From: Bacillus sp. (in: firmicutes) | Lineage (GTDB): Bacteria; Bacillota; Bacilli; Bacillales; JACDOC01 | Length of the DNA: 64,000 nucleotides | Assembly: GCA_017656295.1 (NCBI GenBank) | Contig: JACDOC010000001.1 | Coordinates: 310,001 to 374,000, forward strand | Direction: 5' to 3' | In this document: positions 1-64,000 of the stretch, piece after piece | How the letters are laid out: the number at the start of each line of letters is the position of its first letter | How positions within the stretch are numbered: the stretch's first letter is position 1 | The notes under the pieces: generated by a model | Database searches by the model: none | What the model was told of the DNA's origin: nothing | What the model saw: only the letters and a program-made list of their open reading frames with translations | Program-made: the position numbers and the translations under genes

Positions 1-93
1 AAGACGGGTGACGCAATGACTAGCTGCGGCAATATTGTCTTTACCACCAATTGCGTCAACAATTTGACGAACGCTTTCTTTATTGACGCTCAT
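1..93 (-). CDS. treP: Trehalose PTS permease, N-terminal fragment
   Basis: The first 31 codons of a minus-strand gene run off the left edge. The visible protein starts MSVNKESVRQIVDAIGGKDN and reaches the CVTRL phosphorylation-site motif, the start of a PTS EIIB domain in which the cysteine takes phosphate from HPr/EIIA. The family match is to trehalose-type EIIBC proteins. The TreR-like operators directly upstream support trehalose rather than sucrose. A GGAGG-type ribosome binding site lies at 100-108. The rest of the gene is outside the window, so the exact sugar remains an inference. Confidence 0.75.
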   Translation of the reverse strand, partial: MSVNKESVRQIVDAIGGKDNIAAASHCVTRL

Positions 94-151
94 GTTATTC
101 CCTCCTATAAGTTCTCTTATATAAAAAGCGGTTACAAAACTAGGTCTTTGG

Positions 152-225
152 TTGTATATACAAGTTGCATAATTATCGTACACCTGTATATACAAGTTGT
201 CAACAAAAAATTAAAACGTTTTCAA
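152..225 (-). promoter_or_regulatory. treP promoter with two TreR-like operators and a cre-like site
   Basis: On the minus strand a TTGACA -35 (198-203) stands 17 bp from TACGAT as -10. Palindrome TTGTATATACAA lies at 152-163 and a near copy at 184-195, inside the promoter spacer. The motif resembles the TreR operator of B. subtilis. A cre-like sequence at 211-225 (one mismatch to the CcpA consensus) lies upstream. Together they suggest trehalose induction and carbon catabolite repression. Confidence 0.7.
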
Positions 226-358
226 AATTGACACATTAGGAAAGATAGCGTTTACAAAAAAAGGAAGATAAATCAATTGATTCCTTAAAATATGGTGCAT
301 TTGTCACTGTTTTTTTATAAAATAGAGTGTAGAAAAATAAAATAAGGATGGTATTTCA

Positions 359-1216
359 ATGAAAATAGCAATTGTCACGGATAGTACAGCTTACATTCCG
401 AAAGAATTGCGTGAACAACTCGATATTCATATGATTCCGCTAAACGTCATATTTGGTCATGAAGCGTACCAGGAAGAAGTCGAACTTACGGTTGACCAAT
501 TTTATGAAGAAGTAAAGGCACGCGAAGATTTACCGACGACTTCCCAGCCGGCTGTAGGCTTGTTCGTCGAATTGTTTGAAAAACTCGCTCAAGAATACGA
601 AGCGGTGATAAGTATTCATTTATCAAGCGGTATTAGCGGTACCTATCAAGGAGCTGTTACAGCTGGTCAAATGGTCGAAGGCATTCAAGTATACCCGTTC
701 GACTCCGAAATTAGCTGTATGATTCAAGGATTTTATGCGCTTGAAGCGGCGGTTCTTGCCAAACAAGGAAAATCTCCTGAAGATATTATGGCTCATTTAG
801 ACAAAATTAAGTCACGTAGCGAGGCGTACTTTATGGTCGATGATTTATCTCATCTACAACGCGGCGGTCGTTTATCAAGCGCTCAAGCGATTATCGGAAG
901 CTTGCTACAAGTAAAGCCACTCCTTCATTTTGAAAACAAAAAAATCGTTCCGTTTGAAAAAATTCGTACGCGTAAAAAAGCACTTAAACGTATTGTCGAA
1001 TTGTTTGATGAAGTGGCTAGCAAAGGGGAGCCGCTTAAAGCGTGTGTCATTCACGGCAACCGTGAAGAAGAGGCGCTTGCCTTTAAACAGGAGCTTGAGG
1101 AAAAATATCCTCACGTTGAGTTTTATTTAAGTTATTTTGGTCCAGTCATCGGTACGCATCTCGGTGAAGGAGCCATGGGGCTCGGCTGGGTGCACTCTGA
1201 TACAAAATATGAATAA
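359..1216 (+). CDS. degV: DegV family fatty-acid-binding protein
   Basis: 285-aa soluble protein, full length for the family. The N-terminus KIAIVTDSTA and the segments TSQPAVGLF and SSGISGTYQGA match DegV/FakB proteins, which hold a fatty acid between two domains. In FakAB systems they present it to a fatty acid kinase. No kinase gene is present here, so the physiological role is unknown. It lies directly upstream of comFA, as yviA does in B. subtilis, but the degSU genes that precede it there are replaced by a divergent treP. A strong terminator separates it from comFA. Confidence 0.9.
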   Translation: MKIAIVTDSTAYIPKELREQLDIHMIPLNVIFGHEAYQEEVELTVDQFYEEVKAREDLPTTSQPAVGLFVELFEKLAQEYEAVISIHLSSGISGTYQGAVTAGQMVEGIQVYPFDSEISCMIQGFYALEAAVLAKQGKSPEDIMAHLDKIKSRSEAYFMVDDLSHLQRGGRLSSAQAIIGSLLQVKPLLHFENKKIVPFEKIRTRKKALKRIVELFDEVASKGEPLKACVIHGNREEEALAFKQELEEKYPHVEFYLSYFGPVIGTHLGEGAMGLGWVHSDTKYE

Positions 1217-1231
1217 GGAAACAACACGAAC

Positions 1232-1268
1232 AGCGCCATTTCTTCTAAGGAAGAGTGGCGCTTGTTTT
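1232..1268 (+). terminator. Rho-independent terminator after degV
   Basis: AGCGCCATTTCTTC pairs with GAAGAGTGGCGCT across a 4-nt loop and is followed by TTGTTTT. Confidence 0.85.
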
Positions 1269-1299
1269 ATCATTATAAATTAAAGGAGGAGAATTCTAT

Positions 1300-2799
1300 T
1301 TGCGTTTTTCTATCGTGAATCAACGCTTATTACCAGAAGTGCTTGGGTCAAAGGGCATTACTGAGTGGCAACCGATTTCCTCTTTTTCCTCGCTACCATC
1401 CATTCCGATCAATTCCACCTTCTCTTACTTGTCAGATCTGCAACAATTCCTCGTTGGACGCGCACTCCTGCTAGACGAACTTCCGTTTTCTATCGAACAG
1501 ATTCACTCCCACTACGAACATGGGTATGTCACCTATATGAAAGGGATTATAAAAAGGAACAACAAATGGGTATGTGGGCGGTGTGGAAACGATGATCCGT
1601 TTTATATTACTTCGTTTCCGTGTGCGCGTTGTCAGGAAACATGCACGTATTGTCGTAGGTGCATTCAAATGGGACGGGTGTCTACGTGTACACCGCTTGT
1701 TCGCTGGACTGGGCCGGACGTAACGTTTCAAATAGACCGGGATGTGCTAGTATGGGACGGCCACTTGTCACCGGGGCAACAGATGGCTTCCGATGCGGTG
1801 GTGGAAGCAGTCCGAACTAACTCCGTCCTTCTCGTATGGGCAGTATGTGGAGCTGGAAAAACGGAAGTTGTGTTTCAAGGCATTTCCGAAGCCCTTCGAC
1901 AAAACAAGCGAGTATGTATTGCGATTCCGAGACGCGATGTCGTCCAAGAGCTCACTCCTCGATTGCAGCGCGTATTTCCAAACGTAAAAGTCGTTTCCTT
2001 GTACGGGGGAAGTGAAGAACGACATACATTTTCTCCGCTAGTTGTCGCGACGACGCATCAACTGTATCGCTTTTACGAAGCGTTCGATTGTATGATCGTC
2101 GATGAAGTCGATGCGTTTCCATATAGCTATGTTAAAACGTTGCAATGGGCTGTTCAAAAAGCCCGGAAGCCAAAGTCCTCACTGATTTTATTAACCGCTA
2201 CCCCAACGGCCCAATGGCAAAAAGAATGTAAGATTAGAAAAAGGCGGCATGTTATGATTCCGGCTCGATTCCATCGCCATCCTCTTCCGGTTCCTCAGCT
2301 TCAATGGTGTGGCAACTGGAAAAAACAAATGGCCAAAGGTCGTATCCCTTCCCCGATTCTCCGCTGGGTCAACGAACGACTTCACCAACAAAAGCAAGCC
2401 TTTCTCTTTTTCCCGGATATTGACTTAATGAAACAAGCGTTGCCACTTTTTCAGCGATTGAATCCAAATATTGAAGCAGTGCATGCGGACGATCCTGACC
2501 GCTCTGAAAAAGTCGAACGGATGCGAAAGGGCGAGATTCCGATTCTACTTACGACCACGATTTTAGAGAGGGGTGTCACGATTCCGAACCTCGATGTGGC
2601 CGTCATCGGTGCCGACCACTCCATTTTTACCGAAAGCGCCCTTGTCCAAATGGCTGGCCGCGTCGGTCGCAGTCCCCAATACCCAACCGGAAACGTAACC
2701 TTTTTTCATTATGGCTTAACGAACGAAATGGTCCGCGCCGTCCGTCACATTCAACGAATGAACACGGAAGCGAGAAAGCGGGGGTTAATCGATGGGTGA
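1300..2799 (+). CDS. comFA: ComFA, DNA uptake helicase/translocase
   Basis: 499-aa DEAD-like ATPase on the cytoplasmic side of the competence DNA uptake channel, where it helps pull single-stranded DNA through ComEC. A cysteine-rich zinc finger spans about residues 92-121 (CGRC, CARC, CTYC, RRC). Walker A CGAGKT is at about 183-188 and the Walker B/DEAD equivalent DEVD at about 268-271, followed by LLTATPT. The C-terminal helicase half has the motif QMAGRVGRS. The start is TTG at 1300 behind AAAGGAGGAG. The 3' end overlaps comFC by 8 nt, indicating coupled translation. comFB, which lies between comFA and comFC in B. subtilis, is absent. Confidence 0.95.
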   Translation: MRFSIVNQRLLPEVLGSKGITEWQPISSFSSLPSIPINSTFSYLSDLQQFLVGRALLLDELPFSIEQIHSHYEHGYVTYMKGIIKRNNKWVCGRCGNDDPFYITSFPCARCQETCTYCRRCIQMGRVSTCTPLVRWTGPDVTFQIDRDVLVWDGHLSPGQQMASDAVVEAVRTNSVLLVWAVCGAGKTEVVFQGISEALRQNKRVCIAIPRRDVVQELTPRLQRVFPNVKVVSLYGGSEERHTFSPLVVATTHQLYRFYEAFDCMIVDEVDAFPYSYVKTLQWAVQKARKPKSSLILLTATPTAQWQKECKIRKRRHVMIPARFHRHPLPVPQLQWCGNWKKQMAKGRIPSPILRWVNERLHQQKQAFLFFPDIDLMKQALPLFQRLNPNIEAVHADDPDRSEKVERMRKGEIPILLTTTILERGVTIPNLDVAVIGADHSIFTESALVQMAGRVGRSPQYPTGNVTFFHYGLTNEMVRAVRHIQRMNTEARKRGLIDG

Positions 2800-3490
2800 G
2801 CGGTGTCTCATTTGTGAAGGAGACCTCGGCACGTCTTTTACATGGAAGGATTTATTTACGTTTCATCGAGAGCAGATTTGCACTAATTGTCAGGAAAAAC
2901 TGGAACCAATCCAAGGTGAAGTATGTCAAAAATGTTCTCGACCAAAAGAATTAGTCTCATCCTCTTATTGGAAGGATGAGTACTGCTATGATTGCGTCCG
3001 GTGGGAATCAGACCCTACATGGCAAGGAGTATTGGAGAAAAACACGTCTCTTTTCGTCTACAACGATTTTTTAAAAGACGTCATCGCCCGCTGGAAGTTT
3101 CGCGGAGACTATGCTCTTGCCTCTGTTTTTCAACCATTGATTACTAAGAAACTTAAATCGATATCTTTTGATGTACTCATTCCGATTCCGCTAAGTGTCG
3201 AACGATTATACGAGCGTGGATTTAACCAAGCGGAAGCGTTAGTTTCTGGACTTACCATCAGAAATGTTTTGAAAAGGACGCATTCTGAAAAGCAATCGAA
3301 AAAATCACGGGCGGAGCGAATGGATTATGCTCCGATTTTTCATCTGGTGTCTAAAGAAACAATCGCGTCCAAACGTATCTTATTAATTGATGATATTTAT
3401 ACAACCGGGGCAACTCTCCATTATGCAGCCAAACTTCTTCGAGGCCATGGGGCAAAAAGTGTTTCCTCCCTCACGTTAGCTCGGGGATAA
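2792..3490 (+). CDS. comFC: ComFC phosphoribosyltransferase-like competence protein
   Basis: 232-aa ComF/GntX-type protein. Four CxxC pairs in the first 75 residues (CLIC, CTNC, CQKC, CYDC) form zinc sites. The C-terminal half carries the PRPP-loop signature ILLIDDIYTTGATL. It works with ComFA in transformation, and its enzymatic activity is not established. Overlap with comFA implies one operon. It is followed by the flagellar gene yvyF after about 75 bp. Confidence 0.92.
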   Translation: MGERCLICEGDLGTSFTWKDLFTFHREQICTNCQEKLEPIQGEVCQKCSRPKELVSSSYWKDEYCYDCVRWESDPTWQGVLEKNTSLFVYNDFLKDVIARWKFRGDYALASVFQPLITKKLKSISFDVLIPIPLSVERLYERGFNQAEALVSGLTIRNVLKRTHSEKQSKKSRAERMDYAPIFHLVSKETIASKRILLIDDIYTTGATLHYAAKLLRGHGAKSVSSLTLARG

Positions 3491-3564
3491 AAAGGACTTA
3501 TAGATTTAAAAAATGTGCCGATATAAGTAGTAAGAGGGTGTTTGATTAGGAGGAAAAAACGAAC

Positions 3565-3978
3565 ATGGAATTACTAAACTGTCCAACATGTAACGCGATT
3601 TTCGTAAAAAATAAATTCCGAGATGTATGTGAAAAATGTTTTCGCGAAGAAGAAAAAGCATACGAAACGGTGTACCAATTTTTACGGAAACGGGAAAATC
3701 GGGCAGCAACCATGAGTCAAGTTGTAGAAGCGACAGGGGTTGAAGAAGACCTTCTTTATAAGTTTATTCGTAAAGGACGTTTAAAACTGACACAGTTCCC
3801 GAATTTAGGCTACCCGTGTGATCGCTGCGGGAAGCTCATTCGAGAAGGTCGGATTTGTGACGTGTGCGCCCAAGAGATTAAGAGCGACCTTGAACAATTT
3901 CAAGCGGAGCAGGAACGTCAAAAAGAAATGAAGGAGAAAAATAAAACGTATTATACATTAGACAAACGATACGATTGA
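3565..3978 (+). CDS. yvyF: YvyF-like flagellar operon zinc-ribbon protein
   Basis: 137-aa protein with two Cys4 ribbons, CPTC...CEKC near the N-terminus and CDRC...CDVC at about residues 91-108. They flank a MerR/MarR-like helical segment (MSQVVEATGVEEDLLYKFIRKG). The C-terminus is a charged helix. Proteins of this family sit immediately before flgM in many Bacillaceae. A regulatory role in flagellar gene expression is suspected but not shown. RBS AGGAGG at 3549-3554. Confidence 0.85.
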   Translation: MELLNCPTCNAIFVKNKFRDVCEKCFREEEKAYETVYQFLRKRENRAATMSQVVEATGVEEDLLYKFIRKGRLKLTQFPNLGYPCDRCGKLIREGRICDVCAQEIKSDLEQFQAEQERQKEMKEKNKTYYTLDKRYD

Positions 3979-4043
3979 CTTAACAAGGGCGAGTGTGTTT
4001 ATCGATTTTTCTTTTATAATATAGATAGATTCAATTGCTTTCC

Positions 4044-4070
4044 TAAATGATGAACCATTCATGTCGATAT
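4044..4070 (+). promoter_or_regulatory. Sigma-D promoter of the flgM operon
   Basis: TAAA (4044-4047), a 15-nt spacer, then GTCGATAT (4063-4070), one mismatch from the sigma-D -10 consensus GCCGATAT. It lies 43 bp before flgM. Confidence 0.8.
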
Positions 4071-4113
4071 ATAGATTAGAAGAGATAAGGACGGAAAAAA
4101 GGAGGGAAATTGT

Positions 4114-4389
4114 ATGAAAATCCATCGTTTCGGTCCCATGGGAGTAAACCCGTATCAACGGAACTTCCAGCCATCAGCAGCAAACGTTAAAAAAGGGTCG
4201 AAGGTAAGCGATCAAGTAGAAATTTCTAAGGCGGCTAAACAAATGCAGCAGGCGTCCCAACTCATCAACGAACGCCAAGCGAAAGTGAACGAGCTAAAAA
4301 TTCAAGTACAGAACGGTACGTACAAAGTAGATACGAAAGCAGTGGCTAAAAGTATGGTGAACTTTTATTCGAATGGTGAGCGGTCATAG
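4114..4389 (+). CDS. flgM: Anti-sigma-D factor FlgM
   Basis: 91-aa protein of standard length. It holds sigma-D inactive until the hook-basal body is complete. The N-terminus is disordered and polar (FGPMGVNPYQRN). The C-terminal two thirds are helical, with SDQVEISKAAKQMQ, the part that contacts sigma-D in this family. It is the first gene after the sigma-D promoter at 4044, so it forms a feedback loop, and is followed closely by flgN, flgK and flgL. RBS GGAGG at 4100-4105. Confidence 0.93.
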   Translation: MKIHRFGPMGVNPYQRNFQPSAANVKKGSKVSDQVEISKAAKQMQQASQLINERQAKVNELKIQVQNGTYKVDTKAVAKSMVNFYSNGERS

Positions 4390-4404
4390 AAAGAAGGGAT
4401 CGGT

Positions 4405-4893
4405 ATGACGATTACGAACATTGTTGAGAATTTACAAGATTTATATGAACTTCACAATCAGTTATTGGAGCTGGGCATTCAAAAAACAGAGGTTATTAAA
4501 AAGGGACAATCTGATCAGCTACAAGAGATGATGAAACATGAACAAGCCCTGTTAGCGACCATTCAAAAAAAAGAAAACGAACGCCAACAGCTTGTTCAAG
4601 CATTTTTCCATCAACATGGAGTATTTGACAAAGAGCAAACCATCTCCAATTGCCTCTCCTTCTGCCGTGAAGAAGAGCGAACACGATTGAGTGAAAAGCA
4701 GCAAAAGCTTCTTCAAGTGATCGAACGATTAAAAGAACGCAACGAACTTAATCAACAACTTTTATACCAATCCCTTCAGTACGTGAATATAAGTTTGCAT
4801 TTGCTAAGGCCACAACCGGAACAAACAACGTATTCGCATCCGATGAAACGGAACAACAATCATTCTACATCGATGTTTGATTCGAAAGCATAA
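4405..4893 (+). CDS. flgN: FlgN export chaperone (YvyG)
   Basis: 162-aa helical coiled-coil protein placed between flgM and flgK, the conserved position of the FlgN chaperone. FlgN keeps the hook-filament junction proteins FlgK and FlgL competent for type III export. The sequence is rich in Gln, Glu and Leu heptads (for example LQEMMKHEQALLATIQKKEN). The C-terminal 25 residues look disordered. Identification rests on position, length and helical character, because the family is poorly conserved. Confidence 0.85.
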   Translation: MTITNIVENLQDLYELHNQLLELGIQKTEVIKKGQSDQLQEMMKHEQALLATIQKKENERQQLVQAFFHQHGVFDKEQTISNCLSFCREEERTRLSEKQQKLLQVIERLKERNELNQQLLYQSLQYVNISLHLLRPQPEQTTYSHPMKRNNNHSTSMFDSKA

Positions 4894-4926
4894 GGCACTC
4901 GAACGGAAGAACGGAGGAAATAACCA

Positions 4927-6474
4927 ATGAAATCCACATTTTTTGGATTGGAAATCGCCCGCAGAGGGTTGATGACTCAACAAACCGCTTTACAAACGGT
5001 AAGCCACAATATTGCTAATGCCAATACACCGGGATATTCACGTCAACGAGTGAACTTTGTCCAAACGGAACCATATCCAGCGGCGTCGTTAAACCGACCG
5101 CAAATTCCTGGTCAGATGGGGACAGGGGTAGAGGCAGGTTCCATTGAACGTGTTCGGGATCACTTTTTAGACGTTCAATATCGTGGGGAAAATAATAAAT
5201 TAGGCTATTGGCAAACGAAACAAGAAGCGTTAAAGAAAATGGAAGAAATTATGAATGAGCCTTCTGAATCCGGATTGTCCCAAACGATGGATTTATTTTG
5301 GCAGTCGTTGCAAGATTTGGCCGTAAACCCGATGAACCCAGGGGCTCGGTCGGTTGTCCGCCAACGGGGAATTGCCGTTGCTGAGACGTTTAATTATTTA
5401 TCTTCTTCGTTAAACGGTGTACGCCAAGATTTAAAAAATGAAATTGAAGTAACAGAAAAACAAATTAACTCGTTGTTACAGCAAATTCACCAAATTAATA
5501 ACCAAATTAGCGATGTCGAGCCACATGGGTATTTGCCCAATGACCTGTATGATGAACGAGATCGCCTTCTTGATGAGCTTTCGCAACTAGTGAATATCCA
5601 AGTAACCTATGAAAAAAATGATGGAAACTCGAAAGCCATTGCCGAAGGAAAAGCGATTGTTAAGCTCGTTACGGATGGAATGCCAGGAGCTACTCTTGTG
5701 GATGCCCTAGGTTACAACAAGGTAACTATAAATTTTAGCGGAAGTTCAAATACGGTAAACGAAATTTCGGTTGGAAGTACGGTGATTCGTGCGGACGATT
5801 TTACGTATAGTGGGAAATTAAGAGGCTTAATCGATTCGTATGGGTTTGAGGACGGAAGTGGAAATGTAAAAGGTATTTATCCGAACATGCTCGCTGAATT
5901 AGATAGTTTAGCATATACGTTTGCTGTTCGCTTTAATGAACAACATGAAGATGGAAAGTCTCCAAATGTGATCGACGGTACATCCACATCAGTCCCTCCA
6001 TTTTTTAAAGACAAAGAAAATGGAACAATTGATGGAACAACGCCAAAAGAAGGATTTGCCGGACGAATGGCTATTGCGGATGAAATCTTAACTGATCTGA
6101 ACAACATTGCGAACGCAGATGCATCGAATCCAGTACACGGAGATGCCCAAAATATTATAAAACTAGCCAATATTATCGTAAGTGAAAAATTAAATTACGG
6201 AACGTATCCTTCAACGTTTAAAGATTATTATGAATCCGTCATTGGCGATATGGCGGTGCAATCGCAAGAGGCGGTACGATTATCTTCTAATAGTAATGTA
6301 TTACGCGAAGCAGTGGAACAACGCCGAATGTCGATGAGTTCGGTTTCTCTTGATGAAGAAATGACGAATATGATTCAGTTCCAGCATGCGTATAATGCAG
6401 CGGCTCGCATGATTACGTTACAAGACGAATTGCTCGACCGAATTATTAACGGCATGGGGACTGTAGGACGTTAA
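4927..6474 (+). CDS. flgK: Flagellar hook-filament junction protein FlgK (HAP1)
   Basis: 515-aa secreted structural protein that joins hook to filament. The N-terminal D0 motif (about residues 5-45) includes LMTQQTALQTVSHNIANANT and GYSRQRV, the flagellar rod/hook signature. The C-terminal helix has the typical EEMTNMIQFQHAYNAAARMI. The variable centre matches the family in size. RBS GGAGG at 4914-4918. It is followed 12 nt later by flgL. Confidence 0.96.
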   Translation: MKSTFFGLEIARRGLMTQQTALQTVSHNIANANTPGYSRQRVNFVQTEPYPAASLNRPQIPGQMGTGVEAGSIERVRDHFLDVQYRGENNKLGYWQTKQEALKKMEEIMNEPSESGLSQTMDLFWQSLQDLAVNPMNPGARSVVRQRGIAVAETFNYLSSSLNGVRQDLKNEIEVTEKQINSLLQQIHQINNQISDVEPHGYLPNDLYDERDRLLDELSQLVNIQVTYEKNDGNSKAIAEGKAIVKLVTDGMPGATLVDALGYNKVTINFSGSSNTVNEISVGSTVIRADDFTYSGKLRGLIDSYGFEDGSGNVKGIYPNMLAELDSLAYTFAVRFNEQHEDGKSPNVIDGTSTSVPPFFKDKENGTIDGTTPKEGFAGRMAIADEILTDLNNIANADASNPVHGDAQNIIKLANIIVSEKLNYGTYPSTFKDYYESVIGDMAVQSQEAVRLSSNSNVLREAVEQRRMSMSSVSLDEEMTNMIQFQHAYNAAARMITLQDELLDRIINGMGTVGR

Positions 6475-6486
6475 GGTAGGTGAAAA

Positions 6487-7392
6487 GTGATGCGTGTAAC
6501 CCAAAGTATGTTAACTTCGAACTCATTAAAACACCTTTCCAACAGCTATGAACGCCTTGGAAAATTGCAGGACCAATTGGCGACTGGGAAAAAAATTACC
6601 CGTCCCTCTGATGATCCTGTCGTAGCAATGAAAGGGATGTATTATCGTTCGAACTTACAAGAGATTGAACAATATAAACGCAACCTTTCTGAGTTGTACT
6701 TGTGGATGGAAAACTCGGAAGCGGGGATTGAGCAAGCGAATAGCGGTTTACAACGGGTACGGGAGCTGGTGATCCAAGGTTCGAACGGAACGTTATCTCC
6801 TGAGGATTTACAATCGATTGCTAAAGAAATTGCCCAAATTAAAGAAGACTTAATAAGTGTGGCCAATACAAAAGTATCAGGAAGATATATTTTCCATGGA
6901 ACAGATGTGAATAATTCACCACTAAAAAATCTTAATCCGCCGCAGGCAGCGGACAACATTACGGACCCTGTGCAACTGGCTAAAATTAATAGTTATAACA
7001 TTGAAGTCTCAAGAGGCGTTTATTTACAAGCAAACGTCAATCCAGCAAACGTGTTTAGCCAGAAGCTTTGGGATACGGTACAAGGGATTCAAGATGCCCT
7101 TGAATCCGGAGACCAATCGAATTTAAATAACTTATTAAGTGACTTGGACGATGTCATGGACACGCTCTCGGCTGAACGTTCTGAACTTGGTGCCCGTTAC
7201 AATCGATTGGAATTAGTGGATGACCGGTTAGCGCAACAAGAAGTGGTTGCTAACCGAATTTTGTCCGATAATGAGGATGCGGATATTGAACGGGTTATTA
7301 CCGATTTAAAAACGCAAGAAAGTGTTCATCGTGCCGCACTTGGCGTAGGTGCCCGGATTATTCAACCGACATTATTAGACTTTTTACGTTAG
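6487..7392 (+). CDS. flgL: Flagellar hook-filament junction protein FlgL (HAP3)
   Basis: 301-aa protein of the flagellin superfamily that caps the FlgK ring and seats the first flagellin subunits. The N-terminus has MRVTQSMLTSNSLKHLS and the flagellin-like stretch QLATGKKITRPSDDP. The C-terminal helix carries LSAERSELGARYNRLELVDDRL. It starts with the second of two possible methionines behind TAGGTGAAAAGTG. A terminator follows. Confidence 0.96.
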   Translation: MMRVTQSMLTSNSLKHLSNSYERLGKLQDQLATGKKITRPSDDPVVAMKGMYYRSNLQEIEQYKRNLSELYLWMENSEAGIEQANSGLQRVRELVIQGSNGTLSPEDLQSIAKEIAQIKEDLISVANTKVSGRYIFHGTDVNNSPLKNLNPPQAADNITDPVQLAKINSYNIEVSRGVYLQANVNPANVFSQKLWDTVQGIQDALESGDQSNLNNLLSDLDDVMDTLSAERSELGARYNRLELVDDRLAQQEVVANRILSDNEDADIERVITDLKTQESVHRAALGVGARIIQPTLLDFLR

Positions 7393-7425
7393 AAGCTATA
7401 CCAAGTGGGATAGCTTCTTTTTCTT
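7391..7425 (+). terminator. Terminator between flgL and yviE
   Basis: AGAAGCTAT...ATAGCTTCT hairpin followed by TTTTC. It may attenuate transcription from the flgM promoter before yviE-fliW-csrA. Confidence 0.75.
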
Positions 7426-7449
7426 CAAAATAAGTAAGGTGGTGATTAC

Positions 7450-8040
7450 ATGCAACTGCCGCAAATTCGCTTAGAGTCCCAGCAAGCAAAAATTCAAATG
7501 CACACGATTCCACCAAAACAATCGATTGAACAACTGCACGCTCAATTAGACCTTCAGCAGCCTCAAGCCAAATTAACGATCGAACGGACACCGGGGAAGC
7601 TCACGATTGATCAAACGAAAGCATGGGAAGACATGGACTTAAAGCACATATTTAGGAGAATCGAAGAGTTTGCACAAAAAGGATACGAGGATTGGTTAAA
7701 AGGACTCGAGCGGATGGCACAAGACGGGGATGAATTAATGAGGATTGAAAACGGCGGAAATCCGCTTGCCGAGCAAGCAAAAAGAAATAGTGAAAACCCA
7801 ATCTATGATTTTAACATCGGCTTTGTGCCATCCCATTTCAGTGTAAAAATCAACTATGAACCAGCCAAGCTCAATATTCAATGGAAAGTAAATAAACCGA
7901 TTAACAATACGAAACCGCAAAAACCTATAATTGAATATGAACCTGGAAAAGTCGAAATCGCAATGAAGCAATACGCTAATTTAAAAGTGGATTTTGCGAA
8001 CTTAAAATTTGTAGGCATTAACTATGAACAACAAATTTAA
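7450..8040 (+). CDS. yviE: YviE, DUF6470 flagellar-locus protein
   Basis: 196-aa soluble protein without signal peptide. Repeating short blocks of the type PQAKLTIERTPGKLTID, INYEPAKLNIQW and IEYEPGKVEIAM suggest a beta-strand repeat fold. It occupies the place of B. subtilis yviE between flgL and fliW and is only 16 nt from fliW. Function is unknown; a flagellar or motility role is inferred from position. Confidence 0.8.
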   Translation: MQLPQIRLESQQAKIQMHTIPPKQSIEQLHAQLDLQQPQAKLTIERTPGKLTIDQTKAWEDMDLKHIFRRIEEFAQKGYEDWLKGLERMAQDGDELMRIENGGNPLAEQAKRNSENPIYDFNIGFVPSHFSVKINYEPAKLNIQWKVNKPINNTKPQKPIIEYEPGKVEIAMKQYANLKVDFANLKFVGINYEQQI

Positions 8041-8056
8041 AAAAGGAATGTGAAAA

Positions 8057-8503
8057 ATGAACATTCAAACGAAGTATCACGGAGAAATGACCATTAATCT
8101 GACGGATATTATCACTTTTGAACAAGGAATTCCGGGATTTCCGGATGAAAATGAATTTGTCTTTTTACCGTTACCGGAGAATGATGTGTTTTTCATCATG
8201 CAATCCGTTAAAAGCGCTAACCTCGGATTTGTCGTTGTGAATCCCTTTCATTTTTTTAAAGACTACGATTTTACGTTACCGGATGCAGTAGTATCTCAAC
8301 TTCAACTGACTTCAACGAACGAAGTAGAAGTGTATGTCATTTTGACCGTCCAAGATCCATTTACAAAAACGACGGCTAATCTTCAAGCCCCTGTCATTGT
8401 GAATCGTAATAAACAGCTAGGTAAGCAAGTGATATTAAACGACACGAACTATCGAACAAAACATCTATTGTTCGAAGCCCAACTTCAAGGGTCAAAGGGG
8501 TGA
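8057..8503 (+). CDS. fliW: FliW, flagellar assembly factor and CsrA antagonist
   Basis: 148-aa protein of usual length with the family motifs [11 protein letters not shown] and [18 protein letters not shown]-like segment near the C-terminus. FliW binds either flagellin or CsrA. When cytoplasmic flagellin is depleted, FliW is released and sequesters CsrA, allowing flagellin translation. It is 4 nt upstream of csrA, a fixed pairing in bacilli, and directly precedes the two flagellin genes whose leaders carry CsrA sites. Confidence 0.95.
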
Positions 8504-8507
8504 GAAG

Positions 8508-8741
8508 ATGCTTGTCTTATCAAGAAAGCTAAATGAAGCGATTCAAATAGGGGATGACATTGAAATAAAAATTTTATCAATTACTAATGACCAAGTGAAA
8601 ATCGGCATCAAAGCCCCCAAACATCTTGAAATTTATCGAAAAGAGATTTACATAGACATTCAAAAAGAAAACGCCGAAGCATCGAAAGAAGTGAATAATC
8701 TACTATCACTCTTAAAACAAAACAACGACAAATCTCGATAA
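8508..8741 (+). CDS. csrA: CsrA translational regulator
   Basis: 77-aa RNA-binding protein that represses flagellin translation by covering the Shine-Dalgarno sequence. The core [20 protein letters not shown] is followed by [13 protein letters not shown], with the RNA-contacting arginine at position 44. A C-terminal extension of about 20 residues ([19 protein letters not shown]) is typical of Firmicute CsrA proteins that work with FliW. It overlaps no other gene and is co-transcribed with fliW. Confidence 0.95.
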
Positions 8742-8758
8742 ATTTTTTCAAAAACCTA

Positions 8759-8785
8759 TAAAAATAGGAATTATCTATCCGATAT
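8759..8785 (+). promoter_or_regulatory. Sigma-D promoter of hag1
   Basis: TAAA at 8759-8762 and CCGATAT at 8779-8785 with a 16-nt spacer. Position about 100 bp before the flagellin start matches the hag promoter of B. subtilis. Confidence 0.85.
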
Positions 8786-8797
8786 AAAGAGTGAACG

Positions 8798-8878
8798 GGA
8801 GAAGATGAGGCGGCCGACTCATCTTCTCCAAAACCAATTGGCCCACAAGGACGTAGGCCGTAAAATTCAAGGAGGAAT
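8798..8878 (+). promoter_or_regulatory. hag1 leader with two CsrA-type sites
   Basis: A 12-bp perfect hairpin (8798-8809 with 8818-8829) is followed by a second hairpin, GGCC (8840-8843) with GGCC (8856-8859), whose loop contains ACAAGGACGT. That is close to the CsrA consensus RUACARGGAUGU. A second GGA site, CAAGGAGGA, coincides with the Shine-Dalgarno at 8868-8876. The two-site arrangement is the known CsrA repression layout of hag in B. subtilis. Confidence 0.75.
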
Positions 8879-8886
8879 GATTTTTT

Positions 8887-10639
8887 ATGCGTATTAATCA
8901 CAATATTGCAGCGTTAAACACGTATCGTCAGTTAACTGCTGGTACAGCTGCAGCAGGAAAATCAATGGAAAAACTATCTTCAGGTCTTCGCATTAACCGC
9001 GCTGGTGACGACGCAGCAGGTCTTGCCATCTCTGAAAAAATGCGTGGTCAAATTCGCGGACTTGAAATGGCTTCTAAAAACGCGCAAGACGGTATCTCTT
9101 TAATCCAAACAGCTGAAGGTGCGTTAAACGAAACTCACTCTATTTTACAACGTATGCGTGAGTTAGCAGTTCAAGCATCAAACGATACAAATACAGCAGC
9201 TGATCGTGAAGAGATTCAAAAAGAAATCGATCAGCTTGTAGATGAAATTGACCGAATTGCAAATACTACTGAGTTTAACACAAAGAAATTACTAAATGGT
9301 AGTATTGGATTAAGTGTAAGTGACACTTCTATTGCGTCTAAAGTTAGTATGACGGCTGATACTCAAAATGGAACTTACACAATCGATTTGACTGGTGCTA
9401 CTTTAGGGACTCGAGCAACAACGACTGCTATAGCTACAGATGCTAGTGGGTTAGCTCAAGGTACAGGTATATTAACAGTAAATGGTGTTGACTTTGCTGT
9501 TGATACTACTACTAAACTAGAAGATTTAGCAGCTGATATTACTGCCAAAGTTGATGGAGTAGAAGCAATCTATGACAATGTTGCTAACACATTTGAAATT
9601 CGTACAATTGAAGTAGGTGCGGATCAGACTTTAGATGTTTCTGCAAGTGCTGATAACTTAATAAACAGTGAAACTTGGAACGCATCAGCTGTTAGTGATA
9701 CTGGAACTAACATTTCAGGTGTTAACGTAGATGGTATGGGTGCTAACACTAATGTTGCATATGATGGTAATAAAGTTATTGTAACTGGTGGTAATGCAAA
9801 AGGTTTAGAGTTCACCGCAAATCAAGCGGGTGCAGGTGTAACTGTTGATATTACTGTTGGGGGATCATTAAACTTCCACATTGGTGCTAATGAAGATCAA
9901 ACAATGAATGTATCTGTAAATGCCATGGATGCTAGCAACCTTGGAGTGTCATCACTTGATGTAACTACGGCAGTAGGTGCAGAGAATGCTATTACTACAA
10001 TTGACGATGCTATTCAGACTGTTTCTGCTGAACGTTCTAAACTAGGTGCTTACCAAAACCGCTTAGAGCACACAATCAACAACTTAGGAACATCAGCTGA
10101 AAACTTAACAGCTGCTGAGTCCCGTATCCGTGACGTAGACATGGCAAAAGAAATGATGGAGTTCACAAAGAACAACATCCTCTCTCAAGCAGCACAAGCA
10201 ATGTTAGCTCAATCCAATCAAATGCCACAAGGAGTATTACAACTTCTTAGGTAATTAGGATTGGAAGGGCGTCTAGTCTGGAAACGGGCTAGAGGATCAC
10301 TGGGTGAATTGCTGGGAGTTCCTAAAGCTCCATCAACCACAACGTAGCCGGAAACGGCAGGCGTGAAGGTTTGAAAATGATGGAGATGAAACAATGGATA
10401 ATCAGCAGCCAAGCTCCTGTGAGGAAACTCTGGAGAAGGTTCAACGACTAGGATAAACCACCTAAAGCGATAAAGCTATGGTGATGAAATCCGTAGGGTG
10501 GCAAGTGCCATTCGAAGTGCCCAGCCCCTAACTAGCGGAAAGCTAGAGGGTGAAGATATAGTCTACACAACGGTCGAAAGACGTTGAGGCATGGCAAGCC
10601 AACCAACAACCACAAGGAGTACTTCAATTACTTCGATAA
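8887..10639 (+). CDS. hag: Flagellin Hag1, split by one group I intron
   Basis: Filament subunit. Exon 1 is 8887-10209 (441 codons) and exon 2 is 10595-10639 (14 codons plus stop); splicing gives 455 aa. The conserved N-terminal D0/D1 ([36 protein letters not shown]) and C-terminal D1/D0 ([39 protein letters not shown]) are complete, with a hypervariable centre of about 210 residues. Unspliced RNA is also translatable to a 455-aa protein ending at 10254, because the first 45 nt of the intron encode a near copy of the exon 2 peptide ([14 protein letters not shown] against [14 protein letters not shown]). Expression is predicted to be sigma-D dependent and CsrA repressed. Confidence 0.9.
10210..10594 (+). 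ncRNA. Group I self-splicing intron 1 (in hag1)
   Basis: 385 nt with no internal protein gene. Core signatures are TTCAACGACTA and GAAGATATAGTC. GACTA (10446-10450) and TAGTC (10559-10563) form P7. P2 is a 9-bp stem with a GAAA loop at about 10271-10292, and P6a is GAG-GAAA-CTC at 10421-10430. P9 is CAACG...CGTTG with GAAA at 10568-10586, followed by 8 nt ending in the terminal G (10594). The 5' exon ends in T (10209) and splicing restores the flagellin frame. GGATTG (10258-10263) pairs with the intron's first six bases CAATCC and, with one mismatch, with the first six of exon 2 (a P10-like pairing). The exon-IGS part of P1 is weak, so the 5' site is less certain than for intron 2. Confidence 0.88.
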
Positions 10640-10650
10640 TTACAAATTTA

Positions 10651-10680
10651 GTCGCCTCATTTTGAGGTGACTTTTTTCAT
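10651..10680 (+). terminator. hag1 terminator
   Basis: GTCGCCTCA (10651-10659) pairs with TGAGGTGAC (10663-10671) and is followed by TTTTTT. The IS element is inserted in the T-rich tail. Confidence 0.85.
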
Positions 10681-10687
10681 TTTTTAT
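10680..10687 (+). repeat. 8-bp target site duplication, left copy
   Basis: TTTTTTAT, identical to 12070-12077 on the other side of the IS. Confidence 0.9.
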
Positions 10688-12069
10688 GGCTCTATAATAA
10701 ATGTTGGGGTTTTCATACAATTTTGGTCAAAAAAAAAGACACGCAACCCCGTCATTCTTTTATACTTGAATTGTCCAGAAACAAGTAAAAAGAATGGAGT
10801 TGCGTGTACTATGAATTCTATCATGAATATCCCAGGATTAAAAGACTGTCAGGTGATAAAAATGGAGGAGCGTAAAGGGGAAATCCTCCTCTATGTGGAA
10901 ATGGAGCGAAAGCCACACCCTTGTCCTGACTGTGGTCAGCTCACCAACAAAGTTCATGATTATCGATGGCAAAAAGTTCAACATTTAAAATGGTTTGAAC
11001 GGATGACGTATATTTGGTATAAACGTCGTCGATATGCCTGTGCTTGTGGAAAACGCTTTTCCGAAAAGAATACGTTTGTCAAACGATATCAACGAACATC
11101 GATTGAATGGAATCAGGCCGTGTCCGTATGCGCTATTAAGGGAAAGACATTTAAGGAAGTAGGGGATGTTTACGGTACCTCATCCACGACCATTATGAGG
11201 CGATTTGATCAAATCGCTCAAACGGAAGTCAAGCAAGTAGAGTCACTACCTCGAGTGATTGCGATTGATGAATATAAAGGAGATACAAGGGAAGGAAAGT
11301 ATCAACTCATCATCGCCGATGGGATCACAAAGCAACCCCTAGACATCCTACCGAACCGAAATAAAAAGACGATAAAAGACTACCTTCAAAGGCATGGTCA
11401 CCACGTTCAAGTGGTGATTATGGATATGAGTCCTTCTTTTAAGGCAGCCGTTCGTTCGGCCCTAGGGAACCCAGTGATCGTGGCGGATCGTTTTCATTTT
11501 TGTCGTTATATTTATTGGGGGATTGATCGAGTTCGCAGGCGTATTCAGCAGCAGTTTCACGACTATGACCGTAAAAAGTGCAAAAGAAAAAGGTACATTT
11601 TTTATAAACCTCAAAACACTTTAACTGAAGACGATCAGTGGCATTTAGAACGCTATTTGAATATGTCGGAAGAGCTAAAAAAAGCCTATGAACTAAAAGA
11701 ACGTTATCAATCGTGGTTTAACCGAGCGAAAGAGATCGGTCAAGAAATGATTAAAGAGGTAAAAAAAGAGCTGGAAGCATTTTATCAAGTAGTAGAGGAA
11801 TCAGGAATTCCAGAGATGAAACAACGATAGAAACGTTTCGAAATTGGCAAGTAGAAATCCTGAATAGCTTTGTGTATGGTCATTCCAATGGCTTTTTGGA
11901 AGGAATCAATAATACGACAAAAGTCATCAAGCGAAACGGCTATGGATATAAAAACTTCAAGAGATTTCGAGCAAGAATCTTATTGAGACATCAGTATAAA
12001 GGAATGGGTCTACATATAGGATAAGGGGTGGCCTGATTTCTTTACCACCCCAACATTTGACGGAGAACC
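10688..12069 (+). mobile_element. ISL3-family insertion sequence (1382 bp)
   Basis: The ends are imperfect inverted repeats of about 23 bp: 10688-10710 begins GGCTCT and shares AAATGTTGGGGT with the complement of 12047-12069. The element is flanked by a perfect 8-bp direct repeat, TTTTTTAT. It contains one transposase gene, now frameshifted. End sequence, 8-bp duplication and transposase all fit ISL3. Confidence 0.92.
10811..12024 (+). pseudogene. ISL3-type transposase, frameshifted
   Basis: Reading from ATG 10811 gives an N-terminal zinc ribbon (CPDCGQ...CACGKRF), a helix-turn-helix and the start of the DDE domain (VIAIDEYKG, VVIMDMSPSFKAAV, IVADRFHF). It then stops at 11830 with KQR. The rest (ETTIETFRNW...YGHSNGFLEGINNTTK...FRARIL) continues in the -1 frame to 12024. 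It carries the invariant glutamate region, so the break near 11815-11830 removes the third catalytic residue. No canonical slippery heptamer is visible, so this looks like decay rather than programmed frameshifting. Confidence 0.88.
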
Positions 12070-12077
12070 TTTTTTAT
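12070..12077 (+). repeat. 8-bp target site duplication, right copy
   Basis: TTTTTTAT, identical to 10680-10687. Confidence 0.9.
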
Positions 12078-12098
12078 AAAAAATTTATTAAAAAGTGT

Positions 12099-12125
12099 TA
12101 AACATTTTTGATTACCTCCGATAAA
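12099..12125 (+). promoter_or_regulatory. Sigma-D promoter upstream of the csrA2/hag2 region
   Basis: TAAA (12099-12102), 15-nt spacer, CCGATAAA (12118-12125). It would start a transcript near 12132. No other sigma-D-like promoter is evident before hag2. Confidence 0.65.
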
Positions 12126-12218
12126 AAAGATGAAAGGGAAAACATAGCATGCTATGTAACAAAATCCAATAATGTAACTTTATGTTTTCGAAAAATTTAA
12201 TAGATTAATGACGCTCAA

Positions 12219-12290
12219 GGATGAGTGAACAAGACTTATTTCATACTGCAGGAGGCGGTTTGAGATAGGTGTGTTTGCTCATCCTTTTTT
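12219..12290 (+). ncRNA. Terminator-like hairpin A with AGGAG loop
   Basis: A 12-bp outer stem (12219-12230 with 12273-12284, three wobble pairs) is followed by TTTTTT. Nested in it is ACTGC (12245-12249), loop AGGAG (12250-12254), GCGGT (12255-12259). A GGA in a hairpin loop is the classic CsrA recognition form. A homologous element lies after csrA2 (12656-12709). Together with the promoter at 12099 this would make an RNA of about 155 nt. Confidence 0.6.
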
Positions 12291-12473
12291 CTTTGGGGAA
12301 ATACAAATTTTGTCGGAATATGTAGAAATTTTTAGTCTTGTAAATGTATGTATAGGTAATTTATCCTATTATTTGTGTGTTAAATGGATACAACAATTCA
12401 ATTAAATTACATTTATAAAGACTTGTTTACTAGTATTTTATTACTACTAAATTCTGTGGAGGGAACTTAAAAG

Positions 12474-12647
12474 ATGTTAGTTTTAGGTAGAAGACCTGGT
12501 GAATATGTCGTTATAAATGACAACATTATTGTCAAAGTAGTAAAAAGCAACAAAGGAGATTTAAGATTAGCAATCGATGCACCAAAAGAAGTCTCCATCG
12601 TTCGAGGAGAAGTATACGAAGCAAGTAAAAATTTTAATAATACATGA
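12474..12647 (+). CDS. Second, short CsrA paralogue
   Basis: A 57-aa protein starts at ATG 12474 behind GTGGAGGGA: MLVLGRRPGEYVVINDNIIV, then VKVVKSNKGDLRLAIDAPKE and VSIVRGEVYE. It keeps the CsrA landmarks MLVL, RxxGE, the L-R/K-I-A/G-I-xAP block, and Arg44/Glu46. It differs from the 77-aa CsrA at 8508 by having the canonical RRPGE and by lacking most of the C-terminal extension associated with FliW control. It is flanked by two related hairpins with AGGAG loops. An RNA-binding role in flagellin control is inferred from family and position; no partner is known. Confidence 0.85.
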   Translation: MLVLGRRPGEYVVINDNIIVKVVKSNKGDLRLAIDAPKEVSIVRGEVYEASKNFNNT

Positions 12648-12655
12648 AACCTCAA

Positions 12656-12709
12656 GGATGAGTGTTTATGGATGTGCAGGAGGCATATCGATATCACTCA
12701 TCCTTTTTT
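12656..12709 (+). ncRNA. Terminator-like hairpin B with AGGAG loop
   Basis: A perfect 9-bp stem GGATGAGTG (12656-12664) with CACTCATCC (12695-12703) precedes TTTTTT. Inside it, GATGTGC (12671-12677), loop AGGAG (12678-12682) and GCATATC (12683-12689) form a 7-bp hairpin. The outer stem and AGGAG loop match hairpin A while the inner stem differs but still pairs. That argues for selection on the structure. It starts 9 bp after the csrA2 stop, so it may be its terminator as well as a CsrA target. Confidence 0.65.
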
Positions 12710-12788
12710 GCTATTCATAACTTCCCTCCACTATCTTCATCAATCTATTTAATATCCTCTTCTAAAAAAGAGGTTATTAATACAAAAA

Positions 12789-12832
12789 GTGGGTAAAACG
12801 GATGTTCCCACAAAAAATTAAAAACATGGAGG
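12789..12832 (+). promoter_or_regulatory. hag2 leader with two CsrA-type sites
   Basis: GTGGG (12789-12793) pairs with CCCAC (12807-12811) and presents AAAACGGATGTT in the loop, close to the CsrA consensus RUACARGGAUGU. A second site, ACATGGAGGT, overlaps the Shine-Dalgarno at 12828-12832. The layout parallels the hag1 leader. Confidence 0.75.
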
Positions 12833-12840
12833 TAATGTAA

Positions 12841-15362
12841 ATGAGAATTAATCACAACATTACGGCGTTAAACACTTATCGTCAATTAACTTCAGGTTCT
12901 ATGGCAGCAACTAAATCTATGGAAAAATTATCTTCTGGACTTCGCATTAACCGTGCTGGCGACGACGCAGCAGGTCTTGCGATCTCAGAAAAAATGCGTG
13001 GACAAATTCGTGGGTTAGAGCAAGCTCAACGAAATGCACAAGATGGTATTTCCTTAATTCAAACTGCTGAAGGTGCATTAAATGAAACACATGCTATCCT
13101 TCAACGTATGCGTGAATTAGCTGTTCAAGCTTCAAACGATACAAATACTGATGAGGACCGACAAGCAATTCAGGATGAGGTTAAACAATTAAAAGATGAA
13201 ATCAATCGAATTGCAGATACTACAGAATTTAATACACAAAAATTGCTGGATGGTTCAAAAGGGGCTAAAACAACAAGTGCGGATCTTACAGGTGGAGTGG
13301 CTTTAACCGCGTCAGCAGCATCCCCTATTGTAATTAAAGATGGTAGTGAAACAAAGAATAATGTTATTTCTGTGCTTTATAATGATGGGTCAGATGACCA
13401 TATGTTAACAGTAGAATTTGATGAAGGAAGTTATGATGATTTAGTATCTTTTACAAAAGAATTTAATGACAAGTTGGCAGCTGCTGCGAGCGAATACGAC
13501 ACCGCATATGGTACTACGATTTCAACAAATTTAGGGAAGTTTACCCTAGGATTTGATGTAGATTCTGCAACAGGGACAGTTCAGTTTAAAATTAGTGACG
13601 ACGGAACTGTTTCTGGTCAAACATTAACTATTAAAAAAAATGGGGCAAGTACAGAATTAGTTAATGCCTTAGGAATTAGTGGAGGCGATTTATCTCACAC
13701 TGGTGGTGCAACAGCAGGTTCAACTGCAGCAGGGGCAAACTCACAGGATACTTCGGGAACAGATTTTCAATGGGATGCATTTTCAGTTGATTTAGAAGAT
13801 GGTCTAAATCCAGAAGTTAACCAAAACAATGAACTAAAAATGGAAATGGACGGACTCCAATTAACTGCTGAAATTGCAGAAGGAAATTATACAGCCCTAA
13901 ATGGCGTAGGTTCTTTATCAGAAGCTATTAAAAATTCCATAGAAACAGCAATTGATAATGCAGTAGATGCACTATCAGCTTCTGATTTGGAAGCGAAGGG
14001 TTACCGTGGTGCACTTGCGGATATGAAAACAGCTTATAAAAACGATTTAAAAGCAAATTTAAATGTAGAATTTAACACAGAAGGTAAATTAGAAATTAGT
14101 AACACTTATTTAATGGAAGTTGATGAAGGTTCGAAAGGTGCTATTACTGTTGGAATGACAAATGTAAATGCGGATATTAAAAATTCTGGTGTTACATTCC
14201 AAATCGGTTCTAATGCATCTCAAACTATGACAATTAGCATTAATGACATGAGTGCAAGTGCAATTGGTGAAACAACAACTAAAGCTGGAAATACACTAAA
14301 ACTAGAAGATATTGATGTGTCAACAAAAGAGGGAGCACAAGATGCTATTGAAGTTCTTGATACTGCGATTAAGCAAGTTTCACAAGAACGTTCAAAATTA
14401 GGTGCATACCAAAATCGTTTAGAGCACACAATCAACAACTTAGGAACATCAGCTGAAAACTTAACAGCAGCAGAATCACGTATCCGTGACGTTGATTATG
14501 CCTTAGCTGCCTAAGTAGTGACAGGCACAGTCGTCCTAGCTGGAAACGGCTAGTGATTATGACCGGGTGAATTGCTGGGAACCCCTTAGAGCCTTTGACG
14601 CCACAACGTAGCTGGAAACGGCAAACGTGAGGGCTGGAAAAGTCAAAGGATTGGGCAACCGAGCAGCCAAGCTCCTGTGACGAAAGTCTGGAGAAGGTTC
14701 AACGACTAGGGTATACCGCCTAAGGCAATTGCTATGGCGATGAAACCCGTAGGTGAAGCAATGATGAGAGACATTGTGGATCCGAAGTGCCCGGCCCCTA
14801 ACAGGTAAAGCTGAGGGTGAAGATATAGTCTAGTCATTTGCGAAAGCAAATGTTCGCACGATGGCGAAAGAAATGATGGAGTTCACAAAGAACAACATCC
14901 TCTCTCAAGCAGCACAATCTATGTTAGCTCAATCCAATCAAATGCCACAAGGAGTATTACAACTTCTTAGGTAATTAGGATTGGAAGGGCGTCTAGTCTG
15001 GAAACGGGCTAGAGGATCACTGGGTGAATTGCTGGGAGTTCCTAAAGCTCCATCAACCACAACGTAGCCGGAAACGGCAGGCGTGAAGGTTTGAAAATGA
15101 TGGAGATGAAACAATGGATAATCAGCAGCCAAGCTCCTGTCTCGAAAGAGTGGAGAAGGTTCAACGACTAGGACATACCACCTAAGGCGAAACGCTATGG
15201 TGATGAAGTCCGTAGGTGAGGCAAGATAGCTGAACCGAAGTGCCCAGCCCCTAACTAGCGGTAAGCTAGCGGGTGAAGATATAGTCTACACAACGATCGA
15301 AAGACGTTGAGGCATGGCAAGCCAACCAACAACCACAAGGAGTTCTTCAATTACTCCGTTAA
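12841..15362 (+). CDS. Flagellin Hag2, split by two group I introns
   Basis: Second filament protein. Exons are 12841-14496 (552 codons), 14861-14929 (23 codons) and 15318-15362 (14 codons plus stop), all phase 0, giving 589 aa. The N-terminus [16 protein letters not shown] and C-terminal [41 protein letters not shown] and [14 protein letters not shown] are standard flagellin D0/D1. The variable centre is about 130 residues longer than in Hag1. Unlike hag1, the unspliced RNA stops at 14514 after ...RDVDYALAA and lacks the C-terminal D0 helix needed for polymerisation, so intron 2 must splice. Central codon use is AT-rich, as in hag1. Confidence 0.9.
14497..14860 (+). ncRNA. Group I self-splicing intron 2 (first intron of hag2)
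   Basis: 364 nt, no ORF. The 5' exon ends GTTGAT and the 3' exon begins ATGGCGAAAG, restoring RDVD-MAKE. P1 is clear: exon GAT pairs with GTC (14530-14532) with a T.G wobble at the splice site, and TATGCC (14497-14502) pairs with GGCACA (14524-14529) with one mismatch. P2 is CTAGCTG-GAAA-CGGCTAG (14536-14553), P6a GAC-GAAA-GTC (14679-14688), P7 GACTA (14704-14708) with TAGTC (14826-14830). P9 is CATTTGC-GAAA-GCAAATG (14835-14852), then 8 nt to the terminal G. hag1 has no intron at the equivalent position. Confidence 0.93.
14930..15317 (+). ncRNA. Group I self-splicing intron 3 (second intron of hag2)
   Basis: 388 nt, no ORF, same insertion point as intron 1 (GCT|CAA). The first 211 nt (14930-15140) are identical to 10210-10420 of intron 1. 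Downstream the two differ, but pairing is kept: P6a is CTC-GAAA-GAG (15141-15150) instead of GAG-GAAA-CTC. P7 is GACTA (15166-15170) with TAGTC (15282-15286). P9 is at 15291-15309 and is followed by 8 nt ending in G at 15317. Its first 45 nt again encode the alternative C-terminus [14 protein letters not shown] and a stop. Confidence 0.88.
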
Positions 15363-15375
15363 TGATAAGCAAATG

Positions 15376-15408
15376 GAAAGAGATCCTAGGATACCTAGGG
15401 TCTCTTTT
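15376..15408 (+). terminator. hag2 terminator
   Basis: AGAGATCCTAGG pairs with CCTAGGGTCTCT, followed by TTTG. Confidence 0.85.
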
Positions 15409-15423
15409 GTTTAAGTAAATACA

Positions 15424-16242
15424 TCATTCACAATTTACTTCTTTCCATTTATATACTATTGACCAATAACTTCTCTTTAGAGCTTTATTGATTTCATCGA
15501 TGGTAGCTCCTTGATGTTTCATTTCTTTAAGAAGTTGTATTTCTTTGTCTGAATATGGGTCTCATTCAGGGAACTTATTTTCCCATTTTACTTCCTCCGT
15601 TTTTAACCGTTCTTTCCAGTTTGTTTTGTAATACATAGATGGGCAGCTATGAATGACTGGAGCAATTGTTTCGAAGAAGAGAAACGTATCTTTCACTGAT
15701 GTTGTTTTTAAAATCATTCCTTGTCCATCAGGGCGTTTGCTTAATCTAAATGTAATACCAAAATGGGTAGAAATATGTTGTTGTAATATTTGTAATTCGT
15801 GGGGAGGAAAACATTGCAAGTAGAGATAGATAGGAGGAGTTAGATAGATTTTTTTCTTTCGCTTGTTAATTCGTGAAGAGATGCAGAGTGAGCCGTCATC
15901 CATATATAAAATTGAAAGAAAATGTGGCAGTGTACAATATAACAATAAAGAAAGCGGCAGATGTTTGGTGCCATCATCATGATAAAAGAGAGGATATAAC
16001 TTTGTAAACAATGGTAGAGAAGATGAACGAATACAATGACTTTTTTTGATAATATATAAAAGACCATCAAAAAATGAAACTTTCCATTTTCGATATTCCA
16101 TTTGCTCGACGCCAAAATGTTCTCGGTAACTATGATTTTTTCTCCTATTATTTTTATAAAGTTTTGTGATTTCTCCATCACCGATAATGCTTGCAATTAA
16201 AATGTTTTGTTGTACTAGCGTTAGTTGGGATAGTTCATTCAA
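15424..16242 (-). pseudogene. Free-standing LAGLIDADG homing endonuclease with in-frame TGA
   Basis: Translation from TTG 16242 (RBS GAGGTGA) gives 226 aa, ending at a TGA (15562-15564). Two LAGLIDADG-type helices are visible, LIASIIGDGE (about residues 15-24) and FLSILYMDDG (about 108-117), each with its catalytic aspartate. This is a single-chain, two-motif endonuclease. The same frame stays open past the TGA for 45 more codons to 15424. It reads DPYSDKEIQLLKEMKHQGAT then IDEINKALKR, resembling a Myb/SANT-type helix-turn-helix DNA-binding tail. The TGA probably replaces a TGG (Trp). The catalytic core may therefore still be made without its tail. It is convergent with intron-bearing hag2. 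Confidence 0.8.
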
Positions 16243-16355
16243 TTAAATCACCTCATCAATCGAACATATGTTCTGCAATTAATTATACACAAAATTAAAT
16301 GAAATTCATTTCTATATTTTTGTTTATTCTAACATCTACATTTTTACGTGATTTT

Positions 16356-16363
16356 GCCGATAT
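16356..16363 (+). promoter_or_regulatory. Sigma-D -10 of the flaG-fliD-fliS-fliT operon
   Basis: A perfect GCCGATAT at 16356-16363, 38 bp before the flaG start. The -35 region (TAAC or CTAC near 16330-16340) is poor, so spacing is uncertain. Confidence 0.65.
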
Positions 16364-16400
16364 AAAAAATAGAACTGTTTCTGTAAAGGAGCGGAAGATA

Positions 16401-16763
16401 ATGACGGAACGTATTTCCCCACATGCCAATTCCTCATATTTATATACAAAGGTTCGTAACGAAAACAGTGCTGCTGATATTCAACAAAAAGAACTAAATA
16501 ACGTAAATGTTGCTAACCAAGAAACTCAATTAATCGTATCTAAAAAAGACCTTGAAGAAGTAGTCCAAGGTCTCAATAAATTTTTACAACCAAGTCATAC
16601 CCAACTGAAATTCGAATTACATGAGGATTTAGAAGAGTATTACGTTCAAATTATCGATGAAAAAACAAAAGAAGTCGTACGCGAAATCCCACCAAAAAAA
16701 CTGTTAGATATGTATGCGAAAATGATGGAGCTTGTCGGGTTAGTGGTAGATAAAAAGATTTAG
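16401..16763 (+). CDS. flaG: FlaG family flagellar protein
   Basis: 120-aa protein (B. subtilis yvyC equivalent) that begins the fliD operon; in other bacteria FlaG affects filament length. The conserved C-terminal half carries LKFELHEDLEEYYVQIIDEK and VREIPPKKLLDMYAKMMELV. The start at ATG 16401 is chosen because AAAGGAG lies just upstream. An open frame extends to 16299 but overlaps the sigma-D promoter and has no RBS. Confidence 0.9.
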   Translation: MTERISPHANSSYLYTKVRNENSAADIQQKELNNVNVANQETQLIVSKKDLEEVVQGLNKFLQPSHTQLKFELHEDLEEYYVQIIDEKTKEVVREIPPKKLLDMYAKMMELVGLVVDKKI

Positions 16764-16777
16764 GATGGTGAGATCAA

Positions 16778-18265
16778 TTGGTAAGTAACTTACGTATTGG
16801 TGGATTAGCAAGTGGAATGGACATTGATTCGCTTGTTAGTGAACTTATGGCTGTTGAGCGAATGCCGTTAGATAAACTTTATCAAAAGAAACAAACGCTC
16901 GAATGGCAACGTGACGACTATCGTTCGATGAACAGTTTGCTTCAAGAGCTAGATAAGTACATTTTTGATAATTTAACATTAAAAAGTAACTTTTTAAAGA
17001 AAAAGGTTTCAAGTTCTGATGAAAGTGTTATAACGGCTACGGCAACATCATCAGCTCCAAACATAGATACCACTATATCTGTAACGAAACTAGCAAAGTC
17101 AGCTACTTGGATCTCAGACGGAACAGAAAACTATGTTCAGGGAGCTCGAACGTTAAGTTTTACTGTGACGAATGGGGATGGAACGACACCTGCCAATCCG
17201 GTGACCATCTCCATTGATGCGAATGATACACTAGATACGGTGATTAATAAGCTTAACAGTAATAAAGACTTAGGGATTACCGTGTTTCACGATCCAGAAA
17301 CGGACAAAGTGGTCGTGACAAAAAAAGATACTGGGGCAGCTGCAAGTTTAGTACTAAACGATAATGAGACCGCAATATTTTTCCAAGAGCTTGGGTTCAC
17401 AGCCGCTGCATCTGGTGCTGAATTAACCGGAAAAACAGCAGGGGAAGATGCTCAATTTACGATTAACGGCTTGTCAACCACCCGTTCATCAAATACGTTT
17501 ACAATTAATAACGTAACGTTTACGCTAAAAAAAGAAGGGGCTTCTGCTACGATTTCTACTTCAACCGACACGGATGCAATGTTTGACACGATTAAAGGGT
17601 TTGTCGAAAAGTACAATGAAATCATTGGAAAGATTAATGACAAAATTTCTGAAGAACGCTATCGAGATTATCTTCCGCTTACTGACAAACAAAAAGAAGC
17701 GATGACCGAAAAACAAATTGAACTGTGGGAAGAAAAGGCGAAAAGCGGTCTGTTACGAAGAGACCCGATTTTATCAAGTGGACTTTCTCAAATGCGATTA
17801 GATATTTATACAAGTGTCTCTGGCGGTACAATAAACACGAATTACGACTCTATTTCAGAAATCGGTATCACCACTTCTTCGAATTATTTAGAAAATGGTA
17901 AACTTATTATTGATGAAGCAAAGTTAAAAGCCGCATTAGAAGATGATCCAGAGGCCGTATATGAACTGTTTAATGCCAACGGTTCCGACCATCATACAAA
18001 AGGAATTGCACGACGTTTACGTGATACCGTGAAATCAACCATCGGTAACATCGAACAAAAAGCAGGTAAAACGTTATGGACAAGTCAACAGTATTCCATC
18101 GGTCGAAGCTTAATGCAGCTCGATAACCAAATCGACGCCTTCGAAGACCGCCTCATCCAAATCGAAGACCGGTACTGGCGTCAATTTACGGCAATGGAAA
18201 AAGCGATTAATATGTACAACTCACAAGCGATGTACCTAATGAATGCCTTCGGTGGGGGTATGTAA
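16778..18265 (+). CDS. fliD: Flagellar cap protein FliD (HAP2)
   Basis: 495-aa secreted protein that caps the filament and folds incoming flagellin. The N-terminal motif LRIGGLASGMDIDSLVSELM and C-terminal coiled-coil (MQLDNQIDAFEDRLIQIEDR) with MEKAINMYNSQAMYL are diagnostic. It starts with TTG at 16778 behind AGGATGGTGA, 14 nt after flaG. It is followed by fliS. Confidence 0.95.
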   Translation: MVSNLRIGGLASGMDIDSLVSELMAVERMPLDKLYQKKQTLEWQRDDYRSMNSLLQELDKYIFDNLTLKSNFLKKKVSSSDESVITATATSSAPNIDTTISVTKLAKSATWISDGTENYVQGARTLSFTVTNGDGTTPANPVTISIDANDTLDTVINKLNSNKDLGITVFHDPETDKVVVTKKDTGAAASLVLNDNETAIFFQELGFTAAASGAELTGKTAGEDAQFTINGLSTTRSSNTFTINNVTFTLKKEGASATISTSTDTDAMFDTIKGFVEKYNEIIGKINDKISEERYRDYLPLTDKQKEAMTEKQIELWEEKAKSGLLRRDPILSSGLSQMRLDIYTSVSGGTINTNYDSISEIGITTSSNYLENGKLIIDEAKLKAALEDDPEAVYELFNANGSDHHTKGIARRLRDTVKSTIGNIEQKAGKTLWTSQQYSIGRSLMQLDNQIDAFEDRLIQIEDRYWRQFTAMEKAINMYNSQAMYLMNAFGGGM

Positions 18266-18284
18266 TCAAAGGAGTGTTTTACAC

Positions 18285-18686
18285 ATGGGAATTAGCAATC
18301 CATATCAGTCCTATCAAGTGAATTCCGTGCAAACCGCTTCCCCAGGGGAGCTTACGTTAATGCTTTATAACGGCTGTTTAAAATTTATTAAGTTCGCTCG
18401 AAAAGCCATAGAAAAGAAAAACATCGAGGAGAAAAATACGAATCTTTTAAAAGCCCAAAACATCATTCAAGAACTTATGGTCACGCTCAATATGGACTAT
18501 GACGTGGCGAAAAACATGATGGTAATGTATGACTACATTCATCGTCGTCTCATTGAAGCCAACCTTAAAAACGACGTTGAAATTTTAGACGAAGTCGAAG
18601 GCTATGTTACAGAATTCCGCGATACGTGGAAACAAGTGATTCAACTGAACCGTCAGCAACAGCACGGACAAGGTGGTCACGTGTAA
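18285..18686 (+). CDS. fliS: FliS flagellin export chaperone
   Basis: 133-aa helical protein binding the C-terminal D0 of flagellin in the cytoplasm. Motifs include NPYQSYQVNSVQTASPGELT and LMLYNGCLKFI, plus a DYIHRRLIEAN helix. ATG 18285 follows AAAGGAG at 18268-18274; an upstream in-frame start overlaps fliD without an RBS. Because both flagellins share the same C-terminus after splicing, FliS should bind either. The stop overlaps the fliT start by 1 nt. Confidence 0.95.
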   Translation: MGISNPYQSYQVNSVQTASPGELTLMLYNGCLKFIKFARKAIEKKNIEEKNTNLLKAQNIIQELMVTLNMDYDVAKNMMVMYDYIHRRLIEANLKNDVEILDEVEGYVTEFRDTWKQVIQLNRQQQHGQGGHV

Positions 18687-19033
18687 TGTCGGTCGTTCAG
18701 CAAAGCCTAGAGGTGACGAAACAGCTTTTACACGTGCTCCAAACGATGGAAGGAAAGGACCGTGATGAAGTCATCCAGTCGATACAAAAGTTGTTGAACA
18801 AGCGGCAAGCACTCCTTCCGTCCATTCAACCGCCTTTTTCCGAAGAGGAAATAGAGCTTGGGCAAGAGTTAGTTCGTATCAATCAACAAATCGAACCACT
18901 CCTGAAACAATTGCAAATGGACATTCAAAAAGACCAGAATTCGTTTGAAAAACGAAAACAATCCGTCAAAAAATATCGGAATCCGTACGAATCGCTCCAA
19001 TTTGATGGAATGTTTTACGATAAAAGAAAATAG
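18686..19033 (+). CDS. fliT: FliT-like flagellar chaperone
   Basis: 115-aa protein starting at ATG 18686 in a TAATG overlap with fliS. It is helical and charged, with LQTMEGKDRDEVIQSIQKLL and LVRINQQIEPLLKQLQMDIQ, and a Tyr/Pro tail (KYRNPYESLQFDGMFYDKRK). Position after fliS and size fit FliT, the FliD export chaperone. Sequence conservation in this family is low. Confidence 0.82.
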   Translation: MSVVQQSLEVTKQLLHVLQTMEGKDRDEVIQSIQKLLNKRQALLPSIQPPFSEEEIELGQELVRINQQIEPLLKQLQMDIQKDQNSFEKRKQSVKKYRNPYESLQFDGMFYDKRK

Positions 19034-19043
19034 GTGACGCACT

Positions 19044-19442
19044 ATGAAATCAACGTTCTCATTAACCGAGCAACATGTAACCCTTTGCCAACAATATGTG
19101 GAACTTCTTCATTCAATTGAAGAAGCCCTTCTATATATTGATGAAAGCTTCACGAACCTAAAAAAAACCGAAGCAGAACGACTAAAAGCGGACATTTTTA
19201 AGGCGTTTGTACAAATTGGCGAAACGAATGGCGTGCTCCGTCAAATTTTTTCCGACAAAGACGAGGCCGTTGTTCAAGCCGTTCAAGCGTTTGATACGGT
19301 GTTAAAAGAAACGATTTTATTTAATGAACTTGTAGGAGATTCCCGTTTCAAACAAGACTACTTTCAACAGAAACTGGTTCCGACGTTTCAACAATGGTCC
19401 AACCAAATCAAAGAATCCTTTCAACCGTATATTCAACATTAA
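19044..19442 (+). CDS. Small helical protein ending the fliD operon
   Basis: 132-aa protein of unknown function, 10 nt after fliT and before the operon terminator. It is predicted to be almost entirely helical, with an alternating Glu/Gln/Lys pattern (LLHSIEEALLYIDESFTNLK; LVPTFQQWSNQIKESFQPYI). There is no signal peptide or membrane span. The size and coiled-coil style resemble export chaperones, but no family is recognised. Confidence 0.75.
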   Translation: MKSTFSLTEQHVTLCQQYVELLHSIEEALLYIDESFTNLKKTEAERLKADIFKAFVQIGETNGVLRQIFSDKDEAVVQAVQAFDTVLKETILFNELVGDSRFKQDYFQQKLVPTFQQWSNQIKESFQPYIQH

Positions 19443-19451
19443 TCCTTCACG

Positions 19452-19482
19452 GCTACTGACTAATTCAGTAGCTTCTTTTTTA
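19452..19482 (+). terminator. Terminator of the flaG-fliD operon
   Basis: GCTACTG...CAGTAGC hairpin followed by TTCTTTTTT. Confidence 0.85.
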
Positions 19483-19644
19483 CCCCTATCTTTCCCTTAT
19501 TAAAAGTGCCGTCAATATAACGGTTTTCACCATTTCTCCACAAATTGGTCAAAAAATTGACAAAATTTTTTGAAAGATTAAGCAGGATTATTTTAAGAAA
19601 AAGAGAAATATAATAACATAGCTTTTACTAAAGGGGGAGTTCGC

Positions 19645-20202
19645 ATGATGAATAACAACATTCGTGGCGAAAACATTGAAGTAACTCCAGCTATTCGTGA
19701 TTACGTAGAGAAGAAGATCAAAAAGTTAGAACGCTATTTCTCTCATGCTCCAGATGCCAACGTACACGTGAACTTGAAAGTGTATCCAGATAAAACATCT
19801 AAAGTGGAAGTTACGATTCCTCTTCCTCACCTCGTGTTACGGGCGGAAGAGCGACATGAAGATATGTATGCAGCGATTGATTTAATTACGGATAAATTAG
19901 AACGTCAAATTCGTAAGCATAAAACAAAAGTGAATCGTAAGCTTCGTGAAAAAGGTAGTCCAAAAGAACTATTTACCAATGTCGATGATGTTTCCGCCAA
20001 CCATCAGGAGAAGGAAGAAGACAAGCTAGAAGTCGTTCGCACGAAACAATTTGATTTGAAGCCGATGGATAGCGAAGAAGCAATTTTACAAATGAACCTC
20101 CTTGGCCATAACTTCTTTGTTTACACGGATGCGGAAACGAACCAAACGAACATCGTTTACCGTCGTAAAGATGGAAAATATGGGTTAATTGAAACAAATT
20201 AA
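19645..20202 (+). CDS. hpf: Long-form ribosome hibernation promoting factor
   Basis: 185-aa protein. The N-terminal S30AE/RaiA domain (about 1-105: IRGENIEVTPAIRDYVEKKI, VNRKLREK) binds the 30S decoding site. The C-terminal domain (about 125-185: VVRTKQFDLKPMDSEEAILQ, MNLLGHNFFVYTD) dimerises ribosomes into 100S particles. The equivalent B. subtilis yvyD lies in the same place after fliT. RBS AAAGGGGGAG. In B. subtilis this gene is stress and stationary-phase induced; an AGGATTA motif near 19584 may be part of a sigma-H-type promoter, but this is weak. Confidence 0.95.
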   Translation: MMNNNIRGENIEVTPAIRDYVEKKIKKLERYFSHAPDANVHVNLKVYPDKTSKVEVTIPLPHLVLRAEERHEDMYAAIDLITDKLERQIRKHKTKVNRKLREKGSPKELFTNVDDVSANHQEKEEDKLEVVRTKQFDLKPMDSEEAILQMNLLGHNFFVYTDAETNQTNIVYRRKDGKYGLIETN

Positions 20203-20246
20203 CCTTTAACCAAGTCTAACTTTACGAATCACCATATCCTCTCGTT

Positions 20247-20279
20247 GGCCCCGTAGCTATTGGCTATGGGGTCTTTTTT
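20247..20279 (+). terminator. hpf terminator
   Basis: GGCCCCGTAGC pairs with GGCTATGGGGTC, then TTTTTT. Confidence 0.85.
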
Positions 20280-20359
20280 GTGCCGTTAAAAAATTCCGTA
20301 CTATTCGTCCTGGCCATTTCGTGTTAAGATGGAAAATGGTCTTTTTTTATCCCATACTT

Positions 20360-20500
20360 AACGGGCAATAACCCTCACCTCAAGGTGGGGAAAAAAAGTC
20401 CATAAAGGTCCGATTGGTTCAACTAACCATCCGTTGAAGACCACTGATGGAAGTTTTCCTGTATGCCCCAAACCGTTGGAGTTTACATACAGAGTGAACG
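20360..20500 (+). promoter_or_regulatory. Structured leader of unknown kind before the SEC-C gene
   Basis: Successive inverted repeats occur here: CCTCACC/GGTGGGG-type near 20370-20390, GGTT/AACC at 20415-20427, CCATC/GATGG at 20426-20450. There is also a perfect 7-bp stem CTGTATG/CATACAG enclosing CCAA-ACCG-TTGG at about 20459-20492. It does not match a riboswitch I can name and could equally be the end of a decayed small insertion element. Confidence 0.35.
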
Positions 20501-20516
20501 ATGAGGAGGGATATAT

Positions 20517-21563
20517 ATGTCAAAAATTGGTCGGAATGAATCGTGCCCTTGTGGGAGCGGAAAAAAATATAAAAAATGTTGTGGGAAAAACGGCGTCGTT
20601 TCGATCATGGACGTCATTTATGAAGAAATCGAAAAGCAAGAGGAACAGTTATATCGTTACATGTACACCCATTACCGTAACGAGCGGGAGAAACTGTTCC
20701 GGGAAGTGGAAGGAAAAACGAGTGTCTTTCGCGAAAACGAAATGAACTCGGTCCTGTTGTTTGATATTTGGTTTACAACGGCGTATGAATCGAAGGGAAC
20801 GACGATTTTGGAATCCTTTGTCGAGTATCAACTTCCAACGATCCACCGTCCGCGCACGAAGGCGATTGTCGAATCGTGGAAAGAAGCGCTCTTTGTAGCC
20901 GGGATGATTCAAGAAGTGACCGATACTCATATTACGATGGTAGATGAGTTATCGAACGAAACATATCAAGTACAATATAAAAATCGTTCGTTCCAGCCAC
21001 ATACGTTTGTAACAGGGGTACTTTTACCTTACGAAGAGACATATAAATTCTATATCTTCGGCTACGACTTCCCTAAAGAAGTGGCTGATGTGGCGGTGCC
21101 ATACTTAAAAGAACAGATCGCTGCGTATGAAGGAGACGTTCAATCGTATTTCCGTGAGCATTATTTAACGTTTATCGACGATGTGTTTACGAAATTAGCG
21201 GAAAAAGAAAATGCTTCTCAAGAAGAAGAGCAGCCAACGTACGAGTGGGAAAAAGAGATTTATAGAGAAATTGGGGACGACCTGCAAGCATTCATACAAG
21301 AAGTAGGTGGCTCCAAAGATGCGTCCGATTTCGGTGTGCTTTTATGGAACGTGTTCAGTAAAAAAGTTCAACCAACTATTCGCAACCCGAAACTGTATGT
21401 CGCAGCCACGTACTATCTCCTGCAATCATTAGCATTTGACTTGCCTACCTTTACGCAAAAAGAACTCGCGGAACGATTTGGGGTATCACCGAATAGTATC
21501 TCACAGCGTCGTAAAGAAATGGACGCAGCTGTTGCGGAACAAGTCGCTTCGTTATCTTCATAA
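20517..21563 (+). CDS. SEC-C motif protein of unknown function
   Basis: 348-aa protein. The N-terminal SEC-C zinc motif [14 protein letters not shown] (residues 11-24) is nearly the same as the SecA C-terminus encoded next door. The remainder is an acidic helical region without known catalytic motifs. A C-terminal helix-turn-helix-like stretch reads LAERFGVSPNSISQRRKEMD. The start at 20517 has RBS GAGGAGGG. A link to SecA or ribosomes is suggested by the shared motif but is only inference. Confidence 0.85.
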   Translation: MSKIGRNESCPCGSGKKYKKCCGKNGVVSIMDVIYEEIEKQEEQLYRYMYTHYRNEREKLFREVEGKTSVFRENEMNSVLLFDIWFTTAYESKGTTILESFVEYQLPTIHRPRTKAIVESWKEALFVAGMIQEVTDTHITMVDELSNETYQVQYKNRSFQPHTFVTGVLLPYEETYKFYIFGYDFPKEVADVAVPYLKEQIAAYEGDVQSYFREHYLTFIDDVFTKLAEKENASQEEEQPTYEWEKEIYREIGDDLQAFIQEVGGSKDASDFGVLLWNVFSKKVQPTIRNPKLYVAATYYLLQSLAFDLPTFTQKELAERFGVSPNSISQRRKEMDAAVAEQVASLSS

Positions 21564-21572
21564 TCAATTGGT

Positions 21573-21607
21573 AAACAGCTTTTCATGATGAAAGGCTGTT
21601 TTTTTAA
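21573..21607 (+). terminator. Terminator after the SEC-C gene
   Basis: AAACAGCTTTTCAT pairs with ATGAAAGGCTGTTT, then a T run. Confidence 0.85.
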
Positions 21608-21611
21608 TAAA

Positions 21612-21757
21612 AATTGTGACAAGTGCAAACCAAGTGGCGGAAAGTGCAAAAGAAATTGTGACAAGTGCAAAAAAACTGATGCAAACTGCAAAAGATTTTA
21701 TATTAAGTGCAAAAGAACAATTGTAAACTGCAAAAGGTATTATCACAACTGCAAAAC
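21612..21757 (+). repeat. 21-bp phased repeat array 1 (7 cores)
   Basis: The core AA(G/C)TGCAAA starts at 21621, 21642, 21663, 21684, 21705, 21726 and 21747, exactly 21 bp apart each time. The 12 bp between cores differ between units. It lies between the SEC-C terminator and the secA promoter region. The rest of 21758-21969 holds no gene that I can see. Confidence 0.85.
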
Positions 21758-21969
21758 AGGACCTATTTCAGAAAACGGCCTACCAAGTAAGCTGCTGCTC
21801 CTTTAGTTATTTCACGTTATAGAATTCATTTTTTTTGCTCGCACCTTACCTCTAGCCCGGATATCCCATAAGTTGTCACTTTTCCGTGAGAAGTGGTATT
21901 ATTAAATAGGTAAGGAATCGATATTTTTACGAATAGTTCGTACGAAGAAGGAATAAAGGAGCGTCTTTC

Positions 21970-24477
21970 ATGCTTGGTATATTAAATAAAGTGTTTGACC
22001 CCAATAAGCGGGAAATCAATCGTTTAGAAAAAATTGCGAATCAAATCGATGCGTTATCGTCCGACATGGAACGCTTGACGGATGAGCAGCTTCGCGAAAA
22101 AACGACAGAATTTAAAAAGCGTTACGAGCAAGGTGAATCGCTTGATGATTTGCTCGTTGAAGCGTTTGCTGTTGTTCGGGAAGCGTCTCGTCGGGTGTTA
22201 GGCTTGTATCCATATAAAGTGCAGCTGATGGGTGGTATTGCCCTTCATGAAGGAAATATCGCCGAAATGAAAACGGGTGAAGGTAAAACTCTGACAGCGA
22301 CGATGCCGGTGTACTTGAACGCCCTTACTGGAAAAGGGGTTCACGTCGTGACGGTGAACGAATACTTAGCGAGCCGTGACGCAACTGAAATGGGCCGTCT
22401 GTACGAATTTTTAGGCTTAACCGTTGGCCTCAATGCTAGTGGCTTATCTAAAGAAGAAAAGAAAAAAGCATACGAAGCGGATATTACCTACGGAACGAAT
22501 AACGAATTTGGCTTCGACTATTTACGGGACAACATGGTGCTTTATAAAGAACATAAAGTACAGCGTCCGCTTCATTTTGCTATCATTGACGAGGTTGACT
22601 CCATCCTAATCGACGAAGCACGTACACCGCTCATTATTTCTGGTACGGCTCAAAAATCGACACAGCTTTATCTACAGGCAAATGCGTTTGTACGCACGCT
22701 GAAAAAAGACGTCGATTACACGTACGATGAGAAAACAAAAGGTGTTCAGCTGACCGAAGAAGGGATTAATAAAGCAGAAAAATACTTCGGTATCGACAAC
22801 TTGTTTGACATCACGCATGTTACGATCAACCATCATATTAACCAAGCGTTAAAAGCCCATGTAAGTATGCATCGCGATGTCGATTACGTTGTCCAAGACG
22901 GCGAAATCGTCATTGTTGACCAATTTACAGGTCGCTTAATGAAAGGGCGTCGTTATAGCGACGGTCTTCATCAAGCGATTGAAGCTAAAGAAGGATTAGA
23001 AATCCAAAACGAAAGCATGACGATGGCGACGATTACGTTCCAAAACTACTTCCGTATGTATGAAAAACTAGCCGGTATGACAGGTACGGCCAAAACGGAA
23101 GAAGAAGAGTTCCGGAACATTTACAACATGAAAGTTGTCGTCATTCCAACTAACAAACCAGTCATTCGTGACGACCGTCCGGATTTAATATACGCAACAA
23201 TGGAAGGTAAGTTTAAAGCGGTCGTGGAAGATATCGTTGAGCGTCATAAAAAAGGACAACCGGTGCTCGTTGGTACGGTTTCGATTGAAACTTCGGAATT
23301 ACTATCGAAAATGTTAACGAAACGTGGTATCCGGCATAATGTATTAAATGCGAAAAACCACGAGCGTGAGGCGGAAATTATCGCCCAAGCTGGTCAAAAA
23401 GGTGCGGTGACGATTGCAACTAACATGGCTGGTCGTGGTACGGATATTAAATTAGGTGAAGGTGTAAAAGAACTTGGCGGATTAGCCGTCATTGGTACGG
23501 AACGCCACGAGTCTCGCCGTATTGATAATCAGTTGCGCGGTCGTTCGGGTCGTCAAGGAGATCCGGGTGTGACACAATTTTACTTGTCCATGGAAGACGA
23601 GTTAATGCGCCGCTTCGGTTCTGACAATATGAAAGCGATGATGCAACGTCTTGGTATGGATGACTCCCAGCCAATCCAAAGTAAAATGGTGACACGCGCG
23701 GTGGAATCAGCGCAAAAACGGGTAGAAGGTAACAACTTCGACGCCCGGAAGCAGCTGCTCCAATACGACGATGTCCTTCGTCAACAGCGTGAAATCATTT
23801 ATAAACAGCGCGACGAAGTGTTAGAAGCGGAAAACCTTCGCGACATCGTAGAAAATATGATTAAATCGGTCGTGGAGCGTACGGTTCATTCACATATGGC
23901 GACGCAAGACGATGAAGAAGTAAATCTTCAAGGAATTATTGATTACGTCAACGCGAACCTACTTCCTGAAGGAGACATTACCGTCCAAGACCTTGAAGGA
24001 AAAGATGCGGAGGAAATCATTGACCTCATTTTAGAAAAAGTAAAAGTTCGTTACGATGAAAAAGAAGAAATTTTAGGCGAAAGAATGCGCGAGTTTGAAA
24101 AAGTCATCGTTCTTCGAGCGGTCGATACGAAATGGATTGACCATATCGATGCGATGGATCACTTACGTCAAGGTATTCACCTGCGCGCGTACGGTCAAAT
24201 CGATCCGCTTCGTGAATACCAAAACGAAGGTTTTGCCATGTTCGAAAATATGGTTGCTGCTATTGAAGAAGATGTGGCAAAATACGTAATGAAAGCTGAA
24301 ATCCAAAATAACTTAAAACGCCAAGAAGTCGCGAAAGGGCATGCGGTGAATCCGAAAGAAGACGGCGGTAATGTGAAGCGGAAGCCAATTCGTAAACAAA
24401 CGAACGTTGGACGCAACGACCCTTGCCCGTGCGGAAGCGGGAAAAAATACAAACATTGTCATGGTAAACTAGCGTAA
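21970..24477 (+). CDS. secA: Preprotein translocase ATPase SecA
   Basis: 835-aa motor of the Sec export channel, normal length. NBD1 has Walker A GEGKTLTA (about residue 103) and [16 protein letters not shown]. The preprotein-binding domain follows. NBD2 has [10 protein letters not shown] and the arginine-finger motif [13 protein letters not shown]. The C-terminal linker is lysine-rich and ends in the zinc-binding SEC-C motif [14 protein letters not shown]. The gene precedes prfB, as in B. subtilis. Confidence 0.98.
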
Positions 24478-24479
24478 TG

Positions 24480-24516
24480 GAGAGGACTGACTCCTCAGGG
24501 GTCAGCCTCTCTTTAT
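24480..24516 (+). terminator. secA terminator
   Basis: AGAGGACTGAC pairs with GTCAGCCTCT followed by CTTTA. The T tail is short, so read-through into prfB is possible. Confidence 0.65.
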
Positions 24517-24547
24517 GATGAAAATACATTTTTTAGAGGTGATCAGC

Positions 24548-25649
24548 ATGGAACTGTTCGAAATTAAGAACGAACTTGAGAAAACAGCTAAGCGATTAGC
24601 GGATTTTAGGGGGTCTCTTTGACCTCGATACGAAAGAAGCTCGAATAGCTGAACTCGAGCAAATCATGGTCGCTCCGGACTTTTGGAACGATCAACAAAA
24701 AGCGCAATCCATTATTAGTGAAGCGAATGGATTAAAAGATTTAGTGAACGAATACAAAGACTTATCAGAAACACAAGAAAACTTAGAGCTCACGTACGAA
24801 TTAGTAAAAGAAGAAAGCGATGAAGAGTTAAAAGCGGAGCTCGAAAGCGAATTAAAAGAATTAATCAAACGTTTGAATAAATTTGAGCTACAGCTTTTAT
24901 TAAGCGAACCGTATGATAAAAATAACGCGATTTTAGAGCTTCATCCAGGTGCGGGTGGTACGGAGTCACAAGACTGGGCCTCCATGCTGCTTCGGATGTA
25001 TACGCGTTGGGCGGAGAAAAAAGGATTCAAAGTCGAAACGCTCGATTATTTACCTGGTGAGGAAGCGGGTATTAAAAGCGTGACGCTTTTAATTAAAGGT
25101 CACAATGCGTACGGATATTTGAAAGCAGAAAAAGGGGTACACCGCCTCGTACGCATTTCACCGTTTGACGCTTCAGGCCGTCGCCATACATCTTTCGTAT
25201 CTTGCGAAGTTATGCCAGAGTTCAACGAAGAGATCGAAATCGAAGTTCGCGCGGAAGATATTAAAGTCGATACGTATCGTTCTTCTGGTGCCGGTGGTCA
25301 GCACGTCAACACGACGGACTCTGCTGTTCGAATTACCCACATTCCAACGGGTATTGTCGTGACCTGTCAGTCCGAACGTTCGCAAATTAAAAACCGCGAA
25401 AAAGCGATGAATATGCTAAAAGCGAAACTTTACCAAAAGAAAATTGAAGAGCAAGAAAAAGAACTGGCTGAACTTCGCGGTGAACAAAAAGAGATCGGTT
25501 GGGGTAACCAAATCCGTTCGTACGTCTTCCATCCATATTCTCTAGTAAAAGACCATCGTACGAATACGGAAGTCGGAAACGTTCAAGCCGTGATGGACGG
25601 TGAAATCGACATCTTTATTGATGCTTATTTACGTTCTCGCTTAAAGTAA
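24548..25649 (+). CDS. prfB: Peptide chain release factor 2, programmed +1 frameshift
   Basis: RF2 recognises UGA and UAA. Translation from ATG 24548 reaches codon 25, an in-frame TGA (24620-24622) in the context AGGGGGTCTCTTTGAC, the conserved autoregulatory site. The SD-like AGGGGG and slippery CTT shift ribosomes +1, skipping 24620, to give a 366-aa protein (24548-24619 joined to 24621-25649). The RF2 tripeptide region [13 protein letters not shown] and catalytic GGQ (SGAGGQHVN) are present. Low RF2 promotes frameshifting, so the gene regulates itself. Confidence 0.97.
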
Positions 25650-25656
25650 ACTAATG

Positions 25657-25692
25657 AGCTACCTATCGTTAGGAGATAGGTAGCTTTAATTT
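25657..25692 (+). terminator. prfB terminator
   Basis: AGCTACCTATC (25657-25667) with GATAGGTAGCT (25674-25684), then TTAATTTTT. Confidence 0.85.
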
Positions 25693-25721
25693 TTGTTCGT
25701 AGCAGAACATCATTTCAGTTA

Positions 25722-26290
25722 AACAGAAAGTAAAATCGGTTAAACGGAAAGTAATTAGTTCGGACCGTAAAGTAAAATCGGCTCAACAGAAAGTAATCGG
25801 TTCGGAAAGTAAAGTAATTGGATCAGCAGAAAGTATTCGGCACCGAACGTAAAGAAAAATCGGCTCAACAGAAAGTATCGTCACGGAACGTAAAGAAAAA
25901 TCGGCTCAACAGAAAGAATTGAGCACCGAACGTAAAGTAAAATTGGCTCAACAGAAAGTAATCGGTTCGGACCGTAAAGTAAAATCGGCTCAACAGAAAG
26001 AATTGAGCACCGAACGTAAAGAAAAATCGGCTCAACAGAAAGAAATCGTCACGGAACGTAAAGAAAAATTGGCTCAACAGAAAGTAATCGGTTCGGAAAG
26101 TAAAGTAATTGGATCAACAGAAAGTATCGAGCACCGAACGTAAAGTAAAATTGGCTCAACAGAAAGTATTGAGCACCGAACGGAAAGTAAAATCAAACCA
26201 ACAGAAAGTAATCAGCAGGAACGTAAAGTAAATTGATGAAACAGAAAGTATAATACGATAAATGAATGTAAAACCGGTCCAACAGAAACA
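25722..26290 (+). repeat. 21-bp phased repeat array 2 (about 27 half-units)
   Basis: About 570 bp of alternating half-units of 20-21 bp, one beginning CAGAAAGTAATCGG and the other CGTAAAGTAAAATCGG. Together they form a roughly 42-bp composite repeated about 14 times with drift at the ends. Open reading frames across it on both strands are by-products. It occupies most of the 868-bp gap between prfB and the YitT-type gene. Confidence 0.9.
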
Positions 26291-26517
26291 TAAATACCGC
26301 AATGGGACCTCCAAAATATGAACCCCGCCTTCCCCGCGCATGTTCCGTATGAACATCACCAATAATAATAAATAGTACATTTTCGTCTAAGGGAACAAAA
26401 CGAATTTCATTTTTAGCCGTTCATCACGTTAATGCGTTATCTAGCTGTCATTTACAACCAAGAGCCCTCATGCTATACTCTCAATCGGCATGATTTGACA
26501 GGGAAAGAGGAGAAGCT

Positions 26518-27384
26518 ATGAATCGTAGAAGGGAACCAATCACATTATCACCGAAGATGGAAAAATTGATTGAATACATATACGTCCTTATTGGTTCAGC
26601 TATTGTAGCCATTGCGTTTAACGTCTTTTTACTTCCTAACCGCGTGGCTTCCGGTGGAGTAAGTGGAATTAGTACGATTTTAGATGCGTTATTTGGATGG
26701 GAGCCAGCTTTCGTCCAATGGTCGCTCAATATTCCGTTGTTTATTGCAGGCCTGCTTATTTTAGGTTTGCAGTTTGGAGTAAAAACACTTGTAGGGACGC
26801 TCTTTTTACCGTTTGTCGTCTTTTTAACGAACGATTGGGAACCGTGGACAACAAATCAGCTGCTTGGTGCTTTGTTTGGGGGCATCGGTGTTGGCCTTGG
26901 CTTAGGCATAACGTTTCGTGGAAAAGCATCCACTGGAGGAACGGATTTAGCGGCCCAAATTATTACAAAATTTACAGGGCTCTCTTTAGGAACATCGGTG
27001 GCGATTATTGATGGATTAATTGTCCTTTCAGCAGCTATCGTCTTTGATATCGAAGGTGGGTTATACGCACTAATAGGTTTATACGTGACAAGTAAAACGA
27101 TTGATTTTGTTCAAGTCGGTTTCGGGCGATCCAAAATGGCGATGATTATTACGAATAAAGAAAAGGAAGTTCGCCAAGAAATTTTGCATAAAATTGACCG
27201 AGGTGTGACAAAACTATCAGCATACGGCGGATATACGGACCATGAACGCCCAGTATTACTCTGTGTGGTCGATCAAACAGAATTCACAAAATTGAAACAA
27301 GTGGTGAAAAACATTGACTCGACTGCATTTGTTGTAGTTATGGACGCTTCCGAGGTTCTTGGCGAGGGTTTCAAGCGGGCGTAG
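26518..27384 (+). CDS. YitT family membrane protein (YvjA-like)
   Basis: 288-aa protein with five or six hydrophobic segments in the first 200 residues (for example YIYVLIGSAIVAIAFNVFLL and LLILGLQFGVKTLVGTLFLP). Within them is the family motif ASGGVSGIS. A soluble C-terminal DUF2179 domain (about 215-285: SKMAMIITNKEKEVRQEILH, DRGVTKLSAYGGYT) follows. It is the counterpart of B. subtilis yvjA between prfB and cccB. Transport substrate is unknown. Confidence 0.92.
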   Translation: MNRRREPITLSPKMEKLIEYIYVLIGSAIVAIAFNVFLLPNRVASGGVSGISTILDALFGWEPAFVQWSLNIPLFIAGLLILGLQFGVKTLVGTLFLPFVVFLTNDWEPWTTNQLLGALFGGIGVGLGLGITFRGKASTGGTDLAAQIITKFTGLSLGTSVAIIDGLIVLSAAIVFDIEGGLYALIGLYVTSKTIDFVQVGFGRSKMAMIITNKEKEVRQEILHKIDRGVTKLSAYGGYTDHERPVLLCVVDQTEFTKLKQVVKNIDSTAFVVVMDASEVLGEGFKRA

Positions 27385-27436
27385 AATTGCTATAATTTAT
27401 ATGAGCTACTATCTTTAAAAAATGGGGGAGAAAGTG

Positions 27437-27772
27437 ATGAAGAAAAAGCTACTAGGATTCATGTTAGGTACATCCCTTGTCTTCGGTCTTGCTGCATGTG
27501 GTGGGGGTCAAGACGAAGGAACAACATCCGATGGAACCACTGAAACTACAAGTGTGGGGGATGCTCAAAAAATTTATAATCAAAAATGTTCCAGCTGTCA
27601 CGGTGGAAACCTAGAAGGTGGTTTCGGCCCAGCTCTTGAAAAAATTGGAGCAAAATTAAGTAAAGATGAAATTTTAAACGTTATTAACAACGGTAAAGGG
27701 TCTATGCCACCAGGAATTATTAATGACGATGAAGCTGAAGCTGTGGCGGAATGGTTAGCGAATAATAAATAA
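27437..27772 (+). CDS. cccB: Cytochrome c-551 lipoprotein
   Basis: 111-aa membrane-anchored electron carrier. The start at ATG 27437 is preferred: GGGGGAG precedes it and a lipoprotein signal follows directly (KKKLLGFMLGTSLVFGLAAC, lipobox LAAC). The mature part begins with a Gly/Thr/Glu-rich linker, then the heme site CSSCH and the axial methionine in GSMPPGI. It passes electrons to cytochrome oxidase on the outer face of the membrane. Confidence 0.94.
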   Translation: MKKKLLGFMLGTSLVFGLAACGGGQDEGTTSDGTTETTSVGDAQKIYNQKCSSCHGGNLEGGFGPALEKIGAKLSKDEILNVINNGKGSMPPGIINDDEAEAVAEWLANNK

Positions 27773-27788
27773 TATCGTGATTTATAAA

Positions 27789-27825
27789 GATGGGCTGGAT
27801 AAAAATTACACCAGCCCGCTTTTTT
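27789..27825 (+). terminator. cccB terminator
   Basis: GGGCTGG...CCAGCCC with a TTTTTT tail. The following 250 bp to ftsE hold only promoter-like AT-rich sequence (TATAAT near 27994). Confidence 0.85.
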
Positions 27826-28081
27826 CTATCGATACGATGGTTCGTGTCGATTTTTTTATTTTTCACATTTTTTCCTTCCTGTCGATATTTCCCGAGTAAT
27901 AAGGGAATTTCGGTACGAAAGATTTCATTTTATGATGAAATTTGAAAAGAAACTGTAATATAAATTTTCATTAAAATACGCGATTCCAATGTTATAATAA
28001 GAATGACGTCTAAAGTTGACGAATTTTGACGTAACCATTCATTTTATATAGATACATAGAAAAGATTAAGGTGATTAAACA

Positions 28082-28768
28082 ATGATAGAAATGCAAGATG
28101 TATATAAACAATACCCTAATGGAATTATGGCTGCAAATGGCTTTAATGTATCCATTAAACAAGGGGAATTTGTTTATGTCGTTGGCCCCAGTGGTGCTGG
28201 AAAGTCAACGTTTATCAAAATGATGTATCGTGAAGAAAAACCAACAAGAGGCACCATTATGGTGAATGGTGTCAATTTGACCAAGCTAAAAGAAAACCGT
28301 GTTCCATTTTTCCGTCGGAATATAGGGGTTGTTTTCCAAGACTTTAAACTTTTGCCGACATTAACGGTGTTTGAAAATGTCGCGTTTGCCATGGAAGTTA
28401 TTGAAGAAAATCCAAAGAATATTAAAAAACGTGTCTTAGAAGTTCTTGATTTAGTCGGTTTAAAGCATAAAGCGCGTATGTTGCCATCAGAGCTATCCGG
28501 TGGTGAACAACAACGGGTGTCAATTGCTCGTTCGATCGTCAATATGCCGAAGGTGGTCATCGCGGACGAGCCTACCGGGAACTTAGACCCGGAAACATCG
28601 TGGGAAATCATGAACATTTTTCAAGAAATTAATGACCGCGGAACAACCATTGTCATGGCCACACACAACAAAGAAATCGTGAACACGATTCGTCATCGGG
28701 TTATTGCCATAGAAAACGGGCGCATTGTTCGCGATGAGCAGCGGGGGGATTACGGCTATGAAAATTAG
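28082..28768 (+). CDS. ftsE: Cell division ABC transporter ATPase FtsE
   Basis: 228-aa ATPase with Walker A GPSGAGKS (about 35-42), signature LSGGEQQRV and Walker B VVIADEPTGNLD. FtsE and FtsX form a type VII ABC complex that transmits ATP hydrolysis to extracellular cell wall hydrolases. In B. subtilis it activates CwlO and influences sporulation septation. The gene overlaps ftsX by 11 nt. Confidence 0.97.
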   Translation: MIEMQDVYKQYPNGIMAANGFNVSIKQGEFVYVVGPSGAGKSTFIKMMYREEKPTRGTIMVNGVNLTKLKENRVPFFRRNIGVVFQDFKLLPTLTVFENVAFAMEVIEENPKNIKKRVLEVLDLVGLKHKARMLPSELSGGEQQRVSIARSIVNMPKVVIADEPTGNLDPETSWEIMNIFQEINDRGTTIVMATHNKEIVNTIRHRVIAIENGRIVRDEQRGDYGYEN

Positions 28769-29651
28769 AACGTTTAAGCGCCATTTTCGAGAGAGCTTTA
28801 AAAGCTTAGGACGAAACGCTTGGATGACGTTCGCATCCATCAGTGCCGTAACCGTGACGCTTTTACTTGTTGGTGTGTTTTTCGTCCTAATGATGAATAT
28901 GAATAAAATCGCTTCCGATATTGAAAAAGATGTTGAAATTCGTGTACACATTGATTTAACCGCAACGGAAGAAGACCAAGCCAAGCTACGAAATCAAATA
29001 GAACAAATTCCAAAAGTGAAATCGGTGACCTACTCGTCAAAAGAAGACGAGTTAAATAACTTAATTAAAAACCTTGGGGAAGACGGAGAAATTTTCCGTT
29101 TATTTGAACAAGAAAACCCTCTTTACGATGTATTTATCGTTAAAACGAAAAATCCGACTGATACACCAGTTGTGGCCAAGCAAATAGAGACGTTCGATTT
29201 TGTCGATTCAGCACGATATGGCGAAGGAAAAATTGAACGCCTTTTTAGCGCATTAAAAATCGGCCGTAACGTTGGCTTAGGGTTAATTATCGGACTCTTA
29301 TTTACTGCCATGTTCTTAATTTCTAATACCATTAAAATTACGATTTTTGCGCGTCGTAAAGAGATTGAAATTATGAAACTGGTAGGGGCAACGAACTGGT
29401 TTATTCGTTGGCCATTTTTCCTTGAAGGTCTTTGGTTGGGAATATTAGGGTCCATTATCCCAATCGTGGTCGTTACAACGGCGTACCATTACGTCTATGA
29501 CTATTTATCACCACGACTCGAAAATCACTTTATTCAAATATTAGAATTCTCTCCATTTGTGTTCCAACTTGCTGGTTTACTGATCGCAATGGGGGCTTTA
29601 ATCGGTGCATGGGGCAGTATGATGTCCATTCGTAAATTCTTGAAAATATAG
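28758..29651 (+). CDS. ftsX: Cell division ABC transporter permease FtsX
   Basis: 297 aa from ATG 28758, which lies inside the end of ftsE. A first transmembrane helix (about 22-45, ISAVTVTLLLVGVFFVLMM) is followed by an extracellular loop of about 120 residues. Three further helices after residue 165 complete the MacB/FtsX topology. The motif KEIEIMKLVGATNWFIRWPF is typical. It should act on the peptidoglycan hydrolase encoded immediately downstream. Confidence 0.96.
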   Translation: MKIRTFKRHFRESFKSLGRNAWMTFASISAVTVTLLLVGVFFVLMMNMNKIASDIEKDVEIRVHIDLTATEEDQAKLRNQIEQIPKVKSVTYSSKEDELNNLIKNLGEDGEIFRLFEQENPLYDVFIVKTKNPTDTPVVAKQIETFDFVDSARYGEGKIERLFSALKIGRNVGLGLIIGLLFTAMFLISNTIKITIFARRKEIEIMKLVGATNWFIRWPFFLEGLWLGILGSIIPIVVVTTAYHYVYDYLSPRLENHFIQILEFSPFVFQLAGLLIAMGALIGAWGSMMSIRKFLKI

Positions 29652-29708
29652 AAGCGAACGAGTTCTCGCTTTAGAAAAAAGGGAGAGTAGTAGAAAGGGG
29701 TTTAACCG

Positions 29709-30959
29709 TTGAAGAAGCGTTCAATTCTGTCGGTGTCTTTAGCAACAGTTCTAGCTTTTGGAACGATGATGGCTAGTCATCAGGAGGCTTTTGCCTCTAA
29801 ACTATCAGACTTAAAATCTCAAAAAAAGCAAATCGAAAGTAAAGAATCAGAAGTCGAGAAAAATATTAAAGAAAAAGAAGATCAAATTTCCCACCTTCAA
29901 CAAGAACAACAACAGCTTGAAGCAGAAATTAAACGTATTGACCTAGCAATCTCGGATACGACTAAAAAGATCCATGAAAAAGAAGTTCAAATCGATGAAA
30001 CAAAAGCAGAAATTGAACGGTTAAAGCAAGAAATTGAAGTATTAAAGAATCGGATAAATGAACGAAATGACTTGTTAAAAAACCGTGCTCGTTCAATGCA
30101 AGAATCAGGTGGTTTAATTAGTTACATAGATGTCCTTTTAGGTGCAGAGAGCTTTAGTGATTTTATTGACCGCGTTAGTGCGATTGCTACCATTATGGAA
30201 GCTGACAATCAGATTATTGAACAGCATAAACAAGATAAAGCGGATTTAGAAGCGAAGAAAGCAGAAGTAACGAACAAATTAAATGAACTTGAAAACATGC
30301 GTGCCGAATTAGAAAATATGAAAGCTCAATTCGAGACGCAAAAAGCCGAAAAGGACAAGCTAGTAAAACAGCTTCAAAAAGAAGAACAACAACTAGAGCA
30401 TCAAAAAATGGAACTTGAAGAAGAAAAAGAAATATTAGCTGCTCAAAAATCGGCTGTCCAAAAAGCGATTGAGTTAGAAAAGAAACGCCTTGAAGAATTA
30501 GCTAAACAACAACAGCAATCCAGTGGATCTAGTGGAACCAGTGGAACACCACCAGTGACGCCTGGCTTGTTTATGCGTCCATCAGAAGGGTACGTTTCTT
30601 CTAACTTTGGTCACCGTTGGGGAAGCTTCCACTATGGGGTTGATATTGCGAAAAGTGGTACTGTTCCAATTGTAGCGGCAGCAGATGGGGTTGTGCTTCG
30701 TTCCTATTATTCTAGTAGCTACGGAGAGGTTATTTTTATCACGCATTCGATTAATGGAAAAATTTATACAACGGTCTATGCACACTTATCTAGCCGTCTA
30801 GTCGGAACAGGAGCCGTCGTATCTAAAGGGCAAAAAATTGGGTACATGGGTAACTCCGGCCATTCCTTTGGCCAACACTTACACTTTGAGATTCACGAAG
30901 GTGAATGGAACGCTTCGAAATCAAATGCGGTAGATCCGCGGAAATATATTAATTTCTAA
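29709..30959 (+). CDS. M23 murein hydrolase with coiled coil, FtsEX partner
   Basis: 416-aa secreted protein. A signal peptide (about 1-29) ends near AFAS. Residues 30-270 form a long coiled coil rich in Glu, Lys and Gln. A Ser/Gly linker precedes a C-terminal M23 endopeptidase domain with the zinc motifs HYGVDI and HLHFEI and the conserved HSFG. The start is TTG 29709 behind AAAGGGG. EnvC/PcsB-like proteins of this shape are activated by FtsEX, and the gene directly follows ftsX. A catalytically complete M23 domain distinguishes it from CHAP-type PcsB. Confidence 0.93.
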   Translation: MKKRSILSVSLATVLAFGTMMASHQEAFASKLSDLKSQKKQIESKESEVEKNIKEKEDQISHLQQEQQQLEAEIKRIDLAISDTTKKIHEKEVQIDETKAEIERLKQEIEVLKNRINERNDLLKNRARSMQESGGLISYIDVLLGAESFSDFIDRVSAIATIMEADNQIIEQHKQDKADLEAKKAEVTNKLNELENMRAELENMKAQFETQKAEKDKLVKQLQKEEQQLEHQKMELEEEKEILAAQKSAVQKAIELEKKRLEELAKQQQQSSGSSGTSGTPPVTPGLFMRPSEGYVSSNFGHRWGSFHYGVDIAKSGTVPIVAAADGVVLRSYYSSSYGEVIFITHSINGKIYTTVYAHLSSRLVGTGAVVSKGQKIGYMGNSGHSFGQHLHFEIHEGEWNASKSNAVDPRKYINF

Positions 30960-30972
30960 TCATAAAATGAAA

Positions 30973-31012
30973 AATACACAACTTGCCAACACTGCAAGTT
31001 GTGTATTTTTAT
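30973..31012 (+). terminator. Bidirectional terminator between the M23 gene and the lipid kinase gene
   Basis: A perfect 14-bp stem (30973-30986 with 30994-31007) flanked by T runs on both strands. It can serve the convergent minus-strand gene too. Confidence 0.85.
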
Positions 31013-31074
31013 GGCTAACTTTAATGGGACGCTTGACAAAATCAAAAAGTAATTAAAAGAAGGCCTTGACTATT

Positions 31075-31959
31075 TTAAATGATCAGTAATGCCTCTTTCT
31101 GAATGGTTATATTCACTGGTGTTTCCGTAAGGGGCTCTCCGTCGCTTTGTACAATCACCGGTAATTTAGACGTAACTTCTACATGTTTTCCTTTGATCAT
31201 AGTTACACCAGGATGTAAAACATGTTTGCCTTTAAACGCTCTTGGAAAAGTGAGTAACAGATTCCATTTCGTCATGTTGTGTACAATACAAATGTCAAAA
31301 AGCCCATCATGATAACAAGCATCTGGGCATATTCTAATGCCTCCGCCGTAATTAGGGATATTGGCAATGGCAATTAACCATACATTAAAAAATACTAGGC
31401 TTTTCCCATCAATCTTTAATTCAATGTTAACAGGACGATATTTTAATAAAACATGCAAGAAACTAAGACCGTACGAAAGCTCACCTAATCGAATGGAATT
31501 CAACCACTTTTTATATTTAGCAGTATTATTTACATGGGCGACGTTACCGTCAAAACCAATCCCCGTTACAGTGATGCAGTATTCGCTACCAATTCTTCCG
31601 ATATCTATTTTTCTTTGCTTTCCCATTAAAATACGTTCTAAGGCCTTATTATAGTCCATTGGTATCTCTAGGGCTCTTGCAAAATCATTTCCTGATCCTG
31701 CGGGAATAACACCTAAAGGAATATTGGAATCAATTAACCCGTTTGCAACATCATGGACTGTACCATCTCCGCCTATAGCAACAACAGCATCACATTTTTC
31801 AGAGGATACCATTTTAGCGATTTCTACTGCATGTTTTGGACGCTCGGTAAACCGCACTTGATAATCTACCTGTTTCTCTTGAAGCAATTTTTCGATCTTT
31901 TTCCAAACTCTTAGTCCTTTACCGTTACCAGAGGTTTTATTGACGATAAAATAATACAT
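31075..31959 (-). CDS. Diacylglycerol/lipid kinase family protein (1)
   Basis: 294-aa soluble kinase of the DagK/YegS family. The N-terminal nucleotide site reads VNKTSGNGKGLRVW and the catalytic loop is AIGGDGTVHDVANGL, followed by GVIPAGSGNDFARAL. A C-terminal beta-sandwich (VQSDGEPL) completes the fold. Enzymes of this family phosphorylate diacylglycerol or related lipids with ATP, recycling lipid headgroup products. Substrate cannot be read from sequence. A second member lies at 41188-42087. Confidence 0.9.
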   Translation of the reverse strand: MYYFIVNKTSGNGKGLRVWKKIEKLLQEKQVDYQVRFTERPKHAVEIAKMVSSEKCDAVVAIGGDGTVHDVANGLIDSNIPLGVIPAGSGNDFARALEIPMDYNKALERILMGKQRKIDIGRIGSEYCITVTGIGFDGNVAHVNNTAKYKKWLNSIRLGELSYGLSFLHVLLKYRPVNIELKIDGKSLVFFNVWLIAIANIPNYGGGIRICPDACYHDGLFDICIVHNMTKWNLLLTFPRAFKGKHVLHPGVTMIKGKHVEVTSKLPVIVQSDGEPLTETPVNITIQKEALLII

Positions 31960-32190
31960 ATGATCGATCTTTCCTTTTTATTAGATATGGTGAAAGTTTT
32001 ACAGAACGTTTTATGGAGCATGGTCATAACATGGTATGTTTTTAATAACAATTTTTCCCTATGATAAGGAAAATATTCTAACAGCTTCATTTGTGAAGTT
32101 AAAGGAAAGATCTTTAGTATAAATGAAGGATCCATTCAGCAATTCATGAGATACACGAGTAGCCAAGCCTTGGCTTCAGGATTTTTCCCA

Positions 32191-33510
32191 TTAAGTACTT
32201 TCATCAAAGCTTGGAATACCAACTCCCTCATAATGGTAACCTAATTTATGCATAGCAGATGAATTTAGACAATTTCTGCCATCGAATATAAATGGTTGAG
32301 ATAATATGTTTTTTGCCTTTTGCCAGTCGATTTCAATGATTTCTTTCCACTCCGTTACAATTAATACAGCGTCTGCTTCTTTTAATGCTTCAATTGGGGT
32401 TTTGGCATAGCTAATGGTAGGATAAATCTTTTTAACATGTTCTGTTCCTTGTGGATCGTATGCAGTAATATAAGCATTATTTTGAAGGAGGTAATGAATG
32501 ATTTTTAGTGAGGATGCTTCTCTTATATCGTCAGTTTGTGGTTTGAACGTAAGTCCTAGTACCGCAATACGCTTTTCGGTTAGAGTGCTCAATGCTTTCT
32601 TCACTTTTTCCATAAACCATTGTGTTTGTGTTTGGTTCACATCCGATACTGCTTGAAGGATTTGCAAGGGGGTTTTCTCTGCAGTAGCCAATGCTAGCAA
32701 TGCTTTTATATCTTTAGGAAAGCATGATCCTCCATACCCAATTCCTGCCTGAAGAAATTGAGGACCAATCCTACTATCCAACCCCATACCTTTTGCTACT
32801 TGAATAACATTTACCCCAATCTTATCGCAAAGTCGGGCTAGCTCATTAATGAACGAAATTTTCGTAGCTAAAAATGCGTTTGATGCGTACTTAATCATTT
32901 CAGCATCTTTGATTGTTGTAAACACAATTGGTGAGTTGAACTCTTTATACAACTCTTTCATCAACTTTTGGGCTTTCTCTGTTTCACAGCCGATTACAAT
33001 TCGTTCAGGATACAGAGCATCGTGTAATGCCTTTCCTTCTCGTAAAAATTCTGGGTTCGAAATGAGATCGAAAGAAATCTCCACGTTTCTTTTTTTTAGT
33101 TCAGCTTTTATAATCTTATTTATTTTTTCACCCGTGCCTATTGGAACAGTACTCTTGATGACGATTCCTTTATATTCGTTCATCCATCTTCCAATCTGTC
33201 TTGCCGCCTCTTCCACATAGGATAATTCTGCTTCTCCGTTCGGTAAGGAAGGAGTACCAACTGTAATAAATAAAATTTCGCATTGATCGATAATTTCCTC
33301 TAAATGATGGGAAAACAAAAGATTTCCGTTGGCAATAAGTTTTTTTAATAACTCCTCCATCCCCTCTTCATAGAAAGGGAGAATTGACTTTCTTAACTTT
33401 TTTAATTTTTCCTGGTCCTGCTCGATAACGAATACTTTGTGTCCATAGTTAGCAAAAGCTACACCGGTGGTGGTTCCTACATAGCCTGCCCCGATTACTG
33501 CTATATTCAT
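32191..33510 (-). CDS. ugd: UDP-glucose 6-dehydrogenase
   Basis: 439-aa NAD-dependent enzyme making UDP-glucuronate from UDP-glucose. The Rossmann motif GAGYVGTTTGVAFA is at the N-terminus and the catalytic cysteine is in GIGYGGSCFPKDIKAL (about residue 258). The C-terminal domain has VLGLTFKPQTDDIREASS. It is one of four genes on this strand for an extracellular or coat polysaccharide and resembles B. subtilis YtcA/TuaD. galU, encoded next to it, supplies its substrate. Confidence 0.95.
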   Translation of the reverse strand: MNIAVIGAGYVGTTTGVAFANYGHKVFVIEQDQEKLKKLRKSILPFYEEGMEELLKKLIANGNLLFSHHLEEIIDQCEILFITVGTPSLPNGEAELSYVEEAARQIGRWMNEYKGIVIKSTVPIGTGEKINKIIKAELKKRNVEISFDLISNPEFLREGKALHDALYPERIVIGCETEKAQKLMKELYKEFNSPIVFTTIKDAEMIKYASNAFLATKISFINELARLCDKIGVNVIQVAKGMGLDSRIGPQFLQAGIGYGGSCFPKDIKALLALATAEKTPLQILQAVSDVNQTQTQWFMEKVKKALSTLTEKRIAVLGLTFKPQTDDIREASSLKIIHYLLQNNAYITAYDPQGTEHVKKIYPTISYAKTPIEALKEADAVLIVTEWKEIIEIDWQKAKNILSQPFIFDGRNCLNSSAMHKLGYHYEGVGIPSFDEST

Positions 33511-33641
33511 AAGATCACCTCGCTTTCTACTAATTGGTACCTCTGGTGGTGTACACTTATCAACCGAAATGATAATAACCTATATCGAATGAAAAGATAT
33601 ATATCACTCTTTGGGGCATCTCATGTCCATTGGCTTATGTT

Positions 33642-34526
33642 CTAACTGCTTGCTTCTTTTTGGACAATCACTTCTTTTAAATACTTTAAAATATCTTCTT
33701 GTAAGTCTGGGCGCTGCAAAGCAAAATCAATAGTTGCACGAATAAAGCCGACCTTATCCCCGATATCATAGCGCCTGCCGTGAAAATGATAGGCTAAAAC
33801 TGCTTGAGACTGATTCATTATTTTAATTGCATCTGTTAATTGAATTTCTCCGCTGGAATCTGGGGGTAAATCTTTCAAAATATCAAAAATCTCAGGTCGT
33901 AAAATATAGCGTCCCATAATGGCAAAGCGAGAAGGAGCCTCTTCTTTTTTGGGTTTTTCCACTAACGTCTCAATATTGATGAGATTTTCTTCTATCTCAT
34001 TGCCTTTTGGTTTTATAATTCCATATTTCGAAACTTCATCCTCTTCAACCTGCTGAACGCCTACTATTGATGAATGATAATGATTAAATACTTCAATTAA
34101 TTGTTTTAAACAAGGCTTCGAAGACTTGACGATATCATCGCCAAGCAATACAGCAAATGGCTCATTGCCTACGAAACTTTTCGCACAATAAATTGCATCC
34201 CCAAGGCCTTTCGGTTCTTTTTGACGGATATAATGAATATTAGCCAGATTTGAAATCTTTTGTACTTCTTTTAGTAACATTTGTTTGTTTTTCTTAAAAA
34301 GAGTTTCTTCTAACTCATACGATTTATCAAAGTGATCTTCAATCGAACGCTTACTGCGGCCACTTATCACAATAATGTCTTCAATCCCAGAGGCAACTGC
34401 CTCTTCGACAATATATTGAATGGTTGGCTTATCTACAATTGGAAGCATTTCTTTTGGTAATGCCTTTGTTGCAGGAAGAAACCTTGTACCCAGCCCTGCT
34501 GCCGGTATGATAGCTTTTCGAATCAT
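33642..34526 (-). CDS. galU: UTP-glucose-1-phosphate uridylyltransferase
   Basis: About 294 aa. The nucleotidyltransferase signature AAGLGTRFLPATKALPKEML and the EKPKKEEAPS/GRYILRP segments are diagnostic of GalU. It makes UDP-glucose from UTP and glucose-1-phosphate for the dehydrogenase next door. The ATG at 34526 follows GGGGAGGTCGGAGTG; a GTG one codon upstream is also possible. The counterpart in the B. subtilis spore coat cluster is ytdA. Confidence 0.94.
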   Translation of the reverse strand: MIRKAIIPAAGLGTRFLPATKALPKEMLPIVDKPTIQYIVEEAVASGIEDIIVISGRSKRSIEDHFDKSYELEETLFKKNKQMLLKEVQKISNLANIHYIRQKEPKGLGDAIYCAKSFVGNEPFAVLLGDDIVKSSKPCLKQLIEVFNHYHSSIVGVQQVEEDEVSKYGIIKPKGNEIEENLINIETLVEKPKKEEAPSRFAIMGRYILRPEIFDILKDLPPDSSGEIQLTDAIKIMNQSQAVLAYHFHGRRYDIGDKVGFIRATIDFALQRPDLQEDILKYLKEVIVQKEASS

Positions 34527-34588
34527 CACTCCGACCTCCCCTCTTAACCTAATCTATTTACCAAAACATACACTATTAGGTTGGAAAC

Positions 34589-36160
34589 CTATCGCGCATA
34601 TTTCCACCCATCATAAATGTTGGAATACCATATGCATCTTCTAACTGCTTCTTCGTCCACTTCTACCATTGTGTATTTAATCGCTACTACATTTTCCAGT
34701 TCTTTTTTTTCTGAGCTATTCATTTCATCTGTATCCATTTGCTCAGCATGATCTTGTTCCATAACTTCCATTTCGTCCTCTTCTGTCATTGAGTATTTAA
34801 TCGCTACATCATTTTCCAGTTCTTTTTCTTCTGTGGTATTCATTTCATCTGTACCCATTTGTTCAGTACGATCTTGTTGAATAACTGCCTTTTCGTCCAC
34901 TTGTGTCGTTGGAATTGCTATTACATTATCTGGTACTTCTACTGTTGTGTTATTTATTTCATCTGTACTTATTTGTTCAGTACGATCTTGTTCAATAACT
35001 GATGTTGAGGTCGTATGAATCGCTTGAGTCCAAACTTCTAGTAGTTCGGATGCGACTCGATCCCATTGATATTGGGAAATCGCAAGTTCTCTTCCTTTTT
35101 CTCCCATTCTTTTCATCAAGGATTTGTCAGATAAAATTTGGGTGATTTTTTCCGCAAAATTACGGGGATCTTCAGGGTTTTCTACAACAAAACCGTTTTC
35201 TCCTAACAGAATGACTTCTGGATTACCACCCCGTGCTGTTGTTACGATTGGAAGACCTGCAGCCATTGCTTCATAATGTACCCGAGCAAGTGGTTCTTGC
35301 CATTGTGAAGTACATACAAATAAATCAGCTGCAGCAAACCAATATTGTATTTTATCTGGTGCAACAAAGCCTGTTGTTATAACTGGCACTGGCAGTTTTT
35401 TGGCTAATGCTCGTACGTAAGCAACATAATCGGTAATGTGATTTTGGCTAAACCAGTTACTTCCTACAATAACTAGAGCTAAATCTTTAAATTTTTTTGA
35501 AAGCTCCGGTAACGCTCGAACTAACCTATCGACCCCTTTATTACGCGAAAGCCTTCCTGCATATAAAATTACCGTTTTGTTCTCTAAACCATATGCTTTT
35601 CGAAGTTCATGGCGAATTTCTTGCATATTTGGATGACTTCCAGGTAAAAATCTCTCGGTATCTACACCAGAATAAATCGTGCGTATTTTTGACGAAGCCT
35701 GTGGATAGAGTTGACGTATGACATTACCTACATAATCACTGACTGTTACAATACTTGAAACTTCTTCTAAGGCTGCTGTTGCTTCCTCTGGATCGATTTT
35801 TTCAACATTGAACATATCATTGTGCATGCTTAAGGTAATTTTAGAATGAGGCGCTGCCTTACGGACAGGAATGACAAGGCGTGGACGGTTAAAAATGTGG
35901 ATGAGGTCAAATAAGTTGTTTGATTCAATATATTGAACAACACCTTCTCGATATATTTCGAATACTTTTCCTGGTACACGTACATAATGAATTCCATCTA
36001 TCGTTTCTTCATCTGGAAGTGATGGATCACTAGTTCCTAAAACCGTAATTTCATGAAATTTGCTTAAATGTGGAAGAATACCAGAAATATAAGTTTGGAT
36101 TGCCCCTCCTAATACGGGAGGAACAGGGAGTTTTTCAGTACAAATCATTAAAATCTTCAT
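34589..36160 (-). CDS. cotSA: CotSA-like glycosyltransferase with acidic repeat tail
   Basis: 523-aa GT4-type glycosyltransferase. The N-terminus has LPVPPVLGGAIQTYISGILP and the donor-binding C-domain has LYAGRLSRNKGVDRLV, AMAAGLPIVTTARGGNPEVI and the EX7E region. After about residue 385 come three tandem copies of a 38-40-aa acidic repeat (VIEQDRTEQISTDEIN, VIQQDRTEQMGTDEMN, VMEQDHAEQMDTDEMN) and an odd 18-aa end (CIWYSNIYDGWKYAR). The start at 36160 follows the cotS-like stop by 2 nt; a longer frame to 36211 overlaps cotS. The coat role is inferred from CotSA similarity and pairing. Confidence 0.88.
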   Translation of the reverse strand: MKILMICTEKLPVPPVLGGAIQTYISGILPHLSKFHEITVLGTSDPSLPDEETIDGIHYVRVPGKVFEIYREGVVQYIESNNLFDLIHIFNRPRLVIPVRKAAPHSKITLSMHNDMFNVEKIDPEEATAALEEVSSIVTVSDYVGNVIRQLYPQASSKIRTIYSGVDTERFLPGSHPNMQEIRHELRKAYGLENKTVILYAGRLSRNKGVDRLVRALPELSKKFKDLALVIVGSNWFSQNHITDYVAYVRALAKKLPVPVITTGFVAPDKIQYWFAAADLFVCTSQWQEPLARVHYEAMAAGLPIVTTARGGNPEVILLGENGFVVENPEDPRNFAEKITQILSDKSLMKRMGEKGRELAISQYQWDRVASELLEVWTQAIHTTSTSVIEQDRTEQISTDEINNTTVEVPDNVIAIPTTQVDEKAVIQQDRTEQMGTDEMNTTEEKELENDVAIKYSMTEEDEMEVMEQDHAEQMDTDEMNSSEKKELENVVAIKYTMVEVDEEAVRRCIWYSNIYDGWKYAR

Positions 36161-36162
36161 GT

Positions 36163-37257
36163 TTATTCCATCCCCTTCCAGTCGTTTTGTATTTCTTCCA
36201 ATACAGGCCACTTAGACTGATCGGTTTCGACAATCGTTTGAATTAATTGTGTAGTTTGTTCATTGAGAAATATTTCTGGCTCATACACGACTTCTTTTAT
36301 ATTTTTATAAAATTCGTTTGGCAGTGATAAATCAATCATAAGAATCTCATATAATTGAGGAGAAATTGGATTTGTTTTATGGTAGGCCTTAATCATCTCC
36401 CTGATCCACTTTGTATCCCACCTATATAAATCTGCCATAGTTCCAGTAATTAGCTTTCTTAAATCACGAATCGGTAGATCAAAAGCTACACCATCAAGGT
36501 CTATAATCCACATCCCATTAGAACCCATTTGACCGTTAGACCAGCCATAATCCTGGTGAACTAAGCCCCAATACGCATTGCCATGTTTGATTAATTCAAA
36601 ATAGCTAGATTGATCCAGTCGTTCTAGACTTTTTCGAGCTTGTGCTTCAAATTCATCTACCACATTTAATAAGTAAGAACTTGCAGGCAGATCGTTATAA
36701 GCTTTGGCAATGTTTCGAAACCAATCCATTTTTAGAATGATTTTTTCATAATTTCTTCGCCATTTGTGCAATCTTGAAGCTGTTTCCGCTTGGTGAGGGG
36801 GGACATAGCCCTTACTTAATCGATGAAATTCGCCGAGGGCGGAACAAAGCAGTTTGGCTCCCTCTAAATCTTTTGTTACAGGTGTTAATGATTCAATCCA
36901 CTCTGCGACAAACCATAGCTTTCCACCAGCCTCAACATAATTTGTTCCATCCTTTGTCTTTACAATAGGTGGTACTCTTGCCTGCCGAACATCAACTAAA
37001 TATTCCTGAGCTCCCAAGCTAAATAAACTCCTAGTTGGTCTTCGGTGTAACAGCTTTAAGCTTTTCGGCCCAGTGCTTGTTTCAAGCTTCCAAATAGCGC
37101 CCCCTTTATCAGGTTTCGTTGTAACTACCTGAATGCTCTTTACTGAAAAATCATAATGCTTTAGTACTTGATCTGCTAGCTTGTTGATATAGTCAGGTAT
37201 AAAAAACTCATGAGTGGACTCATCCACTTCCCATGGTTCGATTAAAATATTCTCCAC
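36163..37257 (-). CDS. cotS: CotS family spore coat protein
   Basis: 364-aa protein of the CotS/CotI/YsxE group, which has a kinase-like (aminoglycoside phosphotransferase) fold. Residues VHQDYGWSNGQM and MWIIDLDGVAFDLPIRDLRK correspond to the HxDxxxxN catalytic loop and the DxD metal site. Members are deposited in the inner spore coat. Adjacent cotSA, galU and ugd on the same strand resemble the sigma-K-controlled ytd/ytc and cotS-cotSA genes of B. subtilis. A sigma-K promoter is expected upstream but I could not pin it down. Confidence 0.88.
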   Translation of the reverse strand: MENILIEPWEVDESTHEFFIPDYINKLADQVLKHYDFSVKSIQVVTTKPDKGGAIWKLETSTGPKSLKLLHRRPTRSLFSLGAQEYLVDVRQARVPPIVKTKDGTNYVEAGGKLWFVAEWIESLTPVTKDLEGAKLLCSALGEFHRLSKGYVPPHQAETASRLHKWRRNYEKIILKMDWFRNIAKAYNDLPASSYLLNVVDEFEAQARKSLERLDQSSYFELIKHGNAYWGLVHQDYGWSNGQMGSNGMWIIDLDGVAFDLPIRDLRKLITGTMADLYRWDTKWIREMIKAYHKTNPISPQLYEILMIDLSLPNEFYKNIKEVVYEPEIFLNEQTTQLIQTIVETDQSKWPVLEEIQNDWKGME

Positions 37258-37879
37258 ACTATCCCTCCTAAAAAATAAAAAAGAATCTTCCTCTTGAATA
37301 AACTGGCCGAGGATTTAAATTATCGAAAGGCTATTTATCTTTTAATCTAGACATTTCGGTTACCACATCGTTTACTTAGTATCAATATCTTGTAAAGTGT
37401 ATCACCTATGAATTTGAAATCTTTTTTAGCATCCATGGGTCTTACATTCTGCCGAATTAGGTGTTTATTTCTTATAAACAATTGGCGTTAATCGGCATTA
37501 GTCTTTCTCCATCCTTTTACTAAACTATGTTTAATAAAAAGATTTGTATAGGACAACTCAACCAGATTAATAAGGAAATGTAAATTTTTTTAGGTGGATT
37601 TTGGATAGTTTGGTTAGTTGAGTGGGAGATTTGGGGATTCTTAGGAGGAATGCTGTTGAAAGGGATATTGGAAATGGTGAACAAGTTTTCGTTTTTAAAT
37701 TTTCTTAGCATTGTACATGTCTTTCTGTTGATTGGTCATTAATTGTTGTTTACCTAGCTGACCAGCTTGTATTAGAACATGTTTTCCTAACATATTACAT
37801 AATTAGAAAAAATGTTGTTTTTGTGTATATTTTTTGGTCAAATTAACAAAAATATTCCATATCAGGGGGTCATGCAAAA
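37258..37879. other. 622-bp divergent intergenic region
   Basis: Separates the minus-strand coat cluster from the plus-strand dehydrogenase. It is AT-rich, must contain promoters for both sides, and has no convincing gene, RNA or repeat that I can see. A 63-codon minus-strand frame at 37520-37711 lacks an RBS. Confidence 0.6.
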
Positions 37880-39106
37880 ATGAATTCCATTCAATTTGAC
37901 TACAGTGTACCGCGGTATGTTTTGAGTAAAATGATGGGTAAATTTTCAAAATCCTTTTATTGGGATTCCAGATTCTCATGCATTCGATTACGCCGTGTAG
38001 AAGTCCCGAAACTTCCAAACGATGAATGGGTAAAAGTAAAGGTAAAGTATGGAGGAATCTGTGGAAGTGACTTAAATTTGATCCTTTTAAATGATAGTCC
38101 AGCAACTTCCCCGTTTGCGTCTTTTCCATTTACGATTGGACATGAAGTGGTAGGAACGATTGAAGAAGTTGGTTCAAAGGTAGAGAACATTCATGTGGGA
38201 GACCGGGTAGTTATTGACCCGATATTATCATGTATAACAAGAGGAATAGCAGATCCTTGTCCAAATTGCCGACAGGGGGATTACAGTCTTTGTCATTTTA
38301 TGACTGAAGGGGAAATTTCACCAGGAATGTTAATAGGGACTTGCCGTGACACCGGTGGAAGCTGGGGACCTTATCTTGTGGCACATAAAAGTCAAGTATT
38401 GAAGCTTCCTGATCATGTAAATGATTTAAACGGTGTGTTGGTAGAACCTTTTAGCTGTGCCTTGCATGCGGTTTTGCGAAATCGTCCGAAAAAGGATGAT
38501 ACGGTATTGGTCATTGGAGCCGGTGCCATTGGAATTTGCGTTGTCGCTGCTATTCGAGCGCTGGAAATACCTTGCCGTTTAGTCGTTTTAGCCAAACACG
38601 CCTTTCAAGCACAGCTTGCTTCCCACTATGGTGCAGATGAAATTATTTATCTGACAAAAAATAAAGACTATATTTACCAAACAGCCAAATCTCTTCATGC
38701 AAGCGTGTTAGAGCCACTCTTTGGTGATCCGGTTATACAAGGTGGAGCCGATCTTATTTTTGAATGTGTCGGCAATAAACAAAGCATAAACGATTCACTC
38801 CGTTTTGCTAGACATGGAGGAAAAGTTGTTCTATTGGGATTAGCAGGGATCATTGACGGTGTGGATTGGACGACGGTTTGGCTGAATGAGTTAGATATTA
38901 AAGGAAGCTTTGCTTACAGTACAGATGAATATCAAGGAAAGAAAATGCGTACATTACAAATTGCTATCGAATTAATGCGTAATGAAAAGGTGGATTTATC
39001 CCCATTGGTCACACATCGTTTTCCTTTGGAAAATTATCGTGAAGCCTTACAAACGGTTGTTAACAAAGGAAAAGGTTCCATCATGAAAGTGGTATTCGAA
39101 CCTTAA
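37880..39106 (+). CDS. Zinc-dependent MDR alcohol/polyol dehydrogenase
   Basis: 408-aa medium-chain dehydrogenase. Catalytic zinc ligands lie in GGICGSDLN and in GHEVVGTIEEVG; a structural-zinc-like cluster is CPNCRQGDYSLC. The NAD(P) Rossmann motif is VLVIGAGAIGICVVAAI. The family includes threonine, sorbitol and formaldehyde dehydrogenases, and the substrate is not assignable. The next gene, 39 nt downstream, is a class II aldolase-like protein, so the pair probably act in one sugar or polyol pathway. Confidence 0.88.
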   Translation: MNSIQFDYSVPRYVLSKMMGKFSKSFYWDSRFSCIRLRRVEVPKLPNDEWVKVKVKYGGICGSDLNLILLNDSPATSPFASFPFTIGHEVVGTIEEVGSKVENIHVGDRVVIDPILSCITRGIADPCPNCRQGDYSLCHFMTEGEISPGMLIGTCRDTGGSWGPYLVAHKSQVLKLPDHVNDLNGVLVEPFSCALHAVLRNRPKKDDTVLVIGAGAIGICVVAAIRALEIPCRLVVLAKHAFQAQLASHYGADEIIYLTKNKDYIYQTAKSLHASVLEPLFGDPVIQGGADLIFECVGNKQSINDSLRFARHGGKVVLLGLAGIIDGVDWTTVWLNELDIKGSFAYSTDEYQGKKMRTLQIAIELMRNEKVDLSPLVTHRFPLENYREALQTVVNKGKGSIMKVVFEP

Positions 39107-39145
39107 ATCCTTTTTCACTACGAAAACACAAGTTAGGAGGGAAAT

Positions 39146-40240
39146 ATGATGAAAACTTTTACCATGAATGGAAACATACAAACTCCTTTTTTAAATTGGC
39201 TTGCTGAAGGAATAAAAGAGGAGTTTTTATCAAGAGGTTATACGTTTTATAACGTTCCTGAAGAAAATGTTAAACTTGTGTTTCATTATATTGATTCTGA
39301 AAAACCGCGGCCTTACCGGAGACAGGCTCAGGCAACGTTTGTCGTTTCTGTTATGGAAACATCGGAAAAAACAGAAAATATTCACAAATCAGCCTATCCA
39401 TATTTAGTCAGGTCTTTAGCCAATCATTTGATGTATATCCTACATAATGATGATGAAACAACAGATATATATTTTCTTACTCCTGAACAAGGGTTTTACA
39501 AATTGACGTATCGAAAAGGAGAAGAAGGAAAATTTTTTGAACGTATTTATGAAAGATTAGAACCGCTGGCCGCTTCACAGTTAGTGATTGACAATGATTT
39601 TTATGACGATCTTCCTGAAGAGATGTGGAACGGCGATGAGATTACAAAATCATTAAGCGAATCCGGGAAAAAGCTTGATCGAATGAATTTACTCCCAGCT
39701 CCATTTCCATTAGAGGAATATCTTACACCTCGTGATATGCGTCATCTAAATAAACTTTACGGAATAGGAGGACTTAGCTATGGAAACCTCAGTGCCAGAC
39801 GGGACGGTGAAAGCTTTTGGATGAGTGCAAGCGGAATTAACAAAGCAGATATGAAAACAGTTGGGGAAGATTTTCTTTTAATCAGGGGGTATGATCCTGA
39901 TAAAAATGCCATAAAAGTAAGCGTTCCCCCGAATATTACACCAAAAAGGGCTTCTGTCGACGCGATTGAGCACTGGATGATTTATAAAGAACACCCAGAG
40001 GTAGGGGCCATTGTCCATGTTCATGCTTGGATGGACGGAATAAAGGCGACAGAGATAAATTATCCTTGTGGAACGATTGAACTTGCCAAAACAGTTGCTG
40101 AACTTGTCCGAGATTCGGAGGAGCCTGCTAGAGCGATTATTGGTTTGAAAAACCATGGCTTAACCATTACAGGTACGGATTTAAATGACATCTTTGAACG
40201 GATCGACGGTAAAATTATTCCTCAAGTACCAATGTTTTAA
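39146..40240 (+). CDS. Class II aldolase/adducin domain protein with N-terminal extension
   Basis: 364-aa protein. The C-terminal half (about 190-364) is a class II aldolase/adducin domain with zinc-ligand motifs VHVHAW and GLKNHGLTITG and the phosphate-binding YGNLSAR, SGINKADM. The first 180 residues form a separate domain of unknown function (LVFHYIDSEKPRPYRRQAQA, TDIYFLTPEQGFYKLTYRKG). The fusion is longer than simple fuculose- or ribulose-phosphate aldolases. It starts at ATG 39146 or the next ATG, behind AGGAGGG. Confidence 0.85.
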   Translation: MMKTFTMNGNIQTPFLNWLAEGIKEEFLSRGYTFYNVPEENVKLVFHYIDSEKPRPYRRQAQATFVVSVMETSEKTENIHKSAYPYLVRSLANHLMYILHNDDETTDIYFLTPEQGFYKLTYRKGEEGKFFERIYERLEPLAASQLVIDNDFYDDLPEEMWNGDEITKSLSESGKKLDRMNLLPAPFPLEEYLTPRDMRHLNKLYGIGGLSYGNLSARRDGESFWMSASGINKADMKTVGEDFLLIRGYDPDKNAIKVSVPPNITPKRASVDAIEHWMIYKEHPEVGAIVHVHAWMDGIKATEINYPCGTIELAKTVAELVRDSEEPARAIIGLKNHGLTITGTDLNDIFERIDGKIIPQVPMF

Positions 40241-40325
40241 CGTAATTAAGAAAATGTAAACACATTTTGCTGAAGTATCTCTGAAATAAATTTGTGAATC
40301 GATCCATCCTATTATTACATGAAAA

Positions 40326-40354
40326 GAGCTCAGATTTGGTTTCAATCTGAGCTC
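40326..40354 (-). terminator. Perfect 11-bp inverted repeat before array 3
   Basis: GAGCTCAGATT (40326-40336) pairs with AATCTGAGCTC (40344-40354) across 7 nt. A T4 run follows only on the minus strand, so terminator function for the plus-strand aldolase gene is uncertain. Confidence 0.45.
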
Positions 40355-40371
40355 CACCAAACCAAAAAGCT

Positions 40372-40618
40372 GAAAGTGCAAGCCAAATGGCCGAAAGTGC
40401 AAGCCAAATGGCCGAAAGTGCAAGCCGAAAGGCCAAAGTGCAAGCCAAAAGGCCAAAGTGCAAGCCAAATGGCCGAAAGTGCAAGCCAAATGGCCGAAAG
40501 TGCAAGCCAAAAAGCCAAAAGTGCAAGCCAAAAGGCCAAAGTGCAAGCCGAAAGGCCAAAGTGCAAGCCAAATGGCCGAAAGTGCAAGCCAAATAACCGA
40601 AACTGCAAGCCAATCAGC
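40372..40618 (+). repeat. 21-bp phased repeat array 3 (12 units)
   Basis: Twelve head-to-tail units of 20-21 bp of the form GAAAGTGCAAGCCAAATGGCC, with variants AAAGG, AAAAAG and AATAAC in the second half. Long open frames on both strands through it are artefacts of the 3-fold period. Confidence 0.92.
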
Positions 40619-40680
40619 AATTCTTTTCCTTATTATAAAGAAATTAGCACTACTTTTACTGATACTGTTTTTAAAAAGAA

Positions 40681-40857
40681 GGCTATGTATATGTCATTGT
40701 TGATTTTTAGCAAGTTAATTCACATGAAGCGAAAGGCGGCGACTCCAGCGGGAACAAGAAGCCGCAAGACCCTTACTTGAGCGTAGCGAGGGAAGCGGCT
40801 TGCGGCTTGCCCGCGGAAAGCGTCCGCCACAAGCGAAATGTATCGTTTAACAGAGCC
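40681..40857 (-). mobile_element. MITE copy 1 (177 bp) with 8-bp duplication
   Basis: The ends GGCTATGTAT and TTAACAGAGCC are inverted repeats of the type GGCT(A/C)TGTTA. Flanks AAAAAGAA (40673-40680) and AAAAAGAA (40858-40865) are an exact 8-bp target duplication. The GC-rich interior (CGTAGCGAGGGAAGCGGCTT) is shared with the copies at 59391 and 63342. There is no coding capacity. Confidence 0.9.
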
Positions 40858-40970
40858 AAAAAGAAAAAAGTATCGTTCGATAAAATGTGCATAGTAAATC
40901 TACTTTTAAGCAAACTAACATTATCAATTCGTTAATGAACAATCTCATGAAAGGAGTTTGTAAAACGGTC

Positions 40971-41078
40971 ATGCTCCAATTTATTAAGGCTATCGTTGAA
41001 GAAATCAATAAAATGATCGTTGCGTTAGTCGAATTTGATTATGAAAAGGCATACGAAGAAATGAACAAAAAGAAATAA
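40971..41078 (+). CDS. Possible 35-aa small protein
   Basis: ATG 40971 follows AAAGGAG at 40950-40956 and is followed after 20 bp by a terminator-like hairpin (41099-41140). The product MLQFIKAIVEEINKMIVALV then EFDYEKAYEEMNKKK looks like an amphipathic helix. An open frame starts further upstream at 40887. No family is recognised. Confidence 0.45.
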   Translation: MLQFIKAIVEEINKMIVALVEFDYEKAYEEMNKKK

Positions 41079-41098
41079 TAGGCGGTTTCTATTAACAA

Positions 41099-41140
41099 TG
41101 AAATCCCCATGTACCCATTAATGGACTTGGGGAATTTTTT
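41099..41140 (+). terminator. Terminator after the small ORF
   Basis: ATCCCCA...TTGGGGAAT stem followed by TTTTTT. Confidence 0.65.
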
Positions 41141-41187
41141 AGACCCTTTTTAAATGTTTTTTCATCTTGAACAGGGGAGAGGTTATT

Positions 41188-42087
41188 TTATTTTTTTGAA
41201 CGGGAACTAAACACTTTGAGATGTTTAGGGAGAACGTTAAAACTTGTACTATTTACTTTCGCTAGTTCTCCATCAAGATTTAAAGCGAGTGATTCAGGTA
41301 TGATAAAGTCAGCTGATTTTATTTTCGTATGTTGAATAATGGAAGGGTCATTCGTCAGGTTAAGCATTTTCGATAGTAATACACAAAACAGTCGGATTCG
41401 GGCTGTTTTTTTATACGTAATCAGATGAAAAGCTTCGTCATCACTTGTCTTTTCTTCAATAAGACGATTGATTGGACCAACAGAGTTTCCTTTCATCACT
41501 ATAAATAAGGATAGGTCAGAAAGAACTTGGGAGGAAACCTTTATTGAAATCGTATCTAATGGTTTTTTCATCAAAAACTGTTTAAAAAAATAAAGACAAT
41601 ACGCTAATTCTCCAATTTTAGATTTAAGGTACGGAGGGGTTTCATAAGTAATATCTGTGAGCCAACCTGCAGCTGCAATATTGGTAAAGTATCGATTTCC
41701 AAACTTCCCAATGTCGACAGGTCTTAAGAACCCGGATTCAATAATGGAAACAACGTCAAAAATATTTAAAGGTATTCCAATAAATTTGGCAAATTCATTA
41801 CTTGTGCCAAAGGGGAACACTCCAATATTTGGTCTATACTCTTGTTCTGCTACAAATTGAATGGTTCGGTTAATGGTTCCATCCCCACCTGCAATAAAAA
41901 TGGCGTCCCATTTTTGCTGGCATGCTTTTTTAATTAGATAATTAAAGTGGGTTAACTCGTTTGGTTGATAAATCGTTAAGTGATAACCTAAATCTGAAAG
42001 TTTATTTATTAACATTGGAAATTCTTTGTGTTTTTTCTGTTTTCCAGAAAATGGATTATAAACCATTAACGCCTGTTTATCATACAT
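41188..42087 (-). CDS. Diacylglycerol/lipid kinase family protein (2)
   Basis: About 299 aa from ATG 42087 (GTGAGG upstream); the frame extends to 42162 without a better RBS. It has VYNPFSGKQKKHKEFP, the nucleotide loop IAGGDGTINRTIQF and GVFPFGTSNEFAKFIG. It is divergent from the copy at 31075, with FGTSNEFAKF where that protein has AGSGNDFARA. Substrate unknown. It is adjacent to the siderophore transporter but separated from it by about 290 bp without a recognisable gene. Confidence 0.85.
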   Translation of the reverse strand: MYDKQALMVYNPFSGKQKKHKEFPMLINKLSDLGYHLTIYQPNELTHFNYLIKKACQQKWDAIFIAGGDGTINRTIQFVAEQEYRPNIGVFPFGTSNEFAKFIGIPLNIFDVVSIIESGFLRPVDIGKFGNRYFTNIAAAGWLTDITYETPPYLKSKIGELAYCLYFFKQFLMKKPLDTISIKVSSQVLSDLSLFIVMKGNSVGPINRLIEEKTSDDEAFHLITYKKTARIRLFCVLLSKMLNLTNDPSIIQHTKIKSADFIIPESLALNLDGELAKVNSTSFNVLPKHLKVFSSRSKK

Positions 42088-42338
42088 GATGAAAAACCTC
42101 ACATTTAGTCCAACAAGCTCTTTATAGTTTTGTGACAGGTTTTGGTAAAAAAAGATTTCCATTTACATGTCCCAATATTTTTATCTTTGTCAATTATGAA
42201 ATAGTATGGTTTTGCTAAGATGAAATTATGATGGTAATGAAATCCTTCTCTACCTTTTTCAATTAGCACTTGTTGTCCGATGATGTCGTTATTCGTAAAC
42301 TTTCATACAATTTTTGTTTATTTTTTAACACGACAAAT

Positions 42339-42374
42339 AAAGGCAGTATAAAGTCGATCTATACTGCCCTTTTC
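42339..42374 (-). terminator. Terminator of the siderophore operon
   Basis: On the minus strand GGGCAGTATAGA pairs with TTTATACTGCC, then TTTATTT. Confidence 0.8.
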
Positions 42375-42379
42375 AGAAT

Positions 42380-43393
42380 CTATTTCTCATTTTTCATTAA
42401 TAAATAGATAAAATATGGTGCCCCAATGAATGCGACCATAATCCCCGCAGGAATCCCATCAGGGTCCGCTAAATTACGTCCAATTGTATCAGCCACTAAC
42501 AATAGCCATCCGCCAAGAAGAATGGCAATTGGCATAAATAATTGATTTCGAGGTCCAACAAGTGCTTTGGCTATATGTGGAGCCATTAGACCGATAAAAG
42601 CAACTCCTCCGGTGACAGAAACGGCAGAAGCAGCAAGTGCTACAGCGGTAATAAGCAATACGATTCGTTCCTTTTTAATGTTTAATCCAACACCGATGGC
42701 GACAGGATCGCTTAAGCTAAGGAGATTTAATCGATTGGCCTTATATAATGTAAAAGGGATTAAGACTATCAACCATGGAAGAATCGCCAAAATAAAGGGC
42801 CAATCAGTCCCCCAAATACTTCCGGCTAGCCACTTTGCGATAAAATCAACTTTCGTCCGTTCAGCCGAAGAGATAAGAACAACCATCAAGCCAGATTGTG
42901 CCATCGAACATCCTACTCCAATTAGCACTAATTGAATAGGGGAAAGTCCCTGACTTTTGTTATACGATAGTACATAAATGAGACATGCCGTTAATAGGGC
43001 ACCTAAAAAAGCGACTAGTGGGAGTATATAAATAAATGTCCCGGAACTGATCGGAAAAAATAAAAAGAAAATGGTAATAGCGACACCAGCACCAGAGTTA
43101 ATGCCTAAAATGCCTGGGTCAGCTAAATCATTTCGGGTGATTCCTTGAAAAATCGCTCCAGATAATGCGAGAGCCATTCCTGCAAGTAATGTAATGATGA
43201 TTCGTGGCAGGCGGACAGAGAATAATACAAATTCTTCTTTAAAAGTACCTTGACCTAATAAAGTCGGAAGAATTCGATCAAAAGACACGGAGGAGTAGCC
43301 TAAGCCCATCCCAATCACAATGGTCAACATGATGAGTGCTAATAATGCACAGAGAATCATACGCTGCTTTTTTAAAAGAAGTGGTGATATCAT
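42380..43393 (-). CDS. Iron-siderophore ABC permease (FecCD family), second subunit
   Basis: 337-aa integral membrane protein with about ten hydrophobic segments, FecCD/BtuC type. Motifs include RLPRIIITLLAGMALALSGA, LADPGILGINSGAG and the cytoplasmic coupling loop VTGGVAFIGLMAPHIAKALV. It forms a heterodimer with the permease encoded just upstream (4-nt overlap). It is the last gene of a four-gene Fur-type operon. Confidence 0.93.
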   Translation of the reverse strand: MISPLLLKKQRMILCALLALIMLTIVIGMGLGYSSVSFDRILPTLLGQGTFKEEFVLFSVRLPRIIITLLAGMALALSGAIFQGITRNDLADPGILGINSGAGVAITIFFLFFPISSGTFIYILPLVAFLGALLTACLIYVLSYNKSQGLSPIQLVLIGVGCSMAQSGLMVVLISSAERTKVDFIAKWLAGSIWGTDWPFILAILPWLIVLIPFTLYKANRLNLLSLSDPVAIGVGLNIKKERIVLLITAVALAASAVSVTGGVAFIGLMAPHIAKALVGPRNQLFMPIAILLGGWLLLVADTIGRNLADPDGIPAGIMVAFIGAPYFIYLLMKNEK

Positions 43394-44400
43394 GAGAGTA
43401 CTTTACCTCCTTTATGTACAATAAAAAGGAAGAAAGGTAATCCCATCATAGCAACAATGGCAGCTACAGGTGTTTCGTATGGAGCATTGATCGTCCGTCC
43501 GAGAGTATCAGCAAATAACATAAAAATAGCTCCTATCATCGCTGACATAGGTAAAATCAAACGGTAATCGGTTCCTACCATTGCCCGAACGATATGGGGA
43601 ACCATTAAACCGATAAAGGCCATATTGCCAACCAGAGCAACAGAAGCTCCAGCTAATAGGATAATGACAAAAAACAGGACCATTTTTATTTGCGTTGTTT
43701 TTTGGCCTAATACAACGGCCACTTCTTCACTTAAGCTCAAAATAGTCAGTTGTCTTGAAAGAAGGAGGGCAATAAAAATACCGAATAGAATAAAAGGGAC
43801 GATGACTTGCAGTTGACTCCATGATGTACCAATGAAACCTCCCGCCGTCCACATCGATACATCTTTGGAAATTTTATAGTAAATGCCAATTCCTTCGGCG
43901 ACCGCAAATAAAAATGCCGAAACAGCAGCCCCTGCAAGCACAATACGAAATGGAGAAAACCCACCTTTTTTTATGGCACCAATACCAAATACAAAAATAG
44001 AACCAACAGCCGCTCCGATAAAACAAGCAATCATAATACTGAAATAATTAGCAGAAGGAATGAAGGCAAGGGTAATGGCTAAGGCGGCATTGGCACCTGC
44101 AGTTAGTCCTAACAATCCTGGATCAGCAAGCGGATTTCTTGTGATCCCTTGCATAATGGCACCTGAAGTTGCTAGTGCTGCCCCAACAAAAATGGCGGCA
44201 ATTTCGCGTGGTAAACGAAGTTCACGAATAATTAATAGTCGATCACTTTTTACATTAGAGGTTAAGGCGAACCACACGTCTTTTATCGTCGTGTCTGCTG
44301 CTCCAAGTACCATGGAAATTATAAACATCCCTACGCATGCCAAAGTGGCAGCAATGAACTTATATACAAATGGGATAGTATGGCCCTTGTCTGACGACAT
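43390..44400 (-). CDS. Iron-siderophore ABC permease (FecCD family), first subunit
   Basis: 336 aa from ATG 44400, behind AGAGGGATC; a longer frame to 44442 has no RBS. It has the FecCD motifs RLPREIAAIFVGAALATSGA, LADPGLLGLTAGAN and ALVGNMAFIGLMVPHIVRAM. It overlaps the second permease gene by 4 nt. The ferric-siderophore specificity cannot be told from sequence. Confidence 0.93.
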   Translation of the reverse strand: MSSDKGHTIPFVYKFIAATLACVGMFIISMVLGAADTTIKDVWFALTSNVKSDRLLIIRELRLPREIAAIFVGAALATSGAIMQGITRNPLADPGLLGLTAGANAALAITLAFIPSANYFSIMIACFIGAAVGSIFVFGIGAIKKGGFSPFRIVLAGAAVSAFLFAVAEGIGIYYKISKDVSMWTAGGFIGTSWSQLQVIVPFILFGIFIALLLSRQLTILSLSEEVAVVLGQKTTQIKMVLFFVIILLAGASVALVGNMAFIGLMVPHIVRAMVGTDYRLILPMSAMIGAIFMLFADTLGRTINAPYETPVAAIVAMMGLPFFLFIVHKGGKVLS

Positions 44401-44484
44401 GTTGATCCCTCTTTTCATATGGATATATACAAAATAAATCACGAGGAATCCTAACTAATGTAGAATTCCTCGTCAGTCTAGTGA

Positions 44485-45408
44485 TTAGTTACCTAAAAAG
44501 TTTTGAATAAAGAATTCAAGCTGATAATCTAAAGTGATTGGGTCATTGAAGTAGAACTCTTTTGCATTTGCCTCAAATACTCGATTATTTTTTACTGCTG
44601 GTATGTTTTTGTACGTATCCGTTTCTTGGAATGAATGATCGGAATCTGGGTTTTTACTAAAGATGATATAGTCACCAGCAAATTCAGGAAGAACTTCTAG
44701 GGATAAGGCATAGTAACCAGGCTCTAAAGCCATTTCTTTTACTTTTTCAGGCATGTTTAATTTCATTTCTTGATATAAGATTTCGGTACCACGACCCCAG
44801 TTATCTCCGAAAACATAGAGTTGTTTATCGAAGTTTTCAATAACGGAAACCGTTGCATCTTCTCCAATCTTTGCCCGTATCTCTTCTCCCGCTTTTTGGG
44901 CCCGTTTTTTGAAATCCTCAATCCAAGCTCGAGCTTCTTCTTCTTTGTTTAATAGTTTTCCAATTTCTAAGAATTGTGTTAAATAATCTAATTTCCCGTA
45001 CGTATATGTAACAGTAGGTGCTATTTGACTTAATTTATCCACATTTTTGATATTGGATAAACCAATGATTAAGTCTGGATTTAATTCAATAATTTTTTCG
45101 ATATTTTCATCCGATACTTCTTCCACATCTTTTAACTTTTCTTGAAAACGTGGGTTCATTTTCGACCATGAATCGACACCAACAAGATTAACATCTAAAG
45201 CCATCACGTGCCCAGCAAAAGATGACAAAACCACTACTCGTTCCGGGTGAGCTGGTACTTCAATAGGTCCATTTTCAGATTGGTAGATAATCGTTTCTTT
45301 TTTCTCCTCTTTTGCTGAAGATTGACTTTCTTTTGTCGTTGACTCATTGCTACAAGCACTAATGACTAGCACCAATAAGAGTAGGAATGGCATCATAAGT
45401 TTCTTCAT
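44485..45408 (-). CDS. Iron-siderophore substrate-binding lipoprotein
   Basis: 307-aa lipoprotein with signal MKKLMMPFLLLLVLVISAC (lipobox ISAC). The periplasmic-binding fold includes HPERVVVLSSFAGHVMALDV, ELNPDLIIGLSNIK and EIGKLLNKEEEARAWIEDFK, typical of FeuA/YclQ-type class III binding proteins. Its start lies inside the end of the ATPase gene (50-nt overlap), with AAAAGGAGAG as RBS. Confidence 0.93.
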   Translation of the reverse strand: MKKLMMPFLLLLVLVISACSNESTTKESQSSAKEEKKETIIYQSENGPIEVPAHPERVVVLSSFAGHVMALDVNLVGVDSWSKMNPRFQEKLKDVEEVSDENIEKIIELNPDLIIGLSNIKNVDKLSQIAPTVTYTYGKLDYLTQFLEIGKLLNKEEEARAWIEDFKKRAQKAGEEIRAKIGEDATVSVIENFDKQLYVFGDNWGRGTEILYQEMKLNMPEKVKEMALEPGYYALSLEVLPEFAGDYIIFSKNPDSDHSFQETDTYKNIPAVKNNRVFEANAKEFYFNDPITLDYQLEFFIQNFLGN

Positions 45409-46204
45409 GTTTATTCTCTCCTTTTAATAGATTGTAGGTAATACATATTGGTTTATTTGTATACGGATCGCGACCGATGACCGCATTAATGTGGAATACT
45501 TGTTTTAATACCTCTTGGTTTATTACTTCTTCACAAGTTCCCGCTTTTACAATTTGGCCATCTTTCATGGCAATTAAAAAATCAGCAAAGCGAGCGGCAT
45601 GGTTTAAATCATGTAGAACCATGATAATCGTTCGTCCTTGCTCTTTATTTAATTGTTGAAGAAGCTCCAACACTTCCAGTTGATGGGCCATATCTAAATA
45701 GGTGGTCGGTTCATCGAGAAATATATATTCTGTTTCTTGGGCAAGAGCCATAGCAATCCAAACGCGTTGACGCTGACCACCGGAAAGCGAATCGACAGGA
45801 CGATATTTAAAGTCCACCGTTCCTGTGACATCCAGTGCCCAGTCGATCACTTCATAATCTTTTTTTGTTAAACGGCCAAATCCTTTTTGGTAAGGGAAAC
45901 GGCCATAAGATACTAATTCTCCGACAGTTAAGCCACTTGGGCTTTCTGGTGTTTGGGGAAGAATCGCCATTTTTCGGGCGAGTATTTTCGTGTTTTCTGT
46001 CGATATTTGTTTACCATCTAAGACGACGGTACCTGATTGGTGGGGAATGATACGGGTAAGTGCTTTGAGTAATGTTGACTTCCCACACCCGTTAGAGCCA
46101 ATAATGGTGGTGATTTTTTTATCGGGAATTTGTATACTCAAATTTTTTACGATTAACCGTTCATCATAACTAACACTCAGGTCATTTGTGTATAGGCGTA
46201 CCAT
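45359..46204 (-). CDS. Iron-siderophore ABC ATPase (FecE/FepC family)
   Basis: 281-aa ATPase; Walker A GSNGCGKST (about 36-44), signature SGGQRQRVWIA, Walker B YIFLDEPT and the switch histidine in VLHDLNHAARF. It is the first gene of the transporter operon and starts about 30 bp from a Fur-box-like sequence. The last 17 residues (KHEETYDAIPTLIGASH) come from sequence shared out of frame with the lipoprotein signal peptide. Confidence 0.93.
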   Translation of the reverse strand: MVRLYTNDLSVSYDERLIVKNLSIQIPDKKITTIIGSNGCGKSTLLKALTRIIPHQSGTVVLDGKQISTENTKILARKMAILPQTPESPSGLTVGELVSYGRFPYQKGFGRLTKKDYEVIDWALDVTGTVDFKYRPVDSLSGGQRQRVWIAMALAQETEYIFLDEPTTYLDMAHQLEVLELLQQLNKEQGRTIIMVLHDLNHAARFADFLIAMKDGQIVKAGTCEEVINQEVLKQVFHINAVIGRDPYTNKPICITYNLLKGENKHEETYDAIPTLIGASH

Positions 46205-46235
46205 CTTATCACCTCCATCTAAGCAAGTATAACAC

Positions 46236-46350
46236 GATAATGAGAATCAATTTCAAATAAACTATAATTCTACTTTCTCGCCTTGTCAATAGCTGTTTTA
46301 GTTGTAAATGTGAAGAAAAAGGAGTATATTAATTGATAATGATAATCAAT
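46236..46350. promoter_or_regulatory. Two Fur-box-like sites between divergent iron genes
   Basis: GATAATGAGAATCAATTTC near 46237-46255 faces the transporter operon. ATTGATAATGATAATCAAT (46332-46350) lies 22 bp before the reductase gene. Both fit the GATAAT-repeat/7-1-7 Fur pattern, so both transcripts should rise in iron starvation. Confidence 0.85.
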
Positions 46351-46372
46351 TACAACCTTGAGGTGATTGGAA

Positions 46373-47422
46373 ATGGAAAAGGAAGAATTATATGATGTGA
46401 CGATTATCGGCGGGGGACCAGCTGGTCTTTACGCGACTTTTTATAGCGGACTTCGAGAAATGAAAACGAAGTTAATTGAATATCAACCATTACTTGGTGG
46501 TAAAATCCATGCCTATCCAGAAAAGATGATTTGGGATGTAGGAGGGCATGCACCAATTACAGGAGAAAAATTAATTGAACAGTTAGTCAAACAAGGTTTA
46601 ACTTTTCATCCGACCGTCGTATTGAATGAAAAAATTGAGTCCATCAAACGAAAAGATGACGGGATATTTGTTTTACGAGCTGCCTCTGGACAACAACATG
46701 TTTCGAAAACAGTGATTGTGGCGATTGGTAGTGGGATACTTAAACCTAAAAAGCTAGAAATCGAAGGTGCTGAGAGATTTGAAGTATCTAATTTGCATTA
46801 CACCGTCAAATCTTTAAAAAGGTTTAAAGACAAGGTTGTGATCATCTCGGGAGGAGGAAATTCAGCCATCGATTGGGCCAATGAATTAGAGCCAATCGCC
46901 AAAAAAGTATATGTTACCTATCGGAAAGAGGTCTTAAAAGGTCATGAATCACAAGTTTCCCAATTATTAAACAGCTCAGTTACTTGCTTCTTTCATACGT
47001 CAATTACCAAACTAATAGCAAGTAAGAATCGTGAAGTAATCGAACGTGTGGAATTGACCAATAGTGAAACTGGAGAAGTAATCTATTTACCGATTGATGA
47101 AGTGATTATTAATCATGGGTATGAACGTGATGCTACCCTACTTGAGAATAGTGAGTTAAATATTAAGTTAGCTGATAATTACTTTATTGCAGGCAATGCA
47201 CATGGCGAATCTTCCGTTCCTGGCCTTTACGCAGTTGGAGACATTTTGAAATACGATGGGAAATTACATTTAATCGCAGGTGCTTTTCAGGATGCGGCTA
47301 ATGCTGTAAACAAAGCGAAACAATATATTCAGCCTGATGCTGACAAGGTTGCTATGGTTTCTTCGCATAATGAGGTTTTTAAGACAAGAAATAAGGAGTT
47401 AGTAAGAGAGATGATGAAGTAA
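46373..47422 (+). CDS. Ferredoxin/flavodoxin-NADP reductase, thioredoxin-reductase-like type
   Basis: 349 aa. FAD motif IIGGGPAGLYATFYSGLRE at the N-terminus and NADPH motif VVIISGGGNSAIDWANELEP in the middle. The CxxC of thioredoxin reductases is absent, which places it with the YumC/YcgT type-2 ferredoxin-NADP reductases. The start is ATG 46373 behind GAGGTG; the TTG six bases earlier is less likely. Its Fur box and its position opposite the siderophore transporter suggest a role in reductive iron release. Confidence 0.9.
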   Translation: MEKEELYDVTIIGGGPAGLYATFYSGLREMKTKLIEYQPLLGGKIHAYPEKMIWDVGGHAPITGEKLIEQLVKQGLTFHPTVVLNEKIESIKRKDDGIFVLRAASGQQHVSKTVIVAIGSGILKPKKLEIEGAERFEVSNLHYTVKSLKRFKDKVVIISGGGNSAIDWANELEPIAKKVYVTYRKEVLKGHESQVSQLLNSSVTCFFHTSITKLIASKNREVIERVELTNSETGEVIYLPIDEVIINHGYERDATLLENSELNIKLADNYFIAGNAHGESSVPGLYAVGDILKYDGKLHLIAGAFQDAANAVNKAKQYIQPDADKVAMVSSHNEVFKTRNKELVREMMK

Positions 47423-47585
47423 CATAACTTTTCAATACTAGTAGATAATTATTATAATATTGTTTTAAGTACAGGAGAAAGGAGGAAAGATTACTACAAT
47501 ATAAATTTGACTATTACGATTTATTCATGTGCTTAATTATTTCCAATAGTTTATTTACATTTGTAACAAAGAAAGGAGGGTCTGA

Positions 47586-48323
47586 ATGATTGATGCTTAT
47601 TTTCAAGGAGTAACCACTCTTTTGAAAACAATTCAAACCTATGAAAAAGACGCCATCCAAAAAGCAGGTGAGAAGATTGCTGAATCAATTAGTAATCAAG
47701 GGATTGTGCATCTCTTTGGATGTGGTCATTCACATCTTGTAGCTGCAGATGCCTATTATCGAGCGGGAGGATTAGTACCCATACAACCTATTTTTATTGA
47801 AGAGTTAATGTTACATCAGGATGCAATCCAATCATCCCATATTGAAAAAAAGAATGGATATGCAGAAAAATTCATGAGAAAAGTAGATGTTCGCCCGGAA
47901 GACGTCGTGATTGTTATTTCTACTTCAGGCCGGAATCCTGTACCGATAGATGTAGCACAAATCGCACTTGAAAAAGGTGCTTACGTCATTGCTGTAACTT
48001 CTTTACAATACAGAAATCAATTTTCTTCAAAACATGAACATGGATTCTACTTAAGTGATGTAGCGAATATAGTAATTAATAACCATGTTCCGATTGGTGA
48101 TACACTCCTTTCCCATCCAATGAGCGAGGTTCCATTTGGTCCTGTGTCCACGATTATTAGTATGACAATTGTCCATGGAATGATAGTAACAGCGATTGAA
48201 CAGTTAATCAAAGACGGAACCATCCCTCCTGTTTTTTTAAGTGGCAATATTGAGCATACTACCGAATATAACGAACGCTTAATCAGTTCCTATCAATCCC
48301 GTATTAAGTTTTCAAAAAGGTAG
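47586..48323 (+). CDS. SIS domain sugar-phosphate-binding protein
   Basis: 245-aa SIS protein of the UPF0309 type. It has the phosphosugar site FGCGHSHLVAADAYYRAGG and ISTSGRNPVPIDVA. SIS domains bind phosphosugars as isomerases or regulators. Its place just upstream of nagA-nagB-nagR-nagP suggests action on an amino sugar phosphate, perhaps in N-acetylmuramate or glucosamine recycling, but the reaction is not known. RBS AAAGGAGGG. Confidence 0.85.
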   Translation: MIDAYFQGVTTLLKTIQTYEKDAIQKAGEKIAESISNQGIVHLFGCGHSHLVAADAYYRAGGLVPIQPIFIEELMLHQDAIQSSHIEKKNGYAEKFMRKVDVRPEDVVIVISTSGRNPVPIDVAQIALEKGAYVIAVTSLQYRNQFSSKHEHGFYLSDVANIVINNHVPIGDTLLSHPMSEVPFGPVSTIISMTIVHGMIVTAIEQLIKDGTIPPVFLSGNIEHTTEYNERLISSYQSRIKFSKR

Positions 48324-48360
48324 TTGTCGATAAAAAAGGAGTAGACGTTTGGTTGTATAG

Positions 48361-48394
48361 TGGTCTAGACAACTAGAATTCATAATGTTATAAT
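48361..48394 (+). promoter_or_regulatory. nagA promoter overlapped by a NagR-type operator
   Basis: -35 TAGACA (48366-48371), 17-bp spacer, -10 TATAAT (48389-48394). The near-palindrome TGGTCTAGACAA (48361-48372) covers the -35 and matches GntR/HutC-type operators such as that of NagR (YvoA). Confidence 0.75.
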
Positions 48395-48429
48395 TTGTAA
48401 AAAAAATAGAATCTCTAGGAGTTTGAATA

Positions 48430-49623
48430 ATGCGAACGATACTTATTAATGGAAGCGTTTACGCAGAACAACAAACGTATTCGCCTGGATATGTGGTAAT
48501 AGATGGAATAACAATTCTTGAAGTTGGTCCAATGTCTACATGTCCAACATTTCCAAATGCGAATGTCATTGAGCTTTTACCAACAGATCGTGTTGTTCCT
48601 GGTTTTATAGATCTTCATATCCATGGTGTAGCAGGTGCAGATACAATGGATGGAACTACTGAAGCACTTCGTACAATGGCGACCATATTACCTCAAGAAG
48701 GAACGACTTCTTTTTTAGCAACGACAATGACGGCCCCGAAATCTTTAATTGAACACGCTGTTCGAAACGTAGCACTATACATGGAAACGAGCAATCAACC
48801 AGGGGAAGCGGAAATATTAGGAATTCATTTGGAAGGTCCGTTTATATCACCGAAACGGGCCGGAGCACAAAATCAGGAATATATCATCGATCCAGATATT
48901 TCATTGTTCCATAAATGGCAGCAAGACGCTAATGGCTTTATTCGTTTAGTGACGTTAGCACCCGAATTACCTGGAGGAATTGAACTTGTAAAGTACTTAA
49001 AAAAACATGGTGTCGTTGCCTCCATTGGCCATTCGGATGCGATTTATGATGAAGTGGTTCACGCCATTCAGGCTGGGATTTCGCATGGGACTCACCTTTT
49101 TAATGGCATGAGAGGTTTGCACCACCGTGAACCAGGGGTTGCTGGAGCCGTATTGATGCATGATGAAATCAAAACAGAAATTATTGTCGATGGTATTCAC
49201 GTTAGTCCACCAATGGTACGGTTTGCCTATCGAAATAAAGGGAAAGAAGGATTGATGCTCATTACGGATGCGATGCGTGCAAAGTGCATGAAACCTGGTA
49301 TATACGAATTAGGTGGACAAGAAGTAACTGTGAAAGAAAAACAAGCAACCTTAGCTGATGGTACGTTGGCAGGAAGTATTTTGAAAATGAAAGATGCAAT
49401 TCAAAATATACAAACATATACACAATGTTCGTTACGTGACGTCATTCAGATGTCCTCATGGAATCCAGCTTCTCAATTAAATATTTTGAATCGGAAAGGA
49501 AGCTTGAAGAAAGGGAAGGATGCAGACATTGTTGTATTGGATTGTGAAGGAGAAGTCGCGATGACTTTCTGTCGGGGTAAATTAGCATACACAAGAAGGG
49601 AGGGTTTAGATGAAACTAATTAA
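48430..49623 (+). CDS. nagA: N-acetylglucosamine-6-phosphate deacetylase
   Basis: 397-aa amidohydrolase. Metal-binding DLHIHGVAGADTMD, the catalytic glutamate region LGIHLEGPFIS, SIGHSDA and the catalytic aspartate in MLITDAMRA are all present. It removes acetate from GlcNAc-6-P, feeding NagB. It overlaps nagB by 14 nt in one operon under the NagR-type operator. Confidence 0.97.
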   Translation: MRTILINGSVYAEQQTYSPGYVVIDGITILEVGPMSTCPTFPNANVIELLPTDRVVPGFIDLHIHGVAGADTMDGTTEALRTMATILPQEGTTSFLATTMTAPKSLIEHAVRNVALYMETSNQPGEAEILGIHLEGPFISPKRAGAQNQEYIIDPDISLFHKWQQDANGFIRLVTLAPELPGGIELVKYLKKHGVVASIGHSDAIYDEVVHAIQAGISHGTHLFNGMRGLHHREPGVAGAVLMHDEIKTEIIVDGIHVSPPMVRFAYRNKGKEGLMLITDAMRAKCMKPGIYELGGQEVTVKEKQATLADGTLAGSILKMKDAIQNIQTYTQCSLRDVIQMSSWNPASQLNILNRKGSLKKGKDADIVVLDCEGEVAMTFCRGKLAYTRREGLDETN

Positions 49624-50365
49624 AGTGAAAGATTATAAAGAAATGAGTGTAAAAGCTGCAGTACTTATCTTGAAACAGATTCATGAAAAACCAAATGCGG
49701 TATTAGGGTTGGCTACAGGTAGTACCATGCTTGGAACGTATAAGGAACTTGTTTCCGATTTCCGGAAACAGCGGACTTCTTATAAACAAGTAAAAACGTT
49801 CAATTTGGATGAATATGTCGGTCTACCACCTAGTAATCGTAATAGTTATCACTTTTACATGAAATATCATTTGTTTCGCCATCTAGATATATCAATAGCT
49901 GCTACATATATACCCAATGGAATGGCGGCAGACTTAGAACAAGAATGTTTCCAGTATGAACAGTGTATCCAAACAGTAGGGGGCATTGATCTTCAATTAC
50001 TAGGTATAGGAATCAATGGGCATATCGGATTTAACGAACCAGGTACCCCCTTTCTATCAAGGACGCATGTCGTACAACTGGATGAATGTACTCGAAAAGC
50101 TAATGCTCGCTTTTTTTCAAGTATTGAGGATGTTCCTACGAAAGCAATTACGATGGGAATTACGACGATTATGGAAAGTCGTCGAATCATTCTATTAGTT
50201 TCTGGTGTAAAAAAGGCAACGATTCTGTCACAACTTTTAGAAAGTGACATAGATGAAATGCTTCCAGCATCAGTGCTAAAAAATCATCCTGATGTCACTA
50301 TTTTGGCGGATGAAGCAGCTTGCTCAAAGTTATCTCAATCTTCAAGAAAGGTGTATGTTATATGA
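49610..50365 (+). CDS. nagB: Glucosamine-6-phosphate deaminase
   Basis: 251-aa isomerase-deaminase converting GlcN-6-P to fructose-6-P and ammonia. Motifs GLATGSTMLGTYKEL, NLDEYVGL with the catalytic aspartate, and GIGINGHIGFNEPG. It lacks the C-terminal allosteric tail of the enterobacterial enzyme, as is usual in bacilli. It overlaps both nagA and nagR. Confidence 0.97.
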   Translation: MKLIKVKDYKEMSVKAAVLILKQIHEKPNAVLGLATGSTMLGTYKELVSDFRKQRTSYKQVKTFNLDEYVGLPPSNRNSYHFYMKYHLFRHLDISIAATYIPNGMAADLEQECFQYEQCIQTVGGIDLQLLGIGINGHIGFNEPGTPFLSRTHVVQLDECTRKANARFFSSIEDVPTKAITMGITTIMESRRIILLVSGVKKATILSQLLESDIDEMLPASVLKNHPDVTILADEAACSKLSQSSRKVYVI

Positions 50366-51087
50366 TCAACAAAAATTCACCACTTCCAATCTACTATCAA
50401 TTGGAGCAAATGATTAAGGAATGGATTGAAAAGAAAAAAATACAGCCAGGGGAGTCGATTCCGTCTGAAAGAGAGTTGGCAGAGCAATTTGATATAAGTC
50501 GCATGACTGTTCGACAGGCAATAAATAATTTGGTGAACGATGGTTATTTAGTTCGAAAACGCGGAAAAGGAACATTTGTTGCTGAACAAAAAATTGAACA
50601 GGTGTTAAAAGGATTAACAAGCTTTTCAGAAGATATGCGTGTAAGAGGGATGGAGCCAGGTACTAAACTATTAAGATTTAGTGTCATTAAGGCTTCTTCA
50701 TCGCTGGCTCAACAATTAAACATACCTGAATTGGATGAAGTGTATGAAATTCAACGAATCCGTTTAGCTGATCACATCCCGATGGCGTTGGAGACGTGCT
50801 ATCTTCCTTGTTCACGGGTTCCACAATTAACGAAAGAAGTGGTTAAAGGTTCGCTATACGAATGGATTGAACAAAAGGCTGGGTTAATAATCCATACAGG
50901 TGTTCAAGAATTAGAAGCTTCGGTTGCTAGAAAGGTAGAAGCGGATTTACTAGAGATTAAGGAAGGTGCACCAGTTTTGTTTATTCAACGTAAAAGTTTA
51001 TTAGAAAACGGTAAACCTCTCGAAATTGTCAAATCGGTGTATCGGGGAGACCGTTATAAGTTCATTGTTGAGATGAATCGATTGTAA
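50362..51087 (+). CDS. nagR: GntR/HutC family regulator NagR
   Basis: 241 aa from ATG 50362, overlapping the nagB stop by 4 nt. The N-terminal winged helix has ELAEQFDISRMTVRQAINNL and the C-terminal UTRA effector domain begins near residue 85. B. subtilis NagR (YvoA) represses nag genes and is released by GlcN-6-P or GlcNAc-6-P. The palindrome at 48361 is its likely target. Confidence 0.95.
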   Translation: MINKNSPLPIYYQLEQMIKEWIEKKKIQPGESIPSERELAEQFDISRMTVRQAINNLVNDGYLVRKRGKGTFVAEQKIEQVLKGLTSFSEDMRVRGMEPGTKLLRFSVIKASSSLAQQLNIPELDEVYEIQRIRLADHIPMALETCYLPCSRVPQLTKEVVKGSLYEWIEQKAGLIIHTGVQELEASVARKVEADLLEIKEGAPVLFIQRKSLLENGKPLEIVKSVYRGDRYKFIVEMNRL

Positions 51088-51140
51088 AAGCATGTTTACT
51101 TGCTTTTTACAATAAAAACAAAAAAAGGAGGAAAAATGAT

Positions 51141-52493
51141 ATGTTAAGTTTTTTACAGCGAATTGGGAAGGCGCTCATGCTTCCTATTGCCGTGCTACCT
51201 GCAGCTGCTTTGCTACTTCGTCTCGGGCAACCGGATTTATTGGATATTTCCTTTATAGCAGCAGCTGGAGGGGCCATTTTCGAAAACTTGGCTTTAATTT
51301 TTGCTATTGGTGTAGCGGTAGGACTTTCTAAAGATGGAAATGGTTCTGCTGCTTTAGCAGGGGCTATTGGGTACTTTGTTTTAACAAAAGGAACGGCTGC
51401 TATTAATGAAGACATTAATATGGCGGTCCTTGGTGGAATTATTTCAGGTATTATCGCAGGTTTATTGTACAATCGCTACAACGATATAAAATTACCAGAA
51501 TGGTTAGGGTTTTTTGGTGGAAAGCGATTTGTACCAATTGTTACCTCATTCGTCATGCTTCTTTTAGCTGGACTTTTCGGGTTCATTTGGCCACTAATAC
51601 AAGAAGGTATCAACACTATTGGTGAGTGGATTGTTGGCGCAGGAGCCGTAGGTGTTGGGGTATTTGGTTTTCTTAACCGTTTATTAATTCCAATTGGATT
51701 GCACCATGTGTTAAATAGTTTAGTATGGTTTGTTTTTGGTGAATACGATGGAGTTACCGGAGACTTGAACCGGTTTTTTGCCGGTGATCCGGAAGCAGGT
51801 ATTTTTATGGCAGGATTCTTCCCAGTTATGATGTTTGGGCTACCTGCTGCTGCCTTTGCTATGATTGCCGCAGCGAAAAAAGAGCGGAGAAAAGCTGTTG
51901 CTGGAGCTCTCATTGGGGTGGCATTTACTTCGTTTTTAACTGGAATTACAGAACCGGTTGAGTTCTTGTTTATGTTTTTATCCCCGCTTCTCTACTTCGT
52001 TCATGCAATATTAACTGGGCTATCATTGTCAATTGCTACGTTGTTAGATATTCATCACGGTTTTGGTTTTTCAGCAGGAGCTATCGATTTCTTCTTAAAC
52101 TTAAGCGCTGCACAAAAACCTTGGTTGTTATTTGTACAAGGGATTGCATACGGATTAGTGTATTTTATCCTTTTCTACTTCTTAATTATTAAACTCAATT
52201 TACAAACACCAGGACGAGAAGAAACAGTAGAAGGAATAAAAGAAACTGGAAAATCTCAATATAACGAACTAGCAATCTCCTATATGTCGGCATTAGGTGG
52301 GAAGGACAACATCGTTCAAATTGATCATTGTATTACTCGTTTACGTTTGAAGGTAAAGGATATGTCACAAGTTGATGAAAGCGCTCTCAAACATTTAGGA
52401 GCAAAAGGTGTGATCAAATTAAACAGTACCGATCTCCAAGTGGTAGTGGGAACAGACGTTGAGTTTATTGCTGATCGAATGAAAGCATTATAA
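51141..52493 (+). CDS. nagP: N-acetylglucosamine PTS transporter EIICB
   Basis: 450 aa. The N-terminal membrane EIIC domain of the glucose superfamily (FLQRIGKALMLPIAVLPAAA, GLHHVLNSLVWF, FLTGITEPVEFLFMFLSP) is followed by a C-terminal EIIB domain with the phosphorylatable cysteine in DHCITRLRLKV. EIIA is not fused and must come from elsewhere. It imports GlcNAc as GlcNAc-6-P for NagA. RBS AAAGGAGG. Confidence 0.95.
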   Translation: MLSFLQRIGKALMLPIAVLPAAALLLRLGQPDLLDISFIAAAGGAIFENLALIFAIGVAVGLSKDGNGSAALAGAIGYFVLTKGTAAINEDINMAVLGGIISGIIAGLLYNRYNDIKLPEWLGFFGGKRFVPIVTSFVMLLLAGLFGFIWPLIQEGINTIGEWIVGAGAVGVGVFGFLNRLLIPIGLHHVLNSLVWFVFGEYDGVTGDLNRFFAGDPEAGIFMAGFFPVMMFGLPAAAFAMIAAAKKERRKAVAGALIGVAFTSFLTGITEPVEFLFMFLSPLLYFVHAILTGLSLSIATLLDIHHGFGFSAGAIDFFLNLSAAQKPWLLFVQGIAYGLVYFILFYFLIIKLNLQTPGREETVEGIKETGKSQYNELAISYMSALGGKDNIVQIDHCITRLRLKVKDMSQVDESALKHLGAKGVIKLNSTDLQVVVGTDVEFIADRMKAL

Positions 52494-52550
52494 TACGACA
52501 TAACCTTGTCCTGTAGATTAAAATTTTTAAAAGGTTAGAAGGGGATAAAG

Positions 52551-53465
52551 ATGAAACGTCTACTCGATTGTACTGCTACAGACTTTTTTAAAATGGATGG
52601 GAAAGAGCTCAAGCATTCTATTTTAGCTTCGGAAGGTAGAGTCATTGTTTCGGAAGTTATTACTAGTGTATCTCCATTATATCCTTCTGTATCTAATCCG
52701 GAGCTAGCTGCTGCATTTGGAGCCGACCTCTTGTTATTAAATGGTTTTGATGTGTATTCCCCTAGTATACAAGGCTTAGGTGAAGAAGGTGACAGTGTTG
52801 TGGGAAGGCTTAAACACTTAATCGGTCGTCCCATAGGTGTGAACTTGGAGCCTGTCGATCCAACCGTTTCTTCGGTAGAAACTTTGACCACGCTTCCAGA
52901 AGGTAGAATAGCTACAGATCGTTCCTTAAATCAAGTAAAACGATTGGGTTTTGACTTTGTTTGTTTAACAGGAAACCCGAAGACTGGGGTATCGAATGAA
53001 GCAATTATTCAAGCCATTTCACAAGCAAGAAATATTCTTGGAGAAAATGGGTTAATTATTGCTGGAAAAATGCATGGAGCTGGAGTAGTTAATGAGACTG
53101 GAAGCGAAATTGTTTCTACCAAAATCATTGACAGTTTTATAGCAGCAGGGGCTGATGTTATTATTCTACCAGCTCCAGGAACAGTGCCGGGAATAACGGT
53201 GGAAAAGGTTCAACATTGGGTCAATTTTGCTCATCAGAAAAAGAGTTTAGTAATGCTTACCATTGGAACGAGTCAAGAAGGAGCAGATGAACAAACGATA
53301 AGACAAATCGCATTAATGGGAAAAATGACAGGAGCTGATATTTTTCATATTGGGGACGCAGGTTTTCACGGAATCGCTGTACCGGAAAATATTATGACTT
53401 ATTCGATTGCCATTCGTGGAAAACGACATACCTTTATTCGTATGGCTTCCTCTCCCCTACGATGA
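52551..53465 (+). CDS. PTS-operon protein with TIM-barrel-like features
   Basis: 304-aa protein often found in PTS sugar operons, sometimes mislabelled as a haloacid dehalogenase. The repeating beta-alpha pattern (LAAAFGADLLLLNGFDV, RPIGVNLEP, LGFDFVCLTGNPKTGVSNEA, AGADVIILPAPGTVPGI, ADIFHIGDAGFHGI) suggests a TIM barrel related to PEP mutase/triose-type enzymes. Reaction unknown. It ends the nag operon 58 bp after nagP. Confidence 0.78.
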   Translation: MKRLLDCTATDFFKMDGKELKHSILASEGRVIVSEVITSVSPLYPSVSNPELAAAFGADLLLLNGFDVYSPSIQGLGEEGDSVVGRLKHLIGRPIGVNLEPVDPTVSSVETLTTLPEGRIATDRSLNQVKRLGFDFVCLTGNPKTGVSNEAIIQAISQARNILGENGLIIAGKMHGAGVVNETGSEIVSTKIIDSFIAAGADVIILPAPGTVPGITVEKVQHWVNFAHQKKSLVMLTIGTSQEGADEQTIRQIALMGKMTGADIFHIGDAGFHGIAVPENIMTYSIAIRGKRHTFIRMASSPLR

Positions 53466-53649
53466 TTGGTCATTGTAAGATCTGACACATGGTAGTATAG
53501 CTTTTTATTCGTTAATTAAGCATAATTAAACATGTTTATTAATCATAAATCATAAATAATTATCAGAAAAATAAAAAAAGATTGACATTCCATGTTCCAG
53601 TATTATACAATGCTCAACAAGAACATTTTCATATGAGTTTGGAACACAA

Positions 53650-53767
53650 CTCTTATCAAGAGAGGCGGAGGGACTAGGCCCAATGAAGCCCGGCAACCTT
53701 CAAGTCAAAAAACGGCTTGAAAAGGTGCCAATTCCTACAGATCCTTGAGATCTGAAAGATAAGAGGA
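53650..53767 (+). promoter_or_regulatory. SAM-I (S-box) riboswitch
   Basis: The conserved S-box core is visible: CTCTTATCAAGAGAGGCGGA, GGGACTAGGCCCAATGAAGC, CCGGCAACC, AAGGTGCCAATTCC and closing GAAAGATAAGAGG pairing with the 5' strand. SAM binding favours the terminator that follows and shuts off metY-metX. Confidence 0.97.
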
Positions 53768-53783
53768 GGAGCGTGTGACACGT

Positions 53784-53813
53784 AACCCTCTTCTTAGGAA
53801 GGGGGTTTTTTTC
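53784..53813 (+). terminator. S-box-controlled terminator
   Basis: AACCCTCTTC...GAAGGGGGTT followed by TTTTTTC, directly after the SAM aptamer. Confidence 0.92.
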
Positions 53814-53906
53814 ATCCTATCCTCTTCTTATGATCCTCACTAGAGTCTTCAACATGTTCAACCTTGTTTCCCTTGTCATTGGTCAAAAATTGAAGGAGGA
53901 ATGTGT

Positions 53907-55211
53907 ATGAGCAATCACAATTATGAATTGGAAACTATTTTGCTTCACGGAGGGCAGGAGCCAGATCCTGTGACTGGAGCACGGGCGGTCCCGGTCTACC
54001 ATACAACATCGTATGTGTTTCGGGATACGGAACATGCGCAAAACTTATTTGCCTTAAAAGAAGCGGGGAATATTTACACCCGCATTGGGAATCCAACGGT
54101 AGATGTATTTGAAAAGCGCATCGCTCAACTGGAAGGAGGAGCCGCAGCCGTTGCGTTATCATCCGGGATGGCGGCCATTACGTTAGCTATTTTAAACGTG
54201 GCGCATGCGGGAGATGAAATAGTCGCTGCCAGCAATTTATACGGCGGTACGTATAATTTATTTGCGGTGACCTTACCGAAGTATGGCATTAACGTTAAAT
54301 TTGTTGACCCAACCGATCCCGATCATTTCCGGCAAGCAATTACGGAAAAAACGAAAGCAATTTTTGCCGAAACAATTGGAAATCCAAGCTTACATGTGCT
54401 TGATATTGAAACGGTCGCGAAAATAGCTCATGATCATCACCTTCCACTTATTATCGATAACACGTTTGCCACTCCATATGTCTGCCGCCCAATAGAATGG
54501 GGAGCCGATATCGTCATCCACTCCGCAACGAAATGGATTGGTGGCCATGGTCGAGCCATCGGTGGAGTGGTCGTTGATAGCGGAAAGTTTGATTGGAATC
54601 ATGAAAAATTCCCGGGCTTTACCGAACCGGACCGGAGCTATCATGGGCTTCGCTATGCAGTAGACGTGAAGGATGCACCGTTTGCGGTCAAGTTACGCGT
54701 GCAACTGCTTCGTGACTTTGGTTCATGTTTAAGTCCTGAAAATGCGTTCATCTTTTTGCAAGGGCTTGAAACGTTGCACCTTCGTATACCAAAGCATAAT
54801 GAAAACGCCCAAAAAATTGTGGAATTTTTACAAGATCACCCTTCGGTCGAATGGGTCACGTATCCAGGGCTTCCAAACCATCCGTCACATGCATTAGCGA
54901 AAAAATATTTAGCGAACGGATTTGGTTCCATCGTCGTTTTCGGTATTCAAGGCGGTAGAGAAGCCGGTCAAAAAGTGATTGACCACGTTCAACTTTGGTC
55001 CCATGTTGCCAATGTCGGTGATGCAAAATCGCTCATTATTCATCCTGCGTCTACAACCCATCAGCAATTAAGTGCCGAAGAATTAAAACAAACCGGTGTG
55101 ACGGAAGAATTGATTCGTCTATCTGTTGGCTTAGAATCACCAAACGATTTAATTCATGATTTACAGCAAGCGATTGAAAAAGCAACGAAATTAACGGCCA
55201 CCGAAGCATAA
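53907..55211 (+). CDS. metY: O-acetylhomoserine sulfhydrylase
   Basis: 434-aa PLP enzyme that makes homocysteine from O-acetylhomoserine and sulfide. The PLP lysine is in [10 protein letters not shown]; other motifs are [13 protein letters not shown] and the [11 protein letters not shown] block of Cys/Met metabolism enzymes. Its length (over 420) and RIPKHNENA favour MetY over cystathionine gamma-synthase. ATG 53907 is preferred, because the ATG at 53901 touches the AAGGAGG RBS. The SAM riboswitch and adjacent metX support the role. Confidence 0.93.
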
Positions 55212-55234
55212 GCAGAATGCGAGGGAACTTATCT

Positions 55235-56314
55235 GTGAGTAAAACAACTCCACAAACATCTAGGGAAGTCGGAAAGGTGTCAATCGGTAATTTACGGTTA
55301 GAGTCCGGTTATGTTCTTCCTGACGTTGCCTTAGCGTATGAGCGATGCGGGAATAGGAGCGGCCCTTCCATTGTCGTTTGTCATGCGTTAACGGGGAACC
55401 AGTTTGCCGTCGGAACGGAAGATGAACCAGGGTGGTGGAGCGGACTGATTGGAAGCGGAAAAGCGGTCGATACTGATGTTTATCAAGTCATTACGTTTAA
55501 TGTGCTTGGTGGCTGCCAAGGGTCGACCGGACCGACAAGTCTATCACCTGACGGGTCTGTGTATCGTATGAAATTTCCACGCATTACGGTTCGTGACATG
55601 GTTCATGCTCAAAAAATGGGGCTCGACCAATTAGGAATTCACCATGTTCAAGCGGTGATTGGCGGTTCGTTAGGCGGTATGCAAGTGTTTGAATGGGGAG
55701 TGATGTATCCGACTTTTATGGACCAACTCTTTATTTTAGCAGCGACTCCATATTTAAGTGACTACGGAATTGCGTTTAATCGGATTGGCATCGCCGCCAT
55801 CGAAAACGATCCACATTGGAAAAACGGAAATTATCTCCATTCGTCCGAAGTGAAAGGGTTTCACATTGCAAGGATGGCAGGTCTAGTGACGTATCGAAGC
55901 GATGACCTTTTTAATGGACGATTTGAACGCCAAATGAACCAATCGACCGATTTTCCGTATTATGAAGTCGAATCGTATCTCCTATACCAAGGGGAGAAGC
56001 TTGCCAACCGGTTTGACGTAAATAGCTACCTCTATTTATTACATGCAATGAATAGCCATGATATTGGTCGAGGTCGTGGCGGGTGGAAAAAAGTCGCCTC
56101 AACCTATGAAGCAGAAGTAATTGGTGTTGCGTTTCAGCACGATCTCATTTACTCAGCTGATGTGTTAAAACGTTTTACGGAAATCGTTCCGAACGGTACA
56201 TTTTATTATGTCGAAACACCATTCGGTCATGACGGCTTTTTAACCGAATTTAATCGATGGGATGACATCATCCGCACCCATCTGAAACCGAAAAAACAGG
56301 CCCAAGCACGTTAA
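55235..56314 (+). CDS. metX: Homoserine O-acetyltransferase
   Basis: 359-aa alpha/beta hydrolase. The nucleophile elbow GGSLGGMQVFEW, the conserved CHALTGNQ and NVLGGCQGSTGPTS segments and the C-terminal histidine in GHDGF are typical of MetX. It acetylates homoserine to feed MetY encoded 23 nt upstream. GTG 55235 behind GAGGG is preferred; the same frame opens at ATG 55217. Confidence 0.93.
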   Translation: MSKTTPQTSREVGKVSIGNLRLESGYVLPDVALAYERCGNRSGPSIVVCHALTGNQFAVGTEDEPGWWSGLIGSGKAVDTDVYQVITFNVLGGCQGSTGPTSLSPDGSVYRMKFPRITVRDMVHAQKMGLDQLGIHHVQAVIGGSLGGMQVFEWGVMYPTFMDQLFILAATPYLSDYGIAFNRIGIAAIENDPHWKNGNYLHSSEVKGFHIARMAGLVTYRSDDLFNGRFERQMNQSTDFPYYEVESYLLYQGEKLANRFDVNSYLYLLHAMNSHDIGRGRGGWKKVASTYEAEVIGVAFQHDLIYSADVLKRFTEIVPNGTFYYVETPFGHDGFLTEFNRWDDIIRTHLKPKKQAQAR

Positions 56315-56377
56315 TGACGACACCATTTGCCCATCGTTTCATATCTCGTCCCTTTTTATCATATAAATGAAGTAACA

Positions 56378-56410
56378 AAGACATCGCACGCTTTGTGTGA
56401 TGTCTTTTTC
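56378..56410 (+). terminator. metX terminator
   Basis: AAAGACATCGCAC with GTGTGATGTCTTT and a T tail. Confidence 0.85.
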
Positions 56411-56454
56411 ACTCAAATTGGACAAACGGATGGATTAATATAAGGAGGATGAGG

Positions 56455-57903
56455 ATGAAACGACGTTGGTTTGCGATATGGATCGTTTGTGCACTTCTTT
56501 TTGGAGCGAGTAGTACATATGTTGTGATGAATGTGAAAGAAAATAAGCAACATGCAGAGCAAGTTCCATCTACAGAAAATTCAGCGGAGCTCCCACCGAA
56601 CTTAAAAAAAGTTGGGCAAGCATTTGAACTTATTCGTGATCAATATGTAGAAGAAGTCGAAGAAAAGCAGTTAATTGAAGGGGCTATCCAAGGAATGCTT
56701 GCGACGTTAAATGACCCGTATTCGGTGTATATGGATGCCGATACAGCGAACCGGTTCACGGAATCGCTTGAGTCGTCGTTTGAAGGAATTGGCGCTGAGG
56801 TAGGGATGCAGGACGGAAAAATGATCATTGTTTCGCCATTTAAAAATTCACCGGCAGAAAAAGCAGGATTGAAGCCGAAAGACCAAATTTTAAAAGTGAA
56901 CGGAGAAAGCGTCGAAGGGTTGGACTTGTACGAAGTGACGTTAAAAATTCGAGGTAAAAAGGGAACGAAAGTAACGTTAGAAATTGCGCGTGAAGGAGTA
57001 GCCGAGCCCGTCAAAATTGAAGTGGTTCGGGACGAAATTCCGATTGAAACGGTTAACGCTTCGATGAAAGAAGATGGAGGCATTCCGATTGGTTATATTG
57101 AAGTGACATCCTTCTCAGAACATACGGCAGCTGATTTTAAAAAACAATTAAAAGATCTGGAGTCACAACAGATGAAAGGACTCATTATCGATGTTCGGGG
57201 AAACCCTGGGGGGCTCTTGTCGAGTGTGGAGGACATGTTAAAAGAACTCATCACCGATCATAAACCGTTTGTTCAAATCGAACAACGAAACGGTGAAACG
57301 ATCCAATATTATACCACGTTAAAGGAACGAAAGCCGTATCCTATAGTTGTCCTGATTGACCAAGGGAGCGCATCGGCTTCAGAAATTTTAGCAGGGGCGC
57401 TTCATGAAGCGGAAGGGTATCCGTTAATCGGTGAGCGAACGTTTGGAAAAGGAACGGTGCAGCAGGCGATACCGTTTAGTGACGGAAGCAATATTAAGTT
57501 AACGATGTTCAAATGGTTGACACCTGATGGAAATTGGATTCATAAAAAAGGCATCGAACCAACGATTGAAGTACGACAACCGACGTTCTTTTACACGCAT
57601 CCGCTCAACATAGAAACAGCACTTGTAAAAGATATGAATAGTGAACAAGTAAAAATTGCACAAATCATGCTGTACGGTCTAGGGTATGGTCCTGGACGTT
57701 TAGACGGATTTTTCAGCGAACAAACTGAAAAAGCGGTCGTTGCGTTTCAGCGGCAGGAGAGGCTCCCATTAACCGGAAAAATCGATTCTGCCACAGCCCA
57801 AAAGCTCGAAGAAAAAGTAATGGAAGCCATCCAAGATGAGAAAAATGATTGGCAGCTTCAAGCCGCGTTAAAAGTGATTCGGAATCAGTTGGAAAAAGAA
57901 TAA
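56455..57903 (+). CDS. ctpB: Carboxy-terminal processing protease CtpB
   Basis: 482-aa S41 peptidase exported by one N-terminal signal/anchor helix. PDZ domain at about 95-180 (SSFEGIGAEVGMQDGKMIIV), catalytic serine in QGSASASEIL and lysine in ERTFGKGTVQQ. A peptidoglycan-binding domain lies at the C-terminus (LGYGPGRLDGFFSEQTEKAV). In B. subtilis CtpB helps activate sigma-K by cleaving SpoIVFA. ATG 56455 is chosen because AAGGAGG abuts the earlier ATG 56449. This gene marks the return to the B. subtilis gene order. Confidence 0.93.
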   Translation: MKRRWFAIWIVCALLFGASSTYVVMNVKENKQHAEQVPSTENSAELPPNLKKVGQAFELIRDQYVEEVEEKQLIEGAIQGMLATLNDPYSVYMDADTANRFTESLESSFEGIGAEVGMQDGKMIIVSPFKNSPAEKAGLKPKDQILKVNGESVEGLDLYEVTLKIRGKKGTKVTLEIAREGVAEPVKIEVVRDEIPIETVNASMKEDGGIPIGYIEVTSFSEHTAADFKKQLKDLESQQMKGLIIDVRGNPGGLLSSVEDMLKELITDHKPFVQIEQRNGETIQYYTTLKERKPYPIVVLIDQGSASASEILAGALHEAEGYPLIGERTFGKGTVQQAIPFSDGSNIKLTMFKWLTPDGNWIHKKGIEPTIEVRQPTFFYTHPLNIETALVKDMNSEQVKIAQIMLYGLGYGPGRLDGFFSEQTEKAVVAFQRQERLPLTGKIDSATAQKLEEKVMEAIQDEKNDWQLQAALKVIRNQLEKE

Positions 57904-57926
57904 ATGATATAAAACGAATTTATACG

Positions 57927-57963
57927 ATAGTTAGTTCACTTAAAGAGCTAACTATCTTTTTTT
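57927..57963 (+). terminator. ctpB terminator
   Basis: ATAGTTAGTTC with GCTAACTATC, followed by a T run. Confidence 0.8.
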
Positions 57964-58005
57964 AAAGGAGTCTATATACTTATTTTTCCATGCTTCATAA
58001 TTATA

Positions 58006-59352
58006 TTGAAACTTTATGGAAAACGCCCTATACTTTTCACGAAGATTGTAAAAGGAAGGTTGGAGAAATTTAACGTGACTGTACAGCAAGAAGTGAAAGG
58101 GCTTGTTCATCGAAAAGAAGAGTTATATTTTGTGCTTTGCTTGATTGTTAGTATCCTTGTTTATTTAACAGTCTTTATTTCTATTATTGGGATTTTTATC
58201 GTGATTGGACTTTTCGTCTTAGGTTTGTTTTTACATGGATTGATGATCGGACACATTCGTGGCAACGGGATACGGCTTAGCCAAACGCAATTTGCAGAAG
58301 TGTACAAAAGAGCAGAACAAATAAGTAAAGAAATGGGACTTGCGAAGTGTCCAGATATTTTTGTGTTAGAATCAGGCGGCATCTTAAATGCGTTTGCTAC
58401 GCGCTTTTTCGGAAAAAATATGATTGTTCTCTATTCTGATATTGTTGATTTGATTAAAGAGGAGCGATATAATGAGCTTTCTTTTGTCATTGCTCATGAA
58501 CTTGCTCATATTAAACGGAATCATATTATCAAGCAAATTTTTATTCTACCAGCCAAATGGGTCCCGTTTTTATCCGAGGCGTATTCACGTGCATGTGAAT
58601 ATACGTGCGATCGTTATGCTGCGTACTTTACGAAAAATTATCAAGCGTCCATTAATAGTTTAACGGTGCTAGCGATTGGAAAAACATTGTACGATCGTGT
58701 GAATCATCAAGAATATGTAAAACAACTCGAAGCCGAAAAAGGATTTTTTGTATGGTTAGCCGAAAAGCTATCCACTCATCCAACGTTGCCAAAACGAATT
58801 CATGCCGTTGCCGATTTCTTTCATAATGAAGAGGCCAAAGACGTAAGAGTAAAAAGCAATAATCATTACTTCTTATTCATCCTTGGTTTTTATTTTGTGA
58901 TCTTTCTCTTATTTGTTGGTGCCGTTTTTTTCATTCAATCAGCTGCAACGAATTTACAAGAAATATTCGGGTATAGTGAGGATCTTGGTGTGACTGAATT
59001 AATGGATGCTGCTTCTGTTGGAGATGTAGAAAAGGTAGCTGAACTGATACAATCAGAAGAAGATTTGCTGGTGGCGGATAATGAAGGCTGGACAGCTCTT
59101 TTCTGGGGAGTGTCGAGCGGTGACGTAGAAACCGTTCAGTTGTTACTTTCAAAAGGAGCTGAACCCAATATTCAAGATGTGTACGGTTGGACACCGCTCA
59201 TGTACGCGACCAATAATGAGGATGCTGATATGGTAAAACTTCTTTTAGAAGCAGGAGCCGATCCTGCTATACAAGATAATGAAGGCTTCTCGGCAATCGA
59301 TTATGCCAGGGATTTAGGGAATAAAGAAATTGTACGTTTATTACAGAAATAA
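58006..59352 (+). CDS. M48 membrane metalloprotease fused to ankyrin repeats
   Basis: 448 aa. Two hydrophobic helices lie at about residues 41-80. The zinc protease motif is HELAH (164-168), with a third-ligand region ACEYTCDRYA (E198). Another transmembrane helix (about 288-312, FLFILGFYFVIFLLFVGAVF) follows. Residues from about 330 to 448 form ankyrin repeats (GDVEKVAELIQ, GDVETVQLLLSKGAEPNIQD, DMVKLLLEAGADPAIQDNEG). An HtpX-like quality-control protease with an ankyrin recognition module is inferred. The GC-poor style is like the neighbours; no partner gene is evident. Confidence 0.88.
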   Translation: MKLYGKRPILFTKIVKGRLEKFNVTVQQEVKGLVHRKEELYFVLCLIVSILVYLTVFISIIGIFIVIGLFVLGLFLHGLMIGHIRGNGIRLSQTQFAEVYKRAEQISKEMGLAKCPDIFVLESGGILNAFATRFFGKNMIVLYSDIVDLIKEERYNELSFVIAHELAHIKRNHIIKQIFILPAKWVPFLSEAYSRACEYTCDRYAAYFTKNYQASINSLTVLAIGKTLYDRVNHQEYVKQLEAEKGFFVWLAEKLSTHPTLPKRIHAVADFFHNEEAKDVRVKSNNHYFLFILGFYFVIFLLFVGAVFFIQSAATNLQEIFGYSEDLGVTELMDAASVGDVEKVAELIQSEEDLLVADNEGWTALFWGVSSGDVETVQLLLSKGAEPNIQDVYGWTPLMYATNNEDADMVKLLLEAGADPAIQDNEGFSAIDYARDLGNKEIVRLLQK

Positions 59353-59357
59353 ATATG

Positions 59358-59397
59358 AAGGAGATGACTCGATTTGTTTTAGGTCATCTCCTTTTTC
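59358..59397 (+). terminator. Terminator after the M48 gene
   Basis: AAGGAGATGAC with GTCATCTCCTT and a T tail. Confidence 0.85.
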
Positions 59398-59581
59398 TAT
59401 GTTTTTCGGTTAATATGTATACACTTCTCTGCAGGCGGACACTTTCAGCGGGCAAGCTGCAAGCCGCTTCCCTCGCTACGCTCAAGTAAGGGTCTTGCGG
59501 CTTCTTGTTCCTGCTGGAGTCGCCGCCTTTCGCTTCATGTAAATAACTTGCTAAAAATCAACAATGACATATAACAAAGCC
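59391..59581 (+). mobile_element. MITE copy 2, degenerate
   Basis: The interior is clearly homologous to the other copies (TGCAGGCGGAC at 59430; CTCGCTACGCTCAAGTAAGG) and the right end is ATATAACAAAGCC. The left end has lost GGCTCTGTTA. Next to the right end, TATCGTTTAACAGAGTC (59584-59600) resembles the complement of a left end, suggesting rearrangement or nested insertion. No target duplication is seen. Confidence 0.8.
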
Positions 59582-59728
59582 TTATCGTTTAACAGAGTCT
59601 TCGGAAAAAATTAAATTACGCAATTAATAATAGAAATCTTTTATCTACTCATAGGTTTTCCTACATAGATTTGGTAAAATAAAAGATACAAAATATGTAC
59701 GGAATTTGAAATGAGGATGGTGCGTGAT

Positions 59729-60919
59729 ATGGGTGTATGGCTGGCGGAACTACTGAAAGGAATCGGGACGTTTTTTCTTCATCCCCTTTTCTATTATGCA
59801 ACGATTCTTGTAATTCTCAACGGTTATCGCCGGGTACAACGGGAGCGAAAAGATTTTCATATTCGGGTATATTCATTACAAAAAGATTTACTGGAAACGA
59901 TTGGACAAGCTATATTTATTAGTAGCTTGTTATCGATTGTGACCGTGGTGCTAGGATGGACGGTGACGATAGAGACGCTTGTTCTTATTGGTACGGTAAC
60001 CATTGTCCTTTCGCTTTTCGGTAGCTATCGTTGGCTGTCAGCGGCTTTTACAAACGGGCTCTCCTTTTTTGCACTATGGTTTATGATTCAATACGATTGG
60101 TCGCTTCCGATTGTGGAACAAACAACGGGTATCGATGCTAAGCAATTGTTGGTTTCCTTAGCCTTTTTGCTCGGCTTACTTCTTGTAGCAGAAGGAATTT
60201 TAATCGGAAGAAAAGGAGCGCTTTATTCATCGCCAACACTCATTCGAAGTCGAAGAGGATTACAGGTAGGGGCCCACTATGTCAAAAAAGCTTGGGTACT
60301 CCCCATTCTTCTCTTGTTGCCATCGGGTGAATTAACTAGTCCTTTTGAATGGTGGCCAGTGATTCAAATCGGAGCAGAAACATACTCCTTCGTTCTCGTC
60401 CCGTTTTTTATCGGGTTTGAACATCGGCTGCATAGTACCTTACCGCAAATCGTCCTTTCTACTTTAGGAAAACGGATTATCGTGGTAGCTAGTCTTGTGT
60501 TCCTTTTGGCCATTGTTGCCATTTGGTATCCATTCATGGCGATTGTGGCGGTGGCCGTTGGAATGCTTGGGCGGGAAGTGTTAGCCTACCTAGTTCGTGT
60601 GAAAGAACAACAGTCTCCTTCGTTTTTTGTTCCGCAAACGAACGGGGTCAAAATACTTGGAGTTATTCCTAATACTCCAGCAAGTAAAATGGGGCTATCA
60701 ATTGGAGAAGTCGTGCGCAAGGTCAACGGAATAGACGTTCATAATGAGCGGTCCTTTTACGAAGCCTTGCAAAAAAATCGGGCCTACTGCAAACTGGAAG
60801 TATACGATACAAATCAACAAGTCCGTTTTGTTCAAGGTGCCCTTTATGAAGGGGACCACCATGAGTTAGGATTACTATTTGTTCCTGAAGAAAAGAAATG
60901 GGAAGAAGATGTCGGATAA
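59729..60919 (+). CDS. minJ: Topology/division determinant MinJ
   Basis: 396-aa polytopic membrane protein with about seven hydrophobic segments (for example LHPLFYYATILVILNGYRRV at the N-terminus) and a C-terminal PDZ domain (about 305-390, GVKILGVIPNTPASKMGLSI). MinJ bridges DivIVA and MinD at the cell poles. ATG 59729 follows GAGGATGG; the frame opens at 59711. Position between ctpB and csbA matches B. subtilis yvjD/minJ. Confidence 0.92.
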   Translation: MGVWLAELLKGIGTFFLHPLFYYATILVILNGYRRVQRERKDFHIRVYSLQKDLLETIGQAIFISSLLSIVTVVLGWTVTIETLVLIGTVTIVLSLFGSYRWLSAAFTNGLSFFALWFMIQYDWSLPIVEQTTGIDAKQLLVSLAFLLGLLLVAEGILIGRKGALYSSPTLIRSRRGLQVGAHYVKKAWVLPILLLLPSGELTSPFEWWPVIQIGAETYSFVLVPFFIGFEHRLHSTLPQIVLSTLGKRIIVVASLVFLLAIVAIWYPFMAIVAVAVGMLGREVLAYLVRVKEQQSPSFFVPQTNGVKILGVIPNTPASKMGLSIGEVVRKVNGIDVHNERSFYEALQKNRAYCKLEVYDTNQQVRFVQGALYEGDHHELGLLFVPEEKKWEEDVG

Positions 60920-60938
60920 AGAGAAATGAGGAGGAACA

Positions 60939-61169
60939 ATGACTAAGTTATTGTTAGCGCTCTTTTTACCAGGATTACTTGTCGTTCTTTTTACGCGAGT
61001 AACTTACAATTATATCGTAGGATTAGTGTTAACCGTCGCCTTAATTGCCGCTTCGGTATCGAAAGGATATACAGATAGCTGGTTATTAATCATTATCGAT
61101 GCCGCTTCGCTCACGGTCGGCTTTTGGTATTCGCGCCAAATGGTTGCCAAATTTAAAGGTCAAGCCTAA
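60939..61169 (+). CDS. csbA: CsbA family membrane protein
   Basis: 76-aa protein with three hydrophobic helices (LLALFLPGLLVVLFTRV, YIVGLVLTVALIAASVS, LLIIIDAASLTVGFWY). B. subtilis csbA is a sigma-B-controlled gene just before uvrB, and the same order holds here apart from the inserted sulfur operon. Function unknown. RBS GAGGAGG. Confidence 0.9.
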   Translation: MTKLLLALFLPGLLVVLFTRVTYNYIVGLVLTVALIAASVSKGYTDSWLLIIIDAASLTVGFWYSRQMVAKFKGQA

Positions 61170-61172
61170 TGA

Positions 61173-61203
61173 TAAGTTCTCCTAGTTTGGGGAACTTTTT
61201 TAT
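61173..61203 (+). terminator. csbA terminator
   Basis: AAGTTCTCC with GGGGAACTT, then TTTT. Confidence 0.8.
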
Positions 61204-61206
61204 TGG

Positions 61207-61253
61207 TTGACAATATACTATATAGGGTATATACTAAATACCGTGAAGGGTAT
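61207..61253 (+). promoter_or_regulatory. Promoter and CstR-like operator of the sulfur-relay operon
   Basis: TTGACA (61207-61212), 17 bp, TATACT (61230-61235). Downstream is the inverted repeat ATACC-gtgaag-GGTAT (61238-61253), and GGGTAT also occurs within the spacer (61225-61230). The half-sites resemble operators of CsoR/CstR-type persulfide sensors. No such regulator gene is in the window. Confidence 0.7.
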
Positions 61254-61273
61254 AAAACAAAGGGGAATTGGAA

Positions 61274-61459
61274 TTGAAAGTTGCGATTATTGCCGCAAAT
61301 GGTGGTTATTTAATGGAAATAATGTGTTGAATATCGCCACAGCAGCAGCTGCAACGGATGGTGAAGTGAAAGTATTTTGTACATTCGAAGGATTAAATTT
61401 AATTCATAAAGAAGTGCACAAACAATTAGTTTCTTACTCTTTGCGAAAAATGCTGACAT
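61274..61459 (+). pseudogene. DsrE/DsrF-like protein, frameshifted and truncated
   Basis: One frame reads LKVAIIAANGGYLMEIMC and stops. Another resumes with NVLNIATAAAATDGEVKVFC and TFEGLNLIHKEVHKQL, then ends within 15 residues. Together they match the first half of DsrE-family peroxiredoxin-like proteins. A short internal loss and loss of the C-terminal half have destroyed the gene. Intact homologues occur in rhodanese/TusA operons such as yrkE of B. subtilis. Confidence 0.75.
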
Positions 61460-61493
61460 GACCCTAACTTTAAAAAAATAGGAGGGATATTGC

Positions 61494-61727
61494 ATGAAAA
61501 ATGTAACTGTTTACACAACAAATACATGTCCGTATTGTGTGATGTTAAAAAACTTTTTAACCGACCAAGGTATTCCTTTTACAGAAGTAAACGTACAACA
61601 AAATCCAGTAGAAGCAAGAAAACTTGTGGAAACAACAGGACAAATGGGGGTTCCACAAACAAACATTGACGGAAAATGGGTGCTTGGTTTCGATCCGCAA
61701 ACGATTATGGCGATTTGGAACTCCTAG
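61494..61727 (+). CDS. Glutaredoxin-like protein
   Basis: 77-aa NrdH/glutaredoxin-type protein with active site CPYC (residues 12-15) in VYTTNTCPYCVMLKNFL, cis-proline motif MGVPQTNIDG and a C-terminal LGFDPQTIMAIW. It may reduce persulfides or protein disulfides in the sulfur-relay operon. RBS GGAGGG. Confidence 0.9.
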   Translation: MKNVTVYTTNTCPYCVMLKNFLTDQGIPFTEVNVQQNPVEARKLVETTGQMGVPQTNIDGKWVLGFDPQTIMAIWNS

Positions 61728-61843
61728 TGCTCCTGAGTAATGAAAGGGAACATATGGAGTATACAAAAGAAAATGGAAAGTCGACTGAATAAAAATTTTT
61801 ATAATCAAAAATACCCACATAGGTAATTGAGGTGCCAATTGAC

Positions 61844-62203
61844 ATGGAGTGGATACCATACGTAGTTTGGGCTCTTGTAATTGTGTGGCTAAGTCGGCAG
61901 TTACTCCCTGTTCGTGGTATCAAGCACATTGATGCAACGGAGTTAAAACGAATTCGTTCGGACCGGAACAAACAATGGATCGATGTCCGTACGAAAGGGG
62001 AGTATGCAGCCTATCACCTGTCACCTTTTCAAAACATCCCCTTACACGAATTAAAGAAGAGAAGCTCTGAGCTAGATAAAGAAAAAGAAGTCGTCTTAAT
62101 ATGTCAATCAGGAATGCGCAGTCAAAAAGCAGCGCGAATATTAAAAAAACAAGGATTTCAACGAATTACAAACGTTAAAGGCGGACTAAATGCCTGTAAA
62201 TAA
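61844..62203 (+). CDS. Membrane-anchored rhodanese
   Basis: 119 aa: one N-terminal transmembrane helix (IPYVVWALVIVWLSRQLL) and a rhodanese domain with the active cysteine in LICQSGMRSQKAARIL. It transfers sulfane sulfur to acceptors such as TusA encoded 17 nt downstream. ATG 61844 follows GAGGTG; the frame opens at GTG 61832. Confidence 0.9.
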   Translation: MEWIPYVVWALVIVWLSRQLLPVRGIKHIDATELKRIRSDRNKQWIDVRTKGEYAAYHLSPFQNIPLHELKKRSSELDKEKEVVLICQSGMRSQKAARILKKQGFQRITNVKGGLNACK

Positions 62204-62220
62204 GAAAGGAGGGACAAGCA

Positions 62221-62451
62221 ATGATGAAAGCAGATTTCAAAATAGATGCAAAAGGATTAGCCTGTCCGATGCCGGTTGTTCGAGCGAAAAGGGCGATGGA
62301 CGAATTACAAAGTGGTCAAGTGTTAGAAATACATGCAACTGACAAAGGGTCCTTGACGGACTTAACCGCGTGGGCGGAATCGTTAGGTCATAAAGTATTG
62401 GAGAAAAAAGAAGAAAACGGTGTGTTCCAATTTTGGATTAAAAAAGCGTAA
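62221..62451 (+). CDS. tusA: TusA-family sulfur carrier
   Basis: 76-aa SirA/TusA protein with the sulfur-carrying cysteine in KGLACPMPVVRAKRAM. The operon context points to sulfane sulfur handling or detoxification rather than tRNA thiolation. RBS AAAGGAGGG. Confidence 0.92.
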   Translation: MMKADFKIDAKGLACPMPVVRAKRAMDELQSGQVLEIHATDKGSLTDLTAWAESLGHKVLEKKEENGVFQFWIKKA

Positions 62452-62517
62452 GAACGGAAGAGGGGTGATGAAGAGGGCATTCCCCCTTCTTTTTATTGGT
62501 TCAAGGAGGGAGAAACC

Positions 62518-63303
62518 GTGGAACAAGACATTTTTTATTGGGTGACCATTTTTCTTATTGGCTTTATCGGTTCGTTTATTTCAGGAATGGTTGGGATTGG
62601 TGGCTCCATCATCAAATATCCGCTTTTACTTTATGTTCCCCCTATACTTGGGTTTGCTGCCTTTACGGCCCACGAAGTATCGGGAATTAGTGCTATTCAA
62701 GTGTTTTTTGCAACCATTAGTGGGGTATGGGCGTATCGAAATAGCGGGTATTTGAACCGAGATTTAATTCTCTATATGGGCGGAAGTATTCTGCTCGGTA
62801 GTTTTATTGGCGGATACGGCTCGACGGTGATGTCGGAAGCGGTGATTCATGTCGTATACGGCCTATTAGCCGCGCTAGCCGCTGTGATGATGTTTGTTCC
62901 GAAAAAAGGAGTAGATGATACTCCGTTAGACCAAGTAAGCTTTCATCGGTGGTTAGCAGCAGGATTAGCCCTCCTTGTCGGAATCGGTGCCGGGATTGTT
63001 GGAGCAGCGGGCGCGTTTTTACTTGTTCCGATCATGTTAGTCGTATTGAAAATTCCAACCCGTATGACGATCGCCAGTTCGTTAGCCATTACGTTTATCT
63101 CGTCGATTGGTTCGACCGTCGGAAAAGTCATGACAGGTCAAGTGTTGTTCGTACCCGCCCTTATTATGATTTTGGCGAGTGTCTTTGCGTCTCCACTTGG
63201 GGCGAAAATGGGACAAAAAGTGAACACGAAAATTTTACAAGCTATACTTGCCGTTCTGATTTTTGCAACAGCGGTAAAAATGTGGGTTGGTATTGTAGCG
63301 TGA
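62518..63303 (+). CDS. TauE/SafE family sulfur-compound permease
   Basis: 261-aa membrane protein with about eight hydrophobic helices and two DUF81 half-repeats ([20 protein letters not shown] and [20 protein letters not shown]). It starts with GTG 62518 behind AAGGAGGGA. With TusA and rhodanese it resembles yrkF-yrkJ of B. subtilis, where the transporter probably exports or imports sulfite, thiosulfate or related anions. Confidence 0.92.
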
Positions 63304-63333
63304 CAGTTCTTCCTAGTGAAGGGCTGTTTTTTT
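63303..63333 (+). terminator. Terminator after the tauE-like gene
   Basis: ACAGTTCTTC with GAAGGGCTGT and a T7 tail. The MITE target duplication begins immediately after it. Confidence 0.85.
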
Positions 63334-63341
63334 ATTCAAAA

Positions 63342-63525
63342 GGCTCTGTTAATCGATACTGTTTATTTTATACATTTCGCTGCAGGCGGACGCTTTCCGT
63401 GGGCAAGCCGAAAGCCGCTTCCCTCGCTATGCTCAAGTAAGGGTCATGCCTGGCTTGCTGTTTGCGCTAGAGTCGCCGCCGTGTGAGTAATTTGCTAAAA
63501 ATCAACAATGACATATAACATAGCC
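63342..63525 (+). mobile_element. MITE copy 3 (184 bp) with 8-bp duplication
   Basis: Begins GGCTCTGTTA and ends TAACATAGCC (complement GGCTATGTTA, 9 of 10 matching). Exact flanking repeats ATTCAAAA at 63334-63341 and 63526-63533. It has the same GC-rich interior as the other two copies. Confidence 0.92.
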
Positions 63526-63576
63526 ATTCAAAAAATACGCTAGGGAGAACAGGCATCGTACTGAAAATTGAAATAC

Positions 63577-63590
63577 CGAAAATTTGTTCG
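63577..63590 (+). promoter_or_regulatory. LexA (SOS) box of uvrB
   Basis: CGAAAATTTGTTCG fits the Gram-positive LexA site CGAACNNNNGTTCG with one mismatch, about 90 bp before uvrB. Confidence 0.75.
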
Positions 63591-63681
63591 CTTTTTATTG
63601 GTTAGGAAGAAGGGATTTGTGGTAGAATGGAAAAAGAGAAAAATTGTCAAACGATTGAATCTTTTCGTTTGGGGGGACAGA

Positions 63682-64000
63682 ATGGTGAAAAAGGAATTTG
63701 AGCTCGTTTCTAAATACAAACCACAAGGCGATCAGCCGAAAGCGATTGAACAACTCGTGAAAGGGATTCGGGAAGGGAAAAAGCATCAAACGTTATTAGG
63801 TGCAACAGGTACGGGAAAAACGTTCACGATTTCAAATGTGATTAAAGAAGTGAACAAACCGACCCTTATTATCGCCCATAACAAAACCCTTGCCGGCCAG
63901 TTGTACAGTGAGTTTAAAGAATTTTTTCCAAACAACGCCGTTGAATATTTCGTCAGTTATTACGACTATTATCAACCAGAAGCGTACGTTCCCCAAACGG
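63682..64000 (+). CDS. uvrB: Excinuclease ABC subunit B, N-terminal fragment
   Basis: First 106 codons; the gene runs off the right edge. The motifs [19 protein letters not shown], Walker [28 protein letters not shown] and the beta-hairpin sequence [12 protein letters not shown] identify UvrB, the damage-verifying helicase of nucleotide excision repair. RBS GGGGGGA. The LexA box upstream implies SOS induction. Confidence 0.98.

Follow-up and report, generated by a model that had tools for sequence, protein, structure and literature searches.

The csrA2-hag2 locus and its two hairpins

The stretch of DNA analyzed here, a 64-kb window, encodes two CsrA proteins and two flagellins, and the features relevant to this work are listed in Table 1. 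A sigma-D-type promoter had been proposed upstream of the second csrA gene, csrA2, and we found an exact match to TAAA-N15-CCGATA at 12099-12123. The csrA2 product proved to be a true CsrA, as had been claimed: the 57-residue protein begins MLVLGRRPGE, contains Arg44, and scores 74 bits against the Pfam CsrA model. Its score against the NCBIfam csrA model, 61.5 bits, lies under the curated cut-off of 70.1. The hag2 leader (12789-12834) contains a GGA-loop hairpin and a GGAGG Shine-Dalgarno sequence, which are absent from the preliminary description.

Table 1. Positions of genes and regulatory features within the 64-kb window
Feature	Position	Strand	Basis
fliW, protein antagonist of long CsrA; single genome copy	8057..8503	+	NCBIfam
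csrA1, 77-aa FliW-linked CsrA	8508..8741	+	NCBIfam csrA, 96 bits
Sigma-D-type promoter, TAAA-N15-CCGATAA; predicted start ~12131	12099..12125	+	Exact match
Element A, terminator hairpin with foot TCAAGGATGAG and loop GC-AGGAG-GC; stem 12217-12286, then T-run	12208..12295	+	Fold, R1
csrA2, 57 aa, distinct short subfamily, without FliW-binding C-terminal tail	12474..12647	+	Pfam, lengths, tree split 98/98
Element B, second terminator hairpin, foot and loop motifs as in A; stem 12654-12705, then T-run	12645..12714	+	Fold, R1
hag2 candidate upstream CsrA site (BS1-like), GTGGG/CCCAC hairpin with loop ACGGATG	12789..12811	+	Sequence reading
hag2 Shine-Dalgarno region ATGGAGGTA, candidate second CsrA site (BS2-like)	12826..12834	+	Sequence reading
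hag2 flagellin, open frame until group I intron	12841..14514	+	NCBIfam flagellin; Rfam intron

Other features were observed nearby. The hag1 leader (8790-8880) contains a 12-bp hairpin without a U-run, upstream of a second hairpin (GGCC/GGCC) with a ACAAGGACGT loop and then a CAAGGAGG Shine-Dalgarno sequence, which are candidate CsrA1 sites. Three group I introns (Rfam; 10236-10586, 14487-14852 and 14956-15309) are situated at the flagellin gene 3' ends, one at hag1 and two at hag2, and the minus strand near the introns carries a LAGLIDADG endonuclease gene (15562-16242). An ISL3-family transposase gene (10811-12024), the frame of which is broken near 11830, separates hag1 from the csrA2 promoter.

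The preliminary description placed csrA2 between two terminator-like hairpins that have AGGAG loops and share the outer stem GGATGAG/CTCATCC, with inner stems that are unlike yet paired, and folding confirmed this arrangement. The folding energies are -39.6 kcal/mol for hairpin A and -29.5 kcal/mol for hairpin B (z -6.9 for each). Both hairpins have a 5-nt loop, and they are by far the strongest of the GGA-loop hairpins scanned across the window. Both are stable and are followed immediately by a U-run, which is the form of an intrinsic terminator. The arrangement GGATGAG...AGGAG...CTCATCC occurs exactly twice in the 3.1-Mb genome, and the reversed control does not occur. A second CsrA-type motif, TCAAGGATGAG, is located at the 5' foot of both hairpins; neither this motif nor the occurrence of the element as a widespread family had been part of the preliminary description.

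A candidate RNA family beside csrA2

Relatives of csrA2 were gathered from 54 loci in other genomes, together with loci from relatives of the host, and these loci were scanned for stable hairpins with a GGA in the loop. The initial 62 hairpins were selected for a GGA loop and a T-run, which means that those two features are partly ascertained; the foot GGA played no part in the selection. The same element flanks a short csrA gene on both sides in Bacillaceae, Paenibacillus, Clostridium, Desulfosporosinus, and Sporomusaceae. Typical positions are 100 to 30 nt upstream of the csrA2 start and 200 to 270 nt downstream of it. Within an alignment of 56 copies, 96% of cells are paired and 169 cells are changed on both sides, a level of covariation that was reached by none of 500 shuffles and that was far lower in slid controls. 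A covariance model made from these copies, R1, identified 73 non-overlapping elements in the fetched loci (E up to 2.5e-4), and it recovered second copies overlooked by the initial scan as well as elements without a loop GGA. In the window's genome, the model matched only A (E 3.4e-13) and B (1.7e-7), with the next match at E 0.12.

We also surveyed 299 genomes of the order, calling csrA2 at 60% identity or above and R1 at a threshold of E 0.001. The csrA2 gene is carried by 21 of these genomes, 18 of which contain an R1 element, and one of the remaining three holds a weak copy at the B position. Among the 278 genomes without csrA2, eight have R1 matches, none beside csrA2. Seven of the eight are short plain terminators with no GGA loop; the eighth (L113), the only one with such a loop, is found 3' of a comG-like cluster. 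A weak extra match (L053, 36-114), in which the GGA sits in the stem and the context is unclear, was set aside. When terminators in the fetched loci were examined for GGA at both foot and loop, the combination was present in 62 of 134 near csrA2, in none of 51 near FliW-linked csrA, and in 9 of 365 elsewhere, five of which are displaced family members. Searches of Rfam 15 at the gathering score with the window and with 10 loci, and at a relaxed threshold with the element alone, returned only chance matches to the element, and no earlier description of the element was found in the open-access literature, which leaves an earlier report elsewhere possible. Taken together, the alignment and the covariance model mark the element as a candidate new RNA family, Bacillota-wide, that lies next to csrA2 and flagellin genes.

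Each element contains two CsrA-type motifs about 27 nt apart. The apical loop carries CAGGANG in nearly all copies, and the foot motif, (U)CA-N-GGAYGA, lies at the 5' base of the terminator stem. The foot GGANG is unchanged in 73 of 73 elements, while the 3' pairing partners of the foot Gs vary from C to U (C32/T41 and C42/T28); an invariant 5' foot with drifting 3' partners is expected if a protein reads the 5' strand. Most of the remaining stem pairs show ordinary covariation. A mostly conserved CA precedes the foot GGA and falls outside the stem, and some elements (L099, L100, L102 and L131) no longer have the loop GGA and yet keep the foot. The loop motif equals the CsrB repeat, CAGGA(U/A/C)G, and the foot UCA-N-GGAYG resembles the CsrA SELEX consensus, RUACARGGAUGU (PMC7652899). 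Furthermore, the distance from GGA to GGA is 20-30 nt (mode 27), which falls within the range of 10-63 nt over which a CsrA dimer can bridge two sites. This match of motifs, along with the genomic association, suggests that CsrA binds A and B.

Placement of the element and the CsrA2 protein

The usual order at these loci is sigma-D promoter, A, csrA2, B, hag leader, and hag. Of 36 related loci, 17 have an exact sigma-D promoter 5' of A, and the scan, which covered the sigma-D pattern, found no such promoter between A and csrA2 (0/36 loci) or between B and hag (0/22 loci). Because no sigma-D promoter was found between B and hag, transcription of hag would normally have to pass B. The element has the placement of a protein-responsive attenuator, with a terminator between promoter and gene and a candidate protein site that overlaps the stem. 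The explanation that A serves only to terminate the preceding gene was dismissed at those loci in which a sigma-D promoter separates that gene from A. In Desulfosporosinus (L038 and L051), B remains before hag although fliS separates csrA2 from hag, and in Clostridium ganghwense a strong copy (L120, 1501-1586, minus strand) directly precedes fliD, with a sigma-D-like promoter and no csrA2 within 1.5 kb. These two arrangements indicate that the element behaves as the leader of flagellar cistrons. The promoters 5' of A in Clostridium fit the sigma-D consensus less well, and hag lies at least 600 nt past B in some Clostridium loci. A promoter directly precedes the downstream element in L036, L064, L082, and perhaps L051.

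The hag leaders of L045, L049, and L065 resemble that of hag2 described above in having both a GGA hairpin and a Shine-Dalgarno sequence that includes GGA. Between B and hag, the Paenibacillus loci L049 (5279-5310) and L065 (5273-5308) have a further hairpin, GGTAATAGG-stem-CTTGTTATA, the stem of which varies in sequence by species with pairing kept, and which may be part of the hag leader.

CsrA2 and its short relatives form one side of a tree split (98/98) from FliW-linked and proteobacterial CsrA, and Arg6, R31, and Arg44 are kept in 60 of 60 short relatives. These relatives are mostly 49-62 aa long, and FliW-linked CsrA proteins are 73-92 aa; the csrA1 product aligns with the solved B. subtilis-type CsrA chains 1t3o and 5dmb up to residue 69-70. 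CsrA2 lacks the extended C-terminal tail of FliW-regulated CsrA of the B. subtilis type. Because FliW binds CsrA at this extended C-terminus (PMC7652899), CsrA2 is probably blind to FliW. Exactly one FliW is encoded in each of the 33 csrA2 genomes tested, which indicates that the FliW and CsrA2 systems coexist, and an R1 match is present in 31 of the 33 (one of them weak). Tandem csrA2 pairs were observed in L007, L036, L045, L050, L052, L054, L055, L056, L058, L061, and L064, and the tandem copies often carry one element each. At csrA2-hag loci of Lacrimispora and Hungatella (L072-L079), CsrA2 is longer, at about 67 aa, and the element could not be recognized convincingly (best R1 E about 0.3).

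Proposed attenuation and comparison with known systems

Based on the conservation and placement of the element, we consider it likely that A and B belong to a class of CsrA-responsive terminators, a claim that is safer than any claim of polarity. The more specific reading is that they are conserved CsrA-responsive intrinsic terminators, or attenuators, that CsrA2 antiterminates within a sigma-D-driven csrA2-hag2 unit, and we regard the case for it as evenly balanced. In the nascent RNA, the 5' foot UCAAGGAUGA would emerge first and be single-stranded, and the inner hairpin would form next, displaying CAGGAGG in its loop. A CsrA2 dimer that grips foot and loop would prevent the foot from closing the terminator stem, such that RNA polymerase would read through into csrA2 at A and into hag2 at B. 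With no free CsrA2, the stem would close and transcription would stop. We infer from sequence features both that the ligand is CsrA2 rather than CsrA1 and that the polarity is antitermination. This model, if correct, accounts for foot, loop, and U-run as well as for the location of the element between promoter and gene. A point against it is that the foot GGA is paired once the terminator has folded and thus offers no CsrA site in the finished RNA. The general form of this proposal, in which a FliW-blind CsrA antiterminates a Bacillota-wide RNA family by bridging the stem and loop GGAs and provides a second, RNA-based layer of flagellin control beside CsrA1-FliW, is offered tentatively, as somewhat short of an even prospect. 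The usual action of CsrA at the hag leader sites is to repress translation, and candidate sites of this type are also present in the window. Antitermination and repression of hag by one protein appear contradictory in the absence of a difference in affinity or a division of labor between CsrA2 and CsrA1.

The preliminary description proposed that the hairpins are CsrA-binding decoys or CsrA-responsive attenuators that link csrA2 to hag2. This proposal was well aimed, and comparative placement favors its second half, a cis attenuator, over the decoy: the element follows a sigma-D promoter and precedes csrA2, hag, and once fliD, and a dedicated sigma-D promoter for hag is usually absent downstream of B. 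A decoy role is conceivable because A usually lies close 3' of the sigma-D promoter, and the terminated leader is thus predicted to be an RNA of roughly 100-160 nt with a CsrB-like loop. The main alternative to antitermination, which we hold to be unlikely, develops this role into that of a CsrA sponge. Most sigma-D transcripts would end at A (and B) and form an abundant pool of RNAs, each with a CAGGANG loop, that would titrate CsrA when sigma-D is active and so free hag mRNAs, with readthrough merely supplying some csrA2 and hag2. The identity of the loop to the CsrB repeat (PMC7652899) and the separate promoter of the second element in L036, L064, and L082 are consistent with titration, and an RNA antagonist would fit a CsrA2 that has no tail for FliW to use. 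However, the single accessible loop site per RNA would be weak compared with the many sites of CsrB. Titration also leaves unexplained the invariant foot GGA, the CA outside the stem, and the placement ahead of csrA2, hag, and fliD. A sponge role of the terminated RNA and attenuation could both be true simultaneously.

Less probable again, and in our judgment quite doubtful, is that loop-bound CsrA2 stabilizes the terminator, or bridges the A loop to the csrA2 Shine-Dalgarno sequence, and thereby shuts its own operon and hag in a negative feedback. The gap between the end of A and the csrA2 start is ~30 nt in most loci, with a CAAGGAGG-type Shine-Dalgarno sequence alongside, and this combination of a hairpin site with a Shine-Dalgarno site resembles the arrangement in glgC and hag; such autorepression would also be consistent with CsrA being a known repressor of hag. 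In the window, however, 188 nt separate A from csrA2, stems of -25 to -40 kcal/mol would hardly require stabilizing, and the invariance of the foot GGA and the T-runs would be left unexplained. Least likely, and improbable in our estimation, is that these are plain strong terminators that insulate csrA2 from its neighbors and carry GGA motifs incidentally, because, for all their ordinary intrinsic-terminator look and the few copies without a loop GGA, A is located between promoter and gene, GGA at both foot and loop is nearly missing from other terminators, and the family is almost confined to csrA2 loci.

Antitermination by CsrA2, if true, would make the element the first CsrA-controlled intrinsic attenuator, as far as we could find, and would go some way toward accounting for the many bacteria that retain a short CsrA paralogue next to a second flagellin. 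In Bacillota, CsrA is described as being controlled by the FliW protein; the known RNA antagonists come from Gammaproteobacteria. According to a review, it is still to be determined whether any species uses FliW and sRNAs jointly (PMC7652899), and the presence of FliW in 33/33 and of the element in 31/33 csrA2 genomes makes this question directly testable.

Like the CsrB/CsrC and RsmX/Y/Z sponges, the element displays CAGGANG in a hairpin loop and is tied to a CsrA-family protein. Unlike those RNAs of Gammaproteobacteria, which collect many CsrA sites in one non-coding RNA, it is found in Bacillota, has one loop motif per element with usually two elements per operon, lies inside an intrinsic terminator before csrA2, hag, or fliD, and has its second motif in the terminator stem. 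The locus also shares CsrA, flagellin, and a GGA-loop hairpin with a Shine-Dalgarno site with the CsrA-FliW-Hag switch of B. subtilis, the hag leader of which has two CsrA sites (PMC7652899), and the window contains fliW-csrA1-hag1 as in that switch. It differs in that an additional CsrA lacks the FliW-binding tail and in that terminators precede the flagellin leader, whereas the known control in B. subtilis is of translation, not of intrinsic termination. The LicT/SacY RAT, TRAP, PyrR, and L10(L12)4 attenuators have an intrinsic terminator in the leader, and the binding site of the controlling protein shares sequence with the 5' strand of that terminator or competes with it. The element proposed here differs from them in that the ligand would be CsrA and in that we see no additional antiterminator hairpin and the model requires none. 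Finally, in the E. coli pgaA leader, CsrA at two sites remodels a hairpin and alters termination (PMC7652899), but termination there is Rho-dependent and is promoted by CsrA, whereas A and B have the form of intrinsic terminators.

Follow-up and report, generated by a model that had tools for sequence, protein, structure and literature searches.

Collaborative homing, in which a free-standing endonuclease cuts intronless alleles and so mobilises a neighbouring ORF-less intron, has been described in phages, namely for the cyanophage psbA intron, for T3/T7-like phages and for the ICP1 terminase (PMC3984707, PMC10448857). Group I introns are also known from the flagellin genes of thermophilic Bacillus and Geobacillus (Hayakawa and Ishizuka 2009, 2012, as cited in PMC3984707) and, according to the same citing paper, self-splicing has been reported for those of thermophilic Bacillus. 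From fungal mitochondria, mORF elements with a C-terminal duplication have been described in Allomyces atp6 and in Glomus atp6, atp9, cox2 and nad3 (PMC3630166).

The locus analysed here lies in a 64,000-nucleotide stretch of Bacillus sp. DNA (the window). As in phage collaborative homing, a homing endonuclease gene (HEG) lies outside an ORF-less intron and co-occurs with a specific insertion site, the class HEG_A with site 2 and a second class, HEG_B, with site 1. Unlike the phage systems, this case, read from sequence alone, concerns a bacterial chromosome, a flagellin gene and a LAGLIDADG enzyme of the I-SceI type, in which each of two sites of one gene has its own HEG class and the site-2 intron brings a replacement for the 3' end. 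Like those of Hayakawa and Ishizuka, the introns are of group I and interrupt flagellin genes of Bacillales; the endonuclease association, the two-site pairing and the duplicated C-terminus go beyond those introns as they are presented in the citing paper. Like the fungal mORF elements, the HEG is associated with a copy of the host gene C-terminus that is diverged in DNA and conserved in protein, but here this copy sits in the P1 stem of a group I intron and the HEG lies outside the intron on the opposite strand. No link between a free-standing LAGLIDADG gene and a flagellin intron was reported in the open-access literature searched, in which the original flagellin intron reports are represented by their citing paper. 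The features of the window are as follows.

8887 to 10209, forward strand: hag1 (flagellin) exon 1 (PF00669, PF00700; splice site from frame and conservation)
10210 to 10594, forward strand: hag1 group I intron at site 2 (GCT|CAA), without endonuclease ORF (RF00028, 66.7 bits)
10210 to 10254, forward strand: recoded flagellin C-terminus and stop with which the hag1 intron begins, within the P1 stem-loop
10595 to 10639, forward strand: hag1 exon 2, second C-terminus and stop
12841 to 14496, forward strand: hag2 (flagellin) exon 1 (PF00669)
14497 to 14860, forward strand: hag2 group I intron at site 1 (GAT|ATG) (RF00028, 69.7 bits; site-1 alleles in relatives)
14861 to 14929, forward strand: hag2 exon 2 (frame, junctions)
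14930 to 15317, forward strand: hag2 group I intron at site 2 (GCT|CAA), the HEG_A-associated site (RF00028, 71.1 bits)
14930 to 14974, forward strand: recoded flagellin C-terminus and stop with which the hag2 site-2 intron begins
15318 to 15362, forward strand: hag2 exon 3, second C-terminus and stop
15424 to 15561, reverse strand: detached helix-turn-helix tail of HEG_A and in-frame TGA (translation, alignment to L117-L121)
15562 to 16242, reverse strand: HEG_A, LAGLIDADG_2 endonuclease gene (Pfam PF03161, E 6e-17)

Intron boundaries were assigned based on the reading frame, P1 helix pairing and conservation. The three RF00028 matches (10236-10586, 14487-14852 and 14956-15309) contain no endonuclease ORF, and the junctions are GAT|ATG and GCT|CAA, both as stated in the original prediction. 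A conserved core and a P1 with U.G at the 5' splice site identify the introns as group I. P1 pairs GAU|U with AGUC at site 1 and GCU|C with GGGC at site 2, the latter in all 57 of 57 distinct site-2 sequences. The Rfam placement of P1 and of the intron ends at site 2 was rejected, as its junction leaves the flagellin frame. The site-2 introns of hag1 and hag2 share an identical sequence in about the first half and differ thereafter, a pattern consistent with gene conversion between the copies.

Between hag1 and hag2 lies an ISL3-type transposase gene with a broken frame (10811-12025, forward strand), and a stretch related to it (37%) sits between two flagellin genes in G003 (L115). Upstream of hag2 there is a second, divergent CsrA-like gene (12477-12647, forward strand; 38% to the first); CsrA-like stretches also precede the second flagellin gene in G146 and G098. 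G098 has a third group I intron match (L203, 2203-2451) that splits the N-terminal part of a flagellin gene, and similar N-terminal domain splits were seen in G031, L131 and G132. A SAM riboswitch (RF00162, 100.8 bits) is located elsewhere in the window, at 53650-53765 on the forward strand.

The window genome has one copy of HEG_A and three group I introns. The HEG_A ORF encodes 226 aa from a TTG start, with two LAGLIDADG motifs containing Asp22 and Asp116; no NCBIfam match to it was found. It had been predicted as a single gene from 15424 to 16242, 62 bp from hag2. The LAGLIDADG gene is indeed on the minus strand, but the ORF stops at 15562 and that range crosses an in-frame TGA (15559-15561), so the 62-bp distance applies only if the detached tail is counted as gene. 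Beyond the TGA, the translation continues as a 44-codon, HTH-like tail, and nucleotide alignment to the intact relatives L117-L121 reveals a 30-bp in-frame linker deletion just before it. In the closest intact relatives, from Parageobacillus thermantarcticus (L117, 81%) and Anoxybacillus vitaminiphilus (L118, 82%), the frame runs uninterrupted into a C-terminal helix-turn-helix, which is intact in most HEG_A homologues and present in nearly all of the intact ones. The window copy thus departs from the full-length gene found in most homologues, with a catalytic core in which both catalytic aspartates are intact. It is probably decaying and, with its HTH tail detached, it may be inactive.

A structure model built from the intact homologue L117 (81% identical to the window copy) and 38 others reached a pLDDT of 93. 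Its best PDB matches are I-WcaI and I-SceI, and a profile search retrieved the same relatives; bI3 maturase and the bifunctional I-AniI are also among the fold matches. The Asp22 and Asp116 columns are invariant in the 39 homologues. According to this model, HEG_A is an I-SceI-like LAGLIDADG protein, with two motifs, an Asp in each and a matching fold. It shares the single-chain, two-motif fold and the catalytic aspartates with I-SceI and I-WcaI (PDB 1r7m, 6x1j), but differs from both in its low identity (about 20%), in being free-standing and in the C-terminal helix-turn-helix added in intact homologues.

Scanning 84,980 species genomes yielded 57 HEG_A loci, to which further loci were added. 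At the 55 loci with a visible flagellin gene, HEG_A is downstream of and convergent to it, typically between hag and fliD, and in 53 of these the nearest flagellin gene has a site-2 intron. At the other two (L138 and L146), the flagellin gene nearest to HEG_A is intron-less and closes with the recoded C-terminus, and the next flagellin gene has a site-2 intron; the HEG_A of L138 has an internal stop. Matches elsewhere comprise a broken fragment (L169), a locus with a flagellin relic only (L162) and, at an rRNA locus, a protein of 27% identity (L173). Homologues at unrelated loci, which would have spoken against the original prediction, did not emerge as the rule: readable homologues are convergent to flagellin except L169 and L173. 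The co-occurrence of endonuclease and intron supports the prediction. The neighbourhood of HEG_A and flagellin is not due to chance. No phage or plasmid homologue was found, and a viral search returned a single match of 26% and no close one.

The HEG_A tree clusters mostly by genus. A transfer involving Sporosarcina HYO08 was not counted, although monophyly of the Caryophanaceae HEG_A was rejected (p-AU 2e-5), because FliS also places this genome outside the Caryophanaceae. The record of L142, titled Pseudomonas sp. ISL-84, has a Bacillus-type flagellar locus close to L137 and is probably mislabelled or contaminated.

Since a search of the GTDB family gave only the window genome, 150 relatives were sampled at the order level. 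HEG_A is present in eight of them, each time with a flagellin group I intron close by on the opposite strand. With a strict pattern, the site-2 intron was detected in 18/150 genomes, including 8/8 HEG_A genomes (p 8e-9, uncorrected for ancestry), while 10/18 carry the intron without HEG_A. An intact empty site 2 occurs in 86/150 genomes overall and in 0/18 site-2 intron genomes; none was found in the eight HEG_A genomes of this sample. Every copy is occupied in G000, G003 and G112, which have several flagellin genes. With a looser search, G098 and G132 turned out to have an intron copy in one flagellin gene and an intact site 2 in another, and a further flagellin gene without detected intron is present in G044, G084 and G121; all five genomes are without HEG_A. 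The intron is patchy within genera, e.g. in groups g4, g11, g27 and g62, and HEG_A is a pseudogene in G003, G071, L135 and L138, where site-2 introns persist.

A Pfam search revealed HEG_B, a second LAGLIDADG_2 class, in the same convergent slot as HEG_A. Matches were found in 33 of 397 genomes, some being weak matches to other classes. At the 27 readable HEG_B loci, one of which (G283) is tandem instead of convergent, the nearest flagellin gene has a site-1 intron in 24 cases and a site-2 intron in six. Counts tallied by hand give a site-2 occupancy of 53/55 beside HEG_A versus 6/27 beside HEG_B (Fisher p 3e-12) and a site-1 occupancy of 24/52 versus 24/27 (p 2e-4), p-values that are indicative and overstate independence because the loci share ancestry. 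The three HEG_B loci with an empty site 1 fit the homing model: two of them (G101 and G188) have a broken HEG_B, and the third (G334) has an intact one but several substitutions in the empty site. The enzyme was originally tied to one of the two flagellin junctions; for HEG_A the surveys point to GCT|CAA, while GAT|ATG is paired with its own class. A role of HEG_A at GAT|ATG was rejected, as site-1 introns occur without HEG_A in G007, G035, G064, G080, G098, G113, G132 and G146, several of which have HEG_B. Site-1 introns also occur without site-2 introns, and have a short in-frame YALAA-stop at their 5' end and no C-terminal copy, the hag2 intron included. The C-terminus of HEG_B contains a conserved RTTIYLPxxIKLTKPT (L201, L202, L200, L100), unlike the HTH of HEG_A, and the two classes seem to differ in their C-terminal DNA-binding parts. 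One intact HEG_B (L247, G383) is located between hpf and fliT, and no flagellin gene is found closer than about 4 kb.

The exon flanks were compared between occupied and empty alleles. The downstream exon of site 1 is spelled ATGGCGAAAGAAATG in 62/65 intron alleles versus 25/53 empty alleles with the same peptide (p 2e-9). At site 2, one synonymous spelling of the flank is shared by 28/42 occupied and 10/48 empty alleles (p 1e-5), an effect that is strong outside Exiguobacterium and Planococcus and fades within both. Such sharing would follow from a flank that serves as endonuclease target or undergoes co-conversion; RNA constraint on the few exon bases in P1 accounts only for the GAT or GCT codon. 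As to joint acquisition of intron and HEG, the shared spelling is seen, yet the HEG tree is genus-clustered.

The site-2 intron opens with an in-frame, recoded flagellin C-terminus followed by a stop; a second such end is encoded by the last exon. The original prediction did not include this duplication, which is present in 61/62 distinct site-2 intron alleles, the exception (L110/G031) being decayed. The intron copy is under purifying selection (pN/pS of 0.13 over codons 6-14), and its variable residues 8 and 14 track those of the 3' exon (permutation p < 5e-5). ANQQPQ is spelled by 54/61 3' exons and never by the intron copy. The intron strand immediately upstream of GGGC is the pairing partner of the first codons of the intron copy. 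When the P1 alignment was folded with RNAalifold, only the four invariant P1 pairs were recovered, because the P1 extension shifts register; this approach was replaced by a comparison of own and swapped P1 duplexes: over 19 distinct copies, the mean is -7.2 kcal/mol for own and -3.7 kcal/mol for swapped duplexes (p < 5e-5). Coding selection and the own-pairing advantage together thus constrain one stretch both as protein and as ribozyme P1. With the stop in the intron copy, spliced and unspliced mRNA both encode a complete flagellin. The unspliced form would then yield a working protein as well, and the coding constraint on the intron copy suggests that both forms are used; the recoding may also protect from cleavage. 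In L146, the intron-less allele follows the intron copy at first and the 3' exon copy towards its end, the product expected from recombination between the two C-terminal copies.

Taken together, HEG_A is likely to be a homing endonuclease gene in a two-part mobile element at flagellin 3' ends, for which collaborative homing, as originally proposed and now supported by the site-specific association across the surveyed loci, is the best explanation. HEG_A would cut intron-less flagellin at or near GCT|CAAGCNAACCAACAACC, and repair from an intron-bearing copy would install the site-2 intron, often the downstream exon, and the HEG just beyond. As the intron interrupts the target, a carrier would be immune, and therefore HEG_A would survive only beside the intron while the intron can outlive HEG_A. 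The intron would also bring a recoded C-terminus and stop in P1, leaving flagellin complete whether spliced or unspliced, and HEG_B would do likewise for the GAT|ATG intron. Such a mechanism would account for the pairing of each class with its site, for the one-sided loss and for the exceptions. Because the site-2 flank spelling fades in Exiguobacterium and Planococcus and the HEG tree mostly clusters by genus, the element may have been maintained by long vertical descent together with local homing, between copies and between strains.

The genus-level clustering, together with the conserved synteny, would also suit vertical inheritance of intron and HEG from an ancestral flagellin locus, with random loss and no present mobility. 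We regard this as unlikely, since loss runs one way (the intron often occurs without the HEG, and no HEG_A was found beside an unmodified empty site 2), the intron is patchy within genera, all flagellin copies are occupied in the multi-flagellin genomes G000, G003 and G112, and the flanks share one synonymous spelling. That both classes share the convergent slot between hag and fliD could also mean that the HEG homes into this intergenic region by itself (intronless homing), the introns being independent passengers of the same gene. Such a reading fails to predict the class-specific intron site (53/55 versus 6/27 at site 2), or that HEG_A was not found next to an unmodified empty site 2 and the intron without HEG_A is common (10/18), and appears quite improbable.

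A function as maturase for splicing of the site-2 intron, with no mobility role today, would agree with the intron-specific association, and LAGLIDADG proteins can be maturases, as the fold matches to bI3 maturase and I-AniI recall. However, HEG_A is absent from 10/18 intron genomes and has become a pseudogene in four cases in which site-2 introns persist, and none of the 39 aligned homologues deviates at the catalytic aspartates, making this role very doubtful.

Our assessment leans slightly towards a natural home-and-rescue element: an intron with a recoded, cleavage-resistant C-terminus in P1 that keeps the host gene working with or without splicing, recombination between the two copies giving a functional, immune intron-less gene, and two competing endonuclease classes that exchange one slot and each spread their own intron. 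For the rescue copies of engineered gene drives, the duplicated 3' end would provide a natural precedent, and selection would act on the P1 helix at once as coding sequence and as ribozyme. With an independent endonuclease-intron pair at each of two sites of one gene, the hypothesis would be testable with two enzymes and two targets. If true, this would be a chromosomal case of collaborative homing across Bacillales, while the literature searched describes phages. The annotated flagellin C-termini in these genomes may correspond to the unspliced version.
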